In this document: positions 1 through 49,987 of the stretch, piece after piece
Layout of the letters: the number at the start of each line of letters is the position of its first letter
Numbering within the stretch: the stretch's first letter is position 1
Made by a program: the position numbers and the translations under genes
Source of the DNA: Candidatus Hydrogenedentota bacterium
GTDB lineage: Bacteria; Hydrogenedentota; Hydrogenedentia; Hydrogenedentales; CAITNO01
Reading direction: 5' to 3'
NCBI GenBank assembly: GCA_012523015.1
Contig: JAAYJI010000078.1
Coordinates: 1-49,987 of the forward strand
DNA length: 49,987 nucleotides
The notes under the pieces: generated by a model
What the model was told of the DNA's origin: nothing
Database searches by the model: none
The model's input: the letters and a program-made list of their open reading frames with translations, nothing else

Positions 1-1
1 A

Positions 2-402
2 GAGATAGAACGTAAGAAGAAACTTGATCATCCTCCTCTTTTGCGCTATGTCATAAGCAAAAGTTATGAGTATTGGTCTCCCGAACAAATTAGCGGCCGC
101 CTTCGTCTGGAATATGCAGGCGACCCCACAATGCAAGTGTCTCATGAAACCTTTTTTCTAGCAGCTTATACCGACAAGCGCTTTACCAATCTTTTTGTCA
201 CCCATTGGCGTCAAAGACGAAAGAAACGCAAAAAAGAGGGCTTTTAAGACAATACTTTCCTAAAAAGACTCGTTTTGATACAATTTTTGAAGAGCAGTTA
301 CAAAGGGCTGTTCAAGATTTAAATAATAGACCAAGGAAAACACTTAATTACAGAACTCCGGCTGAAGTCTTTTTTCAGGAAGGGGTTGCAATTCGAGTTT
401 GA
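2..402 (+). pseudogene. IS30-family transposase remnant (internally deleted)
   Basis: The frame open from base 2 encodes the IS30 signature around WSPEQISGRL, then a basic stretch WRQRRKKRKK, and stops at 247. A second frame from about 205 continues with an IS30 C-terminus (LLRQYFPKK, LNNRPRKTLNYRTPAEVF) and stops at 402. In intact IS30 transposases these two blocks are separated by most of the DDE catalytic core (the part carrying GDWEGD-like residues), which is absent here. The copy has therefore suffered an internal deletion with a frame change near 225-245. The N-terminal helix-turn-helix lies outside the window, if present at all. It cannot encode an active enzyme. Confidence 0.85.
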
Positions 403-410
403 ACCTGCGG
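383..410 (+). repeat. Right terminal inverted repeat of IS30-family element
   Basis: This stretch overlaps the last transposase codons and stop. Read on the minus strand it shares TTCAA, then T.GAA, then TGCAACC at matching spacing with 49861-49886 at the other end of the window, about 17 of 26 positions by eye. That fits the right end of one IS30 copy and the left end of a related copy. Confidence 0.55.
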
Positions 411-876
411 ATTATAGAGCGTCAAACTTTTCTTTCACAAGGCAATCGTACTGAATAGGTACTAAGAAAACTACAAACATCTTATTAATAAATCTTCATG
501 TCAAAAAAAAAGCAATTCCTTAAAATCTGAGACTAAGATTCTACCAGCGCTGCTCAACCATCCCTTGACAAAAAAATGTCTGTAATGGTTACGATAAGAG
601 GCTTTTTTTTAAATCACTGCATCGCAGCCATGCCTAAGTAAAAATAAAACAAGATTCTTATAAAACTGCATAATTCGAAGAGTAAAAATATTCGCTCACA
701 AAAACGGGTATCAAAAATCCCACGGGCGCTGCGATAAGACTTGTTATCACGACACAATACCCGAAAACGTTTATCTATCTAAATGCTTTCAAGTAGGTTA
801 TGTTCTTTTCTAAAAAAATGCCATGTCCTTAGTCACTGTTTTTCTTTTCCCAAATATGCATTAGCATTGCCTTAAA

Positions 877-892
877 TGTGATCAAGATCACA
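877..892. promoter_or_regulatory. CRP/FNR-superfamily-like operator dyad
   Basis: TGTGATCAAGATCACA is a perfect dyad (7-bp arms, AA centre) and contains the classical CRP half-sites TGTGA-N6-TCACA. A TAAAAT box at 933-938 would place a transcription start near 945, putting the dyad centre about 60 bp upstream, the usual class I activator distance. No coding gene follows, so the regulated unit is unknown. Confidence 0.45.
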
Positions 893-1235
893 ATCAACTG
901 TAACTACGGAAAAGGCTCTCTTTCGCATAAACTAAAATATTTTTGTAAAATGGGAACTTTTTCCCTCCTTAAGGAATATACCTTTCTGAAAGTTGTTTGT
1001 ACCAGTAGGGCGATAACATCGACCCTGATCTTGGTTTTAACCTGAATCAATGGCAAAGCACTACTTTATAACGTAAATTTGAATCTTTGTGGTCTCAACA
1101 AGTAAACTATCAATATCCCTAACAAAATATTAATATTTTCTTGTTACACTTAGTCAACCTTTTGAAATTCCCATACGTTTCTATAAACGAAAGTGACACA
1201 CACAACACTATTCAACAGACCCATTCCTCGCAAGA

Positions 1236-1290
1236 GCGCGGACCGTGCCTCCTTCCCTCCCCCGCCATACGGTCCGCGCCAATTTTTTTT
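1236..1290 (+). terminator. Intrinsic terminator, 11-bp GC-rich stem
   Basis: Perfect arms at 1236-1246 (GCGCGGACCGT) and 1269-1279 enclose a 22-nt pyrimidine-rich loop. They are followed three bases later by a run of eight T (1283-1290). The orientation ends a plus-strand transcript that contains no recognisable gene. Confidence 0.6.
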
Positions 1291-1471
1291 GCTTCCTCCC
1301 TACCTAAACCCCTACAATCTCTTTTGTTCCATTACATGAAGAAGAGTGCCTGCTCATTGAAAAGATACCCCGCCTTAGCGCATAAAAAGGCGGTCGATGC
1401 CACCATCGGTGCGAATATTTTTTAAAAGCCCGCGGCAGCCCTCTTCAAAAAGCCTGAAAAAGGATGTTGTT

Positions 1472-2065
1472 ATGAGCACTGACTTGGGATATACCGACTA
1501 TCGGGAAGTACTAGCCTTGCCGGAACGATACAAACCGGCAGATGTAATACGCAATTACAAAAAAAGCATCAAACAATTGCGCATTGAAATTAGCGAAAAC
1601 GAACAGGCCGATGATTTGCGAGATCATTATCTGTTGTTAATCGCACAATTAAATGTGGCGTTCTACATTTTGCGCGACCGGCAGCGAGGCGAAGAATATC
1701 TACAACAACGGGAAGAACTTATTGCGCTGGAAGAAACTTGGCGGAGTGTGGCGGCAACGGGAAGCATGGAAGAACAAGACCGCGCACGCCGAAGCTATGA
1801 CCAATCGCTGCGTAATTTTTTAGCCAAATACATGGAAGAATATTTGCTGGAAGCAGGACGCGATCCCGATTGTATGGAGCACAGTGGCTGGAATTCCGTT
1901 TATGAGCGCCTCGCAGGTCGGGTTTTCCGGCAGTATCGCCAGCAGCGTTACCACGAAATTCATGAACGGCTGCCCTATTTCGAAGTATCCACACCAACTA
2001 TAGACTGGGAACAACGCGCCGATTTTGTGGCGACTCTGTTGGAAGGAATCACGGACGATGAGTGA
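1472..2065 (+). CDS. J-domain-like helical protein of unknown function
   Basis: A 197-residue, strongly charged and probably all-helical protein. Its first 70 residues (YREVLALPERYKPADVIRNY through FYILRDRQRGEEY) have the rhythm of a DnaJ J-domain but lack the HPD motif needed to stimulate Hsp70, so the resemblance may be only structural. The ATG at 1472 was chosen because AAAGGA lies just upstream; the open frame begins further upstream without support. It overlaps the next gene by eight bases (ATGAGTGA), suggesting translational coupling. No signal peptide or membrane segment is seen. The function is not recognised; a co-chaperone-like role with its neighbour is only a possibility. Confidence 0.7.
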   Translation: MSTDLGYTDYREVLALPERYKPADVIRNYKKSIKQLRIEISENEQADDLRDHYLLLIAQLNVAFYILRDRQRGEEYLQQREELIALEETWRSVAATGSMEEQDRARRSYDQSLRNFLAKYMEEYLLEAGRDPDCMEHSGWNSVYERLAGRVFRQYRQQRYHEIHERLPYFEVSTPTIDWEQRADFVATLLEGITDDE

Positions 2066-3134
2066 AACACAAGCAGTAGATTCTGCAGAATATGATGCAC
2101 AAATAGAAGAATGCCTTGCTTATGCAGTGGCTGAAGGTGATATTGTAAATTTCCGACTTCTATTCATGCCGGCATCCCCCTTTCGTGAGGATTCCCCTGA
2201 AGATGCCTCCACCTCAAAATATGACTATTTGTTTCCGGAGAATAAAGACAGCGAAATCTATCAACGCGCCTTGGCTCTTGTACAAGAGAACGAAATCATT
2301 TCCTTTGTACATGAACAATTAAAACGAAAAGGGCCGCCGCAGCTGCCCTGGCAATTGGTCCTAATGCTGGGGGATAACGCCCTGCGCTTAGGAAAATATA
2401 CTGCTGCTGCCCAGGCCTATGAATTGCTCCGTGTACGACGACGTATTCAGGAACTCTTCATGGATCAAGGCGATGACTGCCTTAAAAAAGGGAACAGCGC
2501 TGGCGCCGTACAAGGCTATCTTATCGCCTTGGGCTTACAATATGATTACAGTGCTTTTCCCGAACCCTTGCCCGCAGTACCGGATTATCACGAACGCGCC
2601 CCCGCCTTGCACAGTGTCTATCCCATTGACTCGAAACAAATTCTCGCCTTGCAGGAAGACAGTACCCTCTGCAAAGTTGCCTATAACTACCTCTTTCCTT
2701 ATGCGGAATTTACCGGTCGCTTAGATGCGCTGAGCTTAGAGGAACGGGTCGCTTTTACGGCAGCCTTGATACGCGGACTCGACCCTGATTGGGACAGCTT
2801 CGCCGCCCTATACCGAAACTGCTTGGAACAAAGTGACAAACAGCGCAGCGCCTTTGAAAAGATCAATGCCTATTCTATGGAAGTAATTGATATGCTCCGC
2901 GACGATCCCTTTGATACGGAGACCCTTGCAGAATTGAAAGCGATTCCGCAACGGCTCGCCGAAACCGACACGCCAGATCAAGAGTGGTGGCACTATGTGA
3001 AAATAATGGCAACACACCATCCGGGATCCGCGCTCTTCATCGCAAGGCAGCGCCTTACTGCCACCCATGAAATTGTGATACCCCGTGTCAATGCTCATTC
3101 GGAACTGGCGAAAGCACTGGGATTGATTATCTGA
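2058..3134 (+). CDS. Hypothetical soluble protein with TPR-like helical pairs
   Basis: A 358-residue acidic protein with no signal peptide. A central stretch reads like helical repeats: ALRLGKYTAAAQAYELLRVR, then DDCLKKGNSAGAVQGYLIAL, typical of tetratricopeptide-like packing, flanked by sequence I do not recognise. The start at 2058 lies inside the end of the preceding gene and the two reading frames overlap, so the pair is probably co-translated and may act together. The next gene, a fucosidase, follows after only 13 bases, placing all three in one transcript although the first two look cytoplasmic. No function can be assigned from the sequence. Confidence 0.7.
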   Translation: MSETQAVDSAEYDAQIEECLAYAVAEGDIVNFRLLFMPASPFREDSPEDASTSKYDYLFPENKDSEIYQRALALVQENEIISFVHEQLKRKGPPQLPWQLVLMLGDNALRLGKYTAAAQAYELLRVRRRIQELFMDQGDDCLKKGNSAGAVQGYLIALGLQYDYSAFPEPLPAVPDYHERAPALHSVYPIDSKQILALQEDSTLCKVAYNYLFPYAEFTGRLDALSLEERVAFTAALIRGLDPDWDSFAALYRNCLEQSDKQRSAFEKINAYSMEVIDMLRDDPFDTETLAELKAIPQRLAETDTPDQEWWHYVKIMATHHPGSALFIARQRLTATHEIVIPRVNAHSELAKALGLII

Positions 3135-3147
3135 CAGGAAAAACAAC

Positions 3148-4611
3148 ATGCCCCTATTCCAACTTCTTCTCGTCGTGATGAGTACTGCAATGACCGGCGT
3201 TGTGGAAGCGCCGCAGCCTTATGGTGTAGTACCCAATGAAAGTCAGCTGCAATGGCATGAACTGGAATTTTACGGATTCATCCATTTTACGATCAACACC
3301 TTTACAAACAAGGAATGGGGCTATGGCGATGAATCGCCCTCGCTCTTTAATCCCTCCGACTTTGACGCCGATCAAATTGTTGGTGTCGCTCAAGACGCAG
3401 GGATGACCGGGCTCATCCTCACCTGTAAACATCATGACGGATTCTGCCTTTGGCCCTCGAAATATACCGACCATTCCGTTGCAGCCAGTCCGTGGCGCGA
3501 GGGGAAGGGCGATATGGTTCGAGAATTTTCAGAGGCATGCCGCAAAAAAGGGCTCCGCTTTGGCGTCTACCTTTCCCCGTGGGATCGCAACCACGCCGAT
3601 TATGGACGTGATGCCTACGTGACCTATTACAGAAATCAGTTGCGCGAATTGTTAACCGAATACGGTCCTATTTTTGAGGTCTGGTTTGACGGCGCTAACG
3701 GCGGCGACGGTTGGTACGGCGGCGCAAAAGAAAAACGAACCATCGACCGAAGCAGCTATTATAATTGGCCGGAAACCTGGCAAATCGTACGAGAACCCCA
3801 ACCCACGGCGCAGCTCTTCTCTGACGTAGGCCCCGATATCCGATGGGTAGGCAATGAGTCCGGCTATGCGGGAGATCCCTGTTGGGCGACCTATACGCCG
3901 GAAGGATACAAGGGCTTGCCGCCCAGTCCGGGACAAACGAATTCTAAAGCAGGCGAAGAAGGAACCCGTAATGGAGACTATTGGATGCCTGCGGAAGTGG
4001 ATGTTTCTATTCGACCGGGATGGTTTTATCACCGTTGGGAAGACCGAAAAGTGCGCAGTCTCGACAACCGACAACAAATCTATTTTCAATCCGTCGGGCG
4101 CGGCGCTTCCCTGCTATTAAACCTACCGCCTGACCGACGAGGCCGCATTCATGAAAAGGATACGGATGTATTACACGCTTTCGGCAAATGGTATCGCGCC
4201 CTTTATGCCTCAAATCTGATTGACGGCGCGGACATCTCCGCATCCAATGTACGGGGTAATGATGCGCGCTTCGAAGCCGCAGCTGTGGGTGACCCTGATC
4301 GAAATCGCTATTGGTCTACCGATGATGACGTAACAACGGCAACCCTTCATCTTAGCTGGCGAGACGCCATCACCTTTAATGTAGTCAGTCTCCGCGAATA
4401 TTTGCCCCTTGGCTTGCGCGTGGATCATTGGGTCTTGGAGTATCAAGATGGCGGAGCGTGGAGGGAATTCGCACAAGGCGTTGGTATCGGTAACCGTCGC
4501 TTATGGCGAGGATCAGCCATTACCACCACGGCAATACGGCTGCGCATCGAAGACGCGTCTGCCTGCCCTGCTATTTCAGAAATTAGTTTACATCGGGACA
4601 ATTTTGAATAA
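3148..4611 (+). CDS. Secreted alpha-L-fucosidase (GH29) with discoidin-like C-terminus
   Basis: A 487-residue protein with a hydrophobic N-terminus of about 20 residues consistent with export. The catalytic (beta/alpha)8 barrel shows GH29 landmarks: GFIHFTINTF near 43, the KHHDGF motif at 94-99, and EVWFDGANGG with the presumed nucleophile Asp at about 181. From about residue 355 the sequence changes to a beta-rich region (YWSTDD..., LREYLPLGLRVDHWVLEY, ending in AISEISLH) resembling an F5/8 type C carbohydrate-binding module. Family members release terminal L-fucose from glycans by a retaining mechanism. It follows two unrelated hypothetical genes in the same direction and precedes an esterase-like lipoprotein, suggesting extracellular glycan use. 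The acid/base residue was not located. Confidence 0.88.
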   Translation: MPLFQLLLVVMSTAMTGVVEAPQPYGVVPNESQLQWHELEFYGFIHFTINTFTNKEWGYGDESPSLFNPSDFDADQIVGVAQDAGMTGLILTCKHHDGFCLWPSKYTDHSVAASPWREGKGDMVREFSEACRKKGLRFGVYLSPWDRNHADYGRDAYVTYYRNQLRELLTEYGPIFEVWFDGANGGDGWYGGAKEKRTIDRSSYYNWPETWQIVREPQPTAQLFSDVGPDIRWVGNESGYAGDPCWATYTPEGYKGLPPSPGQTNSKAGEEGTRNGDYWMPAEVDVSIRPGWFYHRWEDRKVRSLDNRQQIYFQSVGRGASLLLNLPPDRRGRIHEKDTDVLHAFGKWYRALYASNLIDGADISASNVRGNDARFEAAAVGDPDRNRYWSTDDDVTTATLHLSWRDAITFNVVSLREYLPLGLRVDHWVLEYQDGGAWREFAQGVGIGNRRLWRGSAITTTAIRLRIEDASACPAISEISLHRDNFE

Positions 4612-4705
4612 AGGGCCGCACTTACTTTATAACACCGGGAAATACTTTAAACTGAAAACAGGATTACGTTGACGTCATACCTTCAACAGAAATAGAGGAA
4701 TCACT

Positions 4706-5461
4706 ATGAAATATGCCATGACACCGGTTTTTATTGTAGCGCTTCTCTGCGCCGCGGGCTGCGGCGCCCTTTCCACCAAAACGACCGACTCCCTTCAGAC
4801 ATCGGAACACTTTACAAAGGAAATTAAATCTACGGTGGAAACAAATTATTTGCTTTTTCTCCCCGAAAATTATGACCAAACACAGCAACAATGGCCGCTC
4901 CTGCTTTTCCTCCATGGCGCGGGAGAACGAGGCGACGATCTGAGCAAGGTAGAAGTACACGGACCGCCTCGGCTTATCGCAGATGGGAAAAAAGATTTCC
5001 CTTTTATTGTTGTGTCCCCCCAATGCCCGAAAGATGCATGGTGGAGTGATGGCCCGCAAATTGACGCCTTGGACGCACTCCTAAGCCATCTCATCAAAAC
5101 ATATCGTATTGATGAAAATCGCATTTACGCCACAGGGCTCAGCATGGGCGGCTTCGGTACCTGGCGCCTCGCTTGCGAATATCCCGATCGTTTTGCCGCC
5201 ATTGTTCCCATCTGCGGAAGCGGAGAACCCTATCGTGCCCATAAGATCCGACACCTTCCGGTCTGGGTATTTCATGGCGCAAAAGATGATGTGATTCCTA
5301 TTCAGTCATCGCAAATGATGGTAGATGCCCTGAAGAAAGCGGAAGGTAACGTGGAATTCACCATATACCCGGAAGCAGGTCATGACGCTTGGACGGAGAC
5401 CTATAACAACGCTGCCCTCTATGAATGGCTCCTCCAACAAAGACGCTCGCTAAATAAATAG
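4706..5461 (+). CDS. Lipoprotein alpha/beta-hydrolase (esterase / PHB-depolymerase-like)
   Basis: A 251-residue serine hydrolase. The N-terminus is a lipoprotein signal (hydrophobic FIVALLCAAG followed by Cys19), so the enzyme is probably membrane-anchored outside the cytoplasm. The oxyanion region is LFLHGAGERGDD (about 68-78), the nucleophile elbow GLSMGGFG gives Ser146, the acid is probably Asp194 or 195 in HGAKDDVIP, and the histidine is H226 in EAGHDAW. All three triad elements are present in the right order. Relatives are annotated as dienelactone-hydrolase or prolyl-oligopeptidase-like esterases; the substrate cannot be read from sequence, but a neighbouring fucosidase makes a role in removing acyl groups from polysaccharide plausible. 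GAGGAA precedes the start. Confidence 0.82.
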   Translation: MKYAMTPVFIVALLCAAGCGALSTKTTDSLQTSEHFTKEIKSTVETNYLLFLPENYDQTQQQWPLLLFLHGAGERGDDLSKVEVHGPPRLIADGKKDFPFIVVSPQCPKDAWWSDGPQIDALDALLSHLIKTYRIDENRIYATGLSMGGFGTWRLACEYPDRFAAIVPICGSGEPYRAHKIRHLPVWVFHGAKDDVIPIQSSQMMVDALKKAEGNVEFTIYPEAGHDAWTETYNNAALYEWLLQQRRSLNK

Positions 5462-5517
5462 ACCAACATAGGGATAGAGAAAGGACCTGGCTTCCCACGC
5501 AGTGACGCGACCAATCC

Positions 5518-6438
5518 TCACCATTCCATGGCACGGACCATAGCGACATCTTTGCCAATCGCTTCCACTAAGGCTTCCCGGGAAGGAAATTTCTTTTCGG
5601 GCCGCAGCCGTTTGTGAAAAATAATTTCAAGATCTGCGCCCACCAAATTCTCTTCAAAGTCCAGCAGATGCGCCTCTACCAAAGGTCTGCTGCCCCGTAT
5701 CGTAGGAGCAATACCGATATTGACGGCTGCTTTACGATGAGTACCCTTCACATAGGCTTCCGAGGCATACACCCCATGGGCAGGGATACAGGCGGCACCA
5801 ATATCTATATTCGCAGTCGGGAAACCCAAGGTGCTGCCGATGCCTTGACCTGAAATCACGGTCCCATGGAGACTGTAGCTGCGCCCAAGATAAACGTCAA
5901 TGGCTTCCACTTCTCCCAGCGCGACGCGTTCCCGAATTAAGGTGCTGCTCACCCGTTCCCCATTAATAATGAGCGGGGGCACTTGAGCCAGTTGAAAACC
6001 ATGCTCCTGCGCGGCCTGTTTCAGATCGTTGTAATTCCCCTGTGCCTGATAACCAAAGGTAAAATCATGTCCGATTACAATAGCTTTTGCTTGACACCGC
6101 TCGACTAGAATCTTTTCTATGAAGTCTTGAGGAGACATGGTCACTGTTTCTTCGTCGAAAGGAAGGATGTAAAGAACGGCCACGCCTAAGGCTTCTAAAA
6201 GCCGCGCCTTTTGCGGGAGATCAGTCAAGATATACGACGCCTGCCCGGAGGAAAAGTAGTGGCGCGGATTGGGTTCCATGACCATGACAGCAGCAGTGCC
6301 CTTCCTGTCATCTGCATGTTCCATAAGTGTTTGGATAATTTTCTGATGTCCGCGGTGGACACCGTCAAAACATCCAATAGTCAACACCACGTCTTCAAAA
6401 GATCGTTCTGTTCTTCTGACATCTTCAATAATTTCCAC
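5518..6438 (-). CDS. ribF: Bifunctional riboflavin kinase / FAD synthetase
   Basis: A 306-residue protein that phosphorylates riboflavin to FMN and adenylates FMN to FAD. The N-terminal nucleotidyltransferase half has the TIGCFDGVHRGH motif (about 20-31) and later a STLIRERV block. The riboflavin kinase half starts near GRSYSLHGTV and contains GFPTANI. The open frame extends to 6531 inside truB, but a GTG at 6438 with GGAGGA six bases upstream begins exactly where family members begin (EIIEDV), so this start is preferred. It is the last gene of the rimP-nusA-infB operon, 22 bases after truB, and meets the lipoprotein gene convergently. Confidence 0.93.
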   Translation of the reverse strand: MEIIEDVRRTERSFEDVVLTIGCFDGVHRGHQKIIQTLMEHADDRKGTAAVMVMEPNPRHYFSSGQASYILTDLPQKARLLEALGVAVLYILPFDEETVTMSPQDFIEKILVERCQAKAIVIGHDFTFGYQAQGNYNDLKQAAQEHGFQLAQVPPLIINGERVSSTLIRERVALGEVEAIDVYLGRSYSLHGTVISGQGIGSTLGFPTANIDIGAACIPAHGVYASEAYVKGTHRKAAVNIGIAPTIRGSRPLVEAHLLDFEENLVGADLEIIFHKRLRPEKKFPSREALVEAIGKDVAMVRAMEW

Positions 6439-6460
6439 TGAAAGTCCTCCCGAAACGAGA

Positions 6461-7360
6461 TCAGGATGTAAAAACGCATTTAGGCTGCAAACGAAATCCG
6501 GCGGCTGAAGGGATCGGCACCGCCAAGGCAATCAGTTTACCCTCAGCATCTTTTAGCTGGATGAGATCGGAGGATGCGCCGCCGCTTTCCGGCAAGTTCA
6601 GCCCGGAAATGGCATTGCCTTCCGCGAGCATTTGCTTCTGCATCTCATTCACAACAACTGACGGAAAATCCAATACCTCTCCCATAGGAATGGCACGCTG
6701 CAGCACCGCCTCCTTGGAATCCAAGGCATCCAGCGTGGCGGCATCCTCCAGTCTGAATTTTCCTACCCGAGTACGCCGCAGCTTCGCCAGCAACGAACCG
6801 CAGCCAAGCTGTTGCCCCACATCATGACATAAGGTGCGCACATAGACGCCGCTGGAACAGCGCACAACAAGTTCCGCATCCGGCGCATTCCATTGGGTAA
6901 TACGAAATTCCTCGACAGTCACCGACCGCGGCGGGCGATCGATTTCTTTTCCCGCCCGCGCAAGTTTATAAAGCCGTTTTCCCCCAATTTTAACAGCACT
7001 GACCATAGGCGGCACTTGCTGTATATTTCCTGTAAAATGCTTGCAAGCCTCTTGAATATCATCCAAGCTAAGATTGGGATCTACGGGCACAGTCGCCGTG
7101 ATCTCTCCTTCCAGATCGTGTGATGCCGAAGTCAAGCCCAACCGCATGGCGCCTTCATATTCCTTGTCTAGAGCTGTCAAGTATTGCGATAGGCGCGTGG
7201 CTTGCCCGATACACATGACCAACAATCCTGTTGCTAAGGGATCCAAAGTGCCGGCATGCCCTATTTTGCGTATACCTGTCACCTTACGAAGCACATCCAC
7301 CACATCGTGGGATGTTATTTTGGAAGGTTTATCGACAAGAAGAAGGGCATTCAATTGCAT
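6461..7360 (-). CDS. truB: tRNA pseudouridine(55) synthase
   Basis: A 299-residue enzyme that converts U55 of tRNA to pseudouridine in the T-loop. The catalytic block GHAGTLDPLATGLL places the catalytic Asp at residue 40; the N-terminal LLLVDKPSKITSHDVV and the VRCSSGVYVRTLCHDVG block are typical of TruB. The C-terminal PUA-like part is present (LAEGNAISGLNLPESG), so it is full length. It sits between the rbfA-nrnA fusion (57 bases upstream) and ribF, its usual position in bacterial translation operons. Confidence 0.95.
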   Translation of the reverse strand: MQLNALLLVDKPSKITSHDVVDVLRKVTGIRKIGHAGTLDPLATGLLVMCIGQATRLSQYLTALDKEYEGAMRLGLTSASHDLEGEITATVPVDPNLSLDDIQEACKHFTGNIQQVPPMVSAVKIGGKRLYKLARAGKEIDRPPRSVTVEEFRITQWNAPDAELVVRCSSGVYVRTLCHDVGQQLGCGSLLAKLRRTRVGKFRLEDAATLDALDSKEAVLQRAIPMGEVLDFPSVVVNEMQKQMLAEGNAISGLNLPESGGASSDLIQLKDAEGKLIALAVPIPSAAGFRLQPKCVFTS

Positions 7361-7417
7361 AGCTGTGGCACTCCGGCATTTCTATAGGGCTGGTCTATGG
7401 TCGGGAAATAAGCTTCG

Positions 7418-8758
7418 TTATTGTTGAAATTGTTCATGGTGAGCAAGAGCCGACAAGATTTCGTCGCGCGCCTCCTCCATGGACATCTCCAAGGTTGCTC
7501 CCGCAGCACAGGCATGACCGCCGCCTCCAAAGGAACGTAAGAAAGCGGCACTATCAAAAGAATTATTCGAACGAAAACTAACGCTAATTTTTCCCGGATA
7601 AAAACTCTTAAAGAAAATGGCAACTTGAACCTTGTTGATGCTTTGCCAAATATTGATCAGATTTTCCGTATCTTCCCGGCGTGCACCAAGCTGCTCCAAG
7701 TCGGCGTTATCAATCCAAGAAAGGGCTACCGAGCCGTTGAAGTGCAATTCCACACGGGAAAGAACGTGGCGCATCACTTCAAAATGTTGGCCGCTCATAT
7801 TACTGAAGAGTTGTTGGTTTAATCGTCCAACATCAATGCCACTTTCTATGAGCTCCGCTGCGAGACGATGGGTTTGGGAGGTCGTATTGGAAAAACGAAA
7901 ACATCCAGTATCCGTTGCCACAGCCGTATAGATGCAGGCGGCGGACTCAGGCGTCCAAGGCACCTCCGCCTCTTCATATAAGGCGGCGATCAATTCTCCC
8001 GCCGCAGCGTATTCAATGTCAATGATACCGGAAGTACCCGGCTCACCGTCTTCTCTATGATGATCGAAAATCAAGATTTGCTTCCCGGCGGGGATGTGAT
8101 CCGCTAAGGCGCCAATACGCGATAACTGTCCGCAATCCACCAAAATGGCGACATCGTATTCCTCGGGCGCAACATCGGCATTCACGATGCTTTTCACACC
8201 GGGCAGCTCGCTAAAGGAATCCGGCACTTTTCCATCAAGGGCACAGACAATTTCAGTGACCCCAAAATGCTGCAAGAGCAAACGGAGTGCCAGCATACTG
8301 CCGATAGCGTCCCCATCAGGATTTACATGAGAAACAATATAGAATCGGGTACCGGTGCGCAGCGCAGCAACAGCTTCTTCCAAAGAAAGCTTGAGCATGG
8401 GCTGTTGTCGTTGTTCGGCATGAATCTCTTCAAAGACATCTTCAAGGTGATACACCTTATCCAAGGTATCATCAGAAAAGAAGCGGATCTCAGGCAAAAC
8501 GCGCATGTGCAAAAACTTGCCTACCTCATGACGAATCCAGCCCGCTGAGTTCTGTAATCCCACTAAAGAGCTTTTACGCTCAGACTCGGAACCGAAGAGA
8601 CTCACGTAAACATTCGCATAGCGCAGGTCGGCTGACATGCGCACGTCCATAATCGACACAAATCCAATACGCGGATCTTTTAAGCCTTTCGTGATCAGCT
8701 TTGCGATTTCCTCTTTAATGAGGGTTCCAACACGAAGGGTTCTGCCTTTTGCTTTCAT
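7418..8758 (-). CDS. rbfA-nrnA: RbfA - NrnA (DHH phosphoesterase) fusion protein
   Basis: A single 446-residue frame joins two proteins that are usually separate. Residues 1-118 are ribosome-binding factor A, which binds the 30S subunit during 16S rRNA maturation (RVGTLIKEEIAKLI, DPRIGFVSIMDV, VYHLEDVFEEI). Residues 121-446 are an NrnA-type DHH/DHHA1 phosphoesterase that degrades nanoRNA and pAp: SHVNPDGDAIGS at 143-154, DCG and FDHHRED for metal binding, and GGGGHACAAGA near the end. Met121 at the junction has no Shine-Dalgarno sequence, so separate initiation of the second half is unlikely. It overlaps ylxP by four bases (ATGA). Both domains look complete. Confidence 0.92.
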   Translation of the reverse strand: MKAKGRTLRVGTLIKEEIAKLITKGLKDPRIGFVSIMDVRMSADLRYANVYVSLFGSESERKSSLVGLQNSAGWIRHEVGKFLHMRVLPEIRFFSDDTLDKVYHLEDVFEEIHAEQRQQPMLKLSLEEAVAALRTGTRFYIVSHVNPDGDAIGSMLALRLLLQHFGVTEIVCALDGKVPDSFSELPGVKSIVNADVAPEEYDVAILVDCGQLSRIGALADHIPAGKQILIFDHHREDGEPGTSGIIDIEYAAAGELIAALYEEAEVPWTPESAACIYTAVATDTGCFRFSNTTSQTHRLAAELIESGIDVGRLNQQLFSNMSGQHFEVMRHVLSRVELHFNGSVALSWIDNADLEQLGARREDTENLINIWQSINKVQVAIFFKSFYPGKISVSFRSNNSFDSAAFLRSFGGGGHACAAGATLEMSMEEARDEILSALAHHEQFQQ

Positions 8759-9036
8759 AACAATTCCATCCTATAATCAACTAAAACCACTGCAGCACTC
8801 ATCTCCACATAAGTAACAACAGTATTGAGTTGACTATTCACATGCCGGGAATCTCCACCCACGATACAGACAGCCAAACTGCTGCGTTGCCATAAATCCT
8901 GACCGCCTGTTTCTGCCACAGAACAGTTAAACTTGTTGTGCAGCCGATCTTTAAGACTTTTGATGAGACGCCGCTTGTCTTTAAGCGAACGCGCCTCAGG
9001 CAAGAGCAGTTCCATCTGCAACAACCCTATGGTCAC
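8755..9036 (-). CDS. ylxP: YlxP-like DUF503 protein
   Basis: A 93-residue protein of the DUF503 family: GLLQMELLLPEARSLKDKR at the start and a conserved core ending SSLAVCIVGG. Family members lie between infB and rbfA in many bacteria and are suspected to help ribosome function, which is the position seen here. The start is GTG, overlapping the infB stop by four bases (GTGA), and its own stop overlaps the rbfA start (ATGA), so three genes are translationally coupled. The C-terminal residues diverge slightly from the usual YlxP ending. Confidence 0.88.
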   Translation of the reverse strand: MTIGLLQMELLLPEARSLKDKRRLIKSLKDRLHNKFNCSVAETGGQDLWQRSSLAVCIVGGDSRHVNSQLNTVVTYVEMSAAVVLVDYRMELL

Positions 9037-12000
9037 GCGCTTCCCTGTTCCAGTGTCTTGGCGATAGATTCAATCTTGAACGATTCAATAACATCACCTT
9101 CGCGAATATCATCAAAACGCTCCAATTTGATACCGCATTCAAAGCCGGCACTTACGGAACGTACATCGTCTTTCATGCGGCGAAGCGAATTGATATGTCC
9201 TTCATAGACAATCACCCCATCACGTACCAATCGCGCTTGGGAACCGCGCGTAGTCTCTCCATCGGTCTGGTAGCAGCCTGCAATATTGCCGAGGGCAGAA
9301 GATTTGAATACTTCCCGGACTTCCGCATGGCCCGTTACCACTTCACGGGATTCAGGCGTTAACATGCCTTCCAGTGCGCTGCGAACATCGTCCAACGCCT
9401 CATAAATAACGCGATAGCTCCGTATTTCGACACCGGATTGTTCCGCCATTTTTTTGACTTTGGCATTCGCTGTGACATGGAATCCGATGATGACCGCATC
9501 ACTGGTTTCCGCCAACAACACATCCGATTCACTGACACCGCCGACGCCTGCATGAACAACACAAACGCTCACTTCTTCATTACCCAATTTTGAAAAACTG
9601 GATTGGAGCACATCGACAGAGCCCTGCACGTCGGCTTTAATAATGATAGGCAAGGTCTTTTGTTCTTGACCTGAGAAACGCGCGTGAAAATCTTCTAAAG
9701 ACATGTGACGGATCACAGGTCCGCGCTTAATCCGGGCGCGCGCCTCGCGTTTCTCGGCAATGCCTCGGGCAATACGCTCTTCTTGGGCAACAATGAAAAC
9801 GTCTCCCGCTTCGGCAGGTTGATTAAATCCGGTCACGATTACAGGCATGGCGGGACCCGCTTCTTGCAGGGATTTGCCGCGGCAATCGGTGATGGAACGG
9901 ACATGGCCAAAGCTTTGACCTGCCAAAAACGCATCGCCGACCCGTAAGGTACCGCTCTGAATGAGTACCCAAGCAACAGGCCCCAGTCCGGTAGTCAGTT
10001 CCGCTTCAATCACAGTACCCCGCGCTCTCTTATCCGGGTTCGCCTTCAATTCGAGCAGCTCAGCCTGTAATATGAGCATTTCCATAAGTTCTTCAACGCC
10101 ATCATTCATTTTGGCGCTGATATTTTTCATAATGGTCTTGCCGCCCCAAGCTTCATCAAGCAAGCCATATTGGGTTAATTCCTGTCGCACCCGATCGGGC
10201 TGCGCATTGGCAAGATCACATTTATTGATAGCAACCACAATGGGTACTTCGGAAGCACGGGCGTGATTGATCGCTTCAATGGTTTGCGGTTTAACACCGT
10301 CATTGGCAGCAACCACCAAGATCACGATATCGGTAACATGGGCGCCCCGTGCACGCATTTGCGCAAAGGCTTCATGACCCGGCGTATCCAAGAAGGTGAT
10401 ACGGCCGCCGTTCACGTCGATATCATAAGCAGCAATATGCTGCGTGATACCGCCTGCTTCGCCTTCGACGACCCTCGTCGTACGAATCGCATCGAGCAAA
10501 GAGGTCTTCCCATGATCCACGTGTCCCATGACCGTCACCACGGGCGGTCTCAGCACCATGGATTCCGGAGGATCGAGTTCTTCAGCGCAGAGATCCTCCT
10601 CTTCAGGAATGACTACATTCACCGTACTATTGAATTTTTCAGCAACGCGCCGGACAGAATCCATATCCAGTTGCTGGTTCTTGGTCGCCATGATATCTTC
10701 ATCCATAAGCGCTAAGATTACCTCGCTTACCGACACATCCATGAGCGTAGCCAAGCTCTCAACAGTCACCATCTCATCTACGTCAATGGTACCGCTGAAC
10801 ACTTTATCTGTCGTATCTATCTCCTGATCCTCACGTCTTTTTCTGCGACGCTTTTTCGTTCCGAAAACGGAACCCGCTTGAAATTCCTTCACTGCTGCCG
10901 CCGCCTCACGGCGCATATTTTCTTCACGGATACGAGAACGTTCCGCCCGTTTTATAGATTTTTTACTGCCCTTAGCATCCGTATCGCCCGCACGTCGAAC
11001 CGGTTTTCCTTTAGCCACTTCACCTTCAAGCACCGGGTCGGTGGCAATCAAGGGGGTAGTCAACGGTCCGCTTTCTTTCGCTTTGGGTCCACGCCGCTGC
11101 GCACGCTTCTTCTCTTCTTCAAGCTTACGTTTGCGTTCTTCATCGCGCCGAATAACGGCCGCTACGATCTCCGGGTCTGCCCGAACATCAGATAATTGTG
11201 CGCCTCGCAATTCCTTTTGTGCTTTCTGTTTTTGTTCGCGTTCCGCACGTTGCAATACTTCCGCTTCGTGGCGACGTTCGGCTTGTGCCAATACACCCGT
11301 TGATTCAACCGCCCCTGCTTCCGTATCGGCATCGGCTAGAGAGTCTTTTTGACTCGATTCCGCATAAAGCGATTCTTCCGATTCCGGCAATATTTCTGCT
11401 ATAGGTTTGGCAGCCGCTTCGCTATCCGCCGTTTCTTCATCTACAGTTTCCGACGGCGTTTCCGCTTCCGGCTCTACTTCAGGTTCTGCTACAGGTTGAG
11501 ACACCTGTTCCTCTTCTTGCGGTGCTTCTTCTTCAAGAAGCTCTTCCGCCGTTTCTTCTGCCTCTGTCACTGCCGGCTCTTCCGGAAGAGTCTTCACAAT
11601 TTCAGAGATCGGCTCCTCTTCGATGATCTCCGCCTCTACGATCTCGGCCTCTTCAACAATCTCATCAACAATAACCGCTTCTTTTTTCGCTGCCGCCTTC
11701 GGCTTCGCTTTGGCTTTCGGTTTCGCCGCCGCTTTGGCTTTTGGAGTCGCTTTAGCCTTGGCTTTTGCCGCAGTCTTTGCTTTTGGTTTGGCTTTCGGCT
11801 TTGCCGCCGCTTTTTTCGCTGCTGCCTTCTTGGCGGCCGCCGCTTTCTTTGCCGCTTCCTTCTTCGCTTCCTTTTCTTTTTTCTCTTGTTCCTTTTTCTG
11901 AGCGAGTTGATATTTTTCAACCTTCTTATCCAGCTCAGCGGGATCTTCGTCGATATCAAGCAAACAGTCTACCATGTCATCAGAAATTGGCGAATCAATG

Positions 12001-12095
12001 CCTTCCACAACATGGCCGAGTTTTCGAAGGGCTTCAAGCGCTTCCAAATCGGTAATGTTGTCAAATCTTTCCGCCAAACCGGTAATGGTTTGCAT
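9033..12095 (-). CDS. infB: Translation initiation factor IF-2
   Basis: A 1020-residue GTPase that delivers initiator tRNA to the 30S subunit and promotes subunit joining. G-domain motifs are complete: GHVDHGKT at 524-531, [18 protein letters not shown] and NKCD, followed by domain II and the C-terminal initiator-tRNA-binding region. The first 60 residues form an IF2N-like domain. Between about 70 and 140 lies a low-complexity Lys/Ala/Pro tract (repeats such as PKAKAKAT), followed by about 110 very acidic residues and then a mixed-charge helix, making the N-terminus unusually long. AGGAGG precedes the ATG by ten bases. It lies 88 bases after nusA in the operon. Confidence 0.96.
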
Positions 12096-12183
12096 ATAAT
12101 CTAGACCTCCTGAAACGTTACATTATCGGTCCATGGTTACTTTTCAATCGACGATTTTGGACGATAATTCTTGCTTAACTCTA

Positions 12184-13380
12184 TTAGTCGGCGGGCTGCT
12201 CTTCAGCGTCTTGAGAAAGATGCTCCCCGGTATCTTCGACGGGCTCCACTTCTTCAGAAGCTTGAGCGGTATCGCTTTGTTCCGGAACGGATTCTTCCAC
12301 AGCGGTATCTTCGTCACCTTCGTCGGAAAGGTCTTCGTCCTCTTCAGAGTGCTCCTCGTCACTGCCGCGAATGTCTATGTTCCAGCCAACAAGTTGTGAA
12401 GCCAACCGTGCATTTTGCCCACGCTTACCAATGGCAAGCGACAATTGATCTTGGGGCACTTGCACGTGAATGCGCTTCATTTCTTCATTTAGTTCTATTT
12501 TAACGATATCCACCGGATTGAGTGCATGAACACAGAGTTCTTGAGGATTTTCGCTCCAACGGATAATATCGATTTTTTCACCATACAATTCATCAACCAC
12601 AGCGCGGACACGAGTACCTTTAAGCCCTACACAGGCGCCCACCGCGTCCACATGGGGATCCAAGGATACAACGGCGACTTTGGTGCGGCTGCCCGCATCC
12701 CGAGCGATGGATTTGATCATGACCGTACCGTCGTAAATTTCGGGAACTTCCATTTCAAAAAGAACACGAACCAATTCAGGCGACGTACGCGATAAAATAA
12801 CTTTCGTGTTATGGGGCGCGCGATTCACTTCAATAACTATGGCCCGTATTCGGTCACCGATTTTATATTTTTCACGGGGTGATTGTTCGCGCATGGGAAG
12901 CAGCGCCTCAACCTGACCAATACTCACCAGCAGACCGCTGGACACCATACGCTTCACCGCGCCGGTAACCACATCGCCTTCCCGTTGTTTAAATTCTTCA
13001 AAAATACGCTCGCGCTCGGCTTCTTTAATTTTTTGGGCAATCACTTGACGCGCAGTTTGTGCCGCAATACGGCCAAATTCGGCTGGCGTCGCCGGCACTT
13101 TGAGACGGTTGCCTACGACCACTTCCGGATTCAGTTTAAGAGCATCTTCTAACAAAATCTCCGAGGTCGGATCTTGAATGGTCTCGGTGACCAATCTGAT
13201 TTCATAGACATTAATGGCAAGGGTCTTCGGATCAATATCAACGGATACATACGCCACGCGATTTAACGCTTTGCGCGCAGCAGTCTCGATAGCGCTTCGA
13301 ATCGCTTCAAGAAGTGTATGACGATCCATACTCTTTTCGGACTCAAGTTGCTGCAGTATCAATTTAAGATTGTCTGACAA
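12184..13380 (-). CDS. nusA: Transcription termination/antitermination factor NusA
   Basis: A 398-residue RNA-polymerase-associated factor controlling pausing, termination and antitermination. The N-terminal domain (LILQQLESEKSMDRHTLLEA) is followed by an S1 domain (about 130-200, GDVVTGAVKRMVSSGLLVSIG), then KH domains (VGLKGTRVRAVVDELYGEKI and LSLAIGKRGQNARLASQLVGW). The final 55 residues are an acidic Glu/Asp/Ser-rich tail in place of the AR repeats found in some proteobacteria. It starts 12 bases after rimP and is followed by infB, the classic order. Since it modulates hairpin-dependent termination, it could act on the terminator-like leader upstream of rimP. Confidence 0.95.
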   Translation of the reverse strand: MSDNLKLILQQLESEKSMDRHTLLEAIRSAIETAARKALNRVAYVSVDIDPKTLAINVYEIRLVTETIQDPTSEILLEDALKLNPEVVVGNRLKVPATPAEFGRIAAQTARQVIAQKIKEAERERIFEEFKQREGDVVTGAVKRMVSSGLLVSIGQVEALLPMREQSPREKYKIGDRIRAIVIEVNRAPHNTKVILSRTSPELVRVLFEMEVPEIYDGTVMIKSIARDAGSRTKVAVVSLDPHVDAVGACVGLKGTRVRAVVDELYGEKIDIIRWSENPQELCVHALNPVDIVKIELNEEMKRIHVQVPQDQLSLAIGKRGQNARLASQLVGWNIDIRGSDEEHSEEDEDLSDEGDEDTAVEESVPEQSDTAQASEEVEPVEDTGEHLSQDAEEQPAD

Positions 13381-13391
13381 GGCGATCTCCT

Positions 13392-13865
13392 TTAACCAGA
13401 ACTCATCGGTCGATCCAGTCTTGCTTTCTTGATATTGTTCAAATGCAAGGTAACGTTGGCACTTCCCAAATCCAAGTGGATCGTATCGGTTCCAACTTCT
13501 GTTAAAACTCCTTTAAACCGGCGCCGTCCTTCCACAGGAGTTATGACAGTAACCTCTACCGTACTGTCTGTATAGCGTTTAAAATGGTCTAGCTTTCGTA
13601 TGGGTCGATTCAAGCCGGGCGAGGAAAGTTCAAGGAAATAATCTTCCGGCATGAACTCCAAATTGTCCAATAAAGGACTCAACATGCGGCTCGCCTTGGT
13701 ACAGTCATCAAGCGATATTGACGAGCTCACATTATCAATAAAGACACGCAATAAGAGCGAACTTCCCTGTTTGCCGATTTCCAGCTCGACCAACTCATAA
13801 CCCAACAGTTGGAGATCTGTCTCCACGACGGGCCAAAGTTGGCGTACCAGCGAGTTCGCGTCCAT
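13392..13865 (-). CDS. rimP: Ribosome maturation factor RimP
   Basis: A 157-residue protein needed for late 30S subunit assembly. Conserved blocks include LGYELVELEIGKQGSSLLLRVFID, the ISLDDCTKASRMLSPLLD stretch, and YFLELSSPGLNRPIRKLDHFKRY, followed by an SH3-like C-terminal domain (FKGVLTEVGTDTIHLDLG). It is full length and is the first gene of the rimP-nusA-infB-ylxP-rbfA-truB-ribF cluster. The predicted promoter (13953-13982) and a terminator-like hairpin (13901-13926) lie immediately upstream. Confidence 0.93.
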   Translation of the reverse strand: MDANSLVRQLWPVVETDLQLLGYELVELEIGKQGSSLLLRVFIDNVSSSISLDDCTKASRMLSPLLDNLEFMPEDYFLELSSPGLNRPIRKLDHFKRYTDSTVEVTVITPVEGRRRFKGVLTEVGTDTIHLDLGSANVTLHLNNIKKARLDRPMSSG

Positions 13866-13900
13866 TTTTGCCTTTCCGAGCGGGCTCCGTTTAAAACAAC

Positions 13901-13926
13901 AAAAAAAGTGGGCATAAACCCACTTT
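13901..13926 (-). terminator. Terminator-like hairpin in the rimP leader (possible attenuator)
   Basis: Arms at 13905-13912 and 13919-13926 form a perfect 8-bp stem (AAAGTGGG / CCCACTTT) with a 6-nt loop. On the minus strand it runs straight into seven T (13907-13901). It lies 36 bases upstream of the rimP ATG and downstream of the predicted rimP promoter. It may end transcripts arriving from pgeF, and any transcript from that promoter must read through it. Confidence 0.7.
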
Positions 13927-13952
13927 ACTTCGGCTATTATTATGCGTCGGTC

Positions 13953-13982
13953 ATTATATCATAGACCTAAATCCAGACGCAA
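13953..13982 (-). promoter_or_regulatory. Sigma-70-type promoter of the rimP-nusA-infB operon
   Basis: On the minus strand TTGCGT (13982-13977) is followed by an 18-bp spacer and a perfect TATAAT (13958-13953). The TG dinucleotide one base before it makes an extended -10 (TGATATAAT). The expected start is near 13945, about 80 bases before rimP, so the leader contains the terminator-like hairpin. Confidence 0.6.
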
Positions 13983-14074
13983 CCGACCTTAAGCACACCA
14001 ACGGTCTTGACACGTCACCTTAGACACCCTGCCTTCAACTGAAGGCCTGCTTCAGGTCATGTTGTATGAAGGGT

Positions 14075-14767
14075 TCAAAGCATCACTACCACCAAGTTCC
14101 TGTTGGATATTTCGCCGGAGCGATAACTAAAAAACAAATCGCCACAGACTGTACAGTGGGGCACAACAACTATATTGTGCCTGATTAGACCGGCTGTTTC
14201 AAGTTGGGACTGATTGGCTTGCCCTAAATCCAAATACCGCCCCTGCCGTGGCAGCCCCTGATCCTGCCATTGTGCTGCGCAAGATTCAGATACCTCATAG
14301 CAACAAACACCTGCACAAGGACCGATAAGCGCCTTAATGGAGGCGACAGAACAGGCATAATCGCGCACAAGTAAATTAACCGCTTTACCGGCAATATTGC
14401 ATAACGTCCCTTCCCGGCCGGCATGAAGAGCCGCCAGTACCTGCGCCTCGGGATCGAAGAGAATGACAGGCGCACAATCAGCAACGCTGATCCCCAATGC
14501 TGTGCCCGGCTCTGTTGTAATCATCCCGTCTGCTTCGGGATAGTCTTTCTCCCGCCCCATCAGCGCCGGGAAACGTTTCGTATCAAGGATATGATTTCCA
14601 TGGACTTGTCGAAGGCGATACACGAGATCAATATCAATGCCCAAGGGGTCCAGGAGTCGCCGCGCCGTCCCTTCTGCTTCAGGTCGTATACTGCAGTCTC
14701 CGTCCGATTTATCGGAAATAAACGCAGCAGAAAGTCCTGCCTCTTCTAAGAAGGGAAACCGAATCAT
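14075..14767 (-). CDS. pgeF: PgeF/YfiH-type laccase-domain protein (peptidoglycan editing factor family)
   Basis: A 230-residue member of the multicopper-polyphenol-oxidase-like DUF152 family. Family members have been shown to act as purine nucleoside phosphorylase/adenosine deaminase-like enzymes, or to hydrolyse mis-incorporated UDP-MurNAc precursors. The zinc site residues are recognisable: RQVHGNHI, the LHAGREGT block, and IGPCAGVCCYEVSE, with VVPHCTVCGDLFFSYR near the C-terminus. In most relatives the first of these blocks reads LHAGWRGT; here Arg replaces the Trp-Arg pair, a small deviation. It follows hslU by 15 bases in the same direction and is probably cotranscribed with it. Confidence 0.87.
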   Translation of the reverse strand: MIRFPFLEEAGLSAAFISDKSDGDCSIRPEAEGTARRLLDPLGIDIDLVYRLRQVHGNHILDTKRFPALMGREKDYPEADGMITTEPGTALGISVADCAPVILFDPEAQVLAALHAGREGTLCNIAGKAVNLLVRDYACSVASIKALIGPCAGVCCYEVSESCAAQWQDQGLPRQGRYLDLGQANQSQLETAGLIRHNIVVVPHCTVCGDLFFSYRSGEISNRNLVVVML

Positions 14768-14782
14768 AGCAAGGGCTTCCGA

Positions 14783-16174
14783 TTAGAGAATGTATTGGTT
14801 CAGATTCTGTTGTTCCACAATATTTTCCAATTGTGTCTCAACGAAGGTCGGTGTAATCGCGATGGTCTCGCCCGAACGTTCCGAAGCGCTAAAAGCAATG
14901 TCTTCCAAAAGATATTCCAAAATCGTATGAAGCCGACGAGCACCAATATCTTCAGATTCCGCGTTTACCCGCTCACAAATTTCTGCAATTTTTTCAACCG
15001 TCTCCGCTTCAAAGACCAAAGACACCCCCTCTGTGGCGAGCATCATCTGATATTGTTTAATTAAGGAACATTCGGTCTGTGTCAGAATCCGCTCAAAATC
15101 TTCCCGTTTAAGACTGTCCAATTCCACGCGAATAGGAAAGCGCCCTTGTAATTCAGGGATCAAATCTGAAATTTTCGCATTATGGAAAGCGCCGGCAGCG
15201 ATAAATAAAATATGATCCGTGCGAACTGATCCGTACTTCGTGATTACAGTGCTTCCTTCTACAATGGGAAGAATATCCCGTTGCACCCCTTCACGGGACA
15301 CATCAGGCCCATGACCGGAATAGCCGCCACGCCCTGCAATTTTATCGATTTCATCAAGAAAAATAATACCGCTGTTTTCAACACGGTCAATAGCGCGCCG
15401 TGCCGCCAAGTCCATATCAATCATTTCGTTGAAAGCTTCTTGCAACAAAATTTCACGCGCTTCCGCAACGGTCACTTTTTTGTTTTTTCGACGTTTCGGC
15501 GACATCTGCCCCAACATATCCTGCAGATTCAGCCCCATTTCTTCCATACCGCTGGCTGCAAAAACTTGCAGCATCGCATTTTTATTGGATTCAGAAACAG
15601 TCAACTCCACTTCTTGATCGTCCAACTCGCCGGCAGCCAGTTTTTTCGCAACCAAACGGCGTGCCTTCTCTTCGGCGGCAGCGCCCGGTTCGACCGGAGG
15701 CTCATCGCCCGCACGGGGATCCATAGGGTTAAAATCTACACGCTGTTCAACGCTGCGCCGCGTCGGCAAAAGCAAATCCAGCAGATGATGTTCGGCAATA
15801 TGTGTTGCCTTTTCCTCGCAGTCCTCGCGAAGTTCTTCGCGAGCCATCTTGACCGCCGCTTCAGTCAACTCACGAACCATAGACTCGCAGTCGCGCCCCA
15901 CATAGCCCACTTCCGTGAATTTGCTCGCTTCCACTTTCACAAAGGGCGCGTCTGCCATTTTAGATAGACGACGGGCTATTTCAGTTTTACCGACGCCCGT
16001 GGAACCGATCATGATGATATTTTTGGGTATCACTTCATCACGCATGGATTCCGGCAGTTGCAGACGGCGCCAACGGTTGCGGAGCGCAATGGCAACTTTA
16101 CGTTTTGCCTTATCCTGGCCAATGATATATTTGTCTAATTCCTGCACAATCGCTTTAGGCGTATATTCTTTCAT
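14783..16174 (-). CDS. hslU: HslU (ClpY) ATPase subunit of HslUV protease
   Basis: A 463-residue AAA+ unfoldase that feeds substrates to the HslV peptidase. Walker A is GSTGVGKTEI (about 57-66) and Walker B IIFLDEIDKIAGRGG; the I-domain lies between them, with charged stretches AAAEEKARRLVAKKLA. The C-terminus NIVEQQNLNQYIL ends in the hydrophobic tail that inserts into HslV in known complexes. The ATG at 16174 was preferred over a TTG two codons upstream because AAGGA lies nine bases before it. No hslV is found next to it or anywhere in the window, although the two are normally adjacent. Confidence 0.94.
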   Translation of the reverse strand: MKEYTPKAIVQELDKYIIGQDKAKRKVAIALRNRWRRLQLPESMRDEVIPKNIIMIGSTGVGKTEIARRLSKMADAPFVKVEASKFTEVGYVGRDCESMVRELTEAAVKMAREELREDCEEKATHIAEHHLLDLLLPTRRSVEQRVDFNPMDPRAGDEPPVEPGAAAEEKARRLVAKKLAAGELDDQEVELTVSESNKNAMLQVFAASGMEEMGLNLQDMLGQMSPKRRKNKKVTVAEAREILLQEAFNEMIDMDLAARRAIDRVENSGIIFLDEIDKIAGRGGYSGHGPDVSREGVQRDILPIVEGSTVITKYGSVRTDHILFIAAGAFHNAKISDLIPELQGRFPIRVELDSLKREDFERILTQTECSLIKQYQMMLATEGVSLVFEAETVEKIAEICERVNAESEDIGARRLHTILEYLLEDIAFSASERSGETIAITPTFVETQLENIVEQQNLNQYIL

Positions 16175-16246
16175 GTGCAATTCCTTTATAATTCATGGAA
16201 AATTAATAGATTGTCGCTTGACGGATTGTCCCTCCTCCAACCCCTA

Positions 16247-17311
16247 TTATAACCAGCGCCTCTTACGAAAGAAAAGAAGCATGAGCCCGGCAATTGTCGT
16301 ACACGTACCTAAAACTATGGGATAGGCCCATTTCATTCCCAATTCCGGCATATGCAAAAAATTCATCCCGTAAATACCGGTGATAAACGTGAGCGGAATA
16401 AAAATTGTGGCGATAATGGTCAACACCTTCATGATCTCATTCATGCGGTTGCTCATGCTGGACAGATAGACATCCAGAAGTCCCAAGGTCATGTCGCGCA
16501 AAATTTCCACCGTGTCCATAATCGCAAGGGTATGATCGTATAAATCCCGTACGTAGATCGACATATCTGAACCAAGGGCGCTGTGCTCCTCGCGCAAAAG
16601 TACGGTAATCTGCTCGCGCAAAGGCCAAATCGTTTTACGAAGGCTGAGCAGTTCCCGCTTGATTTGCTGAAGGCTTGACACGAGCTGCGCTGTCGGATCT
16701 TGGAGTACCCGGCTTTCCAAATATTCGATTTGATCATCCATTTCTTCAAGACAAATAAAATAATGATCAATAATAAGATCCATCATCGAATAGAAAAGGA
16801 AATCAGCTCCTTCATGACGCATTTTCCCCGTGGCTTTTGATAAACGACTGCGCAAAGGATCAAAGATGCCGTCACGATGTTCATGTATACTGATCACAAA
16901 TTGAGGAAACAGAATCAAGCTTACTTGCGTTGTTTCCAAGCGCTTATTCGTGCTGTTATACTGAATCAATTTTAGCACCGAGTAAATATAGGTCTCGTAA
17001 AAATCGGTTTTAGGGCGGTGGTTCGTGTTTAGAATATCCTCAAGGGTCAAAGGATGAATGCCATAGGCTTGACCCAGCAACTCCAAAATTTCCGTATCTT
17101 GCAAGCCTTCAATTTGAAGCCACGTTACAGCAGATTCGGACATCAAAGAATTCAATTCCGACAACGCTTTAATATCGGTTGCTTCATACTGAGCAGGACT
17201 AAAGCAAACCACAGACAGATGCATATCCGCTCCGCCCGGCTTGCCTACATGAACCAGTGATCCGGGGGGAAGTGCAACTTTCTTTTTATAAGAGTGATGC
17301 TTTTTGCTCAT
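16247..17311 (-). CDS. corA: CorA-family magnesium/cobalt transporter
   Basis: A 354-residue inner-membrane Mg2+/Co2+ channel. A large cytoplasmic domain (LSELNSLMSESAVTWLQIEGL, YGIHPLTLEDILNTNHRPK) and a long helix precede two C-terminal transmembrane segments separated by the signature YGMNF loop (ITGIYGMNFLHMPEL), ending in the basic tail FFRKRRWL. The open frame extends to 17362, but the ATG at 17311, preceded by AAGGA, gives a usual CorA N-terminus (MSKKHH). It lies just upstream of hslU on the same strand with a 72-base gap; functional linkage is not evident. Confidence 0.92.
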   Translation of the reverse strand: MSKKHHSYKKKVALPPGSLVHVGKPGGADMHLSVVCFSPAQYEATDIKALSELNSLMSESAVTWLQIEGLQDTEILELLGQAYGIHPLTLEDILNTNHRPKTDFYETYIYSVLKLIQYNSTNKRLETTQVSLILFPQFVISIHEHRDGIFDPLRSRLSKATGKMRHEGADFLFYSMMDLIIDHYFICLEEMDDQIEYLESRVLQDPTAQLVSSLQQIKRELLSLRKTIWPLREQITVLLREEHSALGSDMSIYVRDLYDHTLAIMDTVEILRDMTLGLLDVYLSSMSNRMNEIMKVLTIIATIFIPLTFITGIYGMNFLHMPELGMKWAYPIVLGTCTTIAGLMLLFFRKRRWL

Positions 17312-17414
17312 ATCAGCAAATCCTTCGCAGACTGTGCCTCGACCAAAAGCACAGTATAACACGCTCTCACCAAAATCGACGGATTGGTTCGGCTATAACA
17401 CCACCGCTTCCCGT

Positions 17415-18716
17415 TCATGACGTCCTTGTCATTCGATCTTCATATTGTTGCAGACCGTGAATGGTGCGGATGAGCGCTCGGCCTGCATGGAAAGAAGTTT
17501 TAAATTCTCTTCCTTTGTCTGTTGTAACGGGCGCGCCGCTGTCCCAATAGGTGGCTTCATACCAATCGCCGTGGCGATGATCCATTTGATAACATTCAAT
17601 CCAATCCACCGTTTTGATCAGTGCGTCAAGATAGATTTTTTTCTCGCTTCGCAGAAAAGCCGCACTGAGCGCATTCAGCAATTCTGCTTGTGCCCACCAC
17701 GTTTTATACAATCGCTCTTCACCAAGCCCTTCCGCAGCCAACACAGAACCGGACATGGGCCCATTAGCTGCCAATCCGCCACAGTCATGATCAAAGCCAA
17801 AAGCAAGGGCATGATCAAGCAAGGCATAGGCAATCTGTGAGAATTCTTCATTCGGACTGTTCAGCACGTCAAGGGCCTCCCAGATAAGCCATGCCAATTC
17901 CACGTTCAAACCATAAGAAGTAGTCATACGTCCGTCGGCGTCTTTTTCAGCTTCCCAATCTCGGTTGAATACAGTAATGGTACATCCTGTTTCCGAATGA
18001 ATGCCGTTCCGGCAGATCAGCTGCAACAATGCCATGAGAGCGTCACCATGTTTTTGATCGCCCGAAGCGTCAAACAAAAAGACCAGCGCTTCCAACATAT
18101 TCGTGTGCATATCAATCGTTTTAAGAGTGCTGCGGTCGCCCAGATTCATTTGTTCCGCGTTCAGTGCTGGCCAATTCCCCCCATCAAAACCCTCTATAAA
18201 TCCCCGGTCACGATCTTTGGCTTTGTCCATCAACAACTCAAAAACGCGGCACGCCCACTCCAGAACTTCCGGTCGCTTTGACGCTAGATAATATTCCGCA
18301 AGCCCTGTAAGTGCATAGGCATGAAAATCCGTGTTTTTGCGCCGAGAACGCGGTGACCCATCCCGATTGACGGAGAAATAAAAGCCGCCGTCTTCCTCAT
18401 CCCAAAAGTTTTCCCTCACATAGTCAAAGGCTTTACCCGCCAGCGTCAGATAGCCTTGATCTTGAATCCCGTAGCGATGTGCCGCAGATAAACTGTGCAT
18501 CATACGAACCTGCATCATCAATACTTTTTCCGTGTCATCCAGACGTCGACCATAGCGGTCAAGGCGCGTCAAAAATCCGCCTTGTTCCTGATCCCAACTA
18601 TTTTTCGCCCAAAAAGGCATTAGATTCTCGCTTAACGCTTTCTCTAATTTTTGACGTAATAGAGGAAATATTTCCTTAAACTCCCGATGAATAGGGCACA
18701 TGTTTTTCTCTTTCAT
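17415..18716 (-). CDS. N-acylglucosamine 2-epimerase / cellobiose 2-epimerase-like protein
   Basis: A 433-residue cytoplasmic protein of the AGE superfamily, which has an (alpha/alpha)6 barrel and epimerises the C2 of N-acetylglucosamine, mannose or cellobiose. Landmarks include FWAKNSWDQEQGGFLTRLD near the start, LMMQVRMMHSLSAAHRYG, DFHAYALTGLAEYYLASK, DMHTNMLEALVFLFD, LNVELAWLIWEA and KTWWAQAELLNALSAAF. Length matches family members of 390-430. Substrate cannot be deduced; the cellobiose and GlcNAc branches look alike at this level. The N-terminus is uncertain (MKEKNMC; ATG at 18701 is the alternative). It is divergent from the HAD gene. Confidence 0.85.
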   Translation of the reverse strand: MKEKNMCPIHREFKEIFPLLRQKLEKALSENLMPFWAKNSWDQEQGGFLTRLDRYGRRLDDTEKVLMMQVRMMHSLSAAHRYGIQDQGYLTLAGKAFDYVRENFWDEEDGGFYFSVNRDGSPRSRRKNTDFHAYALTGLAEYYLASKRPEVLEWACRVFELLMDKAKDRDRGFIEGFDGGNWPALNAEQMNLGDRSTLKTIDMHTNMLEALVFLFDASGDQKHGDALMALLQLICRNGIHSETGCTITVFNRDWEAEKDADGRMTTSYGLNVELAWLIWEALDVLNSPNEEFSQIAYALLDHALAFGFDHDCGGLAANGPMSGSVLAAEGLGEERLYKTWWAQAELLNALSAAFLRSEKKIYLDALIKTVDWIECYQMDHRHGDWYEATYWDSGAPVTTDKGREFKTSFHAGRALIRTIHGLQQYEDRMTRTS

Positions 18717-18750
18717 TTCTTTTCAATTCCAAAGGCATTCTTCAGAAGCA

Positions 18751-18759
18751 TGATATACT
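18751..18759 (+). promoter_or_regulatory. Extended -10 promoter element for the HAD gene
   Basis: TGATATACT has the TGn extension and a -10 box with five of six consensus positions. No good -35 box is visible. It lies about 60 bases upstream of the ATG at 18821 in the divergent spacer, so a start near 18766 is expected. Confidence 0.3.
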
Positions 18760-18820
18760 ACCGCCATGGATGAATCCATGTTACGCATGCCCTCTTTTCT
18801 TTGATGAAGAAAGGTATTTC

Positions 18821-19573
18821 ATGATCAAACTGATTATTTCCGATGTGGATGGATGTATTTCGCCGGAAGCTTCTTTAGCTTGGGACCGGGTCTTATTTGA
18901 CCAACTCGCTCAATACAGCCGTGCCGCTTCCGCCGACGATAAGGCTTCGGTACCCTTAACTCTATGCACAGGCCGACCGCAACCTTATGTGGAAGTTTTA
19001 ATGAAACTTTTAGACATTCGCTATCCCGCAATTTGCGAAGCCGGCGCAGTCTATTACACACTCCAAGATAACCGTTCTGTCTTTGCCGCCTCAGTGAGCC
19101 CTTTAATGGTGGAAGGACTTCAAAAGCTGCGTCATTATATCTGTTCAGAATTACTGCCGCGCTATACAGGGCTGGTCTACCAATTTGGGAAGGAAGCACA
19201 GCTTTCTTTATTTTGTGAAGATCCAAGCTGTTTCCCCGAACTTACAAAAGAAATTATTGATGTTGCGGAAACGATACCCGGTCTTCAGATTGAGATTACA
19301 CCAACCCATTTCTATCTGAACATAGATCTGAAAGGCGTAACAAAAGGCGCGGCTATAGAAGGGCTCGCTGCCGAATTTGGATTTCAAAAAGAAAACTTGG
19401 CGGGAATCGGCGACACCTGCGGTGATTTATCCATTCGCGACTGCGTTTCTTTTTTCGCATGCCCGTCAAACGCGGTACCGGAGATCAAAGCAGTGGCGAA
19501 CTATATATCCCCCTATCCCGATATACAAGGTGTTTTAGATATCCTCAAGCACCCGACATTGCAAGGACAATAA
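18821..19573 (+). CDS. HAD-superfamily (subfamily IIB) phosphatase
   Basis: A 250-residue Cof-like HAD hydrolase. The nucleophile motif is ISDVDGCISPE (Asp8 and Asp10), the second motif LTLCTGRP, the conserved lysine in NIDLKGVTKGAAIEGL, and the acidic motif GIGDTCGDLSIRD. A cap domain is inserted between the second motif and the lysine. Relatives dephosphorylate sugar phosphates or phosphoglycolate; substrate unknown. The ATG at 18821 with AAAGG upstream begins just before the catalytic motif, as in relatives; the longer open frame from 18770 is not supported. It is divergent from the 2-epimerase gene, with which it may share a sugar-phosphate role. Confidence 0.85.
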   Translation: MIKLIISDVDGCISPEASLAWDRVLFDQLAQYSRAASADDKASVPLTLCTGRPQPYVEVLMKLLDIRYPAICEAGAVYYTLQDNRSVFAASVSPLMVEGLQKLRHYICSELLPRYTGLVYQFGKEAQLSLFCEDPSCFPELTKEIIDVAETIPGLQIEITPTHFYLNIDLKGVTKGAAIEGLAAEFGFQKENLAGIGDTCGDLSIRDCVSFFACPSNAVPEIKAVANYISPYPDIQGVLDILKHPTLQGQ

Positions 19574-19587
19574 CCTCGCTTTATCGA

Positions 19588-19609
19588 AGCATGCTTTTTC
19601 AAGTATGCT
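19588..19609. other. Hairpin between HAD gene and Tat protein gene
   Basis: Arms 19588-19596 and 19601-19609 (AGCATGCTT / AAGTATGCT) form a 9-bp stem with one G-U pair and a 4-nt loop. No T-run follows, so it is not an obvious terminator. Confidence 0.3.
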
Positions 19610-19664
19610 AGCGGAATCCCATAGATAATCCTTGTAAACAATCAAAAACAGCAGAAGGGTTTCG

Positions 19665-20915
19665 ATGATGAAAAAACAGCGCTTCGACCGTCGGCTTTTT
19701 ATAAAGAGTGTTGCTTTGGGTGCCGGCGCCGTCGGGATATCACGTGCTGCCCATCCTGTCCATGCCGCAGCAACAGCCCCCTCATCCAATTCCATAAAAT
19801 ATTGGATGCACGGCTTCGACGGCGGAGAAGATCCGCTGGAACTGGCGACGAAATTAAGAGAGGCCGGATTCAACACCGTGGTGGCGGGAGGTGCGGCTGT
19901 CATTGATGCCGTCAATAAGGCGGGCATGGATTCTTGGATTTGCGGAGGCGGTTTCTCCTTAATCCGCGATGAAGACAGCCTCAAGGCAAAAGACATTTTC
20001 GACGATCCCCAAGCATGGTTTGGTTCCGCTTCACCCTGTTCCCAAGAAATACGCGATGCCTCTTTAGACACCTATACCAAAATGGTAAAAACAGAAGGCA
20101 TCAAAGGAATCTTGGTGGATGGTGTCCGTTTCGCCTCGCCGGCAAGCGGATTAATGCCCTTCCTAACAGACTTTTCTGATCATGCAGCAAAGCGTGCCGC
20201 TGAACTGGACTGTGACTTCAGCTTGATGAAACGGGACGTGACGCGATTGCATGCACAACTTACCGCTTCTGGAAAAATACGTCTGCGCTGGTTCGAACAA
20301 ATCGCCACGCCAAGCGGATTGTTGGAATGGCTTAGCGGCTCTCCGGGAATCATGGTATGGCTGCGCTTTCGGCGTATCCACACCACGGGTCATCTCAACG
20401 CCATCGCTGAAATTATTCACGGTGCCGGTTTGCAAATGGGCATCTATATTTTTACCCCTTCAATCGCGCCCTTGGTCGGACAGTCTTACGAAGATCTTCG
20501 AGATACAGTCGATGTATTCGCCCCCATGATTTATCGCAATTACCCCGACCATCCCGGCCCTGCTTGCCTGAATTGGGAGTTAGCTGAACTTCCTGAAGAA
20601 CTTAAGATAACGGGCAGCGCTGAAGAAGAAGCTGTTGTGAAAGCCATTCTCTCGTGGGCGGGCTTCTCGGACTTTTCCATTACACCGACCGTTGAAGCCA
20701 TACGAAGCGAATTGCCGCCGGAAGTGGTGGGCTTAGAAACCGCCAGGGCACGTGCCCTCCTTCGCGACGACAAAGAACTCGCGCCCATCCTCTACATTGA
20801 CGATCCCAAGATGGCGGACACCGTCGCCTCCGTGAAAGAAAAAGGAGTCTATGGCATTAATTTCTTTGTGTTCAAGAAAGACTGGGCCGCAATGACCGCG
20901 GCAGCCTTTTCCTGA
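19665..20915 (+). CDS. Tat-exported TIM-barrel-like protein of unknown function
   Basis: A 416-residue protein whose N-terminus carries a twin-arginine signal (DRRLFIKSVALGAGAVGIS, cleavage probably after VHAAA), implying export in folded form. The mature part alternates strands and helices in a TIM-barrel-like rhythm: IKYWMHGFDGGEDPLEL, FNTVVAGGAAVIDAV, GIKGILVDGVRFASP, and MGIYIFTPSIAPLVGQSYED leading to VDVFAPMIYRNYP, which resembles putative glycoside-hydrolase-like families. Catalytic acids cannot be assigned with confidence. It precedes the SGNH-DUF1080 gene by 45 bases in the same direction, so both exported proteins may be made together. Confidence 0.72.
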   Translation: MMKKQRFDRRLFIKSVALGAGAVGISRAAHPVHAAATAPSSNSIKYWMHGFDGGEDPLELATKLREAGFNTVVAGGAAVIDAVNKAGMDSWICGGGFSLIRDEDSLKAKDIFDDPQAWFGSASPCSQEIRDASLDTYTKMVKTEGIKGILVDGVRFASPASGLMPFLTDFSDHAAKRAAELDCDFSLMKRDVTRLHAQLTASGKIRLRWFEQIATPSGLLEWLSGSPGIMVWLRFRRIHTTGHLNAIAEIIHGAGLQMGIYIFTPSIAPLVGQSYEDLRDTVDVFAPMIYRNYPDHPGPACLNWELAELPEELKITGSAEEEAVVKAILSWAGFSDFSITPTVEAIRSELPPEVVGLETARARALLRDDKELAPILYIDDPKMADTVASVKEKGVYGINFFVFKKDWAAMTAAAFS

Positions 20916-20960
20916 TATAACCTGTGTAAGCTATACATGAAATCGTAAAGGACACACCTC

Positions 20961-22253
20961 ATGACCAAACAATCTACACCCCGCATTTTTCGATTTTTAA
21001 TTCTCACACTAACGGTTTGGACCCTTAGCCTGTCTATGGCATGGGCAGCATCAACGGTCACGCCCGTATCGAAATCCGATGACTGGTGGACCCAGCGCAA
21101 TGACGCGGTCAACGAGCGCGTAAAAGAAGGCAATGTGGATCTTCTCATGATCGGTGACTCCATTACCCATGGCTGGGAAGGCGCAGGAAAAGAGATGTGG
21201 GATCGTTATTATGCCAAGCGCAATGCTGTGAACATGGGCTTTAGCGGCGATCGGACGGAACACGTATTATGGCGGCTTGAACATGGTCATTTAGAAGGCA
21301 TTCAACCCAAAGCCGCCGTCATTATGATTGGCACCAATAACCATGGGGCAAACACAGCGGAAGAAATCGCTGATGGCGTAAAAGCCATTGTCGCCTTATT
21401 GCGCGAGCGGCAGCCTCAAATGAAAATCCTCTTGCTGAGTATTTTCCCTCGCACCGATGTAAAGGCCGACATTCAAGAAAAATTACGGGAGGCAACGGCA
21501 TTATTCGCCGCGGCAGCCAATGACGATCCTATGGTCGAATTTCTCGACATTACCCGTGCTTTTCTTAACCGAGAAGACGAACTGACGAAAGAGGTCATGC
21601 CCGATCTGCTGCATCCCAATGAATATGGCTATGCCCTCTGGGCACACGTCGTAGAACCGACTATTGCCCGCCTTCTGGGAGAAGAAGGTTGGACCGACCT
21701 CTTTAATGGAAAAGATCTCATCGGCTGGAACCAGGTGGGTGGTAAAAATCTGACTTGGGCAGTAGATAACGGCGTACTCTTCACCGACGGCGGCGGTGGC
21801 GGATGGCTGGGCACCGTCCGTGAATTTTCCAATTTCGAATTGGAACTTGAATTTAATGTGCCCGAAGCCGGCAACAGCGGCGTTTTCCTACGGGCCGGTC
21901 TGGAAGGAGATCCTGCCTATCAGGGGCTCGAAATACAAGTTTTGGATGATGACACCAAAGCGTACGGAGCATTAAAACCTTGGCAATATACGGGCTCCGT
22001 CTACGCCTTGGTCGCCCCTTCCCAACGGGCGTCAAAGGGCGCCGGCGAATGGCAGAAAATGCATATCAAATATGATGCGTCTCAAGTGCAGGTCACTTTA
22101 AACGGAACAATGATTGTGGACAGTGACATCAGTACCTTCAGCGATCAAGCCAAAGATCATCCCGGCGTCCTTAAAAAAGCCGGATTTATTGGTCTGCAAA
22201 ATCATGGGTCACGCCTGGATTATCGCAACATCAAAATCAAAGAACTCCCCTAA
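20961..22253 (+). CDS. SGNH/GDSL hydrolase fused to DUF1080 (3-keto-disaccharide hydrolase-like) domain
   Basis: A 430-residue exported protein. A signal peptide (FLILTLTVWTLSLSMAWAA) is followed by an SGNH esterase: block I LLMIGDSITHGW with Ser67, the Gly block MGFSGDRTEH, block III MIGTNNHGA, and DLLHPNEYGYALW carrying the catalytic Asp/His pair, so all key residues are present. From about residue 237 a concanavalin-like beta-sandwich of the DUF1080 type follows (GWTDLFNGKDLIGWNQVGG, FELELEFNVPEAGNSGVFLR, GFIGLQNHGSRLDYRNIKI). DUF1080 domains are frequent in planctomycete- and hydrogenedent-like genomes. The combination suggests deacylation of a bound carbohydrate; that is inference. Confidence 0.88.
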   Translation: MTKQSTPRIFRFLILTLTVWTLSLSMAWAASTVTPVSKSDDWWTQRNDAVNERVKEGNVDLLMIGDSITHGWEGAGKEMWDRYYAKRNAVNMGFSGDRTEHVLWRLEHGHLEGIQPKAAVIMIGTNNHGANTAEEIADGVKAIVALLRERQPQMKILLLSIFPRTDVKADIQEKLREATALFAAAANDDPMVEFLDITRAFLNREDELTKEVMPDLLHPNEYGYALWAHVVEPTIARLLGEEGWTDLFNGKDLIGWNQVGGKNLTWAVDNGVLFTDGGGGGWLGTVREFSNFELELEFNVPEAGNSGVFLRAGLEGDPAYQGLEIQVLDDDTKAYGALKPWQYTGSVYALVAPSQRASKGAGEWQKMHIKYDASQVQVTLNGTMIVDSDISTFSDQAKDHPGVLKKAGFIGLQNHGSRLDYRNIKIKELP

Positions 22254-22279
22254 ATTTAACGACATTCCCTGAACATAAA

Positions 22280-22316
22280 AAACCGCCGGAAAGGAGCGAT
22301 TCCTCTCCGGCGGTTT
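22280..22316 (-). terminator. Intrinsic terminator between SGNH gene and sod
   Basis: An 11-bp perfect stem (22280-22290 with 22306-22316), one mismatch, then four more pairs around the GCGAT loop. The A-run to the left gives a T-run on the minus strand, so it chiefly terminates sod. The stem may also serve the converging plus-strand gene. Confidence 0.75.
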
Positions 22317-22339
22317 GCATTCTGTCCGATGAGGGACGT

Positions 22340-22933
22340 CTATGCTTTAAAAGGAGTAACAAGACATTGTTTTGCAAAATCCCAATTGACAACATCCCAG
22401 AAGCCTTCAATAAACTTCGGGCGCTGGTTGCGATAATCAATGTAATAGGCATGTTCCCACACGTCCAAGGTGAGGATTGGTTCTTTGCCATGACGCAAGG
22501 GCGTATCAGCGTTGCTTAACGCCATAATCTCGAGTTTGCCCGCTCCATCGGCGGCGAGCCAAGCCCAGCCGGAACCAAAAAGTTTCGCGGCCGCTGTGGA
22601 AAACTGCGACTTGAATTCATCGAAAGATCCAAAATCCCGTTCAATAGAGGCGAGCAGATCAGCCGCAGGCGTACCACCGCCAGAACCGGACATGCAATGC
22701 CAAAAGAAACTGTGATTCCATGCTTGGGCCGCATTGTTGAATACAGCGCCTTCTGATTTTAATACCACGTCCTTCAGCGCCCACTCCGACTCAGGCTTTC
22801 CATCAACAAGCCCATTGAGATTCGCGAAATACGCCGCATGGTGTTTGCCGTAATGAAAGTCCATCTGCTCTTCAGAGACAAAAGGATTCAGCCCGTTTAA
22901 ACCGTAAGGCAGTTCTGGTTGTTTGAAACTCAT
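22340..22933 (-). CDS. sodB: Superoxide dismutase (Fe/Mn family)
   Basis: A 197-residue enzyme that dismutates superoxide. Metal ligands are visible: His27 in FHYGKHHAAY, the histidine in WNHSFFWHCM, and Asp and His in TLDVWEHAYYIDYRN. The sequence around the second ligand (AAQAWNHSFFWH) resembles the iron type, but metal choice cannot be settled by eye. The start at 22933 (MSFKQPELPYGL) was chosen because GGGAGGA lies six bases upstream; an ATG 15 bases earlier overlaps that ribosome-binding site. It is monocistronic, with its own terminator. Confidence 0.93.
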   Translation of the reverse strand: MSFKQPELPYGLNGLNPFVSEEQMDFHYGKHHAAYFANLNGLVDGKPESEWALKDVVLKSEGAVFNNAAQAWNHSFFWHCMSGSGGGTPAADLLASIERDFGSFDEFKSQFSTAAAKLFGSGWAWLAADGAGKLEIMALSNADTPLRHGKEPILTLDVWEHAYYIDYRNQRPKFIEGFWDVVNWDFAKQCLVTPFKA

Positions 22934-23138
22934 TGGTGATCCTCCCATGTTGGGGTTTTAACACATGACACATACAATTGAACACTTGCACAACAACAGT
23001 ATACAACAATATCTGCATGGCGTTTATTCCGAAGCTGAAATCTCGTAAGTGATCCATCGCCCGAGAAAAACAGATTCTTGTGGGAGATTTTGAGCAATGC
23101 CGCGGAAAATCAAGACAGGATTCATAGGCGCTGCGTGC

Positions 23139-24512
23139 TTAGGTCTTGGTCGGGAACAAAAAGGCACGCAATAGTTTGAGCGTACGCCAAGGATTATTGA
23201 TGAAGGTTAATAGGTGGATGAACAAAATCCGCGGCCGCAGATAAAACCGGCGATAAAGACGTTGACGGCGCGCATTGGCAATGCGATACACATCCGGATC
23301 TTTATATTCACATTTAAAAGGAACTAGATTAAAGGCTATTTGATCGGATAACTGATGAAAATAAGGTGTAGCTGCGAAGGGCTCTATGCTCGTCACAATA
23401 ATGAAATCCAAGGGGGAATCAAGGGCGCCGCGAATGGTTTCTTCCAAATCCTCTTCGGTTTCAAAAGGAGCGCCAACCATAAAGAACGCCAGAATTTTCA
23501 TCCCCGATTTATGAATCAATTCCAGTTTGGGATTAATCATTTCCGGGGATATTCCTTTGTGCAGTCGATCCAACACACGGGCGGAATAACTTTCGATCCC
23601 GATCATGACACGGCGGCATCCTGCTTTGCACATCCAATCCAACATCTCTTTGTCTAAGGTGTCGATTCTGGATAAACATGTCCAAGGAATATTCAAATTG
23701 CTTTCAATAATTCCTTTGCAAATGGAGATGACCCGTCCTTTGTCGCAGGTAAAAATATCGTCAAGAAAACGAATGGTCTTAATCCCTTTTTCTTTAAGAT
23801 ACTTCATTTCCTTTACCACACTTTCCGGCGACCGCATCGTAACATAACGACCGTAAGTGGTGGTGCAGTAACTACAAGAAAAAGGACATCCCCGTATGGA
23901 CAAAATGGCGCCGCAAGGTCCCCCTAAAAAAGCTTCTTCATAGCGCTTCATCGTGACCAGAGAGGGATCCGGAAAAGGAAGAGCGTCAGCATCTTCAATA
24001 CGCTGCTCCTTATTGTCAAACAAAAGTCCATCCGCTGTACGTCCCGCCAAGCCGGCAATCCCGTCAATGGCCCCTCCCGTCTCCATACGATCTATGTATT
24101 GGGATAATGGAAACTCCGGCTCACTGCGCAGAATGAGATCCACCTTTATTTTTTCCAACAAGTTGCTCGTGAAGGCTGTAGGATAATAACCGAAAATGGT
24201 CAGCGTTGTTTCCGGAAAATGCTCCTTAATAAGGGCGATGGTATCCAAATCATCTCCAAATACTTTTACGCCCATTAAAACTACAATCATATCAGGCGCG
24301 TAGTCCGCGATCTTTTGGAGCACGCCCTTTAAATCGTATCCTTCCGCGATGGCGTCGAAGACTTTGACTTCTGCTTTATTGTTCTCTCGGACAAAGGTGG
24401 CAAGCGAAAGTAAGTCTGTGGGGGGCAACATATACTCAGGCGAATAATAACTGCACATGTAGCGACGCATAATCGGCAAAACGTGCGGTGGATTTAAAAA
24501 GAAAAGTTTCAT
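23139..24512 (-). CDS. B12-binding-domain radical SAM protein
   Basis: A 457-residue enzyme. The N-terminal half has a cobalamin-binding Rossmann-like domain (LFFLNPPHVLP, DMIVVLMGVKVFGDDLD, TLTIFGYYPTAF). The radical SAM core follows, with CPFSCSYC at about 209-216 binding the 4Fe-4S cluster. A C-terminal region rich in Arg and aromatic residues (RLYRRFYLRPRILFIHLL...LKLLRAFLF) closely resembles the ending of the protein encoded at 26393-27865, suggesting paralogy and perhaps membrane association. Reaction and substrate are unknown; this broad family includes methyltransferases and cyclases. The ATG at 24512 was chosen because the family starts at MKLFFLNPP. Confidence 0.82.
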   Translation of the reverse strand: MKLFFLNPPHVLPIMRRYMCSYYSPEYMLPPTDLLSLATFVRENNKAEVKVFDAIAEGYDLKGVLQKIADYAPDMIVVLMGVKVFGDDLDTIALIKEHFPETTLTIFGYYPTAFTSNLLEKIKVDLILRSEPEFPLSQYIDRMETGGAIDGIAGLAGRTADGLLFDNKEQRIEDADALPFPDPSLVTMKRYEEAFLGGPCGAILSIRGCPFSCSYCTTTYGRYVTMRSPESVVKEMKYLKEKGIKTIRFLDDIFTCDKGRVISICKGIIESNLNIPWTCLSRIDTLDKEMLDWMCKAGCRRVMIGIESYSARVLDRLHKGISPEMINPKLELIHKSGMKILAFFMVGAPFETEEDLEETIRGALDSPLDFIIVTSIEPFAATPYFHQLSDQIAFNLVPFKCEYKDPDVYRIANARRQRLYRRFYLRPRILFIHLLTFINNPWRTLKLLRAFLFPTKT

Positions 24513-24735
24513 CTTAAACCATTCCGAAAAGATAGATGAGGAAAGCAATGGAATTGAAGAACACTTAAATTTTGGGGCATATATTTACTGAGGAACCAAA
24601 GGGTATCATACATCCAAGGCAGCGGCCCGCTTAATCGGGTTAGTCTACCAAAGCCATTAATAAGATACCAAAAGCCCATGACGCGTGTTCATTGGAAATA
24701 ACGTTTTTTCTGTACATGAATAGCCTTTGACCGAT

Positions 24736-25950
24736 TCATCCATTTTGGCGCCCGTTGAAATAGAAAAAAATATCCTTAATCTTTTTGGGGAAAGAAAATA
24801 ACAGCGACCGTGGACGAAGCCAAAGGCTTAATTCTGTGTATGCTGTATCCCAACAAGAAGAGGTGCAACGATGGACTTGTTTTCTAAGGTTATGAAAGTC
24901 TTCTTCTTTCCAAATGTCGGCAATGGATTGTTCGGTGATTGAGAAGGGACTGTCCATATTACTACAGGGCGATACACAGCCCGCCGGACTGATGGCACAA
25001 ATGGCATAGCCCGCGTAACAGCGGACTCGATGAGGTGTCCCATACAAATGGGCGATACCGTCAAAAAAAGCAGCCGAGTTGCTCATCAATCGGTTCTTAC
25101 TGCAGGCCCCTTGAACTTTTTTCACTTCTTGTTTCAATTCATCAAGGTCCGATTCTTGAAAGAAGAGATCTTGGCAATTATCGAAACTTTTGTCCTTGTG
25201 CAACAAATTCGTGTGTATGGGCGCAAATTTAAGTTGGTGTACGCCCAGTTCTTTCGCAAAACGCACCATATCCATCATAAAACGATAATTGTGGCGTGTA
25301 ATGACAAAATTAATGCCAAGGTGGACTTCCGGTGCAAGCGCTTTAAATTTCTTGACCGCACTTGTCGCACGCTCAAAAGTCTGTGGACCGCGCAATTGTT
25401 CATGAATCGACGATTCTGAGCCATCAATAGAAAAAGAAACGGTGGCAACACCGGCACGTTGCAACAAACGAATTTTTTCTTCCGTTAAGAGTAAGGCATT
25501 GGTGCATAGGTGCGTGGCAACCCCCAAGTCCGTCGCGTGTGCAATAATTTCAAAGACATCATCCCGCATCAAGGCTTCGCCGCCGCTGATTACCACAAGG
25601 GACGTTCCCAGTTTTTCAGCGGCTTCGCTAATCAGCCTTTTCCATTGATCAGTGCTCAGCTCTTCATTACTTTCGTATCCATGTTCTAAATCACAGACAC
25701 CGCACATACGACATTTTAAGTTGCACCGTCCTGTCAGAAAGAGAAGCATGACCGGGCAGTATCGGGGCGCTTTTTGCAGGTAACGACTGAGCATTACATT
25801 TCCAGTCCGATACATGTTTTTTATGAATAGCCGACGCCGTGAAATCTTGTTGGATTTCGGGGGTTGTATAGGAGCTGTCGGTCTTGAAAGCATAAAAAAC
25901 CATCTGGACTGTATGGAGTAAAAGGCAGTGCTATTCTTTGGTCTCAACAT
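24736..25950 (-). CDS. Radical SAM protein with SPASM/twitch-like C-terminus
   Basis: A 404-residue enzyme of the MoaA/PqqE type. The cluster motif CNLKCRMC lies at 76-83, the SAM-binding GGE in VVISGGEALMRDD, and TVSFSIDGSESSIHEQLRG follows. The C-terminal part holds a Cys-rich stretch (CYAGYAICAISPAGCVSPC, then RCTSSCWD), typical of the auxiliary-cluster SPASM or twitch region used to modify peptides or other substrates. The start is uncertain because the first 45 residues are poorly conserved. It stands alone on the minus strand with its own promoter (26089-26118) and is divergent from the B12-radical SAM gene at 26393. Substrate not recognised. Confidence 0.8.
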   Translation of the reverse strand: MLRPKNSTAFYSIQSRWFFMLSRPTAPIQPPKSNKISRRRLFIKNMYRTGNVMLSRYLQKAPRYCPVMLLFLTGRCNLKCRMCGVCDLEHGYESNEELSTDQWKRLISEAAEKLGTSLVVISGGEALMRDDVFEIIAHATDLGVATHLCTNALLLTEEKIRLLQRAGVATVSFSIDGSESSIHEQLRGPQTFERATSAVKKFKALAPEVHLGINFVITRHNYRFMMDMVRFAKELGVHQLKFAPIHTNLLHKDKSFDNCQDLFFQESDLDELKQEVKKVQGACSKNRLMSNSAAFFDGIAHLYGTPHRVRCYAGYAICAISPAGCVSPCSNMDSPFSITEQSIADIWKEEDFHNLRKQVHRCTSSCWDTAYTELSLWLRPRSLLFSFPKKIKDIFFYFNGRQNG

Positions 25951-26392
25951 GCAGTCTTTTCATGGTAAGATCAAATGATGAAAACGAGGGTTTGAAATAT
26001 CTGAGATAGATACAGCACTTTACGCTATCAACGCCTCAGCAACTGCCGAGGGTACCTGCCTTATCGATCGTACGAAACACGCAGAATTATTATAAAAATT
26101 AACACTCATAAACTTCAAAGAAGAACAGTCTAAAAAGAAACTGTAACACTATAACAAACCTAATCCGGTATAAATGTCCGGGCTTGCCACAATGCCGCCG
26201 AGCCCTTTGCTGCATCACAAGATTCCGAAATCATATCAGTAATTCGCTTAAATAAAAAGAAAGGGTTTATGCTATAGTTTTACTTTCGAATATAAAACTT
26301 ACCGCTGTTATGGTTCCACTACTGAGATTCGCCTCATTCGGTTAATTGGATATGTATCACGAGACTCCCTACCCTTCAAATTTGAAAGAATC
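25951..26392. other. Divergent intergenic region between radical SAM genes
   Basis: The 442 bases are AT-rich and hold no gene. They contain a minus-strand promoter (26089-26118), a possible plus-strand extended -10 (TGCTATAGT, 26270-26278) without a clear -35, and the palindrome TTCAAATTTGAA at 26375-26386 just before the ATG at 26393. Confidence 0.5.
26089..26118 (-). promoter_or_regulatory. Sigma-70-type promoter of the minus-strand radical SAM gene
   Basis: On the minus strand TTGAAG (26118-26113), an 18-bp spacer and a perfect TATAAT (26094-26089). The expected start near 26082 leaves an untranslated leader of about 130 bases. Confidence 0.45.
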
Positions 26393-27865
26393 ATGAAAAT
26401 CTTAATCATCAACCCACCTGATGAAAATGTGGTTGCAGAATTTAAGGCATCTGACGGAACAGGCTTTCTGGAAGCAAGTGACTTTGGAAAATTCCCCCCC
26501 CTGGGACCCTTGTACGTGGTATCCTATGCCAAAAAAAAACTGCCGGAACACGATTATTGTTTTCTCGATTGCGTCGCCGAAGAAATTTCCCATAACGAAT
26601 TAGAAAAACGTATTGCCCACATTGTTCCCGATCTCATCGGCATAACCAGCTACACCATCGCCCTTTTGGATGCTGTGAAAGTGGCGCGGGCGGCGCGCAA
26701 ACTCGTTCCCGCAGCTCATATATCTTTGGGCGGTCATCATGCTACCGCCTTTCCTATCGAAGCCGCGTCATTGGGGATCTTTGACTCTATTGTTGTCGGG
26801 GAAGGAGAGATAGCCTTCACGGATCTCATCAAATGCATCAGTGAGGAAAAAGATATTAATGGCATTCCCGGTGTGTACAGTACAGCCCAATTAACAGCAG
26901 CTCGATTATCCAACGAACGCGATCCACGGTTTAAACAGGATATTCTTGTTGTTCCAGCCTATATTGATGATATTAATCTCTTGCCGCCGCCCGACAGAAG
27001 CTTTATCGCCCATATCGATTACCACAGTATTGTAGGCATCCGGCCGCGCCTGGCTACGATCATCACCAGCCGTGGCTGTCCATATCAATGCACTTTTTGC
27101 AATGTGCCCTACAAACAATATCGGCCCAGAGCAATGGAGCTTGTCATGGACGAGATAGAAACATGCCTTTTACTCGGCTATGAGGAATTCCATTTTTACG
27201 ATGATCTCTTCAACATTACTGCTAAACGCTTGGAAGAATTTTGTCTTGCCCTAAAAAAACGAAAGTTACGCATCATTTGGGATTTCCGGGGCAGGGTCAC
27301 CGGAGTGACTCGGGAGAGTTTGGCTTTGGCAAAAAGTGTGGGATTACGACTCATCTTTTTTGGTGTTGAAACAGGCTCGGATGAAGGATTGCGCGTGCTT
27401 AAGAAAGGCTGTACCATCGCTGAAATTCAACAAGCCTTCGCGTGGTGCCGAGAATTAGGAATCAAAACCGTTGCCGATTTTATGATCGGGTTACCCCATG
27501 AAAAATCTATTGCGGATATTCGGAAAAATATCAACTTCTTAATTTCCCTTCGACCCGATTACGCGCAGATTGGTATCATGAACATTTATCCCCACACAGA
27601 AGTATACGACCAAGCCCTTGAAAAAGGCTTGGTAGAGCCGGAGCAATGGAGCAAATGGGCTTTGGATCCAAGTCAAGAACTCAACATTGAGCATTGGACT
27701 GAATTTGTTTCCGAAAACGATCTGATTCGGCTACATCGAGAATCGTATCGTCGTTTTTATTTTAGAATATCCTATGTGTTGAGGAGCCTTATCACGCTGC
27801 GCTCCTTTCATGAATTTAAATCTAAGGCTTTGGGAGCGATCAAGCTTCTCTTTTTAAAATCATAA
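26393..27865 (+). CDS. B12-binding-domain radical SAM protein
   Basis: A 490-residue enzyme with an N-terminal cobalamin-binding domain (ILIINPPDEN, PDLIGITSYTIALLDAV, ISLGGHHATAFP, VVGEGEIAF) and a radical SAM core whose cluster motif CPYQCTFC lies at 229-236. The remaining core shows FHFYDDLFNI and the MIGLPHEKS block common in this family. The C-terminal 50 residues (RRFYFRISYVLRSL...LGAIKLLFL) parallel those of the protein encoded at 23139-24512. The DxHxxG cobalamin motif is not evident, as in many relatives. It is followed 114 bases later by a large membrane protein gene; they could act on the same lipid or glycan, but this is unproven. Confidence 0.82.
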   Translation: MKILIINPPDENVVAEFKASDGTGFLEASDFGKFPPLGPLYVVSYAKKKLPEHDYCFLDCVAEEISHNELEKRIAHIVPDLIGITSYTIALLDAVKVARAARKLVPAAHISLGGHHATAFPIEAASLGIFDSIVVGEGEIAFTDLIKCISEEKDINGIPGVYSTAQLTAARLSNERDPRFKQDILVVPAYIDDINLLPPPDRSFIAHIDYHSIVGIRPRLATIITSRGCPYQCTFCNVPYKQYRPRAMELVMDEIETCLLLGYEEFHFYDDLFNITAKRLEEFCLALKKRKLRIIWDFRGRVTGVTRESLALAKSVGLRLIFFGVETGSDEGLRVLKKGCTIAEIQQAFAWCRELGIKTVADFMIGLPHEKSIADIRKNINFLISLRPDYAQIGIMNIYPHTEVYDQALEKGLVEPEQWSKWALDPSQELNIEHWTEFVSENDLIRLHRESYRRFYFRISYVLRSLITLRSFHEFKSKALGAIKLLFLKS

Positions 27866-27979
27866 TGATTGGCCGCGCCCATACATTAAATTTCTATTCC
27901 AGCTTTTTGTGAAAACTCCGGCCTATCGGAATCGACACAAAAAAATAGCAAGATAACAGGTTCTTTTAAAAGGGATCAA

Positions 27980-30307
27980 ATGGCGCTTATCCAACAATTC
28001 AGCAAGGTGTTTCGTGTAGCACGTCAGTATCGTGTTGACATCCTTCTGCTCATTTTGATGCTGATCATAGGGTATGGCTTATGCAGAAGCTACCATAATT
28101 CCTTAGACGAGCCAATACACTATTCCGGCCCCTATACGATGGCTTTACTGGGACCTGCCGTATTTTTTGCAGCAGGACAGGGCTTAGGTGTCCATGCACC
28201 CGATTCCATACCCGGCTTAAAAGAGTTCATTACCCTCAAAACATCCGAATTTGATATTTCTAAAATACCCGACAACGTGCAGACCGTGCCTGTACAAACC
28301 CCCTTCGAATTGACCAATATTTATTATTTGTATACGGTCGGCTGGTTTTGGCGGCTCTTCGGGGTATCACTACGCAGCCTGTCTATTTTCGCAGCGGTCT
28401 GGTGCGCCCTTTCCGCCGGAGCCTTTTATGCATTACTGCGTAATGGATTGAATAAAGGCTTCAGCTTTGTCGGTGTACTCTTGATTATTTCTTCTCCTGC
28501 CTTTTTACACAGCACGCTCATGTTCCGTGATTTTGCAAAAACACCGATTACTCTGCTTATCCTTTGTCTCTTGTTACGGCTCATTCTTTCTAAACATTCC
28601 AATCTTCGTATCGTTGTTATCGCCATAGCATTAGGGGTCTTAACAGGTTTAGGAATGGGCTTTCGACAAGATATCATCCTTTGCGTGCCATGGGCGGCAG
28701 CACTCCTTTTATTCGCGCCAAACCGTGACAGGAAGCATGTGTGGAAAACACGAGTACTTTCCATACTCTTGTTCTTTTTGCTTTTCGTCCCCCTTGCCAA
28801 ACCCGCCTTTACCGGCGGAGCGCTTGAAGGCAATCAGGCGTCTGTACATGGTTTTTTTCAGGGCTTGACCGATGAAGTCGAAGAACGGCTAGATTTCGGA
28901 GGCGCATCCTATAATTTTCTGGTGTGGTCAGATTCAGGACTCTATGGACAAGCCAATGCCTACGCAAGGCGCATGAACAATACGGACTCCTTTGAAAATC
29001 CCCATGCTGCGGTTTATAAACGTGCCCACGAGGATCCCAATGCGCCCTTTATGATCAATCCCGGTCTATTCTATACAGGCGCAACATATGCAAACACACA
29101 ATGGCAGCTGCTCAGAAAAGCTCTGTTCATCTTTCCCGCAGACATTATCACCCGTGCGTGGCAGTCTACTATATCATTTTATAGTGTACCTTTTAAGATG
29201 TTCCGTAATGTTGCGTTGATCCAAGAACAATATCCGACATGGCTGAAAGGCAACTATTATTTTCATCACCTTGTCACCCGCCTTCTTTCCTATGTCGGGC
29301 TGATCGCCATGCTCATATTGCTCTGTTCCGTGGCTGCGTTTCGCTTTAAAGATGCATTGCTATTGACAGGCATGTTGCTTTGCTTTACAGGCGCCCTGAG
29401 CATCAACTTCGAGCTTCGTCTTACCCCTTATTTATTTTTTGTTCCTTATTTGGGGGTCTTATTTTGTTTGGAACGAAGCTTTGGGTGGTTTTGTAAAAAA
29501 CAGATCCATAAAAGTTCCGTATCTGAAGACACTTCCGACAAGAAAAACGATACGCTTCATGTTTTCGATCTCTTGCCCATGGTGAAGATCTCTGTCTTCC
29601 TGTGTCTTATCTTGATCATAGCACTTGTACCTTTAGTGATACTCCAATTATGGCAAAGCAGGCAGACCCTTGCCTTGACAGAGCAATTGCAATCCATGCC
29701 CTTGGAAGCGGTGCCGACCGAAGTCTCACATCATGACGGATGTGTCCTTATTGCGCCGGACCGTGACATGCTAGGATTCGATGAGGCCGAGCAAAACTTG
29801 CCGCCGGGCGAAACAGCGTGGTTCTATGGCGCTGTCGTTTTCGATACGCGAGGCAGGGATCTTCCCATCACCCTCGAATATGACCCTGAAAGAGTGTTCA
29901 ACGACTTTACACAACCCATCACCATCTGGGGCGTTGAAGATAAAAAGCAGGGAAGGGTTACATTGTTCTTTCCCGTCTACGAAACAACCACCCTCTATAC
30001 AGCATCCTTATTTGAAAGTTATCTGGAAACTGTTTACCTTCCATCGTGGCAAGAAAAAATCAAGCCTGATCTTCCTTTTGAAGCACAGCCCCTTTGGAAA
30101 CGCAGTCGTTTTTTGGGTATCTCGCTGCCGGAATCATGCCGTGATTCTTTCCAAGGATTTTATCGCCTAACTGATCTTGACGCTCTTTCACTGCTGATTT
30201 TTGTCCAAGTACCGGAAGACCGCTCTTTTTTCCGCGATCATAAAATGGGACCTTGGGAACGATGGCAGCGCGGCTATTCCGGTGAAGCACGTCTCTGCGC
30301 CGATTGA
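27980..30307 (+). CDS. Polytopic membrane protein, GT-C/PMT-like glycosyltransferase candidate
   Basis: A 775-residue inner-membrane protein. A first transmembrane helix (ILLLILMLIIGYGL) is followed by a loop with acidic pair Asp43-Glu44 in SLDEPIHYSGPY, matching the placement of the catalytic acid in GT-C lipid-linked-sugar transferases such as PMT or ArnT. Roughly ten further hydrophobic segments follow, then after residue about 555 a soluble domain of about 220 residues rich in beta-strand-like sequence (TAWFYGAVVFDTRGRDLPIT). A good AAAGGG precedes the ATG. The family call rests on topology and the DE motif; an O-antigen-ligase-like or other polymer-related role is possible. Confidence 0.6.
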   Translation: MALIQQFSKVFRVARQYRVDILLLILMLIIGYGLCRSYHNSLDEPIHYSGPYTMALLGPAVFFAAGQGLGVHAPDSIPGLKEFITLKTSEFDISKIPDNVQTVPVQTPFELTNIYYLYTVGWFWRLFGVSLRSLSIFAAVWCALSAGAFYALLRNGLNKGFSFVGVLLIISSPAFLHSTLMFRDFAKTPITLLILCLLLRLILSKHSNLRIVVIAIALGVLTGLGMGFRQDIILCVPWAAALLLFAPNRDRKHVWKTRVLSILLFFLLFVPLAKPAFTGGALEGNQASVHGFFQGLTDEVEERLDFGGASYNFLVWSDSGLYGQANAYARRMNNTDSFENPHAAVYKRAHEDPNAPFMINPGLFYTGATYANTQWQLLRKALFIFPADIITRAWQSTISFYSVPFKMFRNVALIQEQYPTWLKGNYYFHHLVTRLLSYVGLIAMLILLCSVAAFRFKDALLLTGMLLCFTGALSINFELRLTPYLFFVPYLGVLFCLERSFGWFCKKQIHKSSVSEDTSDKKNDTLHVFDLLPMVKISVFLCLILIIALVPLVILQLWQSRQTLALTEQLQSMPLEAVPTEVSHHDGCVLIAPDRDMLGFDEAEQNLPPGETAWFYGAVVFDTRGRDLPITLEYDPERVFNDFTQPITIWGVEDKKQGRVTLFFPVYETTTLYTASLFESYLETVYLPSWQEKIKPDLPFEAQPLWKRSRFLGISLPESCRDSFQGFYRLTDLDALSLLIFVQVPEDRSFFRDHKMGPWERWQRGYSGEARLCAD

Positions 30308-30519
30308 AGACAGCGTTACTATTCTAAACTCTGACGAATTGGATGGAACGTGGCGCAAAAAGGTATGATTAATCCCACTGAGAAAATCGCTTGCAATAGG
30401 ATATTTACGTTGCCCGTCGCGGCTCCAAGCAGCGTCCGATCCCATAAGCGAGATAGGCGTCATAGCCTCCAACAACCGATTCAGATCACGCGGAACAAAA
30501 CCGACGGAAAGGAATTAAG

Positions 30520-33500
30520 ATGCGTTTTCACTTTTTGCTGCTCGTCTCCCTGTTAAGCACCCTATGCGCAGCGGAGGTCATCCTCACTGAAGAGAGGTTG
30601 ATCCTGCCCACCTATGAAACGAAAGACCCCGATAAGGTACCGCTCTTTTTCAGATCAGAGGAAGTGCAGCTGGCGGAACGGCATATCTATCCTTATCCTT
30701 TTTATGATGTCCAGTCTACAGAGAAGGTAGACAAAAGCTACCAAGCGCTTATACTGGAAAATGAATATATACGGCTGTGCGTAACGCCGGAATTGGGCGG
30801 ACGCCTTTATTATTGTCAAGACAAAACCAATGATTATGAGTTGGTCTATTATAATCATGTGGTTAAACCTGCCTTGATTGGAACACTCGGCGCATGGATT
30901 TCAGGAGGCGTGGAATGGAACACACCCCATCATCACCGTGCCACCAGCATGATCCCCGTCGATTATGCCTTTCAAAACCACAAGGACGGCAGCAAAACCA
31001 TCTGGGTCGGTGAATATGAAAAGCGAAGTCAAACCCGATGGATGACGGGCGTAACGCTGGCGCCGGACAGTGCGTGCGTGAAATTATCCTTCAAAAGCAT
31101 GAACGTGACCCCCTTCCAATATCCCGCCTTATATTTCGCCAATGTGGCGGTTCATGTCAATGACAGCTATCAGATTATTTTCCCGCCCGACGTGGAGATG
31201 ATGAACTTTCATTACGTCACGGAATTCACCCGCTGGCCTGTGCTGAATCAGGTCTACCAGTCCGTAGATTACACCAAAGGAGAAGATTTGTCTTGGTGGA
31301 AAGAAACGAAACAACCAGTGTCCTTCTTCGTTACCAAAACAGACCAAGATTTTATGGGCGGTATCGATCATGATAAAGATGCCGGTATCGCGCTGGTCGG
31401 TGACCGCCACATTTTCAAAGGCAAAAAACTTTGGAACTGGGGCAAGAACGAAGTACAAGAAGTATGGGATCAAAAACTAACTGATGACGACGGGCCCTAT
31501 GCGGAATTAATGATGGGGTTTTACTCCGATAACCAACCGGATTACAATTTTGTTGCGCCTTTCGAGACCAAATACGGCGATATGTACCTGTATGGGATTA
31601 AAGGGTTGAAAGATATCAAAGAGGCAAATCAGGACTGCGCGCTCAATCTGGAGATCCATGAAAACAGCGCACTCATCCAGATCAATACCACGTCTCCCCA
31701 GCCAAAGACCGTCATCACCCTTCGACGCGAGGACAATGTAATTTGGGAGAAGACCGTCTCGATCACGCCGGAATCGCCTTGGCAAGAAACCGTACCAATC
31801 CCACAGGGAAGCACGTTGGAGAATTTGGAAATCATGGTGCACAGTCACCAAGGCCGGCAGCTTGCCCGCTGGCAAAAACAACCGCTTCTAAACGAGGAGT
31901 TTCCCGATATCTACCACGATCCATTGGACCCCGGCGAATATACGACGAGCCAAGAACTCTATCAGGCGGGACTTAAACTGGAACAGTACGGCAACACCAC
32001 ATTTGATTATATGAAATACTATGAACGAGCGCTGCAGTTAGACCCGGATCACGTGGCGACCAATACGCGCCTTGGTCAGCTTTACCTGAAACGAGGTGAA
32101 TACGAGAAGGCACAAAGCTATCTGAAACGAGCGGCGGACATCGTAACAGCGAACCACACCAAGGCAGAAGACGCGGACTCGCTTTATTACCTCGCTTTGA
32201 CCTACCTGCAGCAAGATAAGATTGAAGAGGCACTCCACTATCTGTACCGTGCCACCTGGGCTTACGAATGGACCTCGGCAGGGTACACAGCAGCCGCACG
32301 CCTAGAGGGTCGGCAAGGGCGCTGGGAAAAAGCCTTGGATGCGGCGGAACGTGCCTATGCCGCCAATCAGTTTAACGGAGAGGCTGCCACGGCCCAATCC
32401 ATTGCACTGCGCAAATTGGGACGTTATGAAGATGCGCAAAAATTGATCCAACACATTTGCGACGAAGACCCTTTAAATTTTTTGGCCTTATATGAACAGA
32501 TTCGCCTTGATCAAGCGGAAAATAAAGAGCCCAATGCCGACAAATTAACGGACTTGAAAAAGATTCTTCGCAATGAGCCCTATAATTACATTGAGACGGC
32601 GGATCGTTATGCTAACTTTGGACTTTATGAAGAGGCAGCCGCTGTGATGCGATACGCCGCAACATCAGACCTGCCCGAACTCAACGCCAATCCCATGGTC
32701 TATTATCATTTAGCACTGTATGAGGAGAAACAAGGCCACCGAGATAATGCAAAGGCAGCACGAAAGACGGCCGCATCGTTGCCCGTGGATTTGTGTTTCC
32801 CCTATGGCGAGGCGTCGATAAAAGCGCTCCGGCACGCGCTCGAACAAGAACAGGAAGATGCTATTGCATGGCAATTGCTGGGTAATGCGCTTGCTGACCA
32901 TCAACACGAGGCGGCTGTCTCCTGTTGGGAAAAGGCGGCCCGCTATATGCCGGATACAGCTATGCTCTACCGCAACATGGCCTATATACAAGCGAACCAT
33001 TTCCATAAAATGCCTGATGCCATGGATAACATTATGGAGGCCATTTCACTTGACCCAACGGAACCCCGATTTTTCTCTGAAGCCCAATTGTACATGTCCT
33101 ACGCCAGTCTCACGGCCGCGGAATTGTCTGAATTCCTCAGCCACTACGGTTCCTTCGGTAAAGACGTGGTGGAAATACAACTGATGCAAATCAAATTGAA
33201 TTTATTTGAAGGCAAGTATGAGGATGCCATCGTCCTTCTTGAAAATCTTGAATACCACAGCAAAGAAGGCGCTTCCTTTAACCCCCATACCTACTGGGTA
33301 GATGCGCATCTGCAGCGCGGTATACACGAGACTCAAGAAGGACTGTTTGACGCCGCGGAAAAATCGTTGCTCCGTACAATGGAATTTCCTCCCAATCTTG
33401 AAGCAGAACGAGACAATAAAATCGCAATTGCTTACTATTACCTCGGTCTCAACCGTAAAGCTGCAGGCGATCTAGAAAAAGCGAAAGAATACTTTCAGGA

Positions 33501-33906
33501 AATGGTCTCCTACACCCCGGCGCGAGGCTGGGGCGCCGGTGATTTCCCCGAATTAACTTATTTCAAAGCCATGGCACAGCGGGAACTGGGCGATGATCCA
33601 AGGGAAAGCGAAGAACAGTTCCGTGAATTGATACGTGTGGGAGAAAAACGACTTGATACAGAAAAAGACGGTAGACATATCACCGTTTTTCTGGATGAAA
33701 GTCATACTGCACGCAAATTTTTACTGGAGCAAGAGCTGGACAGAAAAGAGCGCCGCGTTTCCTCCTATTATCTACAAGCCTTGGGCTTCCTCGGTCTGGG
33801 CGATACAGAGCAAGCACACGGATTCTTCGCCAAAGCTTTAGAAGTCGACCCGCTTAGTGTAGACCCGAAATTTATGCTTGATCAACTCACACAAAAAAAT
33901 GAATGA
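30520..33906 (+). CDS. Exported DUF5107/TPR-repeat protein
   Basis: A 1128-residue protein with a signal peptide (FHFLLLVSLLSTLCAA). Residues about 20-450 match the DUF5107 pattern of a galactose-mutarotase-like beta-sandwich: YQALILENEYIRLCVTPELGGRLYYCQD, then ISGGVEWNTPHHHRATSM. From about 470 onward there are many tetratricopeptide repeats (GLKLEQYGNTTFDYMKYYERA, ATNTRLGQLYLKRGEYEKAQ, and more to the end, where LGFLGLGDTEQAHGFFAKAL closes). DUF5107/TPR proteins occur in bacteria that use complex glycans; their activity is not established. AAAGGA lies before the ATG, 212 bases after the membrane protein gene. Confidence 0.85.
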   Translation: MRFHFLLLVSLLSTLCAAEVILTEERLILPTYETKDPDKVPLFFRSEEVQLAERHIYPYPFYDVQSTEKVDKSYQALILENEYIRLCVTPELGGRLYYCQDKTNDYELVYYNHVVKPALIGTLGAWISGGVEWNTPHHHRATSMIPVDYAFQNHKDGSKTIWVGEYEKRSQTRWMTGVTLAPDSACVKLSFKSMNVTPFQYPALYFANVAVHVNDSYQIIFPPDVEMMNFHYVTEFTRWPVLNQVYQSVDYTKGEDLSWWKETKQPVSFFVTKTDQDFMGGIDHDKDAGIALVGDRHIFKGKKLWNWGKNEVQEVWDQKLTDDDGPYAELMMGFYSDNQPDYNFVAPFETKYGDMYLYGIKGLKDIKEANQDCALNLEIHENSALIQINTTSPQPKTVITLRREDNVIWEKTVSITPESPWQETVPIPQGSTLENLEIMVHSHQGRQLARWQKQPLLNEEFPDIYHDPLDPGEYTTSQELYQAGLKLEQYGNTTFDYMKYYERALQLDPDHVATNTRLGQLYLKRGEYEKAQSYLKRAADIVTANHTKAEDADSLYYLALTYLQQDKIEEALHYLYRATWAYEWTSAGYTAAARLEGRQGRWEKALDAAERAYAANQFNGEAATAQSIALRKLGRYEDAQKLIQHICDEDPLNFLALYEQIRLDQAENKEPNADKLTDLKKILRNEPYNYIETADRYANFGLYEEAAAVMRYAATSDLPELNANPMVYYHLALYEEKQGHRDNAKAARKTAASLPVDLCFPYGEASIKALRHALEQEQEDAIAWQLLGNALADHQHEAAVSCWEKAARYMPDTAMLYRNMAYIQANHFHKMPDAMDNIMEAISLDPTEPRFFSEAQLYMSYASLTAAELSEFLSHYGSFGKDVVEIQLMQIKLNLFEGKYEDAIVLLENLEYHSKEGASFNPHTYWVDAHLQRGIHETQEGLFDAAEKSLLRTMEFPPNLEAERDNKIAIAYYYLGLNRKAAGDLEKAKEYFQEMVSYTPARGWGAGDFPELTYFKAMAQRELGDDPRESEEQFRELIRVGEKRLDTEKDGRHITVFLDESHTARKFLLEQELDRKERRVSSYYLQALGFLGLGDTEQAHGFFAKALEVDPLSVDPKFMLDQLTQKNE

Positions 33907-33946
33907 TATGCAGCATAGACGCGATTAAAAAATAGACGTGCGATAC

Positions 33947-34915
33947 TCAACTTTGCTCAACGTGTCTGAGCGCTTGCAAGACGTCTTGAAAATGTTTCGG
34001 CGCTTCGCTGCTAAAGTGCATACGTTCTTTAGTAAGCGGATGCTCAAAGCCTAAAAGCTGCGCATGAAGCGCCTGGCCTTTGAGCTTTGCCAAAGCAGCG
34101 AGACAGGCCGGCGACACGTTCAGCGCGCTGTAACGGGTCTCGCCATAGACAGGATCACCCAATATGGGATGTCCGGAAAAACGCATATGGACGCGGATTT
34201 GGTGGGTTCTGCCTGTTTCAAGACGAAGCCGGACAAGACTCGCCGCGCCAAAGGATTCAAGTATCTCAAAATGGGTCGTTGCCTCTTTTGCTTTCACGCC
34301 CGTCACAGTCATCCGTGAACCATCGACAAGACTTCTGCCGACGCTGGCGTGAATCGTCCCGCGCACGACTTTGAATGCGCCGCGAACCAGCGCAATATAA
34401 CGACGGTCAAAACTGTGATCAGCGGCCTGTTTGGCAAGGTAATGATAGGCTTGGACGGTCTTCGCCGCCACCATGACCCCCGAGGTATACCGATCAAGGC
34501 GGTGCACGATACCCGGCCGTTTTAGGTCTCCTCCGCTTTGCTCATAGCCTTTACAATGATAGAGAAGGGCATTAACCAACGTGCCCTTTTCATGACCGGG
34601 CGCAGGATGCACCACCATGCCGGCCGCCTTGTTGATCACCACCACAGACGCATCTTCATACAAGATTTCAAGGGGCAAGTTTTCGGGAACAGGCTCCGTA
34701 GGCACGGGATCAGGAAGCTCCACCACAATCTGCTCCCCTTCTAGAACAGGGCGTGACGGTTTGGTGCACACTTCCCCATCAATCCGAACGCTCCCTTCCT
34801 TAATGCGTTTTTGCAAAAAGGAACGGGAGGCATCTTCTACCATTTCCGCGAGAAAAACATCCAGCCGCAGTCCTGCTTCAGCAGTCTCCACCGTGAGATC
34901 TAAGATGTCAGACAT
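33947..34915 (-). CDS. rluD: RluA/RluD-family pseudouridine synthase
   Basis: A 322-residue enzyme making pseudouridine in 23S rRNA or tRNA. An N-terminal S4 RNA-binding domain (LRLDVFLAEMVEDASRSFLQKRI, VRIDGEVCTKPSRPV) precedes the catalytic domain, whose HRLDRYTSGVMV motif supplies the catalytic Asp141. RLETGRTHQIRVHMRFSGHPILGDPVYG is also diagnostic. Length and S4 domain favour RluD over RluA or RluC, but the modified site cannot be proven from sequence. GAGGAG precedes the ATG. It follows the MATE gene by 33 bases and probably shares its transcript. Confidence 0.9.
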   Translation of the reverse strand: MSDILDLTVETAEAGLRLDVFLAEMVEDASRSFLQKRIKEGSVRIDGEVCTKPSRPVLEGEQIVVELPDPVPTEPVPENLPLEILYEDASVVVINKAAGMVVHPAPGHEKGTLVNALLYHCKGYEQSGGDLKRPGIVHRLDRYTSGVMVAAKTVQAYHYLAKQAADHSFDRRYIALVRGAFKVVRGTIHASVGRSLVDGSRMTVTGVKAKEATTHFEILESFGAASLVRLRLETGRTHQIRVHMRFSGHPILGDPVYGETRYSALNVSPACLAALAKLKGQALHAQLLGFEHPLTKERMHFSSEAPKHFQDVLQALRHVEQS

Positions 34916-34948
34916 GGCTTGCGTCTCCTCTATAGCAGGGCGAAGCAG

Positions 34949-36367
34949 TCATGAATGCGATACCTCCGGGTCTTTTGCGCTTCCGCCGGGCTCACTATAT
35001 TTGAAGATATTAATTCCCAGCCATGCTTCGCTATAAAAACGACGGAATAAGAGTCCGGCCAAGAGCATGATGAAAAGCGTCGCGCCGAGCCAAGCGCCCA
35101 GTACGCCGCCTTTCAAAACAAAACCAAATAACACTGCCAAAGGCAAAAACACCAGATAAGACATGACAAAGGTCAACACCATCATCCACCGTGTATCTCC
35201 GGCGCCGCGCAAGGCACCGGTGGATACAATATTGATCGCGTCAAAGGCTTGGAAAAACGCAGCAAGAATCAAGATTTTGTGGCCCAGCAAAGCGACTTCC
35301 GGTTCTGCGCGAAAGAAGATCATAATCAGTTTATCGCCGAAGAGAGCAAAAAGGACACCCATGATGCCCATATAAACCATAGCAATTTTGATGGCCGTAT
35401 ACGTGCGCGCTTTCGCAAGCGCTACGTTGCTGCGTCCTAACCATTGCCCCACAATCGCAGCGATACCGTGATTCAATCCGATGGCGGGCAAAAAACAAAT
35501 GTGGATAAAGCCCAAGGCAATGGTACTGGCTGCGAGCTCAACAGCGCCAAGCCTTCCCACAATAAAGGCTACAAGAATCCACCAGTTCGCTACATCCAAG
35601 AAAAAGGTGAGCGCTGAGGGAATACCGATACGCAATAATTCATGGGTACGCGCCCAGTCGAAGCGCCAGTTTCGATGGGTGCCGTAATGCTCACGAAATG
35701 AGCGGCTAAAAAAGAATACGAGCAGAAAAACCGATTGGATGCCCATGGCGATTACAGTCGCCAACGCAGCGCCCCCTATCCCCATACGCGGGAAACCAAA
35801 CTTTCCGAAAATCAATAGATAATTAAGGGAGAGGTTTAAGAAATTACCAACGATCGCCGCGTACATAGGGATACGGGAACGGTTCACTGCCTGAAAGAAA
35901 GCGGCCAGGGCAGTGATCACACCGACAAAAACATAACCGGCGAGTCGAATCCGGAAATACTCTAATTCCAATGCCGTTATCGTCTCTGTATGACCCATGG
36001 CACGAAACATAGGCGCCGAAAGAGGATAGAGAATTGCTGCAAAAACGAGGCCCAATAAAGAAAGGTAAAGCCCTTGCCAACCATAACGGGCACAAAGATG
36101 ATGTTCGCCGCGCCCGTAACATTGCGCCACGAAAGTGGACACCACACTAATAATACCCATATAAAGCGTGGTCATGGAAAAAGAGGCAATTCCTGCACTG
36201 CCAATACCTGCCAAGGCATCCGTACTGATATAGGACACCATGACTTTGTCGAAGAATTCCATAATCGTGACAGAAAGCATACCCAAAATAATCGGGCCTG
36301 ACATGGACATCACTTCACGAAAACCGGAAGAACACGGGGATTCTGTCAAAGTAGGGTTGGAATGCAT
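34949..36367 (-). CDS. MATE-family multidrug/Na+ antiporter
   Basis: A 472-residue inner-membrane transporter with about twelve hydrophobic segments in two homologous halves; the first opens with REVMSMSGPIILGMLSVTIMEF and the second with HELLRIGIPSALTFFLDVANWW. Members exchange Na+ or H+ for cationic drugs or metabolites. The ATG at 36367 was preferred to the longer frame from 36433 because the extra residues are unlike the family. Substrate unknown. It precedes rluD on the same strand with no functional link evident. Confidence 0.87.
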   Translation of the reverse strand: MHSNPTLTESPCSSGFREVMSMSGPIILGMLSVTIMEFFDKVMVSYISTDALAGIGSAGIASFSMTTLYMGIISVVSTFVAQCYGRGEHHLCARYGWQGLYLSLLGLVFAAILYPLSAPMFRAMGHTETITALELEYFRIRLAGYVFVGVITALAAFFQAVNRSRIPMYAAIVGNFLNLSLNYLLIFGKFGFPRMGIGGAALATVIAMGIQSVFLLVFFFSRSFREHYGTHRNWRFDWARTHELLRIGIPSALTFFLDVANWWILVAFIVGRLGAVELAASTIALGFIHICFLPAIGLNHGIAAIVGQWLGRSNVALAKARTYTAIKIAMVYMGIMGVLFALFGDKLIMIFFRAEPEVALLGHKILILAAFFQAFDAINIVSTGALRGAGDTRWMMVLTFVMSYLVFLPLAVLFGFVLKGGVLGAWLGATLFIMLLAGLLFRRFYSEAWLGINIFKYSEPGGSAKDPEVSHS

Positions 36368-36775
36368 TAATTTCTTTTCTCGGAAAGGGACGGGGGGATG
36401 GCCGGCCTTCTGCCAGCAGAGGTAGTATAGCATATTTATGGAGATGAAAAAGGCTTAGACTCTGATATAAAGCGTTATACCTTTATATCGGTCCCTTTAT
36501 ATCCGGAAATGATTTTACATGCGTTCATTCCTGTTGTGCCTCTTAAACGCGCTCCGAATCGCAGGACTTTACAAAAGTTGTCACCTAGTAACAATTTTTG
36601 TCCGGACAAAGGCAGCCTTTTCCGCCGCAGATACTATGATTATGGTGATATCTCATAAATAAAATCTTAAAAAGGCCATTTAATAATTGGCATACATCTT
36701 GCTCTTATAAAGCCAAGAAGGCAAGGTGCCTTACTAAAAGAAAATCATGCAACACAACTATGGAGGATTATGCGC
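36368..36775 (+). promoter_or_regulatory. Pilin gene control region: sigma-54 promoter with upstream dyads
   Basis: No gene is seen in these 408 bases. TGGCATACATCTTGCT (36688-36703) fits the sigma-54 consensus TGGCAC-N5-TTGCW at every position except C to T at position six, with exact spacing, so a start near 36714 is predicted. Upstream lie a perfect palindrome TTTGTCCGGACAAA (36597-36610) and an imperfect dyad TTGTCAC-CTA-GTAACAA (36578-36594), both with TGTC half-sites about 100-130 bp before the start, where NtrC/PilR-type activators bind. Two near-identical CTTTATATC repeats occur at 36481 and 36495. Confidence 0.65.
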
Positions 36776-37234
36776 ATGAAAAACAAAGGTTTTACCCTCA
36801 TTGAACTGATGATCGTAGTGGCGATTATTGCCATTATCGCGGCCATCGCTATCCCGAACTTGCTCCGTTCGCGCTTGCAGTCCAACGAATCTGCAGCCAT
36901 TGCCAACCTGAAGACGCTGGTCGGCGCGGAAACCGCTTTTGCTGCTGCAAATGGCGGCTACACCGCTGACTGGGATCTGCTGAACACGCCGGATGAAGGC
37001 CCTCCCTTCCTTGATATCGAACTCGGCGGCGGCATTGTCCAAGGCTATACCTATGCTCTCGAAGAAGACGGCGAAGAAGTAACAGAGGACAGTGATTTCT
37101 TCACCAACTTCACCTGCACCGCCAGCCCCGCCACCGACTCCGGCGCGGGCGCGGGAGCCACCGGTATCCGTGTTTTCTGGGTCGACGCCGGCGGTGTCAT
37201 CCGCTTGGATGATGCAGACGGTAACCCCATCTGA
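36776..37234 (+). CDS. Type IV pilin / pseudopilin-like protein
   Basis: A 152-residue prepilin. The short basic leader MKNKG is followed by the processed FTLIELMIVVAIIAIIAAIA helix, with Glu at position +5, the hallmark of type IV pilins and type II secretion pseudopilins. The rest is a small globular domain with a Gly/Ala-rich stretch (DSGAGAGATG) and no obvious disulfide pair (one Cys). The ATG at 36776 lies nine bases after GGAGG; an ATG six bases earlier is too close to that site and would add MR to the leader. It is an orphan gene with its own sigma-54 promoter and strong terminator. Whether it builds pili, a secretion pseudopilus or a DNA-uptake fibre is unresolved. Confidence 0.85.
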   Translation: MKNKGFTLIELMIVVAIIAIIAAIAIPNLLRSRLQSNESAAIANLKTLVGAETAFAAANGGYTADWDLLNTPDEGPPFLDIELGGGIVQGYTYALEEDGEEVTEDSDFFTNFTCTASPATDSGAGAGATGIRVFWVDAGGVIRLDDADGNPI

Positions 37235-37611
37235 AACTAATCCGTGACCGAAAGGTCTCACCGTATTTTGCTAACACGGCGATGTTCACCCATCGCCGTG
37301 TTTTTTTTATTTGATTTTAATGAGTCTCAATTCCTCCATCCCCTCCACCACAAAAAAGTCTCCCTTGTTTCAACCCGTCCCTATCGTAGAAGTTCCTCAC
37401 CATATTCTTTTTTTTGATCGGTATCATGCTGCGAATAAGAGTTGGCTTCCTTCTCCAAAGAATGAATAGTTGATGTTGAATCGCCTAATCAGGTACTCTT
37501 TTACAGAGCGCACATGGAAGGGCTGTGTGCGTTTGTAAACACACTATCGTGTATCCGGCATCGGTGACTCATGCCGGCTCAAAGAATCTTTACAACCCCG
37601 GGAGTGAGAAC
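37235..37611. other. Spacer between pilin and oxidoreductase genes
   Basis: The spacer holds the pilin terminator (37273-37308) and then about 300 AT-rich bases in which no gene is seen. A ribosome-binding site (GGGAG) precedes the ATG at 37612. Confidence 0.5.
37273..37308 (+). terminator. Intrinsic terminator of the pilin gene
   Basis: A perfect 12-bp stem (AACACGGCGATG at 37273-37284 with 37291-37302) and 6-nt loop run into eight T (37301-37308), 38 bases after the pilin stop. Confidence 0.88.
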
Positions 37612-38775
37612 ATGGCTAAGAAGACGGTTAATGTTGCAATGATTGGCGCTCAGTTTATGGGTAAGGCCCATAGCAATGCTTGGCGCAAGGTGGACATGTT
37701 TTTTGATCTGCCGGTCAAACCGGTAATGAAAGTGATGTGCGGTAAGTTTCCTGAAGAGCTTGCGACAGCAGAACGGTATGGCTGGGAAGAGACTTCGCTG
37801 GATTGGAAAGAAGTGGTGAATCGTCCGGATATGGATATCGTGGATATTTGCAAGCCCAACTTTCTGCATCCTGTCATGGCTACTGAAGCGGCAATACCCG
37901 GCAAACATATTGTTTGTGAAAAGCCCCTTGCCAACACGCTGCAAGAAGCGAAAGATATGTTGAAAGCCGCAGAGAACGCAAAAGTAAAACACATGTGCGG
38001 CTTTTCCTATCGTTATGCGCCTGCCGTTCAGAGCATGAAAAAACTGATCGCGTCGGGTAAGTTAGGCGAAATTTATCATTTTCGCGCGGCCTACCAACAA
38101 GACTGGATTATGAGCCCTGACTTCCCGATGGTTTGGCGTTTGAAAAAGAAACATACCGGCTCCGGCGCTCTCGGTGATATCGGCGCACACGTCACGGATC
38201 TGTGACACTTCTTAGTCGGTCCCGTCGGTGAAGTAACCAGCGCAATGGAGACCTTTATTAAACGTCGTGTTATCGCTGATTCTGATGTGGGCGCTTGGGC
38301 GGCGAAAGGCAGCAAGAAAACCAAAAAGTACGACACTGTCGACGTTGACGATGCCGCCATTTTCATCGGCCGCATTAAAGGGAAGAACACCCTTGCATCC
38401 TTTGAAGTAACGCGTTTTGCCGGCGGCCGCCGCAATTACAACGCCATCGAAATTTACGGCAGCAAAGGCTCTCTGCTCTGGAATCAGGAAGATATGAATG
38501 AATTCCACTATTATAATTGCGCCGATCCAGAAGGCTTGCAGGGCTTCCGCAAAGTACTGGCTTGCGATCCCGGTCATCCTTATGTAAATTCTTGGTGGCC
38601 CCCCGGACACATTATCGGCTATGAACATTTATTTGTCCACGAGATTTATGAATTCTTGTCTTGCTTGAAGAAAAAGAAACCTACCTATTCCACCTTTGAA
38701 GATGCTGTCAATTGTCAGTCTGTACTGGAAGCGGTGGAAAAGGCTGCCTCGACCAAACAATGGATCAAAGTGTGA
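37612..38775 (+). pseudogene. Gfo/Idh/MocA-family oxidoreductase interrupted by one in-frame TGA
   Basis: Read through, 387 residues with all landmarks: the Rossmann start VNVAMIGAQFMGKAHSNAW, the EKPLANT motif, the catalytic-domain block SGALGDIGAHVTDL, and a complete C-terminus ending TKQWIKV. Codon 198 is TGA (38203-38205) directly after DIGAHVTDL, where relatives carry a small residue, Cys or Gly for example; frame and similarity continue without any shift (HFLVGPVGEVTSA). Either a recent nonsense change, a sequence error, or recoding; no family member is known to be a selenoprotein. Members use NAD(P) to oxidise or reduce sugars and inositols. The start has GGGAG upstream. The next gene, a sugar isomerase/epimerase, follows by 58 bases. 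Confidence 0.8.
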
Positions 38776-38833
38776 TCCTTCTGCTGATCTGATTATCTAT
38801 TTGGAAATATAAAAACTATAAAGGAGTAGTCGA

Positions 38834-39796
38834 ATGAAACTAGGGTTATTAACGGCAATGTTCAGCGAAAAACCGCTGAAGGAAGTACTTGAACTGATCC
38901 GCCCCCTTGAATTGCAAACTGTTGAACTGGGTACCGGTAATTTTCCGGGCGACCCCCACTGTCCGCGCCGCGCTTTGCTTGACTCCAAGCCCATGCGCAC
39001 AGAATTGCTTGACACCCTCAAAGGAGAAGGCCTTGAAATCAGCGCGCTCAGCTGCCACGGCAACCCCTTGCATCCTGATGAAGGCTACGCCAAAGAAAAT
39101 CACACGGTTACTTTGGAAACCATCGAATTGGCGAATCTCCTCGGTGTGGAAGTGGTGAATGGTTTCTCCGGATGTCCCGGTTCCGGTCCTTGGGATAAGA
39201 AGCCCAATTGGGTCACTTGCGCGTGGCCGCCGGATTATTTAGAAATTCTGGATTGGCAATGGAACGAAAAAGTGATTCCTTATTGGACAGAGATGGACAA
39301 AGTTCTTAAAAACGCCGGTGTCAAATTCGCTTTCGAAATTCACCCCGGCTTTGTTGTCTACAATACCGAAACCTTGCTGAAACTGCGTAACGCTTGCGGC
39401 GACAGTCTTGGCGCTAATTTCGATCCCAGCCATCTGTTCTGGCAAGGTATGGAGCCGATTGAATACGTGAAAGCACTGAAAGGCTGCATCTATCACGTCC
39501 ACGCCAAAGACTCTATCGTGCATACGGTCAATGCGGCTGTGAACGGTGTTAATGATGCCAAGCCCTACAGCGATGAAATCAATCGTTCTTGGATTTTCCG
39601 TACCTGCGGTTATGGCCATGACATGAAATGGTGGAACGATTTCTTCTCGACCTTGCGCATGGTTGGCTATGATGGCCCCATCAGTATTGAGCATGAAGAC
39701 AGCCTCATGTCCAATTGGGAAGGCCTGACGAAGGCCGTTTCTTTCCTGAAAGAAAGCATTATTTTTGAAGCGCCGACGGCGATGACCTGGGCATAA
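38834..39796 (+). CDS. Sugar phosphate isomerase/epimerase (xylose isomerase-like TIM barrel)
   Basis: A 320-residue protein of the AP endonuclease family 2 fold. Metal-binding residues are visible on successive strands: FEIHPGFVVYN, LGANFDPSHLFWQG, CIYHVHAKDS, and the final SIEHEDS. Members isomerise or epimerise sugars, inosose or hydroxypyruvate with divalent metal. AAGGAG precedes the ATG. Its pairing with a Gfo/Idh/MocA dehydrogenase is common in inositol and rare-sugar catabolism, in which the dehydrogenase makes a keto-sugar and the epimerase rearranges it; the precise substrate is unknown. The transcript ends at the hairpin 39823-39858. Confidence 0.88.
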   Translation: MKLGLLTAMFSEKPLKEVLELIRPLELQTVELGTGNFPGDPHCPRRALLDSKPMRTELLDTLKGEGLEISALSCHGNPLHPDEGYAKENHTVTLETIELANLLGVEVVNGFSGCPGSGPWDKKPNWVTCAWPPDYLEILDWQWNEKVIPYWTEMDKVLKNAGVKFAFEIHPGFVVYNTETLLKLRNACGDSLGANFDPSHLFWQGMEPIEYVKALKGCIYHVHAKDSIVHTVNAAVNGVNDAKPYSDEINRSWIFRTCGYGHDMKWWNDFFSTLRMVGYDGPISIEHEDSLMSNWEGLTKAVSFLKESIIFEAPTAMTWA

Positions 39797-39822
39797 TCCC
39801 GGTTATTTCTGAAGCTCTGTGT

Positions 39823-39858
39823 ATGGCCGGGTCCCTTTGGCGGCCCGGCCATTTTCTT
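39823..39858 (+). terminator. Intrinsic terminator after the sugar isomerase gene
   Basis: A perfect 9-bp stem (ATGGCCGGG, 39823-39831, with 39844-39852) encloses a 12-nt loop, followed by TTTTCTT. Confidence 0.75.
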
Positions 39859-39937
39859 AACAAATACGTGTAAGAACAGCCGTGCTCCCATGGTCTAATC
39901 ATGAGTGACGACGAAGGATGGCTCTCGGTAATTCACG

Positions 39938-40339
39938 GTGCGAATCTATATTTTTGCCATACCCCTGATTGTAGCTGCAATCAGTTTGATTTATATCATT
40001 CTTCGTGAAATGACCCGAGGATGGTTTGAGCATCGTGTCAAAATGCTCTTATTAGAGCGCCTTGAAAATAATCCGGAGTTGCTCTACTCCTTTCATGATC
40101 TCCAAGAATTATTGGATGGCCGCCCCCATCCGGACAAATCGAATGGTAAATTAGATTTGACCATCACGGGCTTTAGTCTGGCGATCATTGGCATCCTCTT
40201 TGTTGTGATCAATACACTCATAGGTAAAAGCCAATGGGGCGTAGGCGCGTATTTTGGCGGCGTGGCGTGTGTAGTGCTTGGATTTTTGCTCACCGTTTTG
40301 GGACTGGTCATACGCATACTTCGACGCCCGCCCAAATAA
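39938..40339 (+). CDS. Small membrane protein, unknown function
   Basis: A 133-residue protein beginning at a GTG (39938); an in-frame stop lies just upstream, so no longer start exists, though the ribosome-binding site is weak. Three hydrophobic segments are seen: the N-terminal IYIFAIPLIVAAISLIYIIL, then SLAIIGILFVVINTLIG and YFGGVACVVLGFLLTVLGLVI. The cytoplasmic-looking loop between the first two is charged (RLENNPELLYSFHDLQELL). No family recognised. It is followed 72 bases later by an FprA-type reductase; no link is evident. Confidence 0.6.
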   Translation: MRIYIFAIPLIVAAISLIYIILREMTRGWFEHRVKMLLLERLENNPELLYSFHDLQELLDGRPHPDKSNGKLDLTITGFSLAIIGILFVVINTLIGKSQWGVGAYFGGVACVVLGFLLTVLGLVIRILRRPPK

Positions 40340-40411
40340 CCAATGCGCCAACACAGCCGCCATGAAGGGCCGATTTCGGCTTTGTTCTTAGATGCAGGAT
40401 TCTCTTGATTC

Positions 40412-41728
40412 ATGGGAAAAAAACGTGCAACATTGCGGGTAGGTATTGTCGGCAGCGGACCGGCTGCTTTTTTTTGTGCTGATTATCTGCTGCGCTTAGC
40501 CAAGCCTTGTAAAGTGACCCTATTCGAACGGTGGCCATGGCCTTTCGGATTGGTTCGTGATGCCATCGCTCCCGACAAACAAAATCTGCGATCCTCCATG
40601 GACACCTTTACGAATACAGCGGGTGCCTCCAATTTTTCCTTTTGCGGCAATGTCACCATAGGTAAAGATATCAGCATTGAAACGCTCAAGGACTATTATC
40701 ACTGTCTAATTGTCGCTACAGGCGCATCCACACCGCACATCTTGCCTATGCGCAATCCGTCACTGCAGGGCTGTCTGAGCGCGGTGGAATTCGCCGGCTG
40801 GTACAACGGCCGGCCCGGCGCTGCAGCCTTACACATTCCCCTAGACACGCCCTCGGCGATAATTATCGGCGTTGGCAATGCCGCTCTTGATGCGGCCCGC
40901 ATATTGGCGCTGCCCACATCAGATTTAGCGCATACCGACATCTCCGCTGTGGCATTGGATCAACTCGCCGCAAGCAAGATCACGGATATTCATGTGGTCG
41001 GTCGCCGCGGTCCTTTTGATGTTCGCTTCGCGCCCCAAGAATTAGAGTTGTTGGGAAAAATACAAGATTGCACTATTGAGGTTCATTCTGATATTCAAGT
41101 GCCTAAGATTGAAAATCCGTCCCCTGCTTGGGCGCGTCTTGAAAAGGCATATGCGCAAGTCTTCCGACAGGATCGTACCAATCGACGAATCCATTTCCAT
41201 TTTAACTTGTCTCCAACAGCCATAATAGGCGATGACCATGTGACCGGCGTACTCTTCGATTCCGAGAATGACCATAGCATCCACATACCGGCGGGGCTTG
41301 TTATTGAGAGTATCGGACAGAAGACGGAGCGCCTTCCCGGCTTGCCCTACGATACGGAACAGCACTGTATCCCGAACCAAGAGGGACGTATAGAGGAGGG
41401 GGGCATCACGCTGCCCGGATTTTATGTCGCCGGTTCGGCAGCCCAAGGCGGTAACACTGTCATCGGAGCCAACAAACCGGCATGCATGAAAACAATCCGC
41501 AAAATCGTGGAAGACCGTGCTGAGCTCTGCCTCAAAGAAGCGCTCGACGAGGAAGGCTTATATACCTTGCTTCGTAAACAGCACTGCCACTATGTTTCTT
41601 TTCAAGACTGGCAGCGTATTAATAGTGTGGAACTAGAACGGGGCGCCCGTGCCGGCAAAGTACGTGAACGCTTTACCTGCGTTGCGGACGCCCTATCCGT
41701 TCTTCATGGCGCGGAAAAAGACCGTTAA
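40412..41728 (+). CDS. FprA/adrenodoxin-reductase-type ferredoxin-NADP reductase
   Basis: A 438-residue flavoprotein. FAD binding is by VGIVGSGPAAFFCADYLL (about 10-27) and the LVRDAIAPDKQNLRSSMDTF block typical of FprA-like reductases (LVRxxVAPDHxxxK in relatives). The NADPH site is IIIGVGNAALDAARILAL, and the C-terminal FYVAGSAAQGGNTVIGANK closes the FAD site. It would pass electrons from NADPH to ferredoxin, or the reverse; a partner ferredoxin is not encoded nearby. Its stop lies three bases from that of the convergent 5'-nucleotidase gene, with no terminator between. Confidence 0.87.
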   Translation: MGKKRATLRVGIVGSGPAAFFCADYLLRLAKPCKVTLFERWPWPFGLVRDAIAPDKQNLRSSMDTFTNTAGASNFSFCGNVTIGKDISIETLKDYYHCLIVATGASTPHILPMRNPSLQGCLSAVEFAGWYNGRPGAAALHIPLDTPSAIIIGVGNAALDAARILALPTSDLAHTDISAVALDQLAASKITDIHVVGRRGPFDVRFAPQELELLGKIQDCTIEVHSDIQVPKIENPSPAWARLEKAYAQVFRQDRTNRRIHFHFNLSPTAIIGDDHVTGVLFDSENDHSIHIPAGLVIESIGQKTERLPGLPYDTEQHCIPNQEGRIEEGGITLPGFYVAGSAAQGGNTVIGANKPACMKTIRKIVEDRAELCLKEALDEEGLYTLLRKQHCHYVSFQDWQRINSVELERGARAGKVRERFTCVADALSVLHGAEKDR

Positions 41729-41731
41729 GCC

Positions 41732-43204
41732 TTAGGCAGCTTTTGCCGCTTCATCTGCACGCTTTACGTAAGCATCCAAGGTCTGTCCGGTACTGCAGAT
41801 ATCTTTGACATAAGCAGACACGGCATCAAGATAGGTGAAATCAGCCTTCTCTGCACTTGGCATATCTGTAAACAGTGGGTTGTCTTGAACAACCTCGTCA
41901 AAACGCTCCGCCCACTCCAACTCGGGCATCAACACCTTGTAGGTACGGGAAAGATCCAAATCGCCGGTAAATGTCCATACTTTTTGCTCGCCGTCCCCGA
42001 CACTTTCCGAAGTGACTTTTCCGTCAAAGCCCGCCCATGAGGTCTGCCCTTTCTTCTTGGTGGCAAGCCCCTCCAAATAGGCTTTGATCTGAGCGCCGGT
42101 GAGGGACACGTAGACTAAGATTTCGCCGCGCTGTCCACCGGCGCGATATAAGGCATTTTTATCGATGCCCCCGGCAGCGAGATTGCTGCGCATAATTTGA
42201 CCGGCATGACAAAAAGCTATATCTGCCTTACCAAAAGACCGGAGCCCTTCAGCAGAGATCTGAGCGAGGGTGTTGGGCTGAATCACTTCGTTGGTGTGCC
42301 CCACCACTTCGTTCGCTTCAGGCACAATACGCGCCTCTTCCTCAAGGATCCATGCAATCATGGCTTCATCAGGCTGAATTCGATCATGAGCCATTTCGAC
42401 GGCTTCCATACGATAATCAGCAATAACCCCTTTCTCACAATCGACAACCAAATCCATGGAAATGACATGTCTGCCGTTACTTCCCGCCATCAAAATTTCT
42501 GCGCCTGTTTCCGGAACTTTTCGCGGCTCTTGCAACAATTCATGGCTGTGTCCGCCGAAAAAGAGCGCCACATCCGGAGCCTTCGGCGCGATCTTCGCCA
42601 AATCCCGTGAGCTGAGGTGAGCAACAACAATAACCAAGTGCGCCCCTTCCGTTTTGAGCCGTGCCGACTCAACAGCAAGCCGGTCGCCCGTCTCTTCTAA
42701 ATCGAGATACTTTTTCCCTTTGGGTATGGTCATACCAATGACCCCAATCTTGGTTCCTTTAATGTCGAAAACTTTCGACACGGGGAAAACAGCCGCGCCT
42801 GATTCATCCACATAATTGAGGCACAGATGGGTCATACCCGCCATACGGGAGCAGTTCTTAAAATGATCGACACTGTACACAAAATCATGGTTACCGATGG
42901 CACCGGCATCATAGCCGATCTTTTTCATGGCTTCATATAAAATAGTGCTCTGCGTGGCATAGGAGATCATATCCCCTTTTTCCATGACGTCGCCGCCGTC
43001 TAGCAACAAGATATCATCCCGTTCCTTGCGCTGGTCAGCAACGTAGCCCGCCACATAGGGCAAGCCGCCAATACCGGCCGGACCGGGCTTAACATTATCG
43101 TGTATATCGCTTGTATATAGAATGAGTACGGAACTCGTATCGGCGTAACCGCTCAGTGCCGTAAAAAGGCACAACACAAGACAAAAACTAATCTTCTTAA
43201 ACAT
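41732..43204 (-). CDS. Exported 5'-nucleotidase/UshA-type metallophosphatase
   Basis: A 490-residue protein with signal peptide (KISFCLVLCLFTALSGYA). The calcineurin-like domain has the metal motifs LYTSDIHDNV, LLDGGDVMEKGD, AIGNHDF and FFGGHSHE. A C-terminal 5_nucleotid_C domain follows (GHTNEVIQPNTL, DIAFCHAGQIMRSNLAAGGID). Members hydrolyse 5'-nucleotides and UDP-sugars outside the cytoplasm for salvage. The ATG at 43204 is six bases after GGGAGA; the ATG two codons earlier directly abuts it and is unlikely. It is 39 bases from pyrE, so nucleotide salvage and pyrimidine synthesis genes may share a transcript. Confidence 0.88.
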   Translation of the reverse strand: MFKKISFCLVLCLFTALSGYADTSSVLILYTSDIHDNVKPGPAGIGGLPYVAGYVADQRKERDDILLLDGGDVMEKGDMISYATQSTILYEAMKKIGYDAGAIGNHDFVYSVDHFKNCSRMAGMTHLCLNYVDESGAAVFPVSKVFDIKGTKIGVIGMTIPKGKKYLDLEETGDRLAVESARLKTEGAHLVIVVAHLSSRDLAKIAPKAPDVALFFGGHSHELLQEPRKVPETGAEILMAGSNGRHVISMDLVVDCEKGVIADYRMEAVEMAHDRIQPDEAMIAWILEEEARIVPEANEVVGHTNEVIQPNTLAQISAEGLRSFGKADIAFCHAGQIMRSNLAAGGIDKNALYRAGGQRGEILVYVSLTGAQIKAYLEGLATKKKGQTSWAGFDGKVTSESVGDGEQKVWTFTGDLDLSRTYKVLMPELEWAERFDEVVQDNPLFTDMPSAEKADFTYLDAVSAYVKDICSTGQTLDAYVKRADEAAKAA

Positions 43205-43243
43205 GTACATTCTCCCACCAATATCCTAATCGAAGTGTTTTAC

Positions 43244-43822
43244 TTATTGCTCTATTAAATCATCGGGATCTACAGGCTCACTTTGTGCCAAATCGGGGGG
43301 CAGATCGTCGGCCGGCCAACTTTCCATCGCCAACGTAGCAACAGGATGAAAGGGGCAAGGAAACTGCGCCTTACCGGCGCTGCGGTCAATCAGAACTGAT
43401 ACACCGATTACTTCAGCGCCCCGTTCGATCAGATGATTGATAGACTTTAAAACGGAGCCGCCCGTCGTAATGACATCCTCCACCACCAACACGCGTTCGC
43501 CCGCTTTCAAACGGAAGCCTCGCTTCAATGCCATGCCTCCGCCATCGGCCTTTTCGGTATAGGCGGCGCGGCATCCCAACTGCCGTGCTGTTTCATAGGC
43601 TAAAATTATCCCGCCCGTGGCAGGGCCAATAACAAGATCAATGGCTGACGCTTCAAAGGGCGCTGCCAAAGCACGGCCCAGCGCTTCGCCATTTCCCGGA
43701 TATTGCAGAACCCGCGCCGCCTGCAGAAATTGGCGGCCATGACGGCCGCTTGTATAAAGGAAATGTCCTTCCAACAAAGCGCCCGTATCGCGAAACAACT
43801 GTATTACCTGCTCTGCCTTCAT
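43244..43822 (-). CDS. pyrE: Orotate phosphoribosyltransferase
   Basis: A 192-residue enzyme that joins orotate to PRPP to form OMP in de novo UMP synthesis. The PRPP loop is VLVVEDVITTGGS (about 111-123), and LVIGPATGGIILAYE lies upstream in the usual place. The start overlaps the pyrF stop by four bases (ATGA) and its ribosome-binding site GGAG lies in the pyrF coding end, so the two are coupled: together they catalyse the last two steps of the pathway, from orotate to UMP. Confidence 0.93.
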   Translation of the reverse strand: MKAEQVIQLFRDTGALLEGHFLYTSGRHGRQFLQAARVLQYPGNGEALGRALAAPFEASAIDLVIGPATGGIILAYETARQLGCRAAYTEKADGGGMALKRGFRLKAGERVLVVEDVITTGGSVLKSINHLIERGAEVIGVSVLIDRSAGKAQFPCPFHPVATLAMESWPADDLPPDLAQSEPVDPDDLIEQ

Positions 43823-44505
43823 AGATGTAACTCCTCCAAAATTTGTGCAGCAGCTTCTGATGGATTGGGGTGCTTCAAGATGGGACGACCCACTACAACC
43901 ATGGACGCGCCCGCTAAGGCGGCCTCCCGGGGGGTCATGACGCGCGCTTGATCATCCTTGGACGCCCACGTTGGGCGTACACCGGGTGTGACAATCAGCG
44001 GATCTTTTCCCAAGGCTTCCCGTAAAATTTCTATTTCTAAGGGGGAACATACGATACCGTGAGCACCTGCATCAATAGCCTGGAGGGCTAGACGACGGAC
44101 AGCATCTCGAACCTTCTCTCGTATTCCCACTTCTTCATGAAGCACCACCTCGCTGATGCTGGTCAGCACCGTAACCGCCAAAATGCGTGTGTCACTGCCT
44201 TCCACAGCCGCTCGTGCCGCTTCGATCATGGCACGTCCGCCGCCGGCATGAAGTGTCATGAGCCCGGCGCCGAGATCGGCGGCAGCGCGAGACGCAGCGC
44301 CCACCGTGTTCGGGATATCATGATATTTAAGGTCAAGAAAAACTTTTTTACCACAAGCCTGCACCTCGCGGACGATATCAGGACCGCAGCGCGTAAACAA
44401 TTGGGCGCCGATCTTAAACCATTCACAGGCGCCACATGCGTGAACCGCTTCCAAAGCGGCTTCACGGGTATCCATATCTAAAACAACAATTAATTCTGTT
44501 GACAT
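43819..44505 (-). CDS. pyrF: Orotidine 5'-phosphate decarboxylase
   Basis: A 228-residue TIM-barrel enzyme that decarboxylates OMP to UMP. Catalytic residues are in the signature FLDLKYHDIPNTV (Asp58, Lys60, Asp63) and Lys32 in WFKIGAQLF. The C-terminal IVTPGVRPTW phosphate-binding block is followed by the RVMTPREAALAGASMVVVGRPI stretch. It precedes pyrE with four-base overlap and lies 102 bases after the SCP2-like gene, so it may be read from the same long transcript. Confidence 0.94.
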   Translation of the reverse strand: MSTELIVVLDMDTREAALEAVHACGACEWFKIGAQLFTRCGPDIVREVQACGKKVFLDLKYHDIPNTVGAASRAAADLGAGLMTLHAGGGRAMIEAARAAVEGSDTRILAVTVLTSISEVVLHEEVGIREKVRDAVRRLALQAIDAGAHGIVCSPLEIEILREALGKDPLIVTPGVRPTWASKDDQARVMTPREAALAGASMVVVGRPILKHPNPSEAAAQILEELHL

Positions 44506-44607
44506 AAGCTTCTTTCTTTAGCTGCAATTAATAAGCAGCATTTCGCCCTGTTTCCAATGCTTGGAAGGGCGTACAAAGCATTTCGCCTGCCTCTCCTGTG
44601 CGCTGCG

Positions 44608-45402
44608 TCAAGATAACAATTTGGCGATTCGCAACATGAAATCACCAACACGCCCCCCGTATTCGGGAGAACCGTCATTGACAAGCAATCCCTGCGCAAT
44701 CGCTGTGACAGTATCTACCGAATTGGACAAGACCGGCAGCGCATTATCGACACTGGAGAAGCGCATATGGACAAAAGGCTGCCGCCGTGTGTAAACGCCA
44801 CGGCCTGCTTTGGTATTGCCCGCCTTCACTTTCAAATAACAGGCAATGTCTGAGCCTTCAACGCTCCATTGGTAAATACGTTCCGGTTGTTTCGACGTCC
44901 ACGCTTTCATGTCCGGATCGCCCGCTTTGTTCATACGGCTCAAGGCGGTTGAAACCATGTACAACGACATCTTCACTTTCAGATACGCTTTTTCCGGCGT
45001 TTTCGGTTGGGCGTTGGGCATTAAAATTTTCATTGCCAACAAGACCTTAAAGGTTTTCAGCAACAATCCGAAACGGCTGGGAATTGCCTTGAACAGCGGA
45101 CCTAAGCGCGGCAAAACAGGTTTTCCACGAAACATATCGTTCATTGATTTAAGGCTTGGAAAATCGAAAAGGAGATCCGCTTTGCCTTCGAAGATGCCTT
45201 GTTCTACGCAAAAGTCGCCCTTGTCGAAAACAAGGTAAGCGCCTACAGGCGCGTCCGTGTCTTGCGCACGAAATTGAACAATTCCGCTCAGCCCTTCAAA
45301 AGATTTTTTGAAGGCAGGATCGTCTTCGAGCAGCACTTTAATGACGGGCAACACGGCATGCAATACGATTTTTCCAGCCAATTGTTCGTCGGAGAACGTC
45401 AT
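44608..45402 (-). CDS. SCP2-like (sterol carrier protein fold) protein
   Basis: A 264-residue protein whose core (QFRAQDTDAPVGAYLVFDKGDF, GKADLLFDFPSLKSMNDMFRGK) fits an SCP2-like fold, which binds lipids in a hydrophobic tunnel. A second helical and beta segment follows (YLKVKMSLYMVSTALSRM, YLKVKAGNTKAGRGVY). No signal peptide is seen. It is a paralog of the protein encoded at 48759-49523: both share a ...DxxLxFxSPLxxxNxMFxxK-like block, then a linker and a similar C-terminal half. GAGGTG lies in the end of the upstream transketolase gene, three bases away, so the genes are translationally linked. Function unknown. Confidence 0.65.
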   Translation of the reverse strand: MTFSDEQLAGKIVLHAVLPVIKVLLEDDPAFKKSFEGLSGIVQFRAQDTDAPVGAYLVFDKGDFCVEQGIFEGKADLLFDFPSLKSMNDMFRGKPVLPRLGPLFKAIPSRFGLLLKTFKVLLAMKILMPNAQPKTPEKAYLKVKMSLYMVSTALSRMNKAGDPDMKAWTSKQPERIYQWSVEGSDIACYLKVKAGNTKAGRGVYTRRQPFVHMRFSSVDNALPVLSNSVDTVTAIAQGLLVNDGSPEYGGRVGDFMLRIAKLLS

Positions 45403-45405
45403 AGA

Positions 45406-46425
45406 TTACACCTCATCTTCCCAGTCTTCCGTCTCTTCAAACTCTCGATTCAACAATTCGCGAACCTTCTCTACGATGCCCTCTGTATCAATTTTGAAGT
45501 TGTGCATGAGGTCTTCCGGATGTCCATGAGGCGTGAAGGTGTCGGGGATACCCAGTTTTGTGAAGGCACAGGCTTTTCCGCTGCCGGCGATCACATCGGC
45601 CACTGCACTTCCCAATCCGTTGATAATAGAGTGATCTTCAACGGTGATCAAGCGCCGTGTATCAACAAGGGCTTTTAAAATGCTCTCTTCGTCCAAAGGT
45701 TTCAGTGTGTGCATATTGAGCACCCGCGCACTGATATCACTTTCTTCCTTAAGTATGTCCGCTGCTTGCACTGCATGCCAAACGGTGTTGCCTGTGGCAA
45801 TAATACATAAATCGGAACCGGAACGCATTTCAATGGCTTTGCCGATCTCAAATTCATAGTCTTCCGATTCATAAACGGCAGGCTCGAAACAGCGTCCAAT
45901 ACGAATGTAGACCGGCCCATCAATATCCATGCTCCGCTTCACGGCTTGCGCAGTCTCTATGGCGTCAGCCGGTACGATGACGGTCAGATTGGGCAAGGCG
46001 CGCACGATGGCGAAATCTTCAAGAGCGTGATGCGTACTTCCTGCAGAACCGAAGGAAATGCCGCCATGGGTTGCGATCACTTTCACATTCAGATTTTGGT
46101 AGCAAACATCAGTGCGCAGGAATTCACAAGCGCGCATAGACGCAAAAGCGGAGAAGGTAGAAACGAAAGGAATGAGCCCTGCCCTGGCAAGCCCTGCACT
46201 CACACCAAACATGTTTTGCTCGGCGATGCCGAAATTAAAAAAGCGATCGGGATAGGCGTCGCCGAAAGTTCCGATCTTGGTCGATTTCGCCAAATCCGCG
46301 GAAAGGCCCACAATTTCAGGATGAAGGGCGCCTAAATCTTTCAAGACGATGCCATAAATTTCCCGCTGAGAAAGGGTATTGGCATCATAAATGGTCCAAC
46401 TAAAGGTACTGTCTGTTTTTGACAT
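45406..46425 (-). CDS. Transketolase, C-terminal subunit
   Basis: A 339-residue protein holding the pyrimidine-binding and C-terminal domains of transketolase: FFNFGIAEQNMFGVSAGLA carries the conserved Glu that activates thiamine diphosphate, and THGGISFGSAGSTHHALEDFAI follows. Together with the N-terminal subunit encoded five bases upstream it would form a complete two-carbon-transferring enzyme. Split transketolases occur in many archaea and bacteria, often for specialised rather than housekeeping use. It ends in a very acidic tail (FEETEDWEDEV). Confidence 0.9.
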   Translation of the reverse strand: MSKTDSTFSWTIYDANTLSQREIYGIVLKDLGALHPEIVGLSADLAKSTKIGTFGDAYPDRFFNFGIAEQNMFGVSAGLARAGLIPFVSTFSAFASMRACEFLRTDVCYQNLNVKVIATHGGISFGSAGSTHHALEDFAIVRALPNLTVIVPADAIETAQAVKRSMDIDGPVYIRIGRCFEPAVYESEDYEFEIGKAIEMRSGSDLCIIATGNTVWHAVQAADILKEESDISARVLNMHTLKPLDEESILKALVDTRRLITVEDHSIINGLGSAVADVIAGSGKACAFTKLGIPDTFTPHGHPEDLMHNFKIDTEGIVEKVRELLNREFEETEDWEDEV

Positions 46426-46430
46426 GATGC

Positions 46431-47258
46431 TTATTCTCCTATGGATCGTTTGGCTGCTTCCACTTGTTCCGTACTCAGCCCGCCATAGTGCCAGCCCGGA
46501 TTGCCTTCCATATAATCAACGCCTTTGCCTTTGACCGTATCGCAAAGAATCATGAAGGGTTTCCCTTTATGCTGCAAAGCTTGTTCGATGGCGTCGGCAA
46601 GTTGAACCAAATCATGACCATCCACTTCCACGGTTTCAAAACCGAAAGCGCGCCACTTGTCCGCTAAGGGTTCAAGACTCATAACCTCTTCGGTGGGGCC
46701 GTCAATCATCATGTGGTTGCGATCTAAAAATACAATCAAATTATCTAGTTTATAGTGGGCTGCCGACATCGCCGCTTCCCAAATAGACCCTTCGTTGCTC
46801 TCTCCGTCGCCCACCAAGCAATAGACGCGCCAGTCTTTTTTCAGAACCCGAGCGCCCAAAGCCATTCCCACGGCTTGCGACAACCCATGACCCATGGAAC
46901 CCGTGGATGCCTCACATCCCAACACCTTATGGGCGTCCAAGTGCATGCCCAACATGGAATCGGTTTCATTGAATTCGCGCAGTTCCTTGCGGTCAAAATA
47001 GCCTCGTTGCGCCAAGACCACGGCATGACCCACGCCGCCGTGTCCTTTGCTCAAAACGAAACGGTCCCGCTCTTCCCAGTCCGGCCGAGACGGATCAATA
47101 TTCATATACTTCCAATACAACACGGTCAGTATATCCACCATACTGAGCGAACCGCCAACGTGCGCGCCTCCGGACCAGCCTGTGACATCCACAATCTCCC
47201 GGCGTATTAATTTCGCGCGCTCCTGCAGCACTTCCAATTCTTGACTTGTCAATGTCAT
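46431..47258 (-). CDS. Transketolase, N-terminal subunit
   Basis: A 275-residue protein with the pyrophosphate-binding half of transketolase: GDGESNEGSIWEA (about 150-162) is the thiamine-diphosphate/Mg2+ motif, HVGGSLSMVDILTVLYW and FVLSKGHGGVGHAVVLA precede it and STGSMGHGLSQAVGMALG is typical. The ATG at 47258 has GAGGG upstream; a GTG three codons earlier is the alternative. It is followed immediately by the C-terminal subunit. A 188-base gap separates it from the aminotransferase upstream, containing two small hairpins but no clear terminator. Confidence 0.9.
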   Translation of the reverse strand: MTLTSQELEVLQERAKLIRREIVDVTGWSGGAHVGGSLSMVDILTVLYWKYMNIDPSRPDWEERDRFVLSKGHGGVGHAVVLAQRGYFDRKELREFNETDSMLGMHLDAHKVLGCEASTGSMGHGLSQAVGMALGARVLKKDWRVYCLVGDGESNEGSIWEAAMSAAHYKLDNLIVFLDRNHMMIDGPTEEVMSLEPLADKWRAFGFETVEVDGHDLVQLADAIEQALQHKGKPFMILCDTVKGKGVDYMEGNPGWHYGGLSTEQVEAAKRSIGE

Positions 47259-47446
47259 AAAGGACACCCTCTTCTTTAACGTTGTTATCCTGCCTTACTT
47301 TTCAAGTGGCTTCCGATCGGGCACACACGATACCCGACACACGCTCAGGGTATAAAACCCTCATCCCACACCAAACAATACACATCAGCCTTATGTAAAG
47401 GCAAATTTCCCTTGATCCTGATTGGTATTTTTCGGATAGGTAAAAC

Positions 47447-48694
47447 TCAGGCGCTTTCTGTATTCTTTTTGAGTGCCGTGAAAGCGGCGTCACAGATTTC
47501 CAAGGTACGCCGAATATCCTCTTCCGTGTGGGCGGCTGACACGAACCAATTATGATGAGAGGTAAAGAATGCGCCGCGGCGCGTACATTCACCGCACCAT
47601 TGCTGATGGAGCATCAAACTATCATCATCGGTTAAGCGCAAATAGGGCATGGATGGTTCACCGGAAACTTTCATGGTAAAGCCATGTGCTGCGGCGCTGT
47701 CCACAATACCATCTGTCAATTGTTTGCCCAGCCCCAAGATCAGTTCCGGTCCATTGATCCGCTTCAATTCTGTGAGACAGGCTATGGCGGCAGCAAAAGA
47801 CGCGGCACAGAACCAAAAGCTGCCCGTCTGAAAAACCCGCGATGCATCAACGCGCAAGGCTTCCACACCGACAAGTGCAGACAAGGCATAGCCATTGGCA
47901 ATAGCTTTCGAAAAGGCGATTAAATCGGGCTTAAACCCATAATGTTCACAGGAACCGCCCATATGCAGCCTGAATCCTGCGCGCACATCATCCACAATGA
48001 TGACGCTGCCATTCTTGCGCAGCAGCGCTGTCGCCTGTTCCCAATAGCCCGGCGCCGGCAGTTCATTATCCGCAAAAATGGGGTGATGATAGGGGGACGC
48101 AATAAAGCCGGCAATATCGGCTCCATGTTCCGCTAATACGGCTTCCAGCGCAGGGATATCATTCCAAGGGATACGAATCAGATGATCATGATCACCGTCA
48201 ACAACCCCATGATGACCGGGCGCTTGCATCCACGGAGAGGTTCCATGATAGCCGCCGTTAATGGCAATAATCTTTTTGCGGCCTGTAGCGGAACGCGCGA
48301 CCATAACAGCCATATTGGTTACATCGGCGCCGTTCTTGGCAAAAAAGGCCCATTCTGCGACGGGAATGGTATCTACCATCAATTCCGCCAGCTCCACCAT
48401 GCGCGGCGAGGCTACGGTATTGGCGTCGGCAGCGGCGCGCTGTTTTAGGTAGGCTTCATCCACTGCGGCATTTCCATAGCCCAAAATCATGGGCCCGTAA
48501 GCACACATGTAATCGATGAATTCATTGCCGTCCACATCCCAAAAGCGCGCTCCTTCTGCACGTTCTGAGAAGAAGGGATACGATTCTACAGGGACACAGG
48601 GGGCGGGGCTGAAATGACCATAGATACCGCAAGGAATCACTTTTGCCGCCCGTTTAAACCACGCTCTTGAGTTTTCAAATGTGTAGGTTTCCAA
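47447..48694 (-). CDS. Class III PLP-dependent aminotransferase (GSA-aminotransferase-like)
   Basis: A 415-residue enzyme of aspartate aminotransferase fold type I, subgroup III. Landmarks are FWDVDGNEFIDYMCAYGPMI, FFAKNGADVTNMAVMVAR, GGYHG, VIIVDDVRAGFR (PLP-ring Asp) and IAFSKAIANGY with PLP-binding Lys263. Relatives include glutamate-1-semialdehyde 2,1-aminomutase and sugar or polyamine aminotransferases; the hemL-specific GGG after the lysine is absent, arguing against a heme role. The start is TTG at 48694, eight bases after AAGGAG; the upstream GTG lacks such a site. In an operon with a split transketolase and two SCP2-like proteins. Confidence 0.88.
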   Translation of the reverse strand: METYTFENSRAWFKRAAKVIPCGIYGHFSPAPCVPVESYPFFSERAEGARFWDVDGNEFIDYMCAYGPMILGYGNAAVDEAYLKQRAAADANTVASPRMVELAELMVDTIPVAEWAFFAKNGADVTNMAVMVARSATGRKKIIAINGGYHGTSPWMQAPGHHGVVDGDHDHLIRIPWNDIPALEAVLAEHGADIAGFIASPYHHPIFADNELPAPGYWEQATALLRKNGSVIIVDDVRAGFRLHMGGSCEHYGFKPDLIAFSKAIANGYALSALVGVEALRVDASRVFQTGSFWFCAASFAAAIACLTELKRINGPELILGLGKQLTDGIVDSAAAHGFTMKVSGEPSMPYLRLTDDDSLMLHQQWCGECTRRGAFFTSHHNWFVSAAHTEEDIRRTLEICDAAFTALKKNTESA

Positions 48695-48758
48695 AAGAGA
48701 TACTCCTTTTTTTATCACAGGCTGTGGGTCTTCTTAATCAAAAAGAAAACAGCCGGTC

Positions 48759-49523
48759 TTAGGATAAATAGGTGCCAATACGATCCAAGATCAGATTCGT
48801 GTTGTCAATCAAAGGTAACATACCCCTGAGCTCCACATCGCCCAAGGCGACAGAACCAAACTCATCCAATTCACCGGTAAAGGCGGCATTGGCAATTTCG
48901 TGATTACGGAAAGACAAGACCGCGCTCGCATCCTTGATCTCGCCACGTCCACAATCGACAATACCTTTGTCTTTATAGCGCGCCCATGCATAGGGCCCCT
49001 CCGGCAAGATACGAATTTGTACGATCCCGGACGGGGTCTGAGCGGCCACTATAGAGGCAACGGGATCCAATGCTGCCAACTCTTTGGCGGCATAGGCGGC
49101 GGTATATAAAGACAAGGCTGTATTGATGCGCTTATAGGTATCATCGCGGGGCGTATTTTGATCAGGCTTTAAAAAATATTCCAAGCGCTGCGTAAGTTGT
49201 GCGAACTCATTTTTTAAGAAGCCAAGCCGCGTAAACCCCTTCAACGGAATGGGATTCCCTTTGTTCTCAAACATGTTGTTTAACTGCAGCGGAGACATGA
49301 AAAACAGAATTACATCGGAAGCCGCCTGAGCCTCTTGCTCAAAATAGCAACGCCCCTCTTTAAAGCGCAGCACCGGCGAGATATCCCCTTTAATCCAAAA
49401 GCGTATGGATACATCCCAGTCTTTGATTTGCGCCTGTGTCTCTGTGTCAAGCTCGGGCAGTACTTCAAGATTGCGCAACACTGCGTTCAGGTTTAACCGT
49501 GCTTTTAGCGTGTCTGTTATCAT
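48759..49523 (-). CDS. SCP2-like (sterol carrier protein fold) protein, paralog of the 44608 gene
   Basis: A 254-residue soluble protein. The N-terminal half is SCP2-like (WDVSIRFWIKGDISPVLRFK, then SDVILFFMSPLQLNNMFENK), followed by a helical linker (KRINTALSLYTAAYAAKEL) and a second beta-rich half (GIVQIRILPEGPYAWARYKD). The order of elements matches the protein encoded at 44608-45402, though identity is low. AAGGTGG precedes the ATG. It is the first gene of the operon (49523 to 44608 on the minus strand), 64 bases before the aminotransferase. Function unknown; a lipid-binding carrier is a reasonable guess. Confidence 0.62.
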   Translation of the reverse strand: MITDTLKARLNLNAVLRNLEVLPELDTETQAQIKDWDVSIRFWIKGDISPVLRFKEGRCYFEQEAQAASDVILFFMSPLQLNNMFENKGNPIPLKGFTRLGFLKNEFAQLTQRLEYFLKPDQNTPRDDTYKRINTALSLYTAAYAAKELAALDPVASIVAAQTPSGIVQIRILPEGPYAWARYKDKGIVDCGRGEIKDASAVLSFRNHEIANAAFTGELDEFGSVALGDVELRGMLPLIDNTNLILDRIGTYLS

Positions 49524-49860
49524 GAATATCCACCTTGCCGCTATGGTGAAAGATCCACCATGGTCCGTATCCGGGTTCTAAAAACAAGTTTATCAGTAGT
49601 AAGAATAGGGGCGACTCCAAAAACATACGGCCACTGTCTCAAGCAAAGGCTTTGCTTTTGTGTAACAATCTATTTTTTTCGCCCTTCTGTACCTTACAGG
49701 CTCGGCAAATCATACAAGACTAGACTACCAAAAATAGGCTTTTGTTTCAACTGAGCTGTTCCCCGACCTCTAAAAGTAAGTATGACCCATTTACGAGGTG
49801 CAGCGATGCATCAATAAAAAAGCCGCGCCCAATTGTGTTTCAGGCGCGGCTTGCAAACAA
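49524..49860. other. Upstream region of the SCP2/transketolase operon
   Basis: No gene is seen. It carries an ATGGTG/CACCAT hairpin near 49539-49559 in the predicted leader, a 7-bp hairpin with 3-nt loop (arms 49641-49647 and 49651-49657), and a minus-strand terminator (49820-49852). No confident -10/-35 pair for the operon was found. Confidence 0.4.
49812..49852 (-). terminator. Intrinsic terminator beside the IS30 left end
   Basis: A perfect 10-bp stem (AAGCCGCGCC, 49820-49829, with 49843-49852) encloses a 13-nt loop. On the minus strand it runs into TTTTTTATT. No minus-strand gene lies to its right before the IS30 end at 49861, so it is probably the terminator of a gene now separated by the insertion. 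Confidence 0.65.
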
Positions 49861-49886
49861 GGCGGATTCAAGGTTGAAATGCAACC
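49861..49886 (+). repeat. Left terminal inverted repeat of IS30-family element
   Basis: This stretch shares TTCAA, T.GAA and TGCAACC at matching spacing with the right end at 383-410 read on the opposite strand. It starts eight bases after the terminator stem and 98 bases before the transposase start. Confidence 0.55.
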
Positions 49887-49958
49887 GGTGCAAAAAAAGA
49901 GGACATCACAGAGATCTTCGGTACAATAGTTCTGTTGAAACACCCGAAGGAGTCCATA

Positions 49959-49987
49959 ATGTCCCACCACCATTTTACACGAGATGA
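49959..49987 (+). CDS. IS30-family transposase, N-terminal fragment cut by window edge
   Basis: ATG at 49959 is preceded by AAGGAG at 49947-49952 with six-base spacing. The nine visible codons (MSHHHFTRD) resemble the opening of IS30-family transposases, commonly MSxxHLTxxER. Together with the terminal repeat at 49861 this supports the start of an IS30 element running out of the window. Whether the copy is intact cannot be seen. Confidence 0.5.

Follow-up and report, generated by a model that had tools for sequence, protein, structure and literature searches.

What could a bacterium make, or break down, with a split transketolase and a class III aminotransferase set between two SCP2-like proteins? 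The question is raised by five genes of a Candidatus Hydrogenedentota bacterium, found on a stretch of 49,987 nucleotides (contig JAAYJI010000078.1, the window of this analysis) that is one entire contig of a 3.7-Mb genome with a completeness of 96%.

Organization of the locus

All five genes lie on the minus strand, as do the other features given here. The first gene of the operon, SCPa (48759..49523), codes for a protein of 254 amino acids with SCP2-like folds and is followed by the class III aminotransferase gene AT (47447..48694), by TKN (46431..47258) and TKC (45406..46425), which code for the two halves of the transketolase, and by the last gene of the module, SCPb (44608..45402), whose product has 264 amino acids. 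The enzymes were recognized far over the cut-off by Pfam profiles (Aminotran_3, PF00202, for AT; Transketolase_N, PF00456, with 7.4e-50 for the ThDP-binding half TKN; Transket_pyr, PF02779, and Transketolase_C, PF02780, for TKC, the pyrimidine-binding and C-terminal half). For AT and TKN, start codons were chosen on the strength of ribosome-binding sites and aligned relatives: AT starts with TTG at 48694 behind AAAGGAG, in a reading frame that stays open to a GTG at 48718, and TKN starts with ATG at 47258. With these starts, the gaps are 64 bases (SCPa-AT), 188 (AT-TKN), 5 (TKN-TKC) and 3 (TKC-SCPb), so that the gene order, the common strand and all four distances read by the first-pass annotation hold exactly. 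Its suggestion that the AT-TKN spacer (47259..47446) may contain a second promoter found no support: the spacer is not conserved, its length varies among relatives (the apparent ORF distance goes from an overlap to about 730 bases) and the window has 7 promoter-like matches where 6.6 would be expected by chance. Upstream of the operon, a hairpin of 13 pairs with a T run (49820..49852) came top of the terminator scan and is the probable terminator of the preceding transcript.

Conservation and distribution of the module

When 84,980 named genomes were searched with an AT profile, 64 loci were obtained, 38 of which, all in other, named genomes, contain the five genes in identical order and strand. 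These complete loci come from at least six phyla, with hosts in the Hydrogenedentota, Desulfobacterota (Desulfosarcina widdelii and Desulfosudis oleivorans), Spirochaetota, Bacteroidota (Draconibacterium and Carboxylicivirga), Actinomycetota and Bacillota, and the hosts are mostly uncultured bacteria. Most incomplete loci are interrupted by contig ends. The true exceptions with ample sequence are four loci without all or part of the transketolase (L048, L071, L074 and L079), one, L061, in which SCPa was not found, and L088 and L091, the most divergent of the loci with AT only. The flanking genes vary by group, and pyrF-pyrE adjoins the module only in close relatives. Because order and strand are kept in 38 loci of at least six phyla while the flanks change, the five-gene arrangement is more than chance. 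Pairwise distances of the five proteins also correlate across loci (r of 0.54 to 0.87), which indicates that they evolve roughly as a unit. The genes thus stay linked in relatives across phyla, in agreement with the initial reading of a module.

Within the same order, SCPa is present in 26 of 40 genomes, and the fetched loci have SCPa, AT, TKN, TKC and SCPb in sequence, broken only by contig ends. The distribution in the Hydrogenedentota follows families, the module (scored by SCPa) being found in 26 of the 27 genomes of five families and in none of the 13 genomes of six others.

SCP2-like proteins

Both flanking proteins had been called SCP2-like from their sequence. A search with the Pfam SCP2 profile (PF02036, cut-off 21.3 bits) recovers SCPb with 23.7 bits and leaves SCPa below the threshold with 12.7 bits. 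The two proteins are nonetheless homologous along their whole length (hhalign probability 99%), which agrees with the common order of elements noticed at first. The N- and C-terminal halves of SCPa are also homologous to each other (hhalign 95%), while those of SCPb match in fold only. AlphaFold models computed from aligned relatives (pLDDT of 92.6 for SCPa and 91.3 for SCPb) contain the same string of elements twice, namely, helices, four strands and helices. When compared by Foldseek, both models match many SCP2 structures with a probability of 1.00 and target-normalized TM scores of up to 0.70 for SCPa (reached with human SCP-2L) and 0.61 for SCPb. The matches also comprise a mosquito SCP-2 in complex with a C16 fatty acid (1pz4) and, for SCPb, UbiJ-SCP2 and the SCP2-like part of the alkylsulfatase SdsA1. 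The predicted folds therefore bear out the first assignment, and the models indicate that SCPa and SCPb are tandem double SCP2 proteins, two paralogues in one operon.

Aminotransferase

The nearest solved structure to AT is the aminotransferase FumI (6hbs), which scores 313.8 bits compared with 160 for glutamate-1-semialdehyde aminomutase. Identity to FumI is only about 40%, and both have a YGH stretch and an HN near the C terminus. In HemL, the glutamate-1-semialdehyde aminomutase, the arginine of the motif GGVNSPVR binds the substrate carboxylate. This motif is replaced in AT, the curated HemL model gives 197.5 bits with a cut-off of 527.3, and a separate true HemL is present elsewhere in the same genome, so AT was ruled out as a HemL. 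FumI moves the 2-amino group of hydrolyzed fumonisin B1, an analogue of sphinganine, to pyruvate and is a catabolic enzyme (PMC2933618). FumI-like enzymes outside the module are 37 to 44% identical, are plasmid-borne and come mostly from aerobic proteobacteria; in the three records inspected, their genes adjoin ABC transporter genes, with no transketolase or SCP2 gene.

Split transketolase

The best match in the PDB for both halves is the split transketolase of Carboxydothermus hydrogenoformans (6yaj and 6yak), 6yak being the closest to TKN. Among the module proteins, H36, H76 and H109 of TKN are invariant and H260 nearly so, and H132 (E. coli H473), H120 (E. coli H461) and E69 of TKC are also invariant. 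With the ThDP-binding and pyrimidine-binding domains on two chains and the catalytic histidines kept, the pair is, judged by its residues, a split transketolase. Since these histidines are of the transketolase type, a ketol donor would fit better than an acetyl donor, and 1-deoxy bases made via acetyl transfer are consequently not favored.

The acceptor site is changed. In E. coli numbering, which we mapped from the aligned GEDGPTHQ stretch, the position of D469 is Ala or Gly in all 43 module TKC proteins (Ala in the window) and His takes the place of Q474 in 42 of them, while the seven full-length transketolases of the same genomes that could be aligned all have D and Q (the comparison covers these seven sequences, with L151 and L155 to L157 left out). 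All 43 retain the residues equivalent to S385 and R520, which contact the phosphate, and the R358 position is variable (18 R, 18 A, 3 K, 2 S and 2 N). The D469T change, later combined with R520Q and S385Y, was used in the laboratory to evolve the E. coli enzyme towards nonpolar aliphatic and aromatic aldehydes (PMC5073344). The module enzyme lacks the acceptor-site Asp by which a pentose-phosphate transketolase is recognized; it probably works like a transketolase, and we do not class it as a pentose-phosphate one. Across phyla, an acidic stretch surrounding a Trp (DEDWEDEV and variants) forms the C-terminal tail of every complete module TKC, and a role as a docking peptide suggests itself.

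Genomic neighbors and co-occurring genes

In three Desulfobacterales loci, the module has an alanine dehydrogenase (AlaDH) gene and a divergent TetR gene as neighbors, and AlaDH is directly downstream of AT in one of the AT-only loci; the AlaDH genes match the alanine/pyruvate pair of FumI. In four Hydrogenedens-type loci, a PlsC-like acyltransferase is found directly upstream on the same strand. An ALDH of the class-3/fatty-aldehyde type is located 58 bp downstream of the module in Draconibacterium, where its second-best solved match is a fatty aldehyde dehydrogenase (4qgk), and divergently in Carboxylicivirga. TetR regulators accompany the module in Desulfobacterota and Spirochaetota, and Crp-type regulators are also adjacent. 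Taken together, the neighbors suggest that a long-chain aldehyde and an amine are involved, with no consistent direction. Across the loci examined, the module has no constant partner among transporters, ceramidases or ALDHs, and no linked source of fatty aldehyde was found in the Hydrogenedentota, where neither the LuxC nor the acyl-reductase (NAD_binding_4) family tracks with its presence. Proteins with a ceramidase domain occur in 40/40 genomes and do not discriminate.

The genome of the window gave no match for an alpha-oxoamine synthase, while 13 of 14 control genomes did, and it therefore has no SPT. Among the relatives, only one genome with the module (G017) has a true SPT, and SPT or SPT-like genes were found in module-bearing genomes of two Bacteroidota, one Nitrospirae and one Spirochaete MAG, and the module and SPT thus do not strictly exclude each other. 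Alpha-oxoamine synthases are less frequent in relatives with the module (2/26) than in those without it (7/14), an anticorrelation that we did not use as a sign of SPT replacement, since most of these proteins are BioF, several of them encoded beside bioD. Amines of hopanoids (aminotriol synthesis) were rejected, as squalene-hopene cyclase was over the cut-off in none of the 40 Hydrogenedentota genomes.

Proposed pathway and alternatives

In the pathway that we infer, TKN and TKC would transfer a ketol unit from a ketose donor to a long-chain fatty aldehyde (R-CHO), giving a 1,3-dihydroxy-2-ketone (R-CHOH-CO-CH2OH), which AT would transaminate with alanine to pyruvate and a 2-amino-1,3-diol (R-CHOH-CHNH2-CH2OH), a sphinganine-type base that for the right R would be sphinganine itself. 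The cargo of SCPa and SCPb would be the water-insoluble aldehyde, ketone or base, shuttled between the membrane and the soluble enzymes, and TKC may use its acidic tail as a docking site for a carrier or the aminotransferase. We give this lipid-amine module, working without SPT and preferably in the synthetic direction, a probability of roughly 0.4. We count in its favor the 38 loci, an aminotransferase nearest to FumI, the D469 and Q474 changes, the double SCP2 folds, the AlaDH and PlsC-like neighbors and the lack of SPT in the window's own genome. Against it, we count the lack of a linked aldehyde source, the catabolic role of FumI with its ABC-transporter-flanked relatives, the low identity to FumI and the presence of SPT in some hosts; in addition, the ALDH of two Bacteroidota and the TetR regulators would also fit breakdown. 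The larger claim that the module is a second, independent bacterial route to sphingoid-type bases, in which ketol transfer and transamination replace SPT and tandem SCP2 carriers maybe dock on the acidic tail, is more tentative.

The main rival, and a serious one, is the same chemistry in reverse, with AT deaminating a sphingoid-type base, the transketolase moving the C2 unit to a sugar phosphate, the fatty aldehyde being oxidized and the SCP proteins extracting the lipid. A catabolic FumI (PMC2933618), an AlaDH that could recycle pyruvate, the ALDH neighbors of Draconibacterium and Carboxylicivirga, the adjacent TetR and Crp-type regulators and the SPT of some module genomes all speak for this direction, which we nevertheless consider somewhat doubtful. 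Synthesis was put first because the module follows whole families of Hydrogenedentota as a core function would, instead of being patchy, because the linkage seen in one genus, Hydrogenedens, is to an acyltransferase and not to an oxidative enzyme, and because no transporter or ceramidase (nor any ALDH) is constantly linked in the loci examined. The same two steps could also act on another hydrophobic acceptor, such as an isoprenoid, polyketide or modified fatty acid aldehyde or ketone, and yield a different lipid amine. The active site suggests only an acceptor without the usual sugar hydroxyl, and SCP2 folds bind many lipids, but the nearest characterized aminotransferase works on a linear long-chain 2-amine and hopanoids are unlikely for want of a cyclase over the cut-off in the Hydrogenedentota genomes examined; this variant is improbable in our estimate.

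Transketolase and aminotransferase pairs occur in amino-sugar-type pathways, and the first-pass annotation had proposed an amino-polyol or an amino-sugar. If an amino-sugar or aminocyclitol were made from water-soluble substrates and then joined to a lipid by the SCP2 proteins, this pairing and the retained phosphate contacts would both fit. However, the loss of the D469 and Q474 equivalents alters the sugar-acceptor site, no glycosyltransferase or sugar-nucleotide gene was recognized among the neighbors examined and AT is nearest to a lipid-amine enzyme, which makes the sugar the less supported half of that proposal and, in our view, a decidedly improbable one. The kinship of AT with FumI and the altered acceptor site both lend support to its other idea, that the acceptor or the product is hydrophobic. 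The housekeeping role that it had also considered would leave an ordinary split transketolase sharing an operon with an aminotransferase by happenstance. In line with this, no full-length transketolase was found in the genome of the window (where Transket_pyr otherwise occurs in DXS and pyruvate dehydrogenase E1) or in the other Hydrogenedentota examined, in which the module holds the sole transketolase. Yet an ordinary full-length enzyme is also encoded in 11 of the 12 module-hit genomes of other phyla, not one strong transketolase match was obtained for the Hydrogenedentota families that lack the module, the acceptor site is changed and the linkage is kept across phyla. Housekeeping is thus unlikely as a general explanation, and we regard it as the least probable of these readings.

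Comparison with known systems

Open-literature text searches for the five-gene combination, which leave most subscription journals outside their coverage, found nothing, as the first-pass annotation had anticipated in knowing of no such pathway. The assembled module, the change of the acceptor site and the acidic tail appear to be undescribed, although all five proteins are members of known superfamilies. The C. hydrogenoformans transketolase resembles that of the module in having two chains and aligned catalytic histidines, but it possesses the GEDG Asp (D469) and the equivalent of Q474 where the module has GSAG or GSGG and His, and its alignment stops short of the acidic Trp tail. If the proposed reading is true, nature would have made in the module transketolase the same step towards nonpolar aldehydes as the engineers, the loss of D469, and the enzyme would be a useful catalyst for chiral amino-diols. 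The SCP2 and UbiJ-SCP2 carriers and the SCP2-like part of SdsA1 have in common with SCPa and SCPb the predicted fold, which in these known proteins is a lipid- or alkyl-chain-binding domain, whereas the module has two such predicted domains per protein and two paralogues per operon, without a catalytic domain.

FumI, the aminopentol aminotransferase of Sphingopyxis sp. MTA144 (6hbs and 6hbv), is, like AT, a class III PLP enzyme and can be aligned over residues 22 to 419. Its own role is in fumonisin degradation, on the 2-amine of a sphinganine-like chain, which for AT is the substrate type that we propose. A similar sequence of enzyme classes is found in the synthesis of the prodigiosin precursor MAP, in which the ThDP enzyme PigD acts on a fatty aldehyde and is followed by the class III aminotransferase PigE. 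PigD, in contrast to the ThDP enzyme of the module, does not belong to the transketolases, and the unit that it transfers is acetyl; AT matches the PigE model (9e-25) far under its cut-off, and no SCP2 carriers are known from the PigD/PigE system.

Surveys of bacterial sphingolipid producers use SPT genes as the key marker (PMC11334938, PMC12619533), and those of anaerobic producers rely on Spt, CerR and bCerS (PMC11334938). A module that makes or breaks such bases without SPT would, if real, change the counts of producers and consumers in anoxic waters and sediments. Synthesis by Spt, CerR and bCerS (PMC11334938) has the product class that we propose for the module, long-chain bases, and occurs in overlapping phyla (Desulfobacterota and Bacteroidota). 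The proposed route would differ from it in dispensing with SPT, with a ketol-transferring ThDP enzyme forming the C-C bond to an aldehyde acceptor and a transaminase introducing the amine last.

Genomic context of the module

On the minus strand of the window, the five-gene module (two SCP2-fold proteins, SCPa and SCPb, bracketing the aminotransferase AT and the transketolase halves TKN and TKC) is followed by pyrF and pyrE (window 43244-44505, minus strand). As these genes adjoin the module in near relatives only, their adjacency is probably coincidental. Upstream of the operon, a strong terminator-like hairpin (49820-49852, minus strand) probably ends the preceding transcript.

Elsewhere, the aminotransferases of loci L044 and L056 share 65 to 70% identity with the window AT, and the names on these loci are Verrucomicrobia subdivision 3 and Nitrospiraceae, which reflects either transfer or mis-binned contigs. 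The SCPa-AT pair occurs twice (L074 and L100) in a single Desulfobacteraceae MAG, STF1_291. At L071 and L074, two genes, one of the DUF3786 type and one of the DNA-methylase type, take the place of the transketolase 3' of AT.

Gene content of Hydrogenedentota genomes

Whole-genome searches of 40 Hydrogenedentota genomes (G000-G039, G000 being the window's own) gave a strong match to full-length transketolase in none of them, and the Hydrogenedentota families that are free of the module seem to be without any transketolase. G000 gave zero matches of any kind to alpha-oxoamine synthases (BioF, KBL, and SPT included), which suggests a gap in its usual biotin pathway. The ceramidase N-terminal domain family PF04734 was matched in all 40 genomes, with up to 18 matches per genome, many within proteins of roughly 400 to 900 amino acids.

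Acidic tail of TKC

TKC ends in an acidic, Trp-containing peptide (window 45406-45430, minus strand; DEDWEDEV and variants). DEDWEDEV-type peptides with Trp are near-invariant at module TKC C termini in all phyla (loci L037-L097). The alignment shows no counterpart in the split transketolase of Carboxydothermus hydrogenoformans, the best PDB match to both TKN and TKC.
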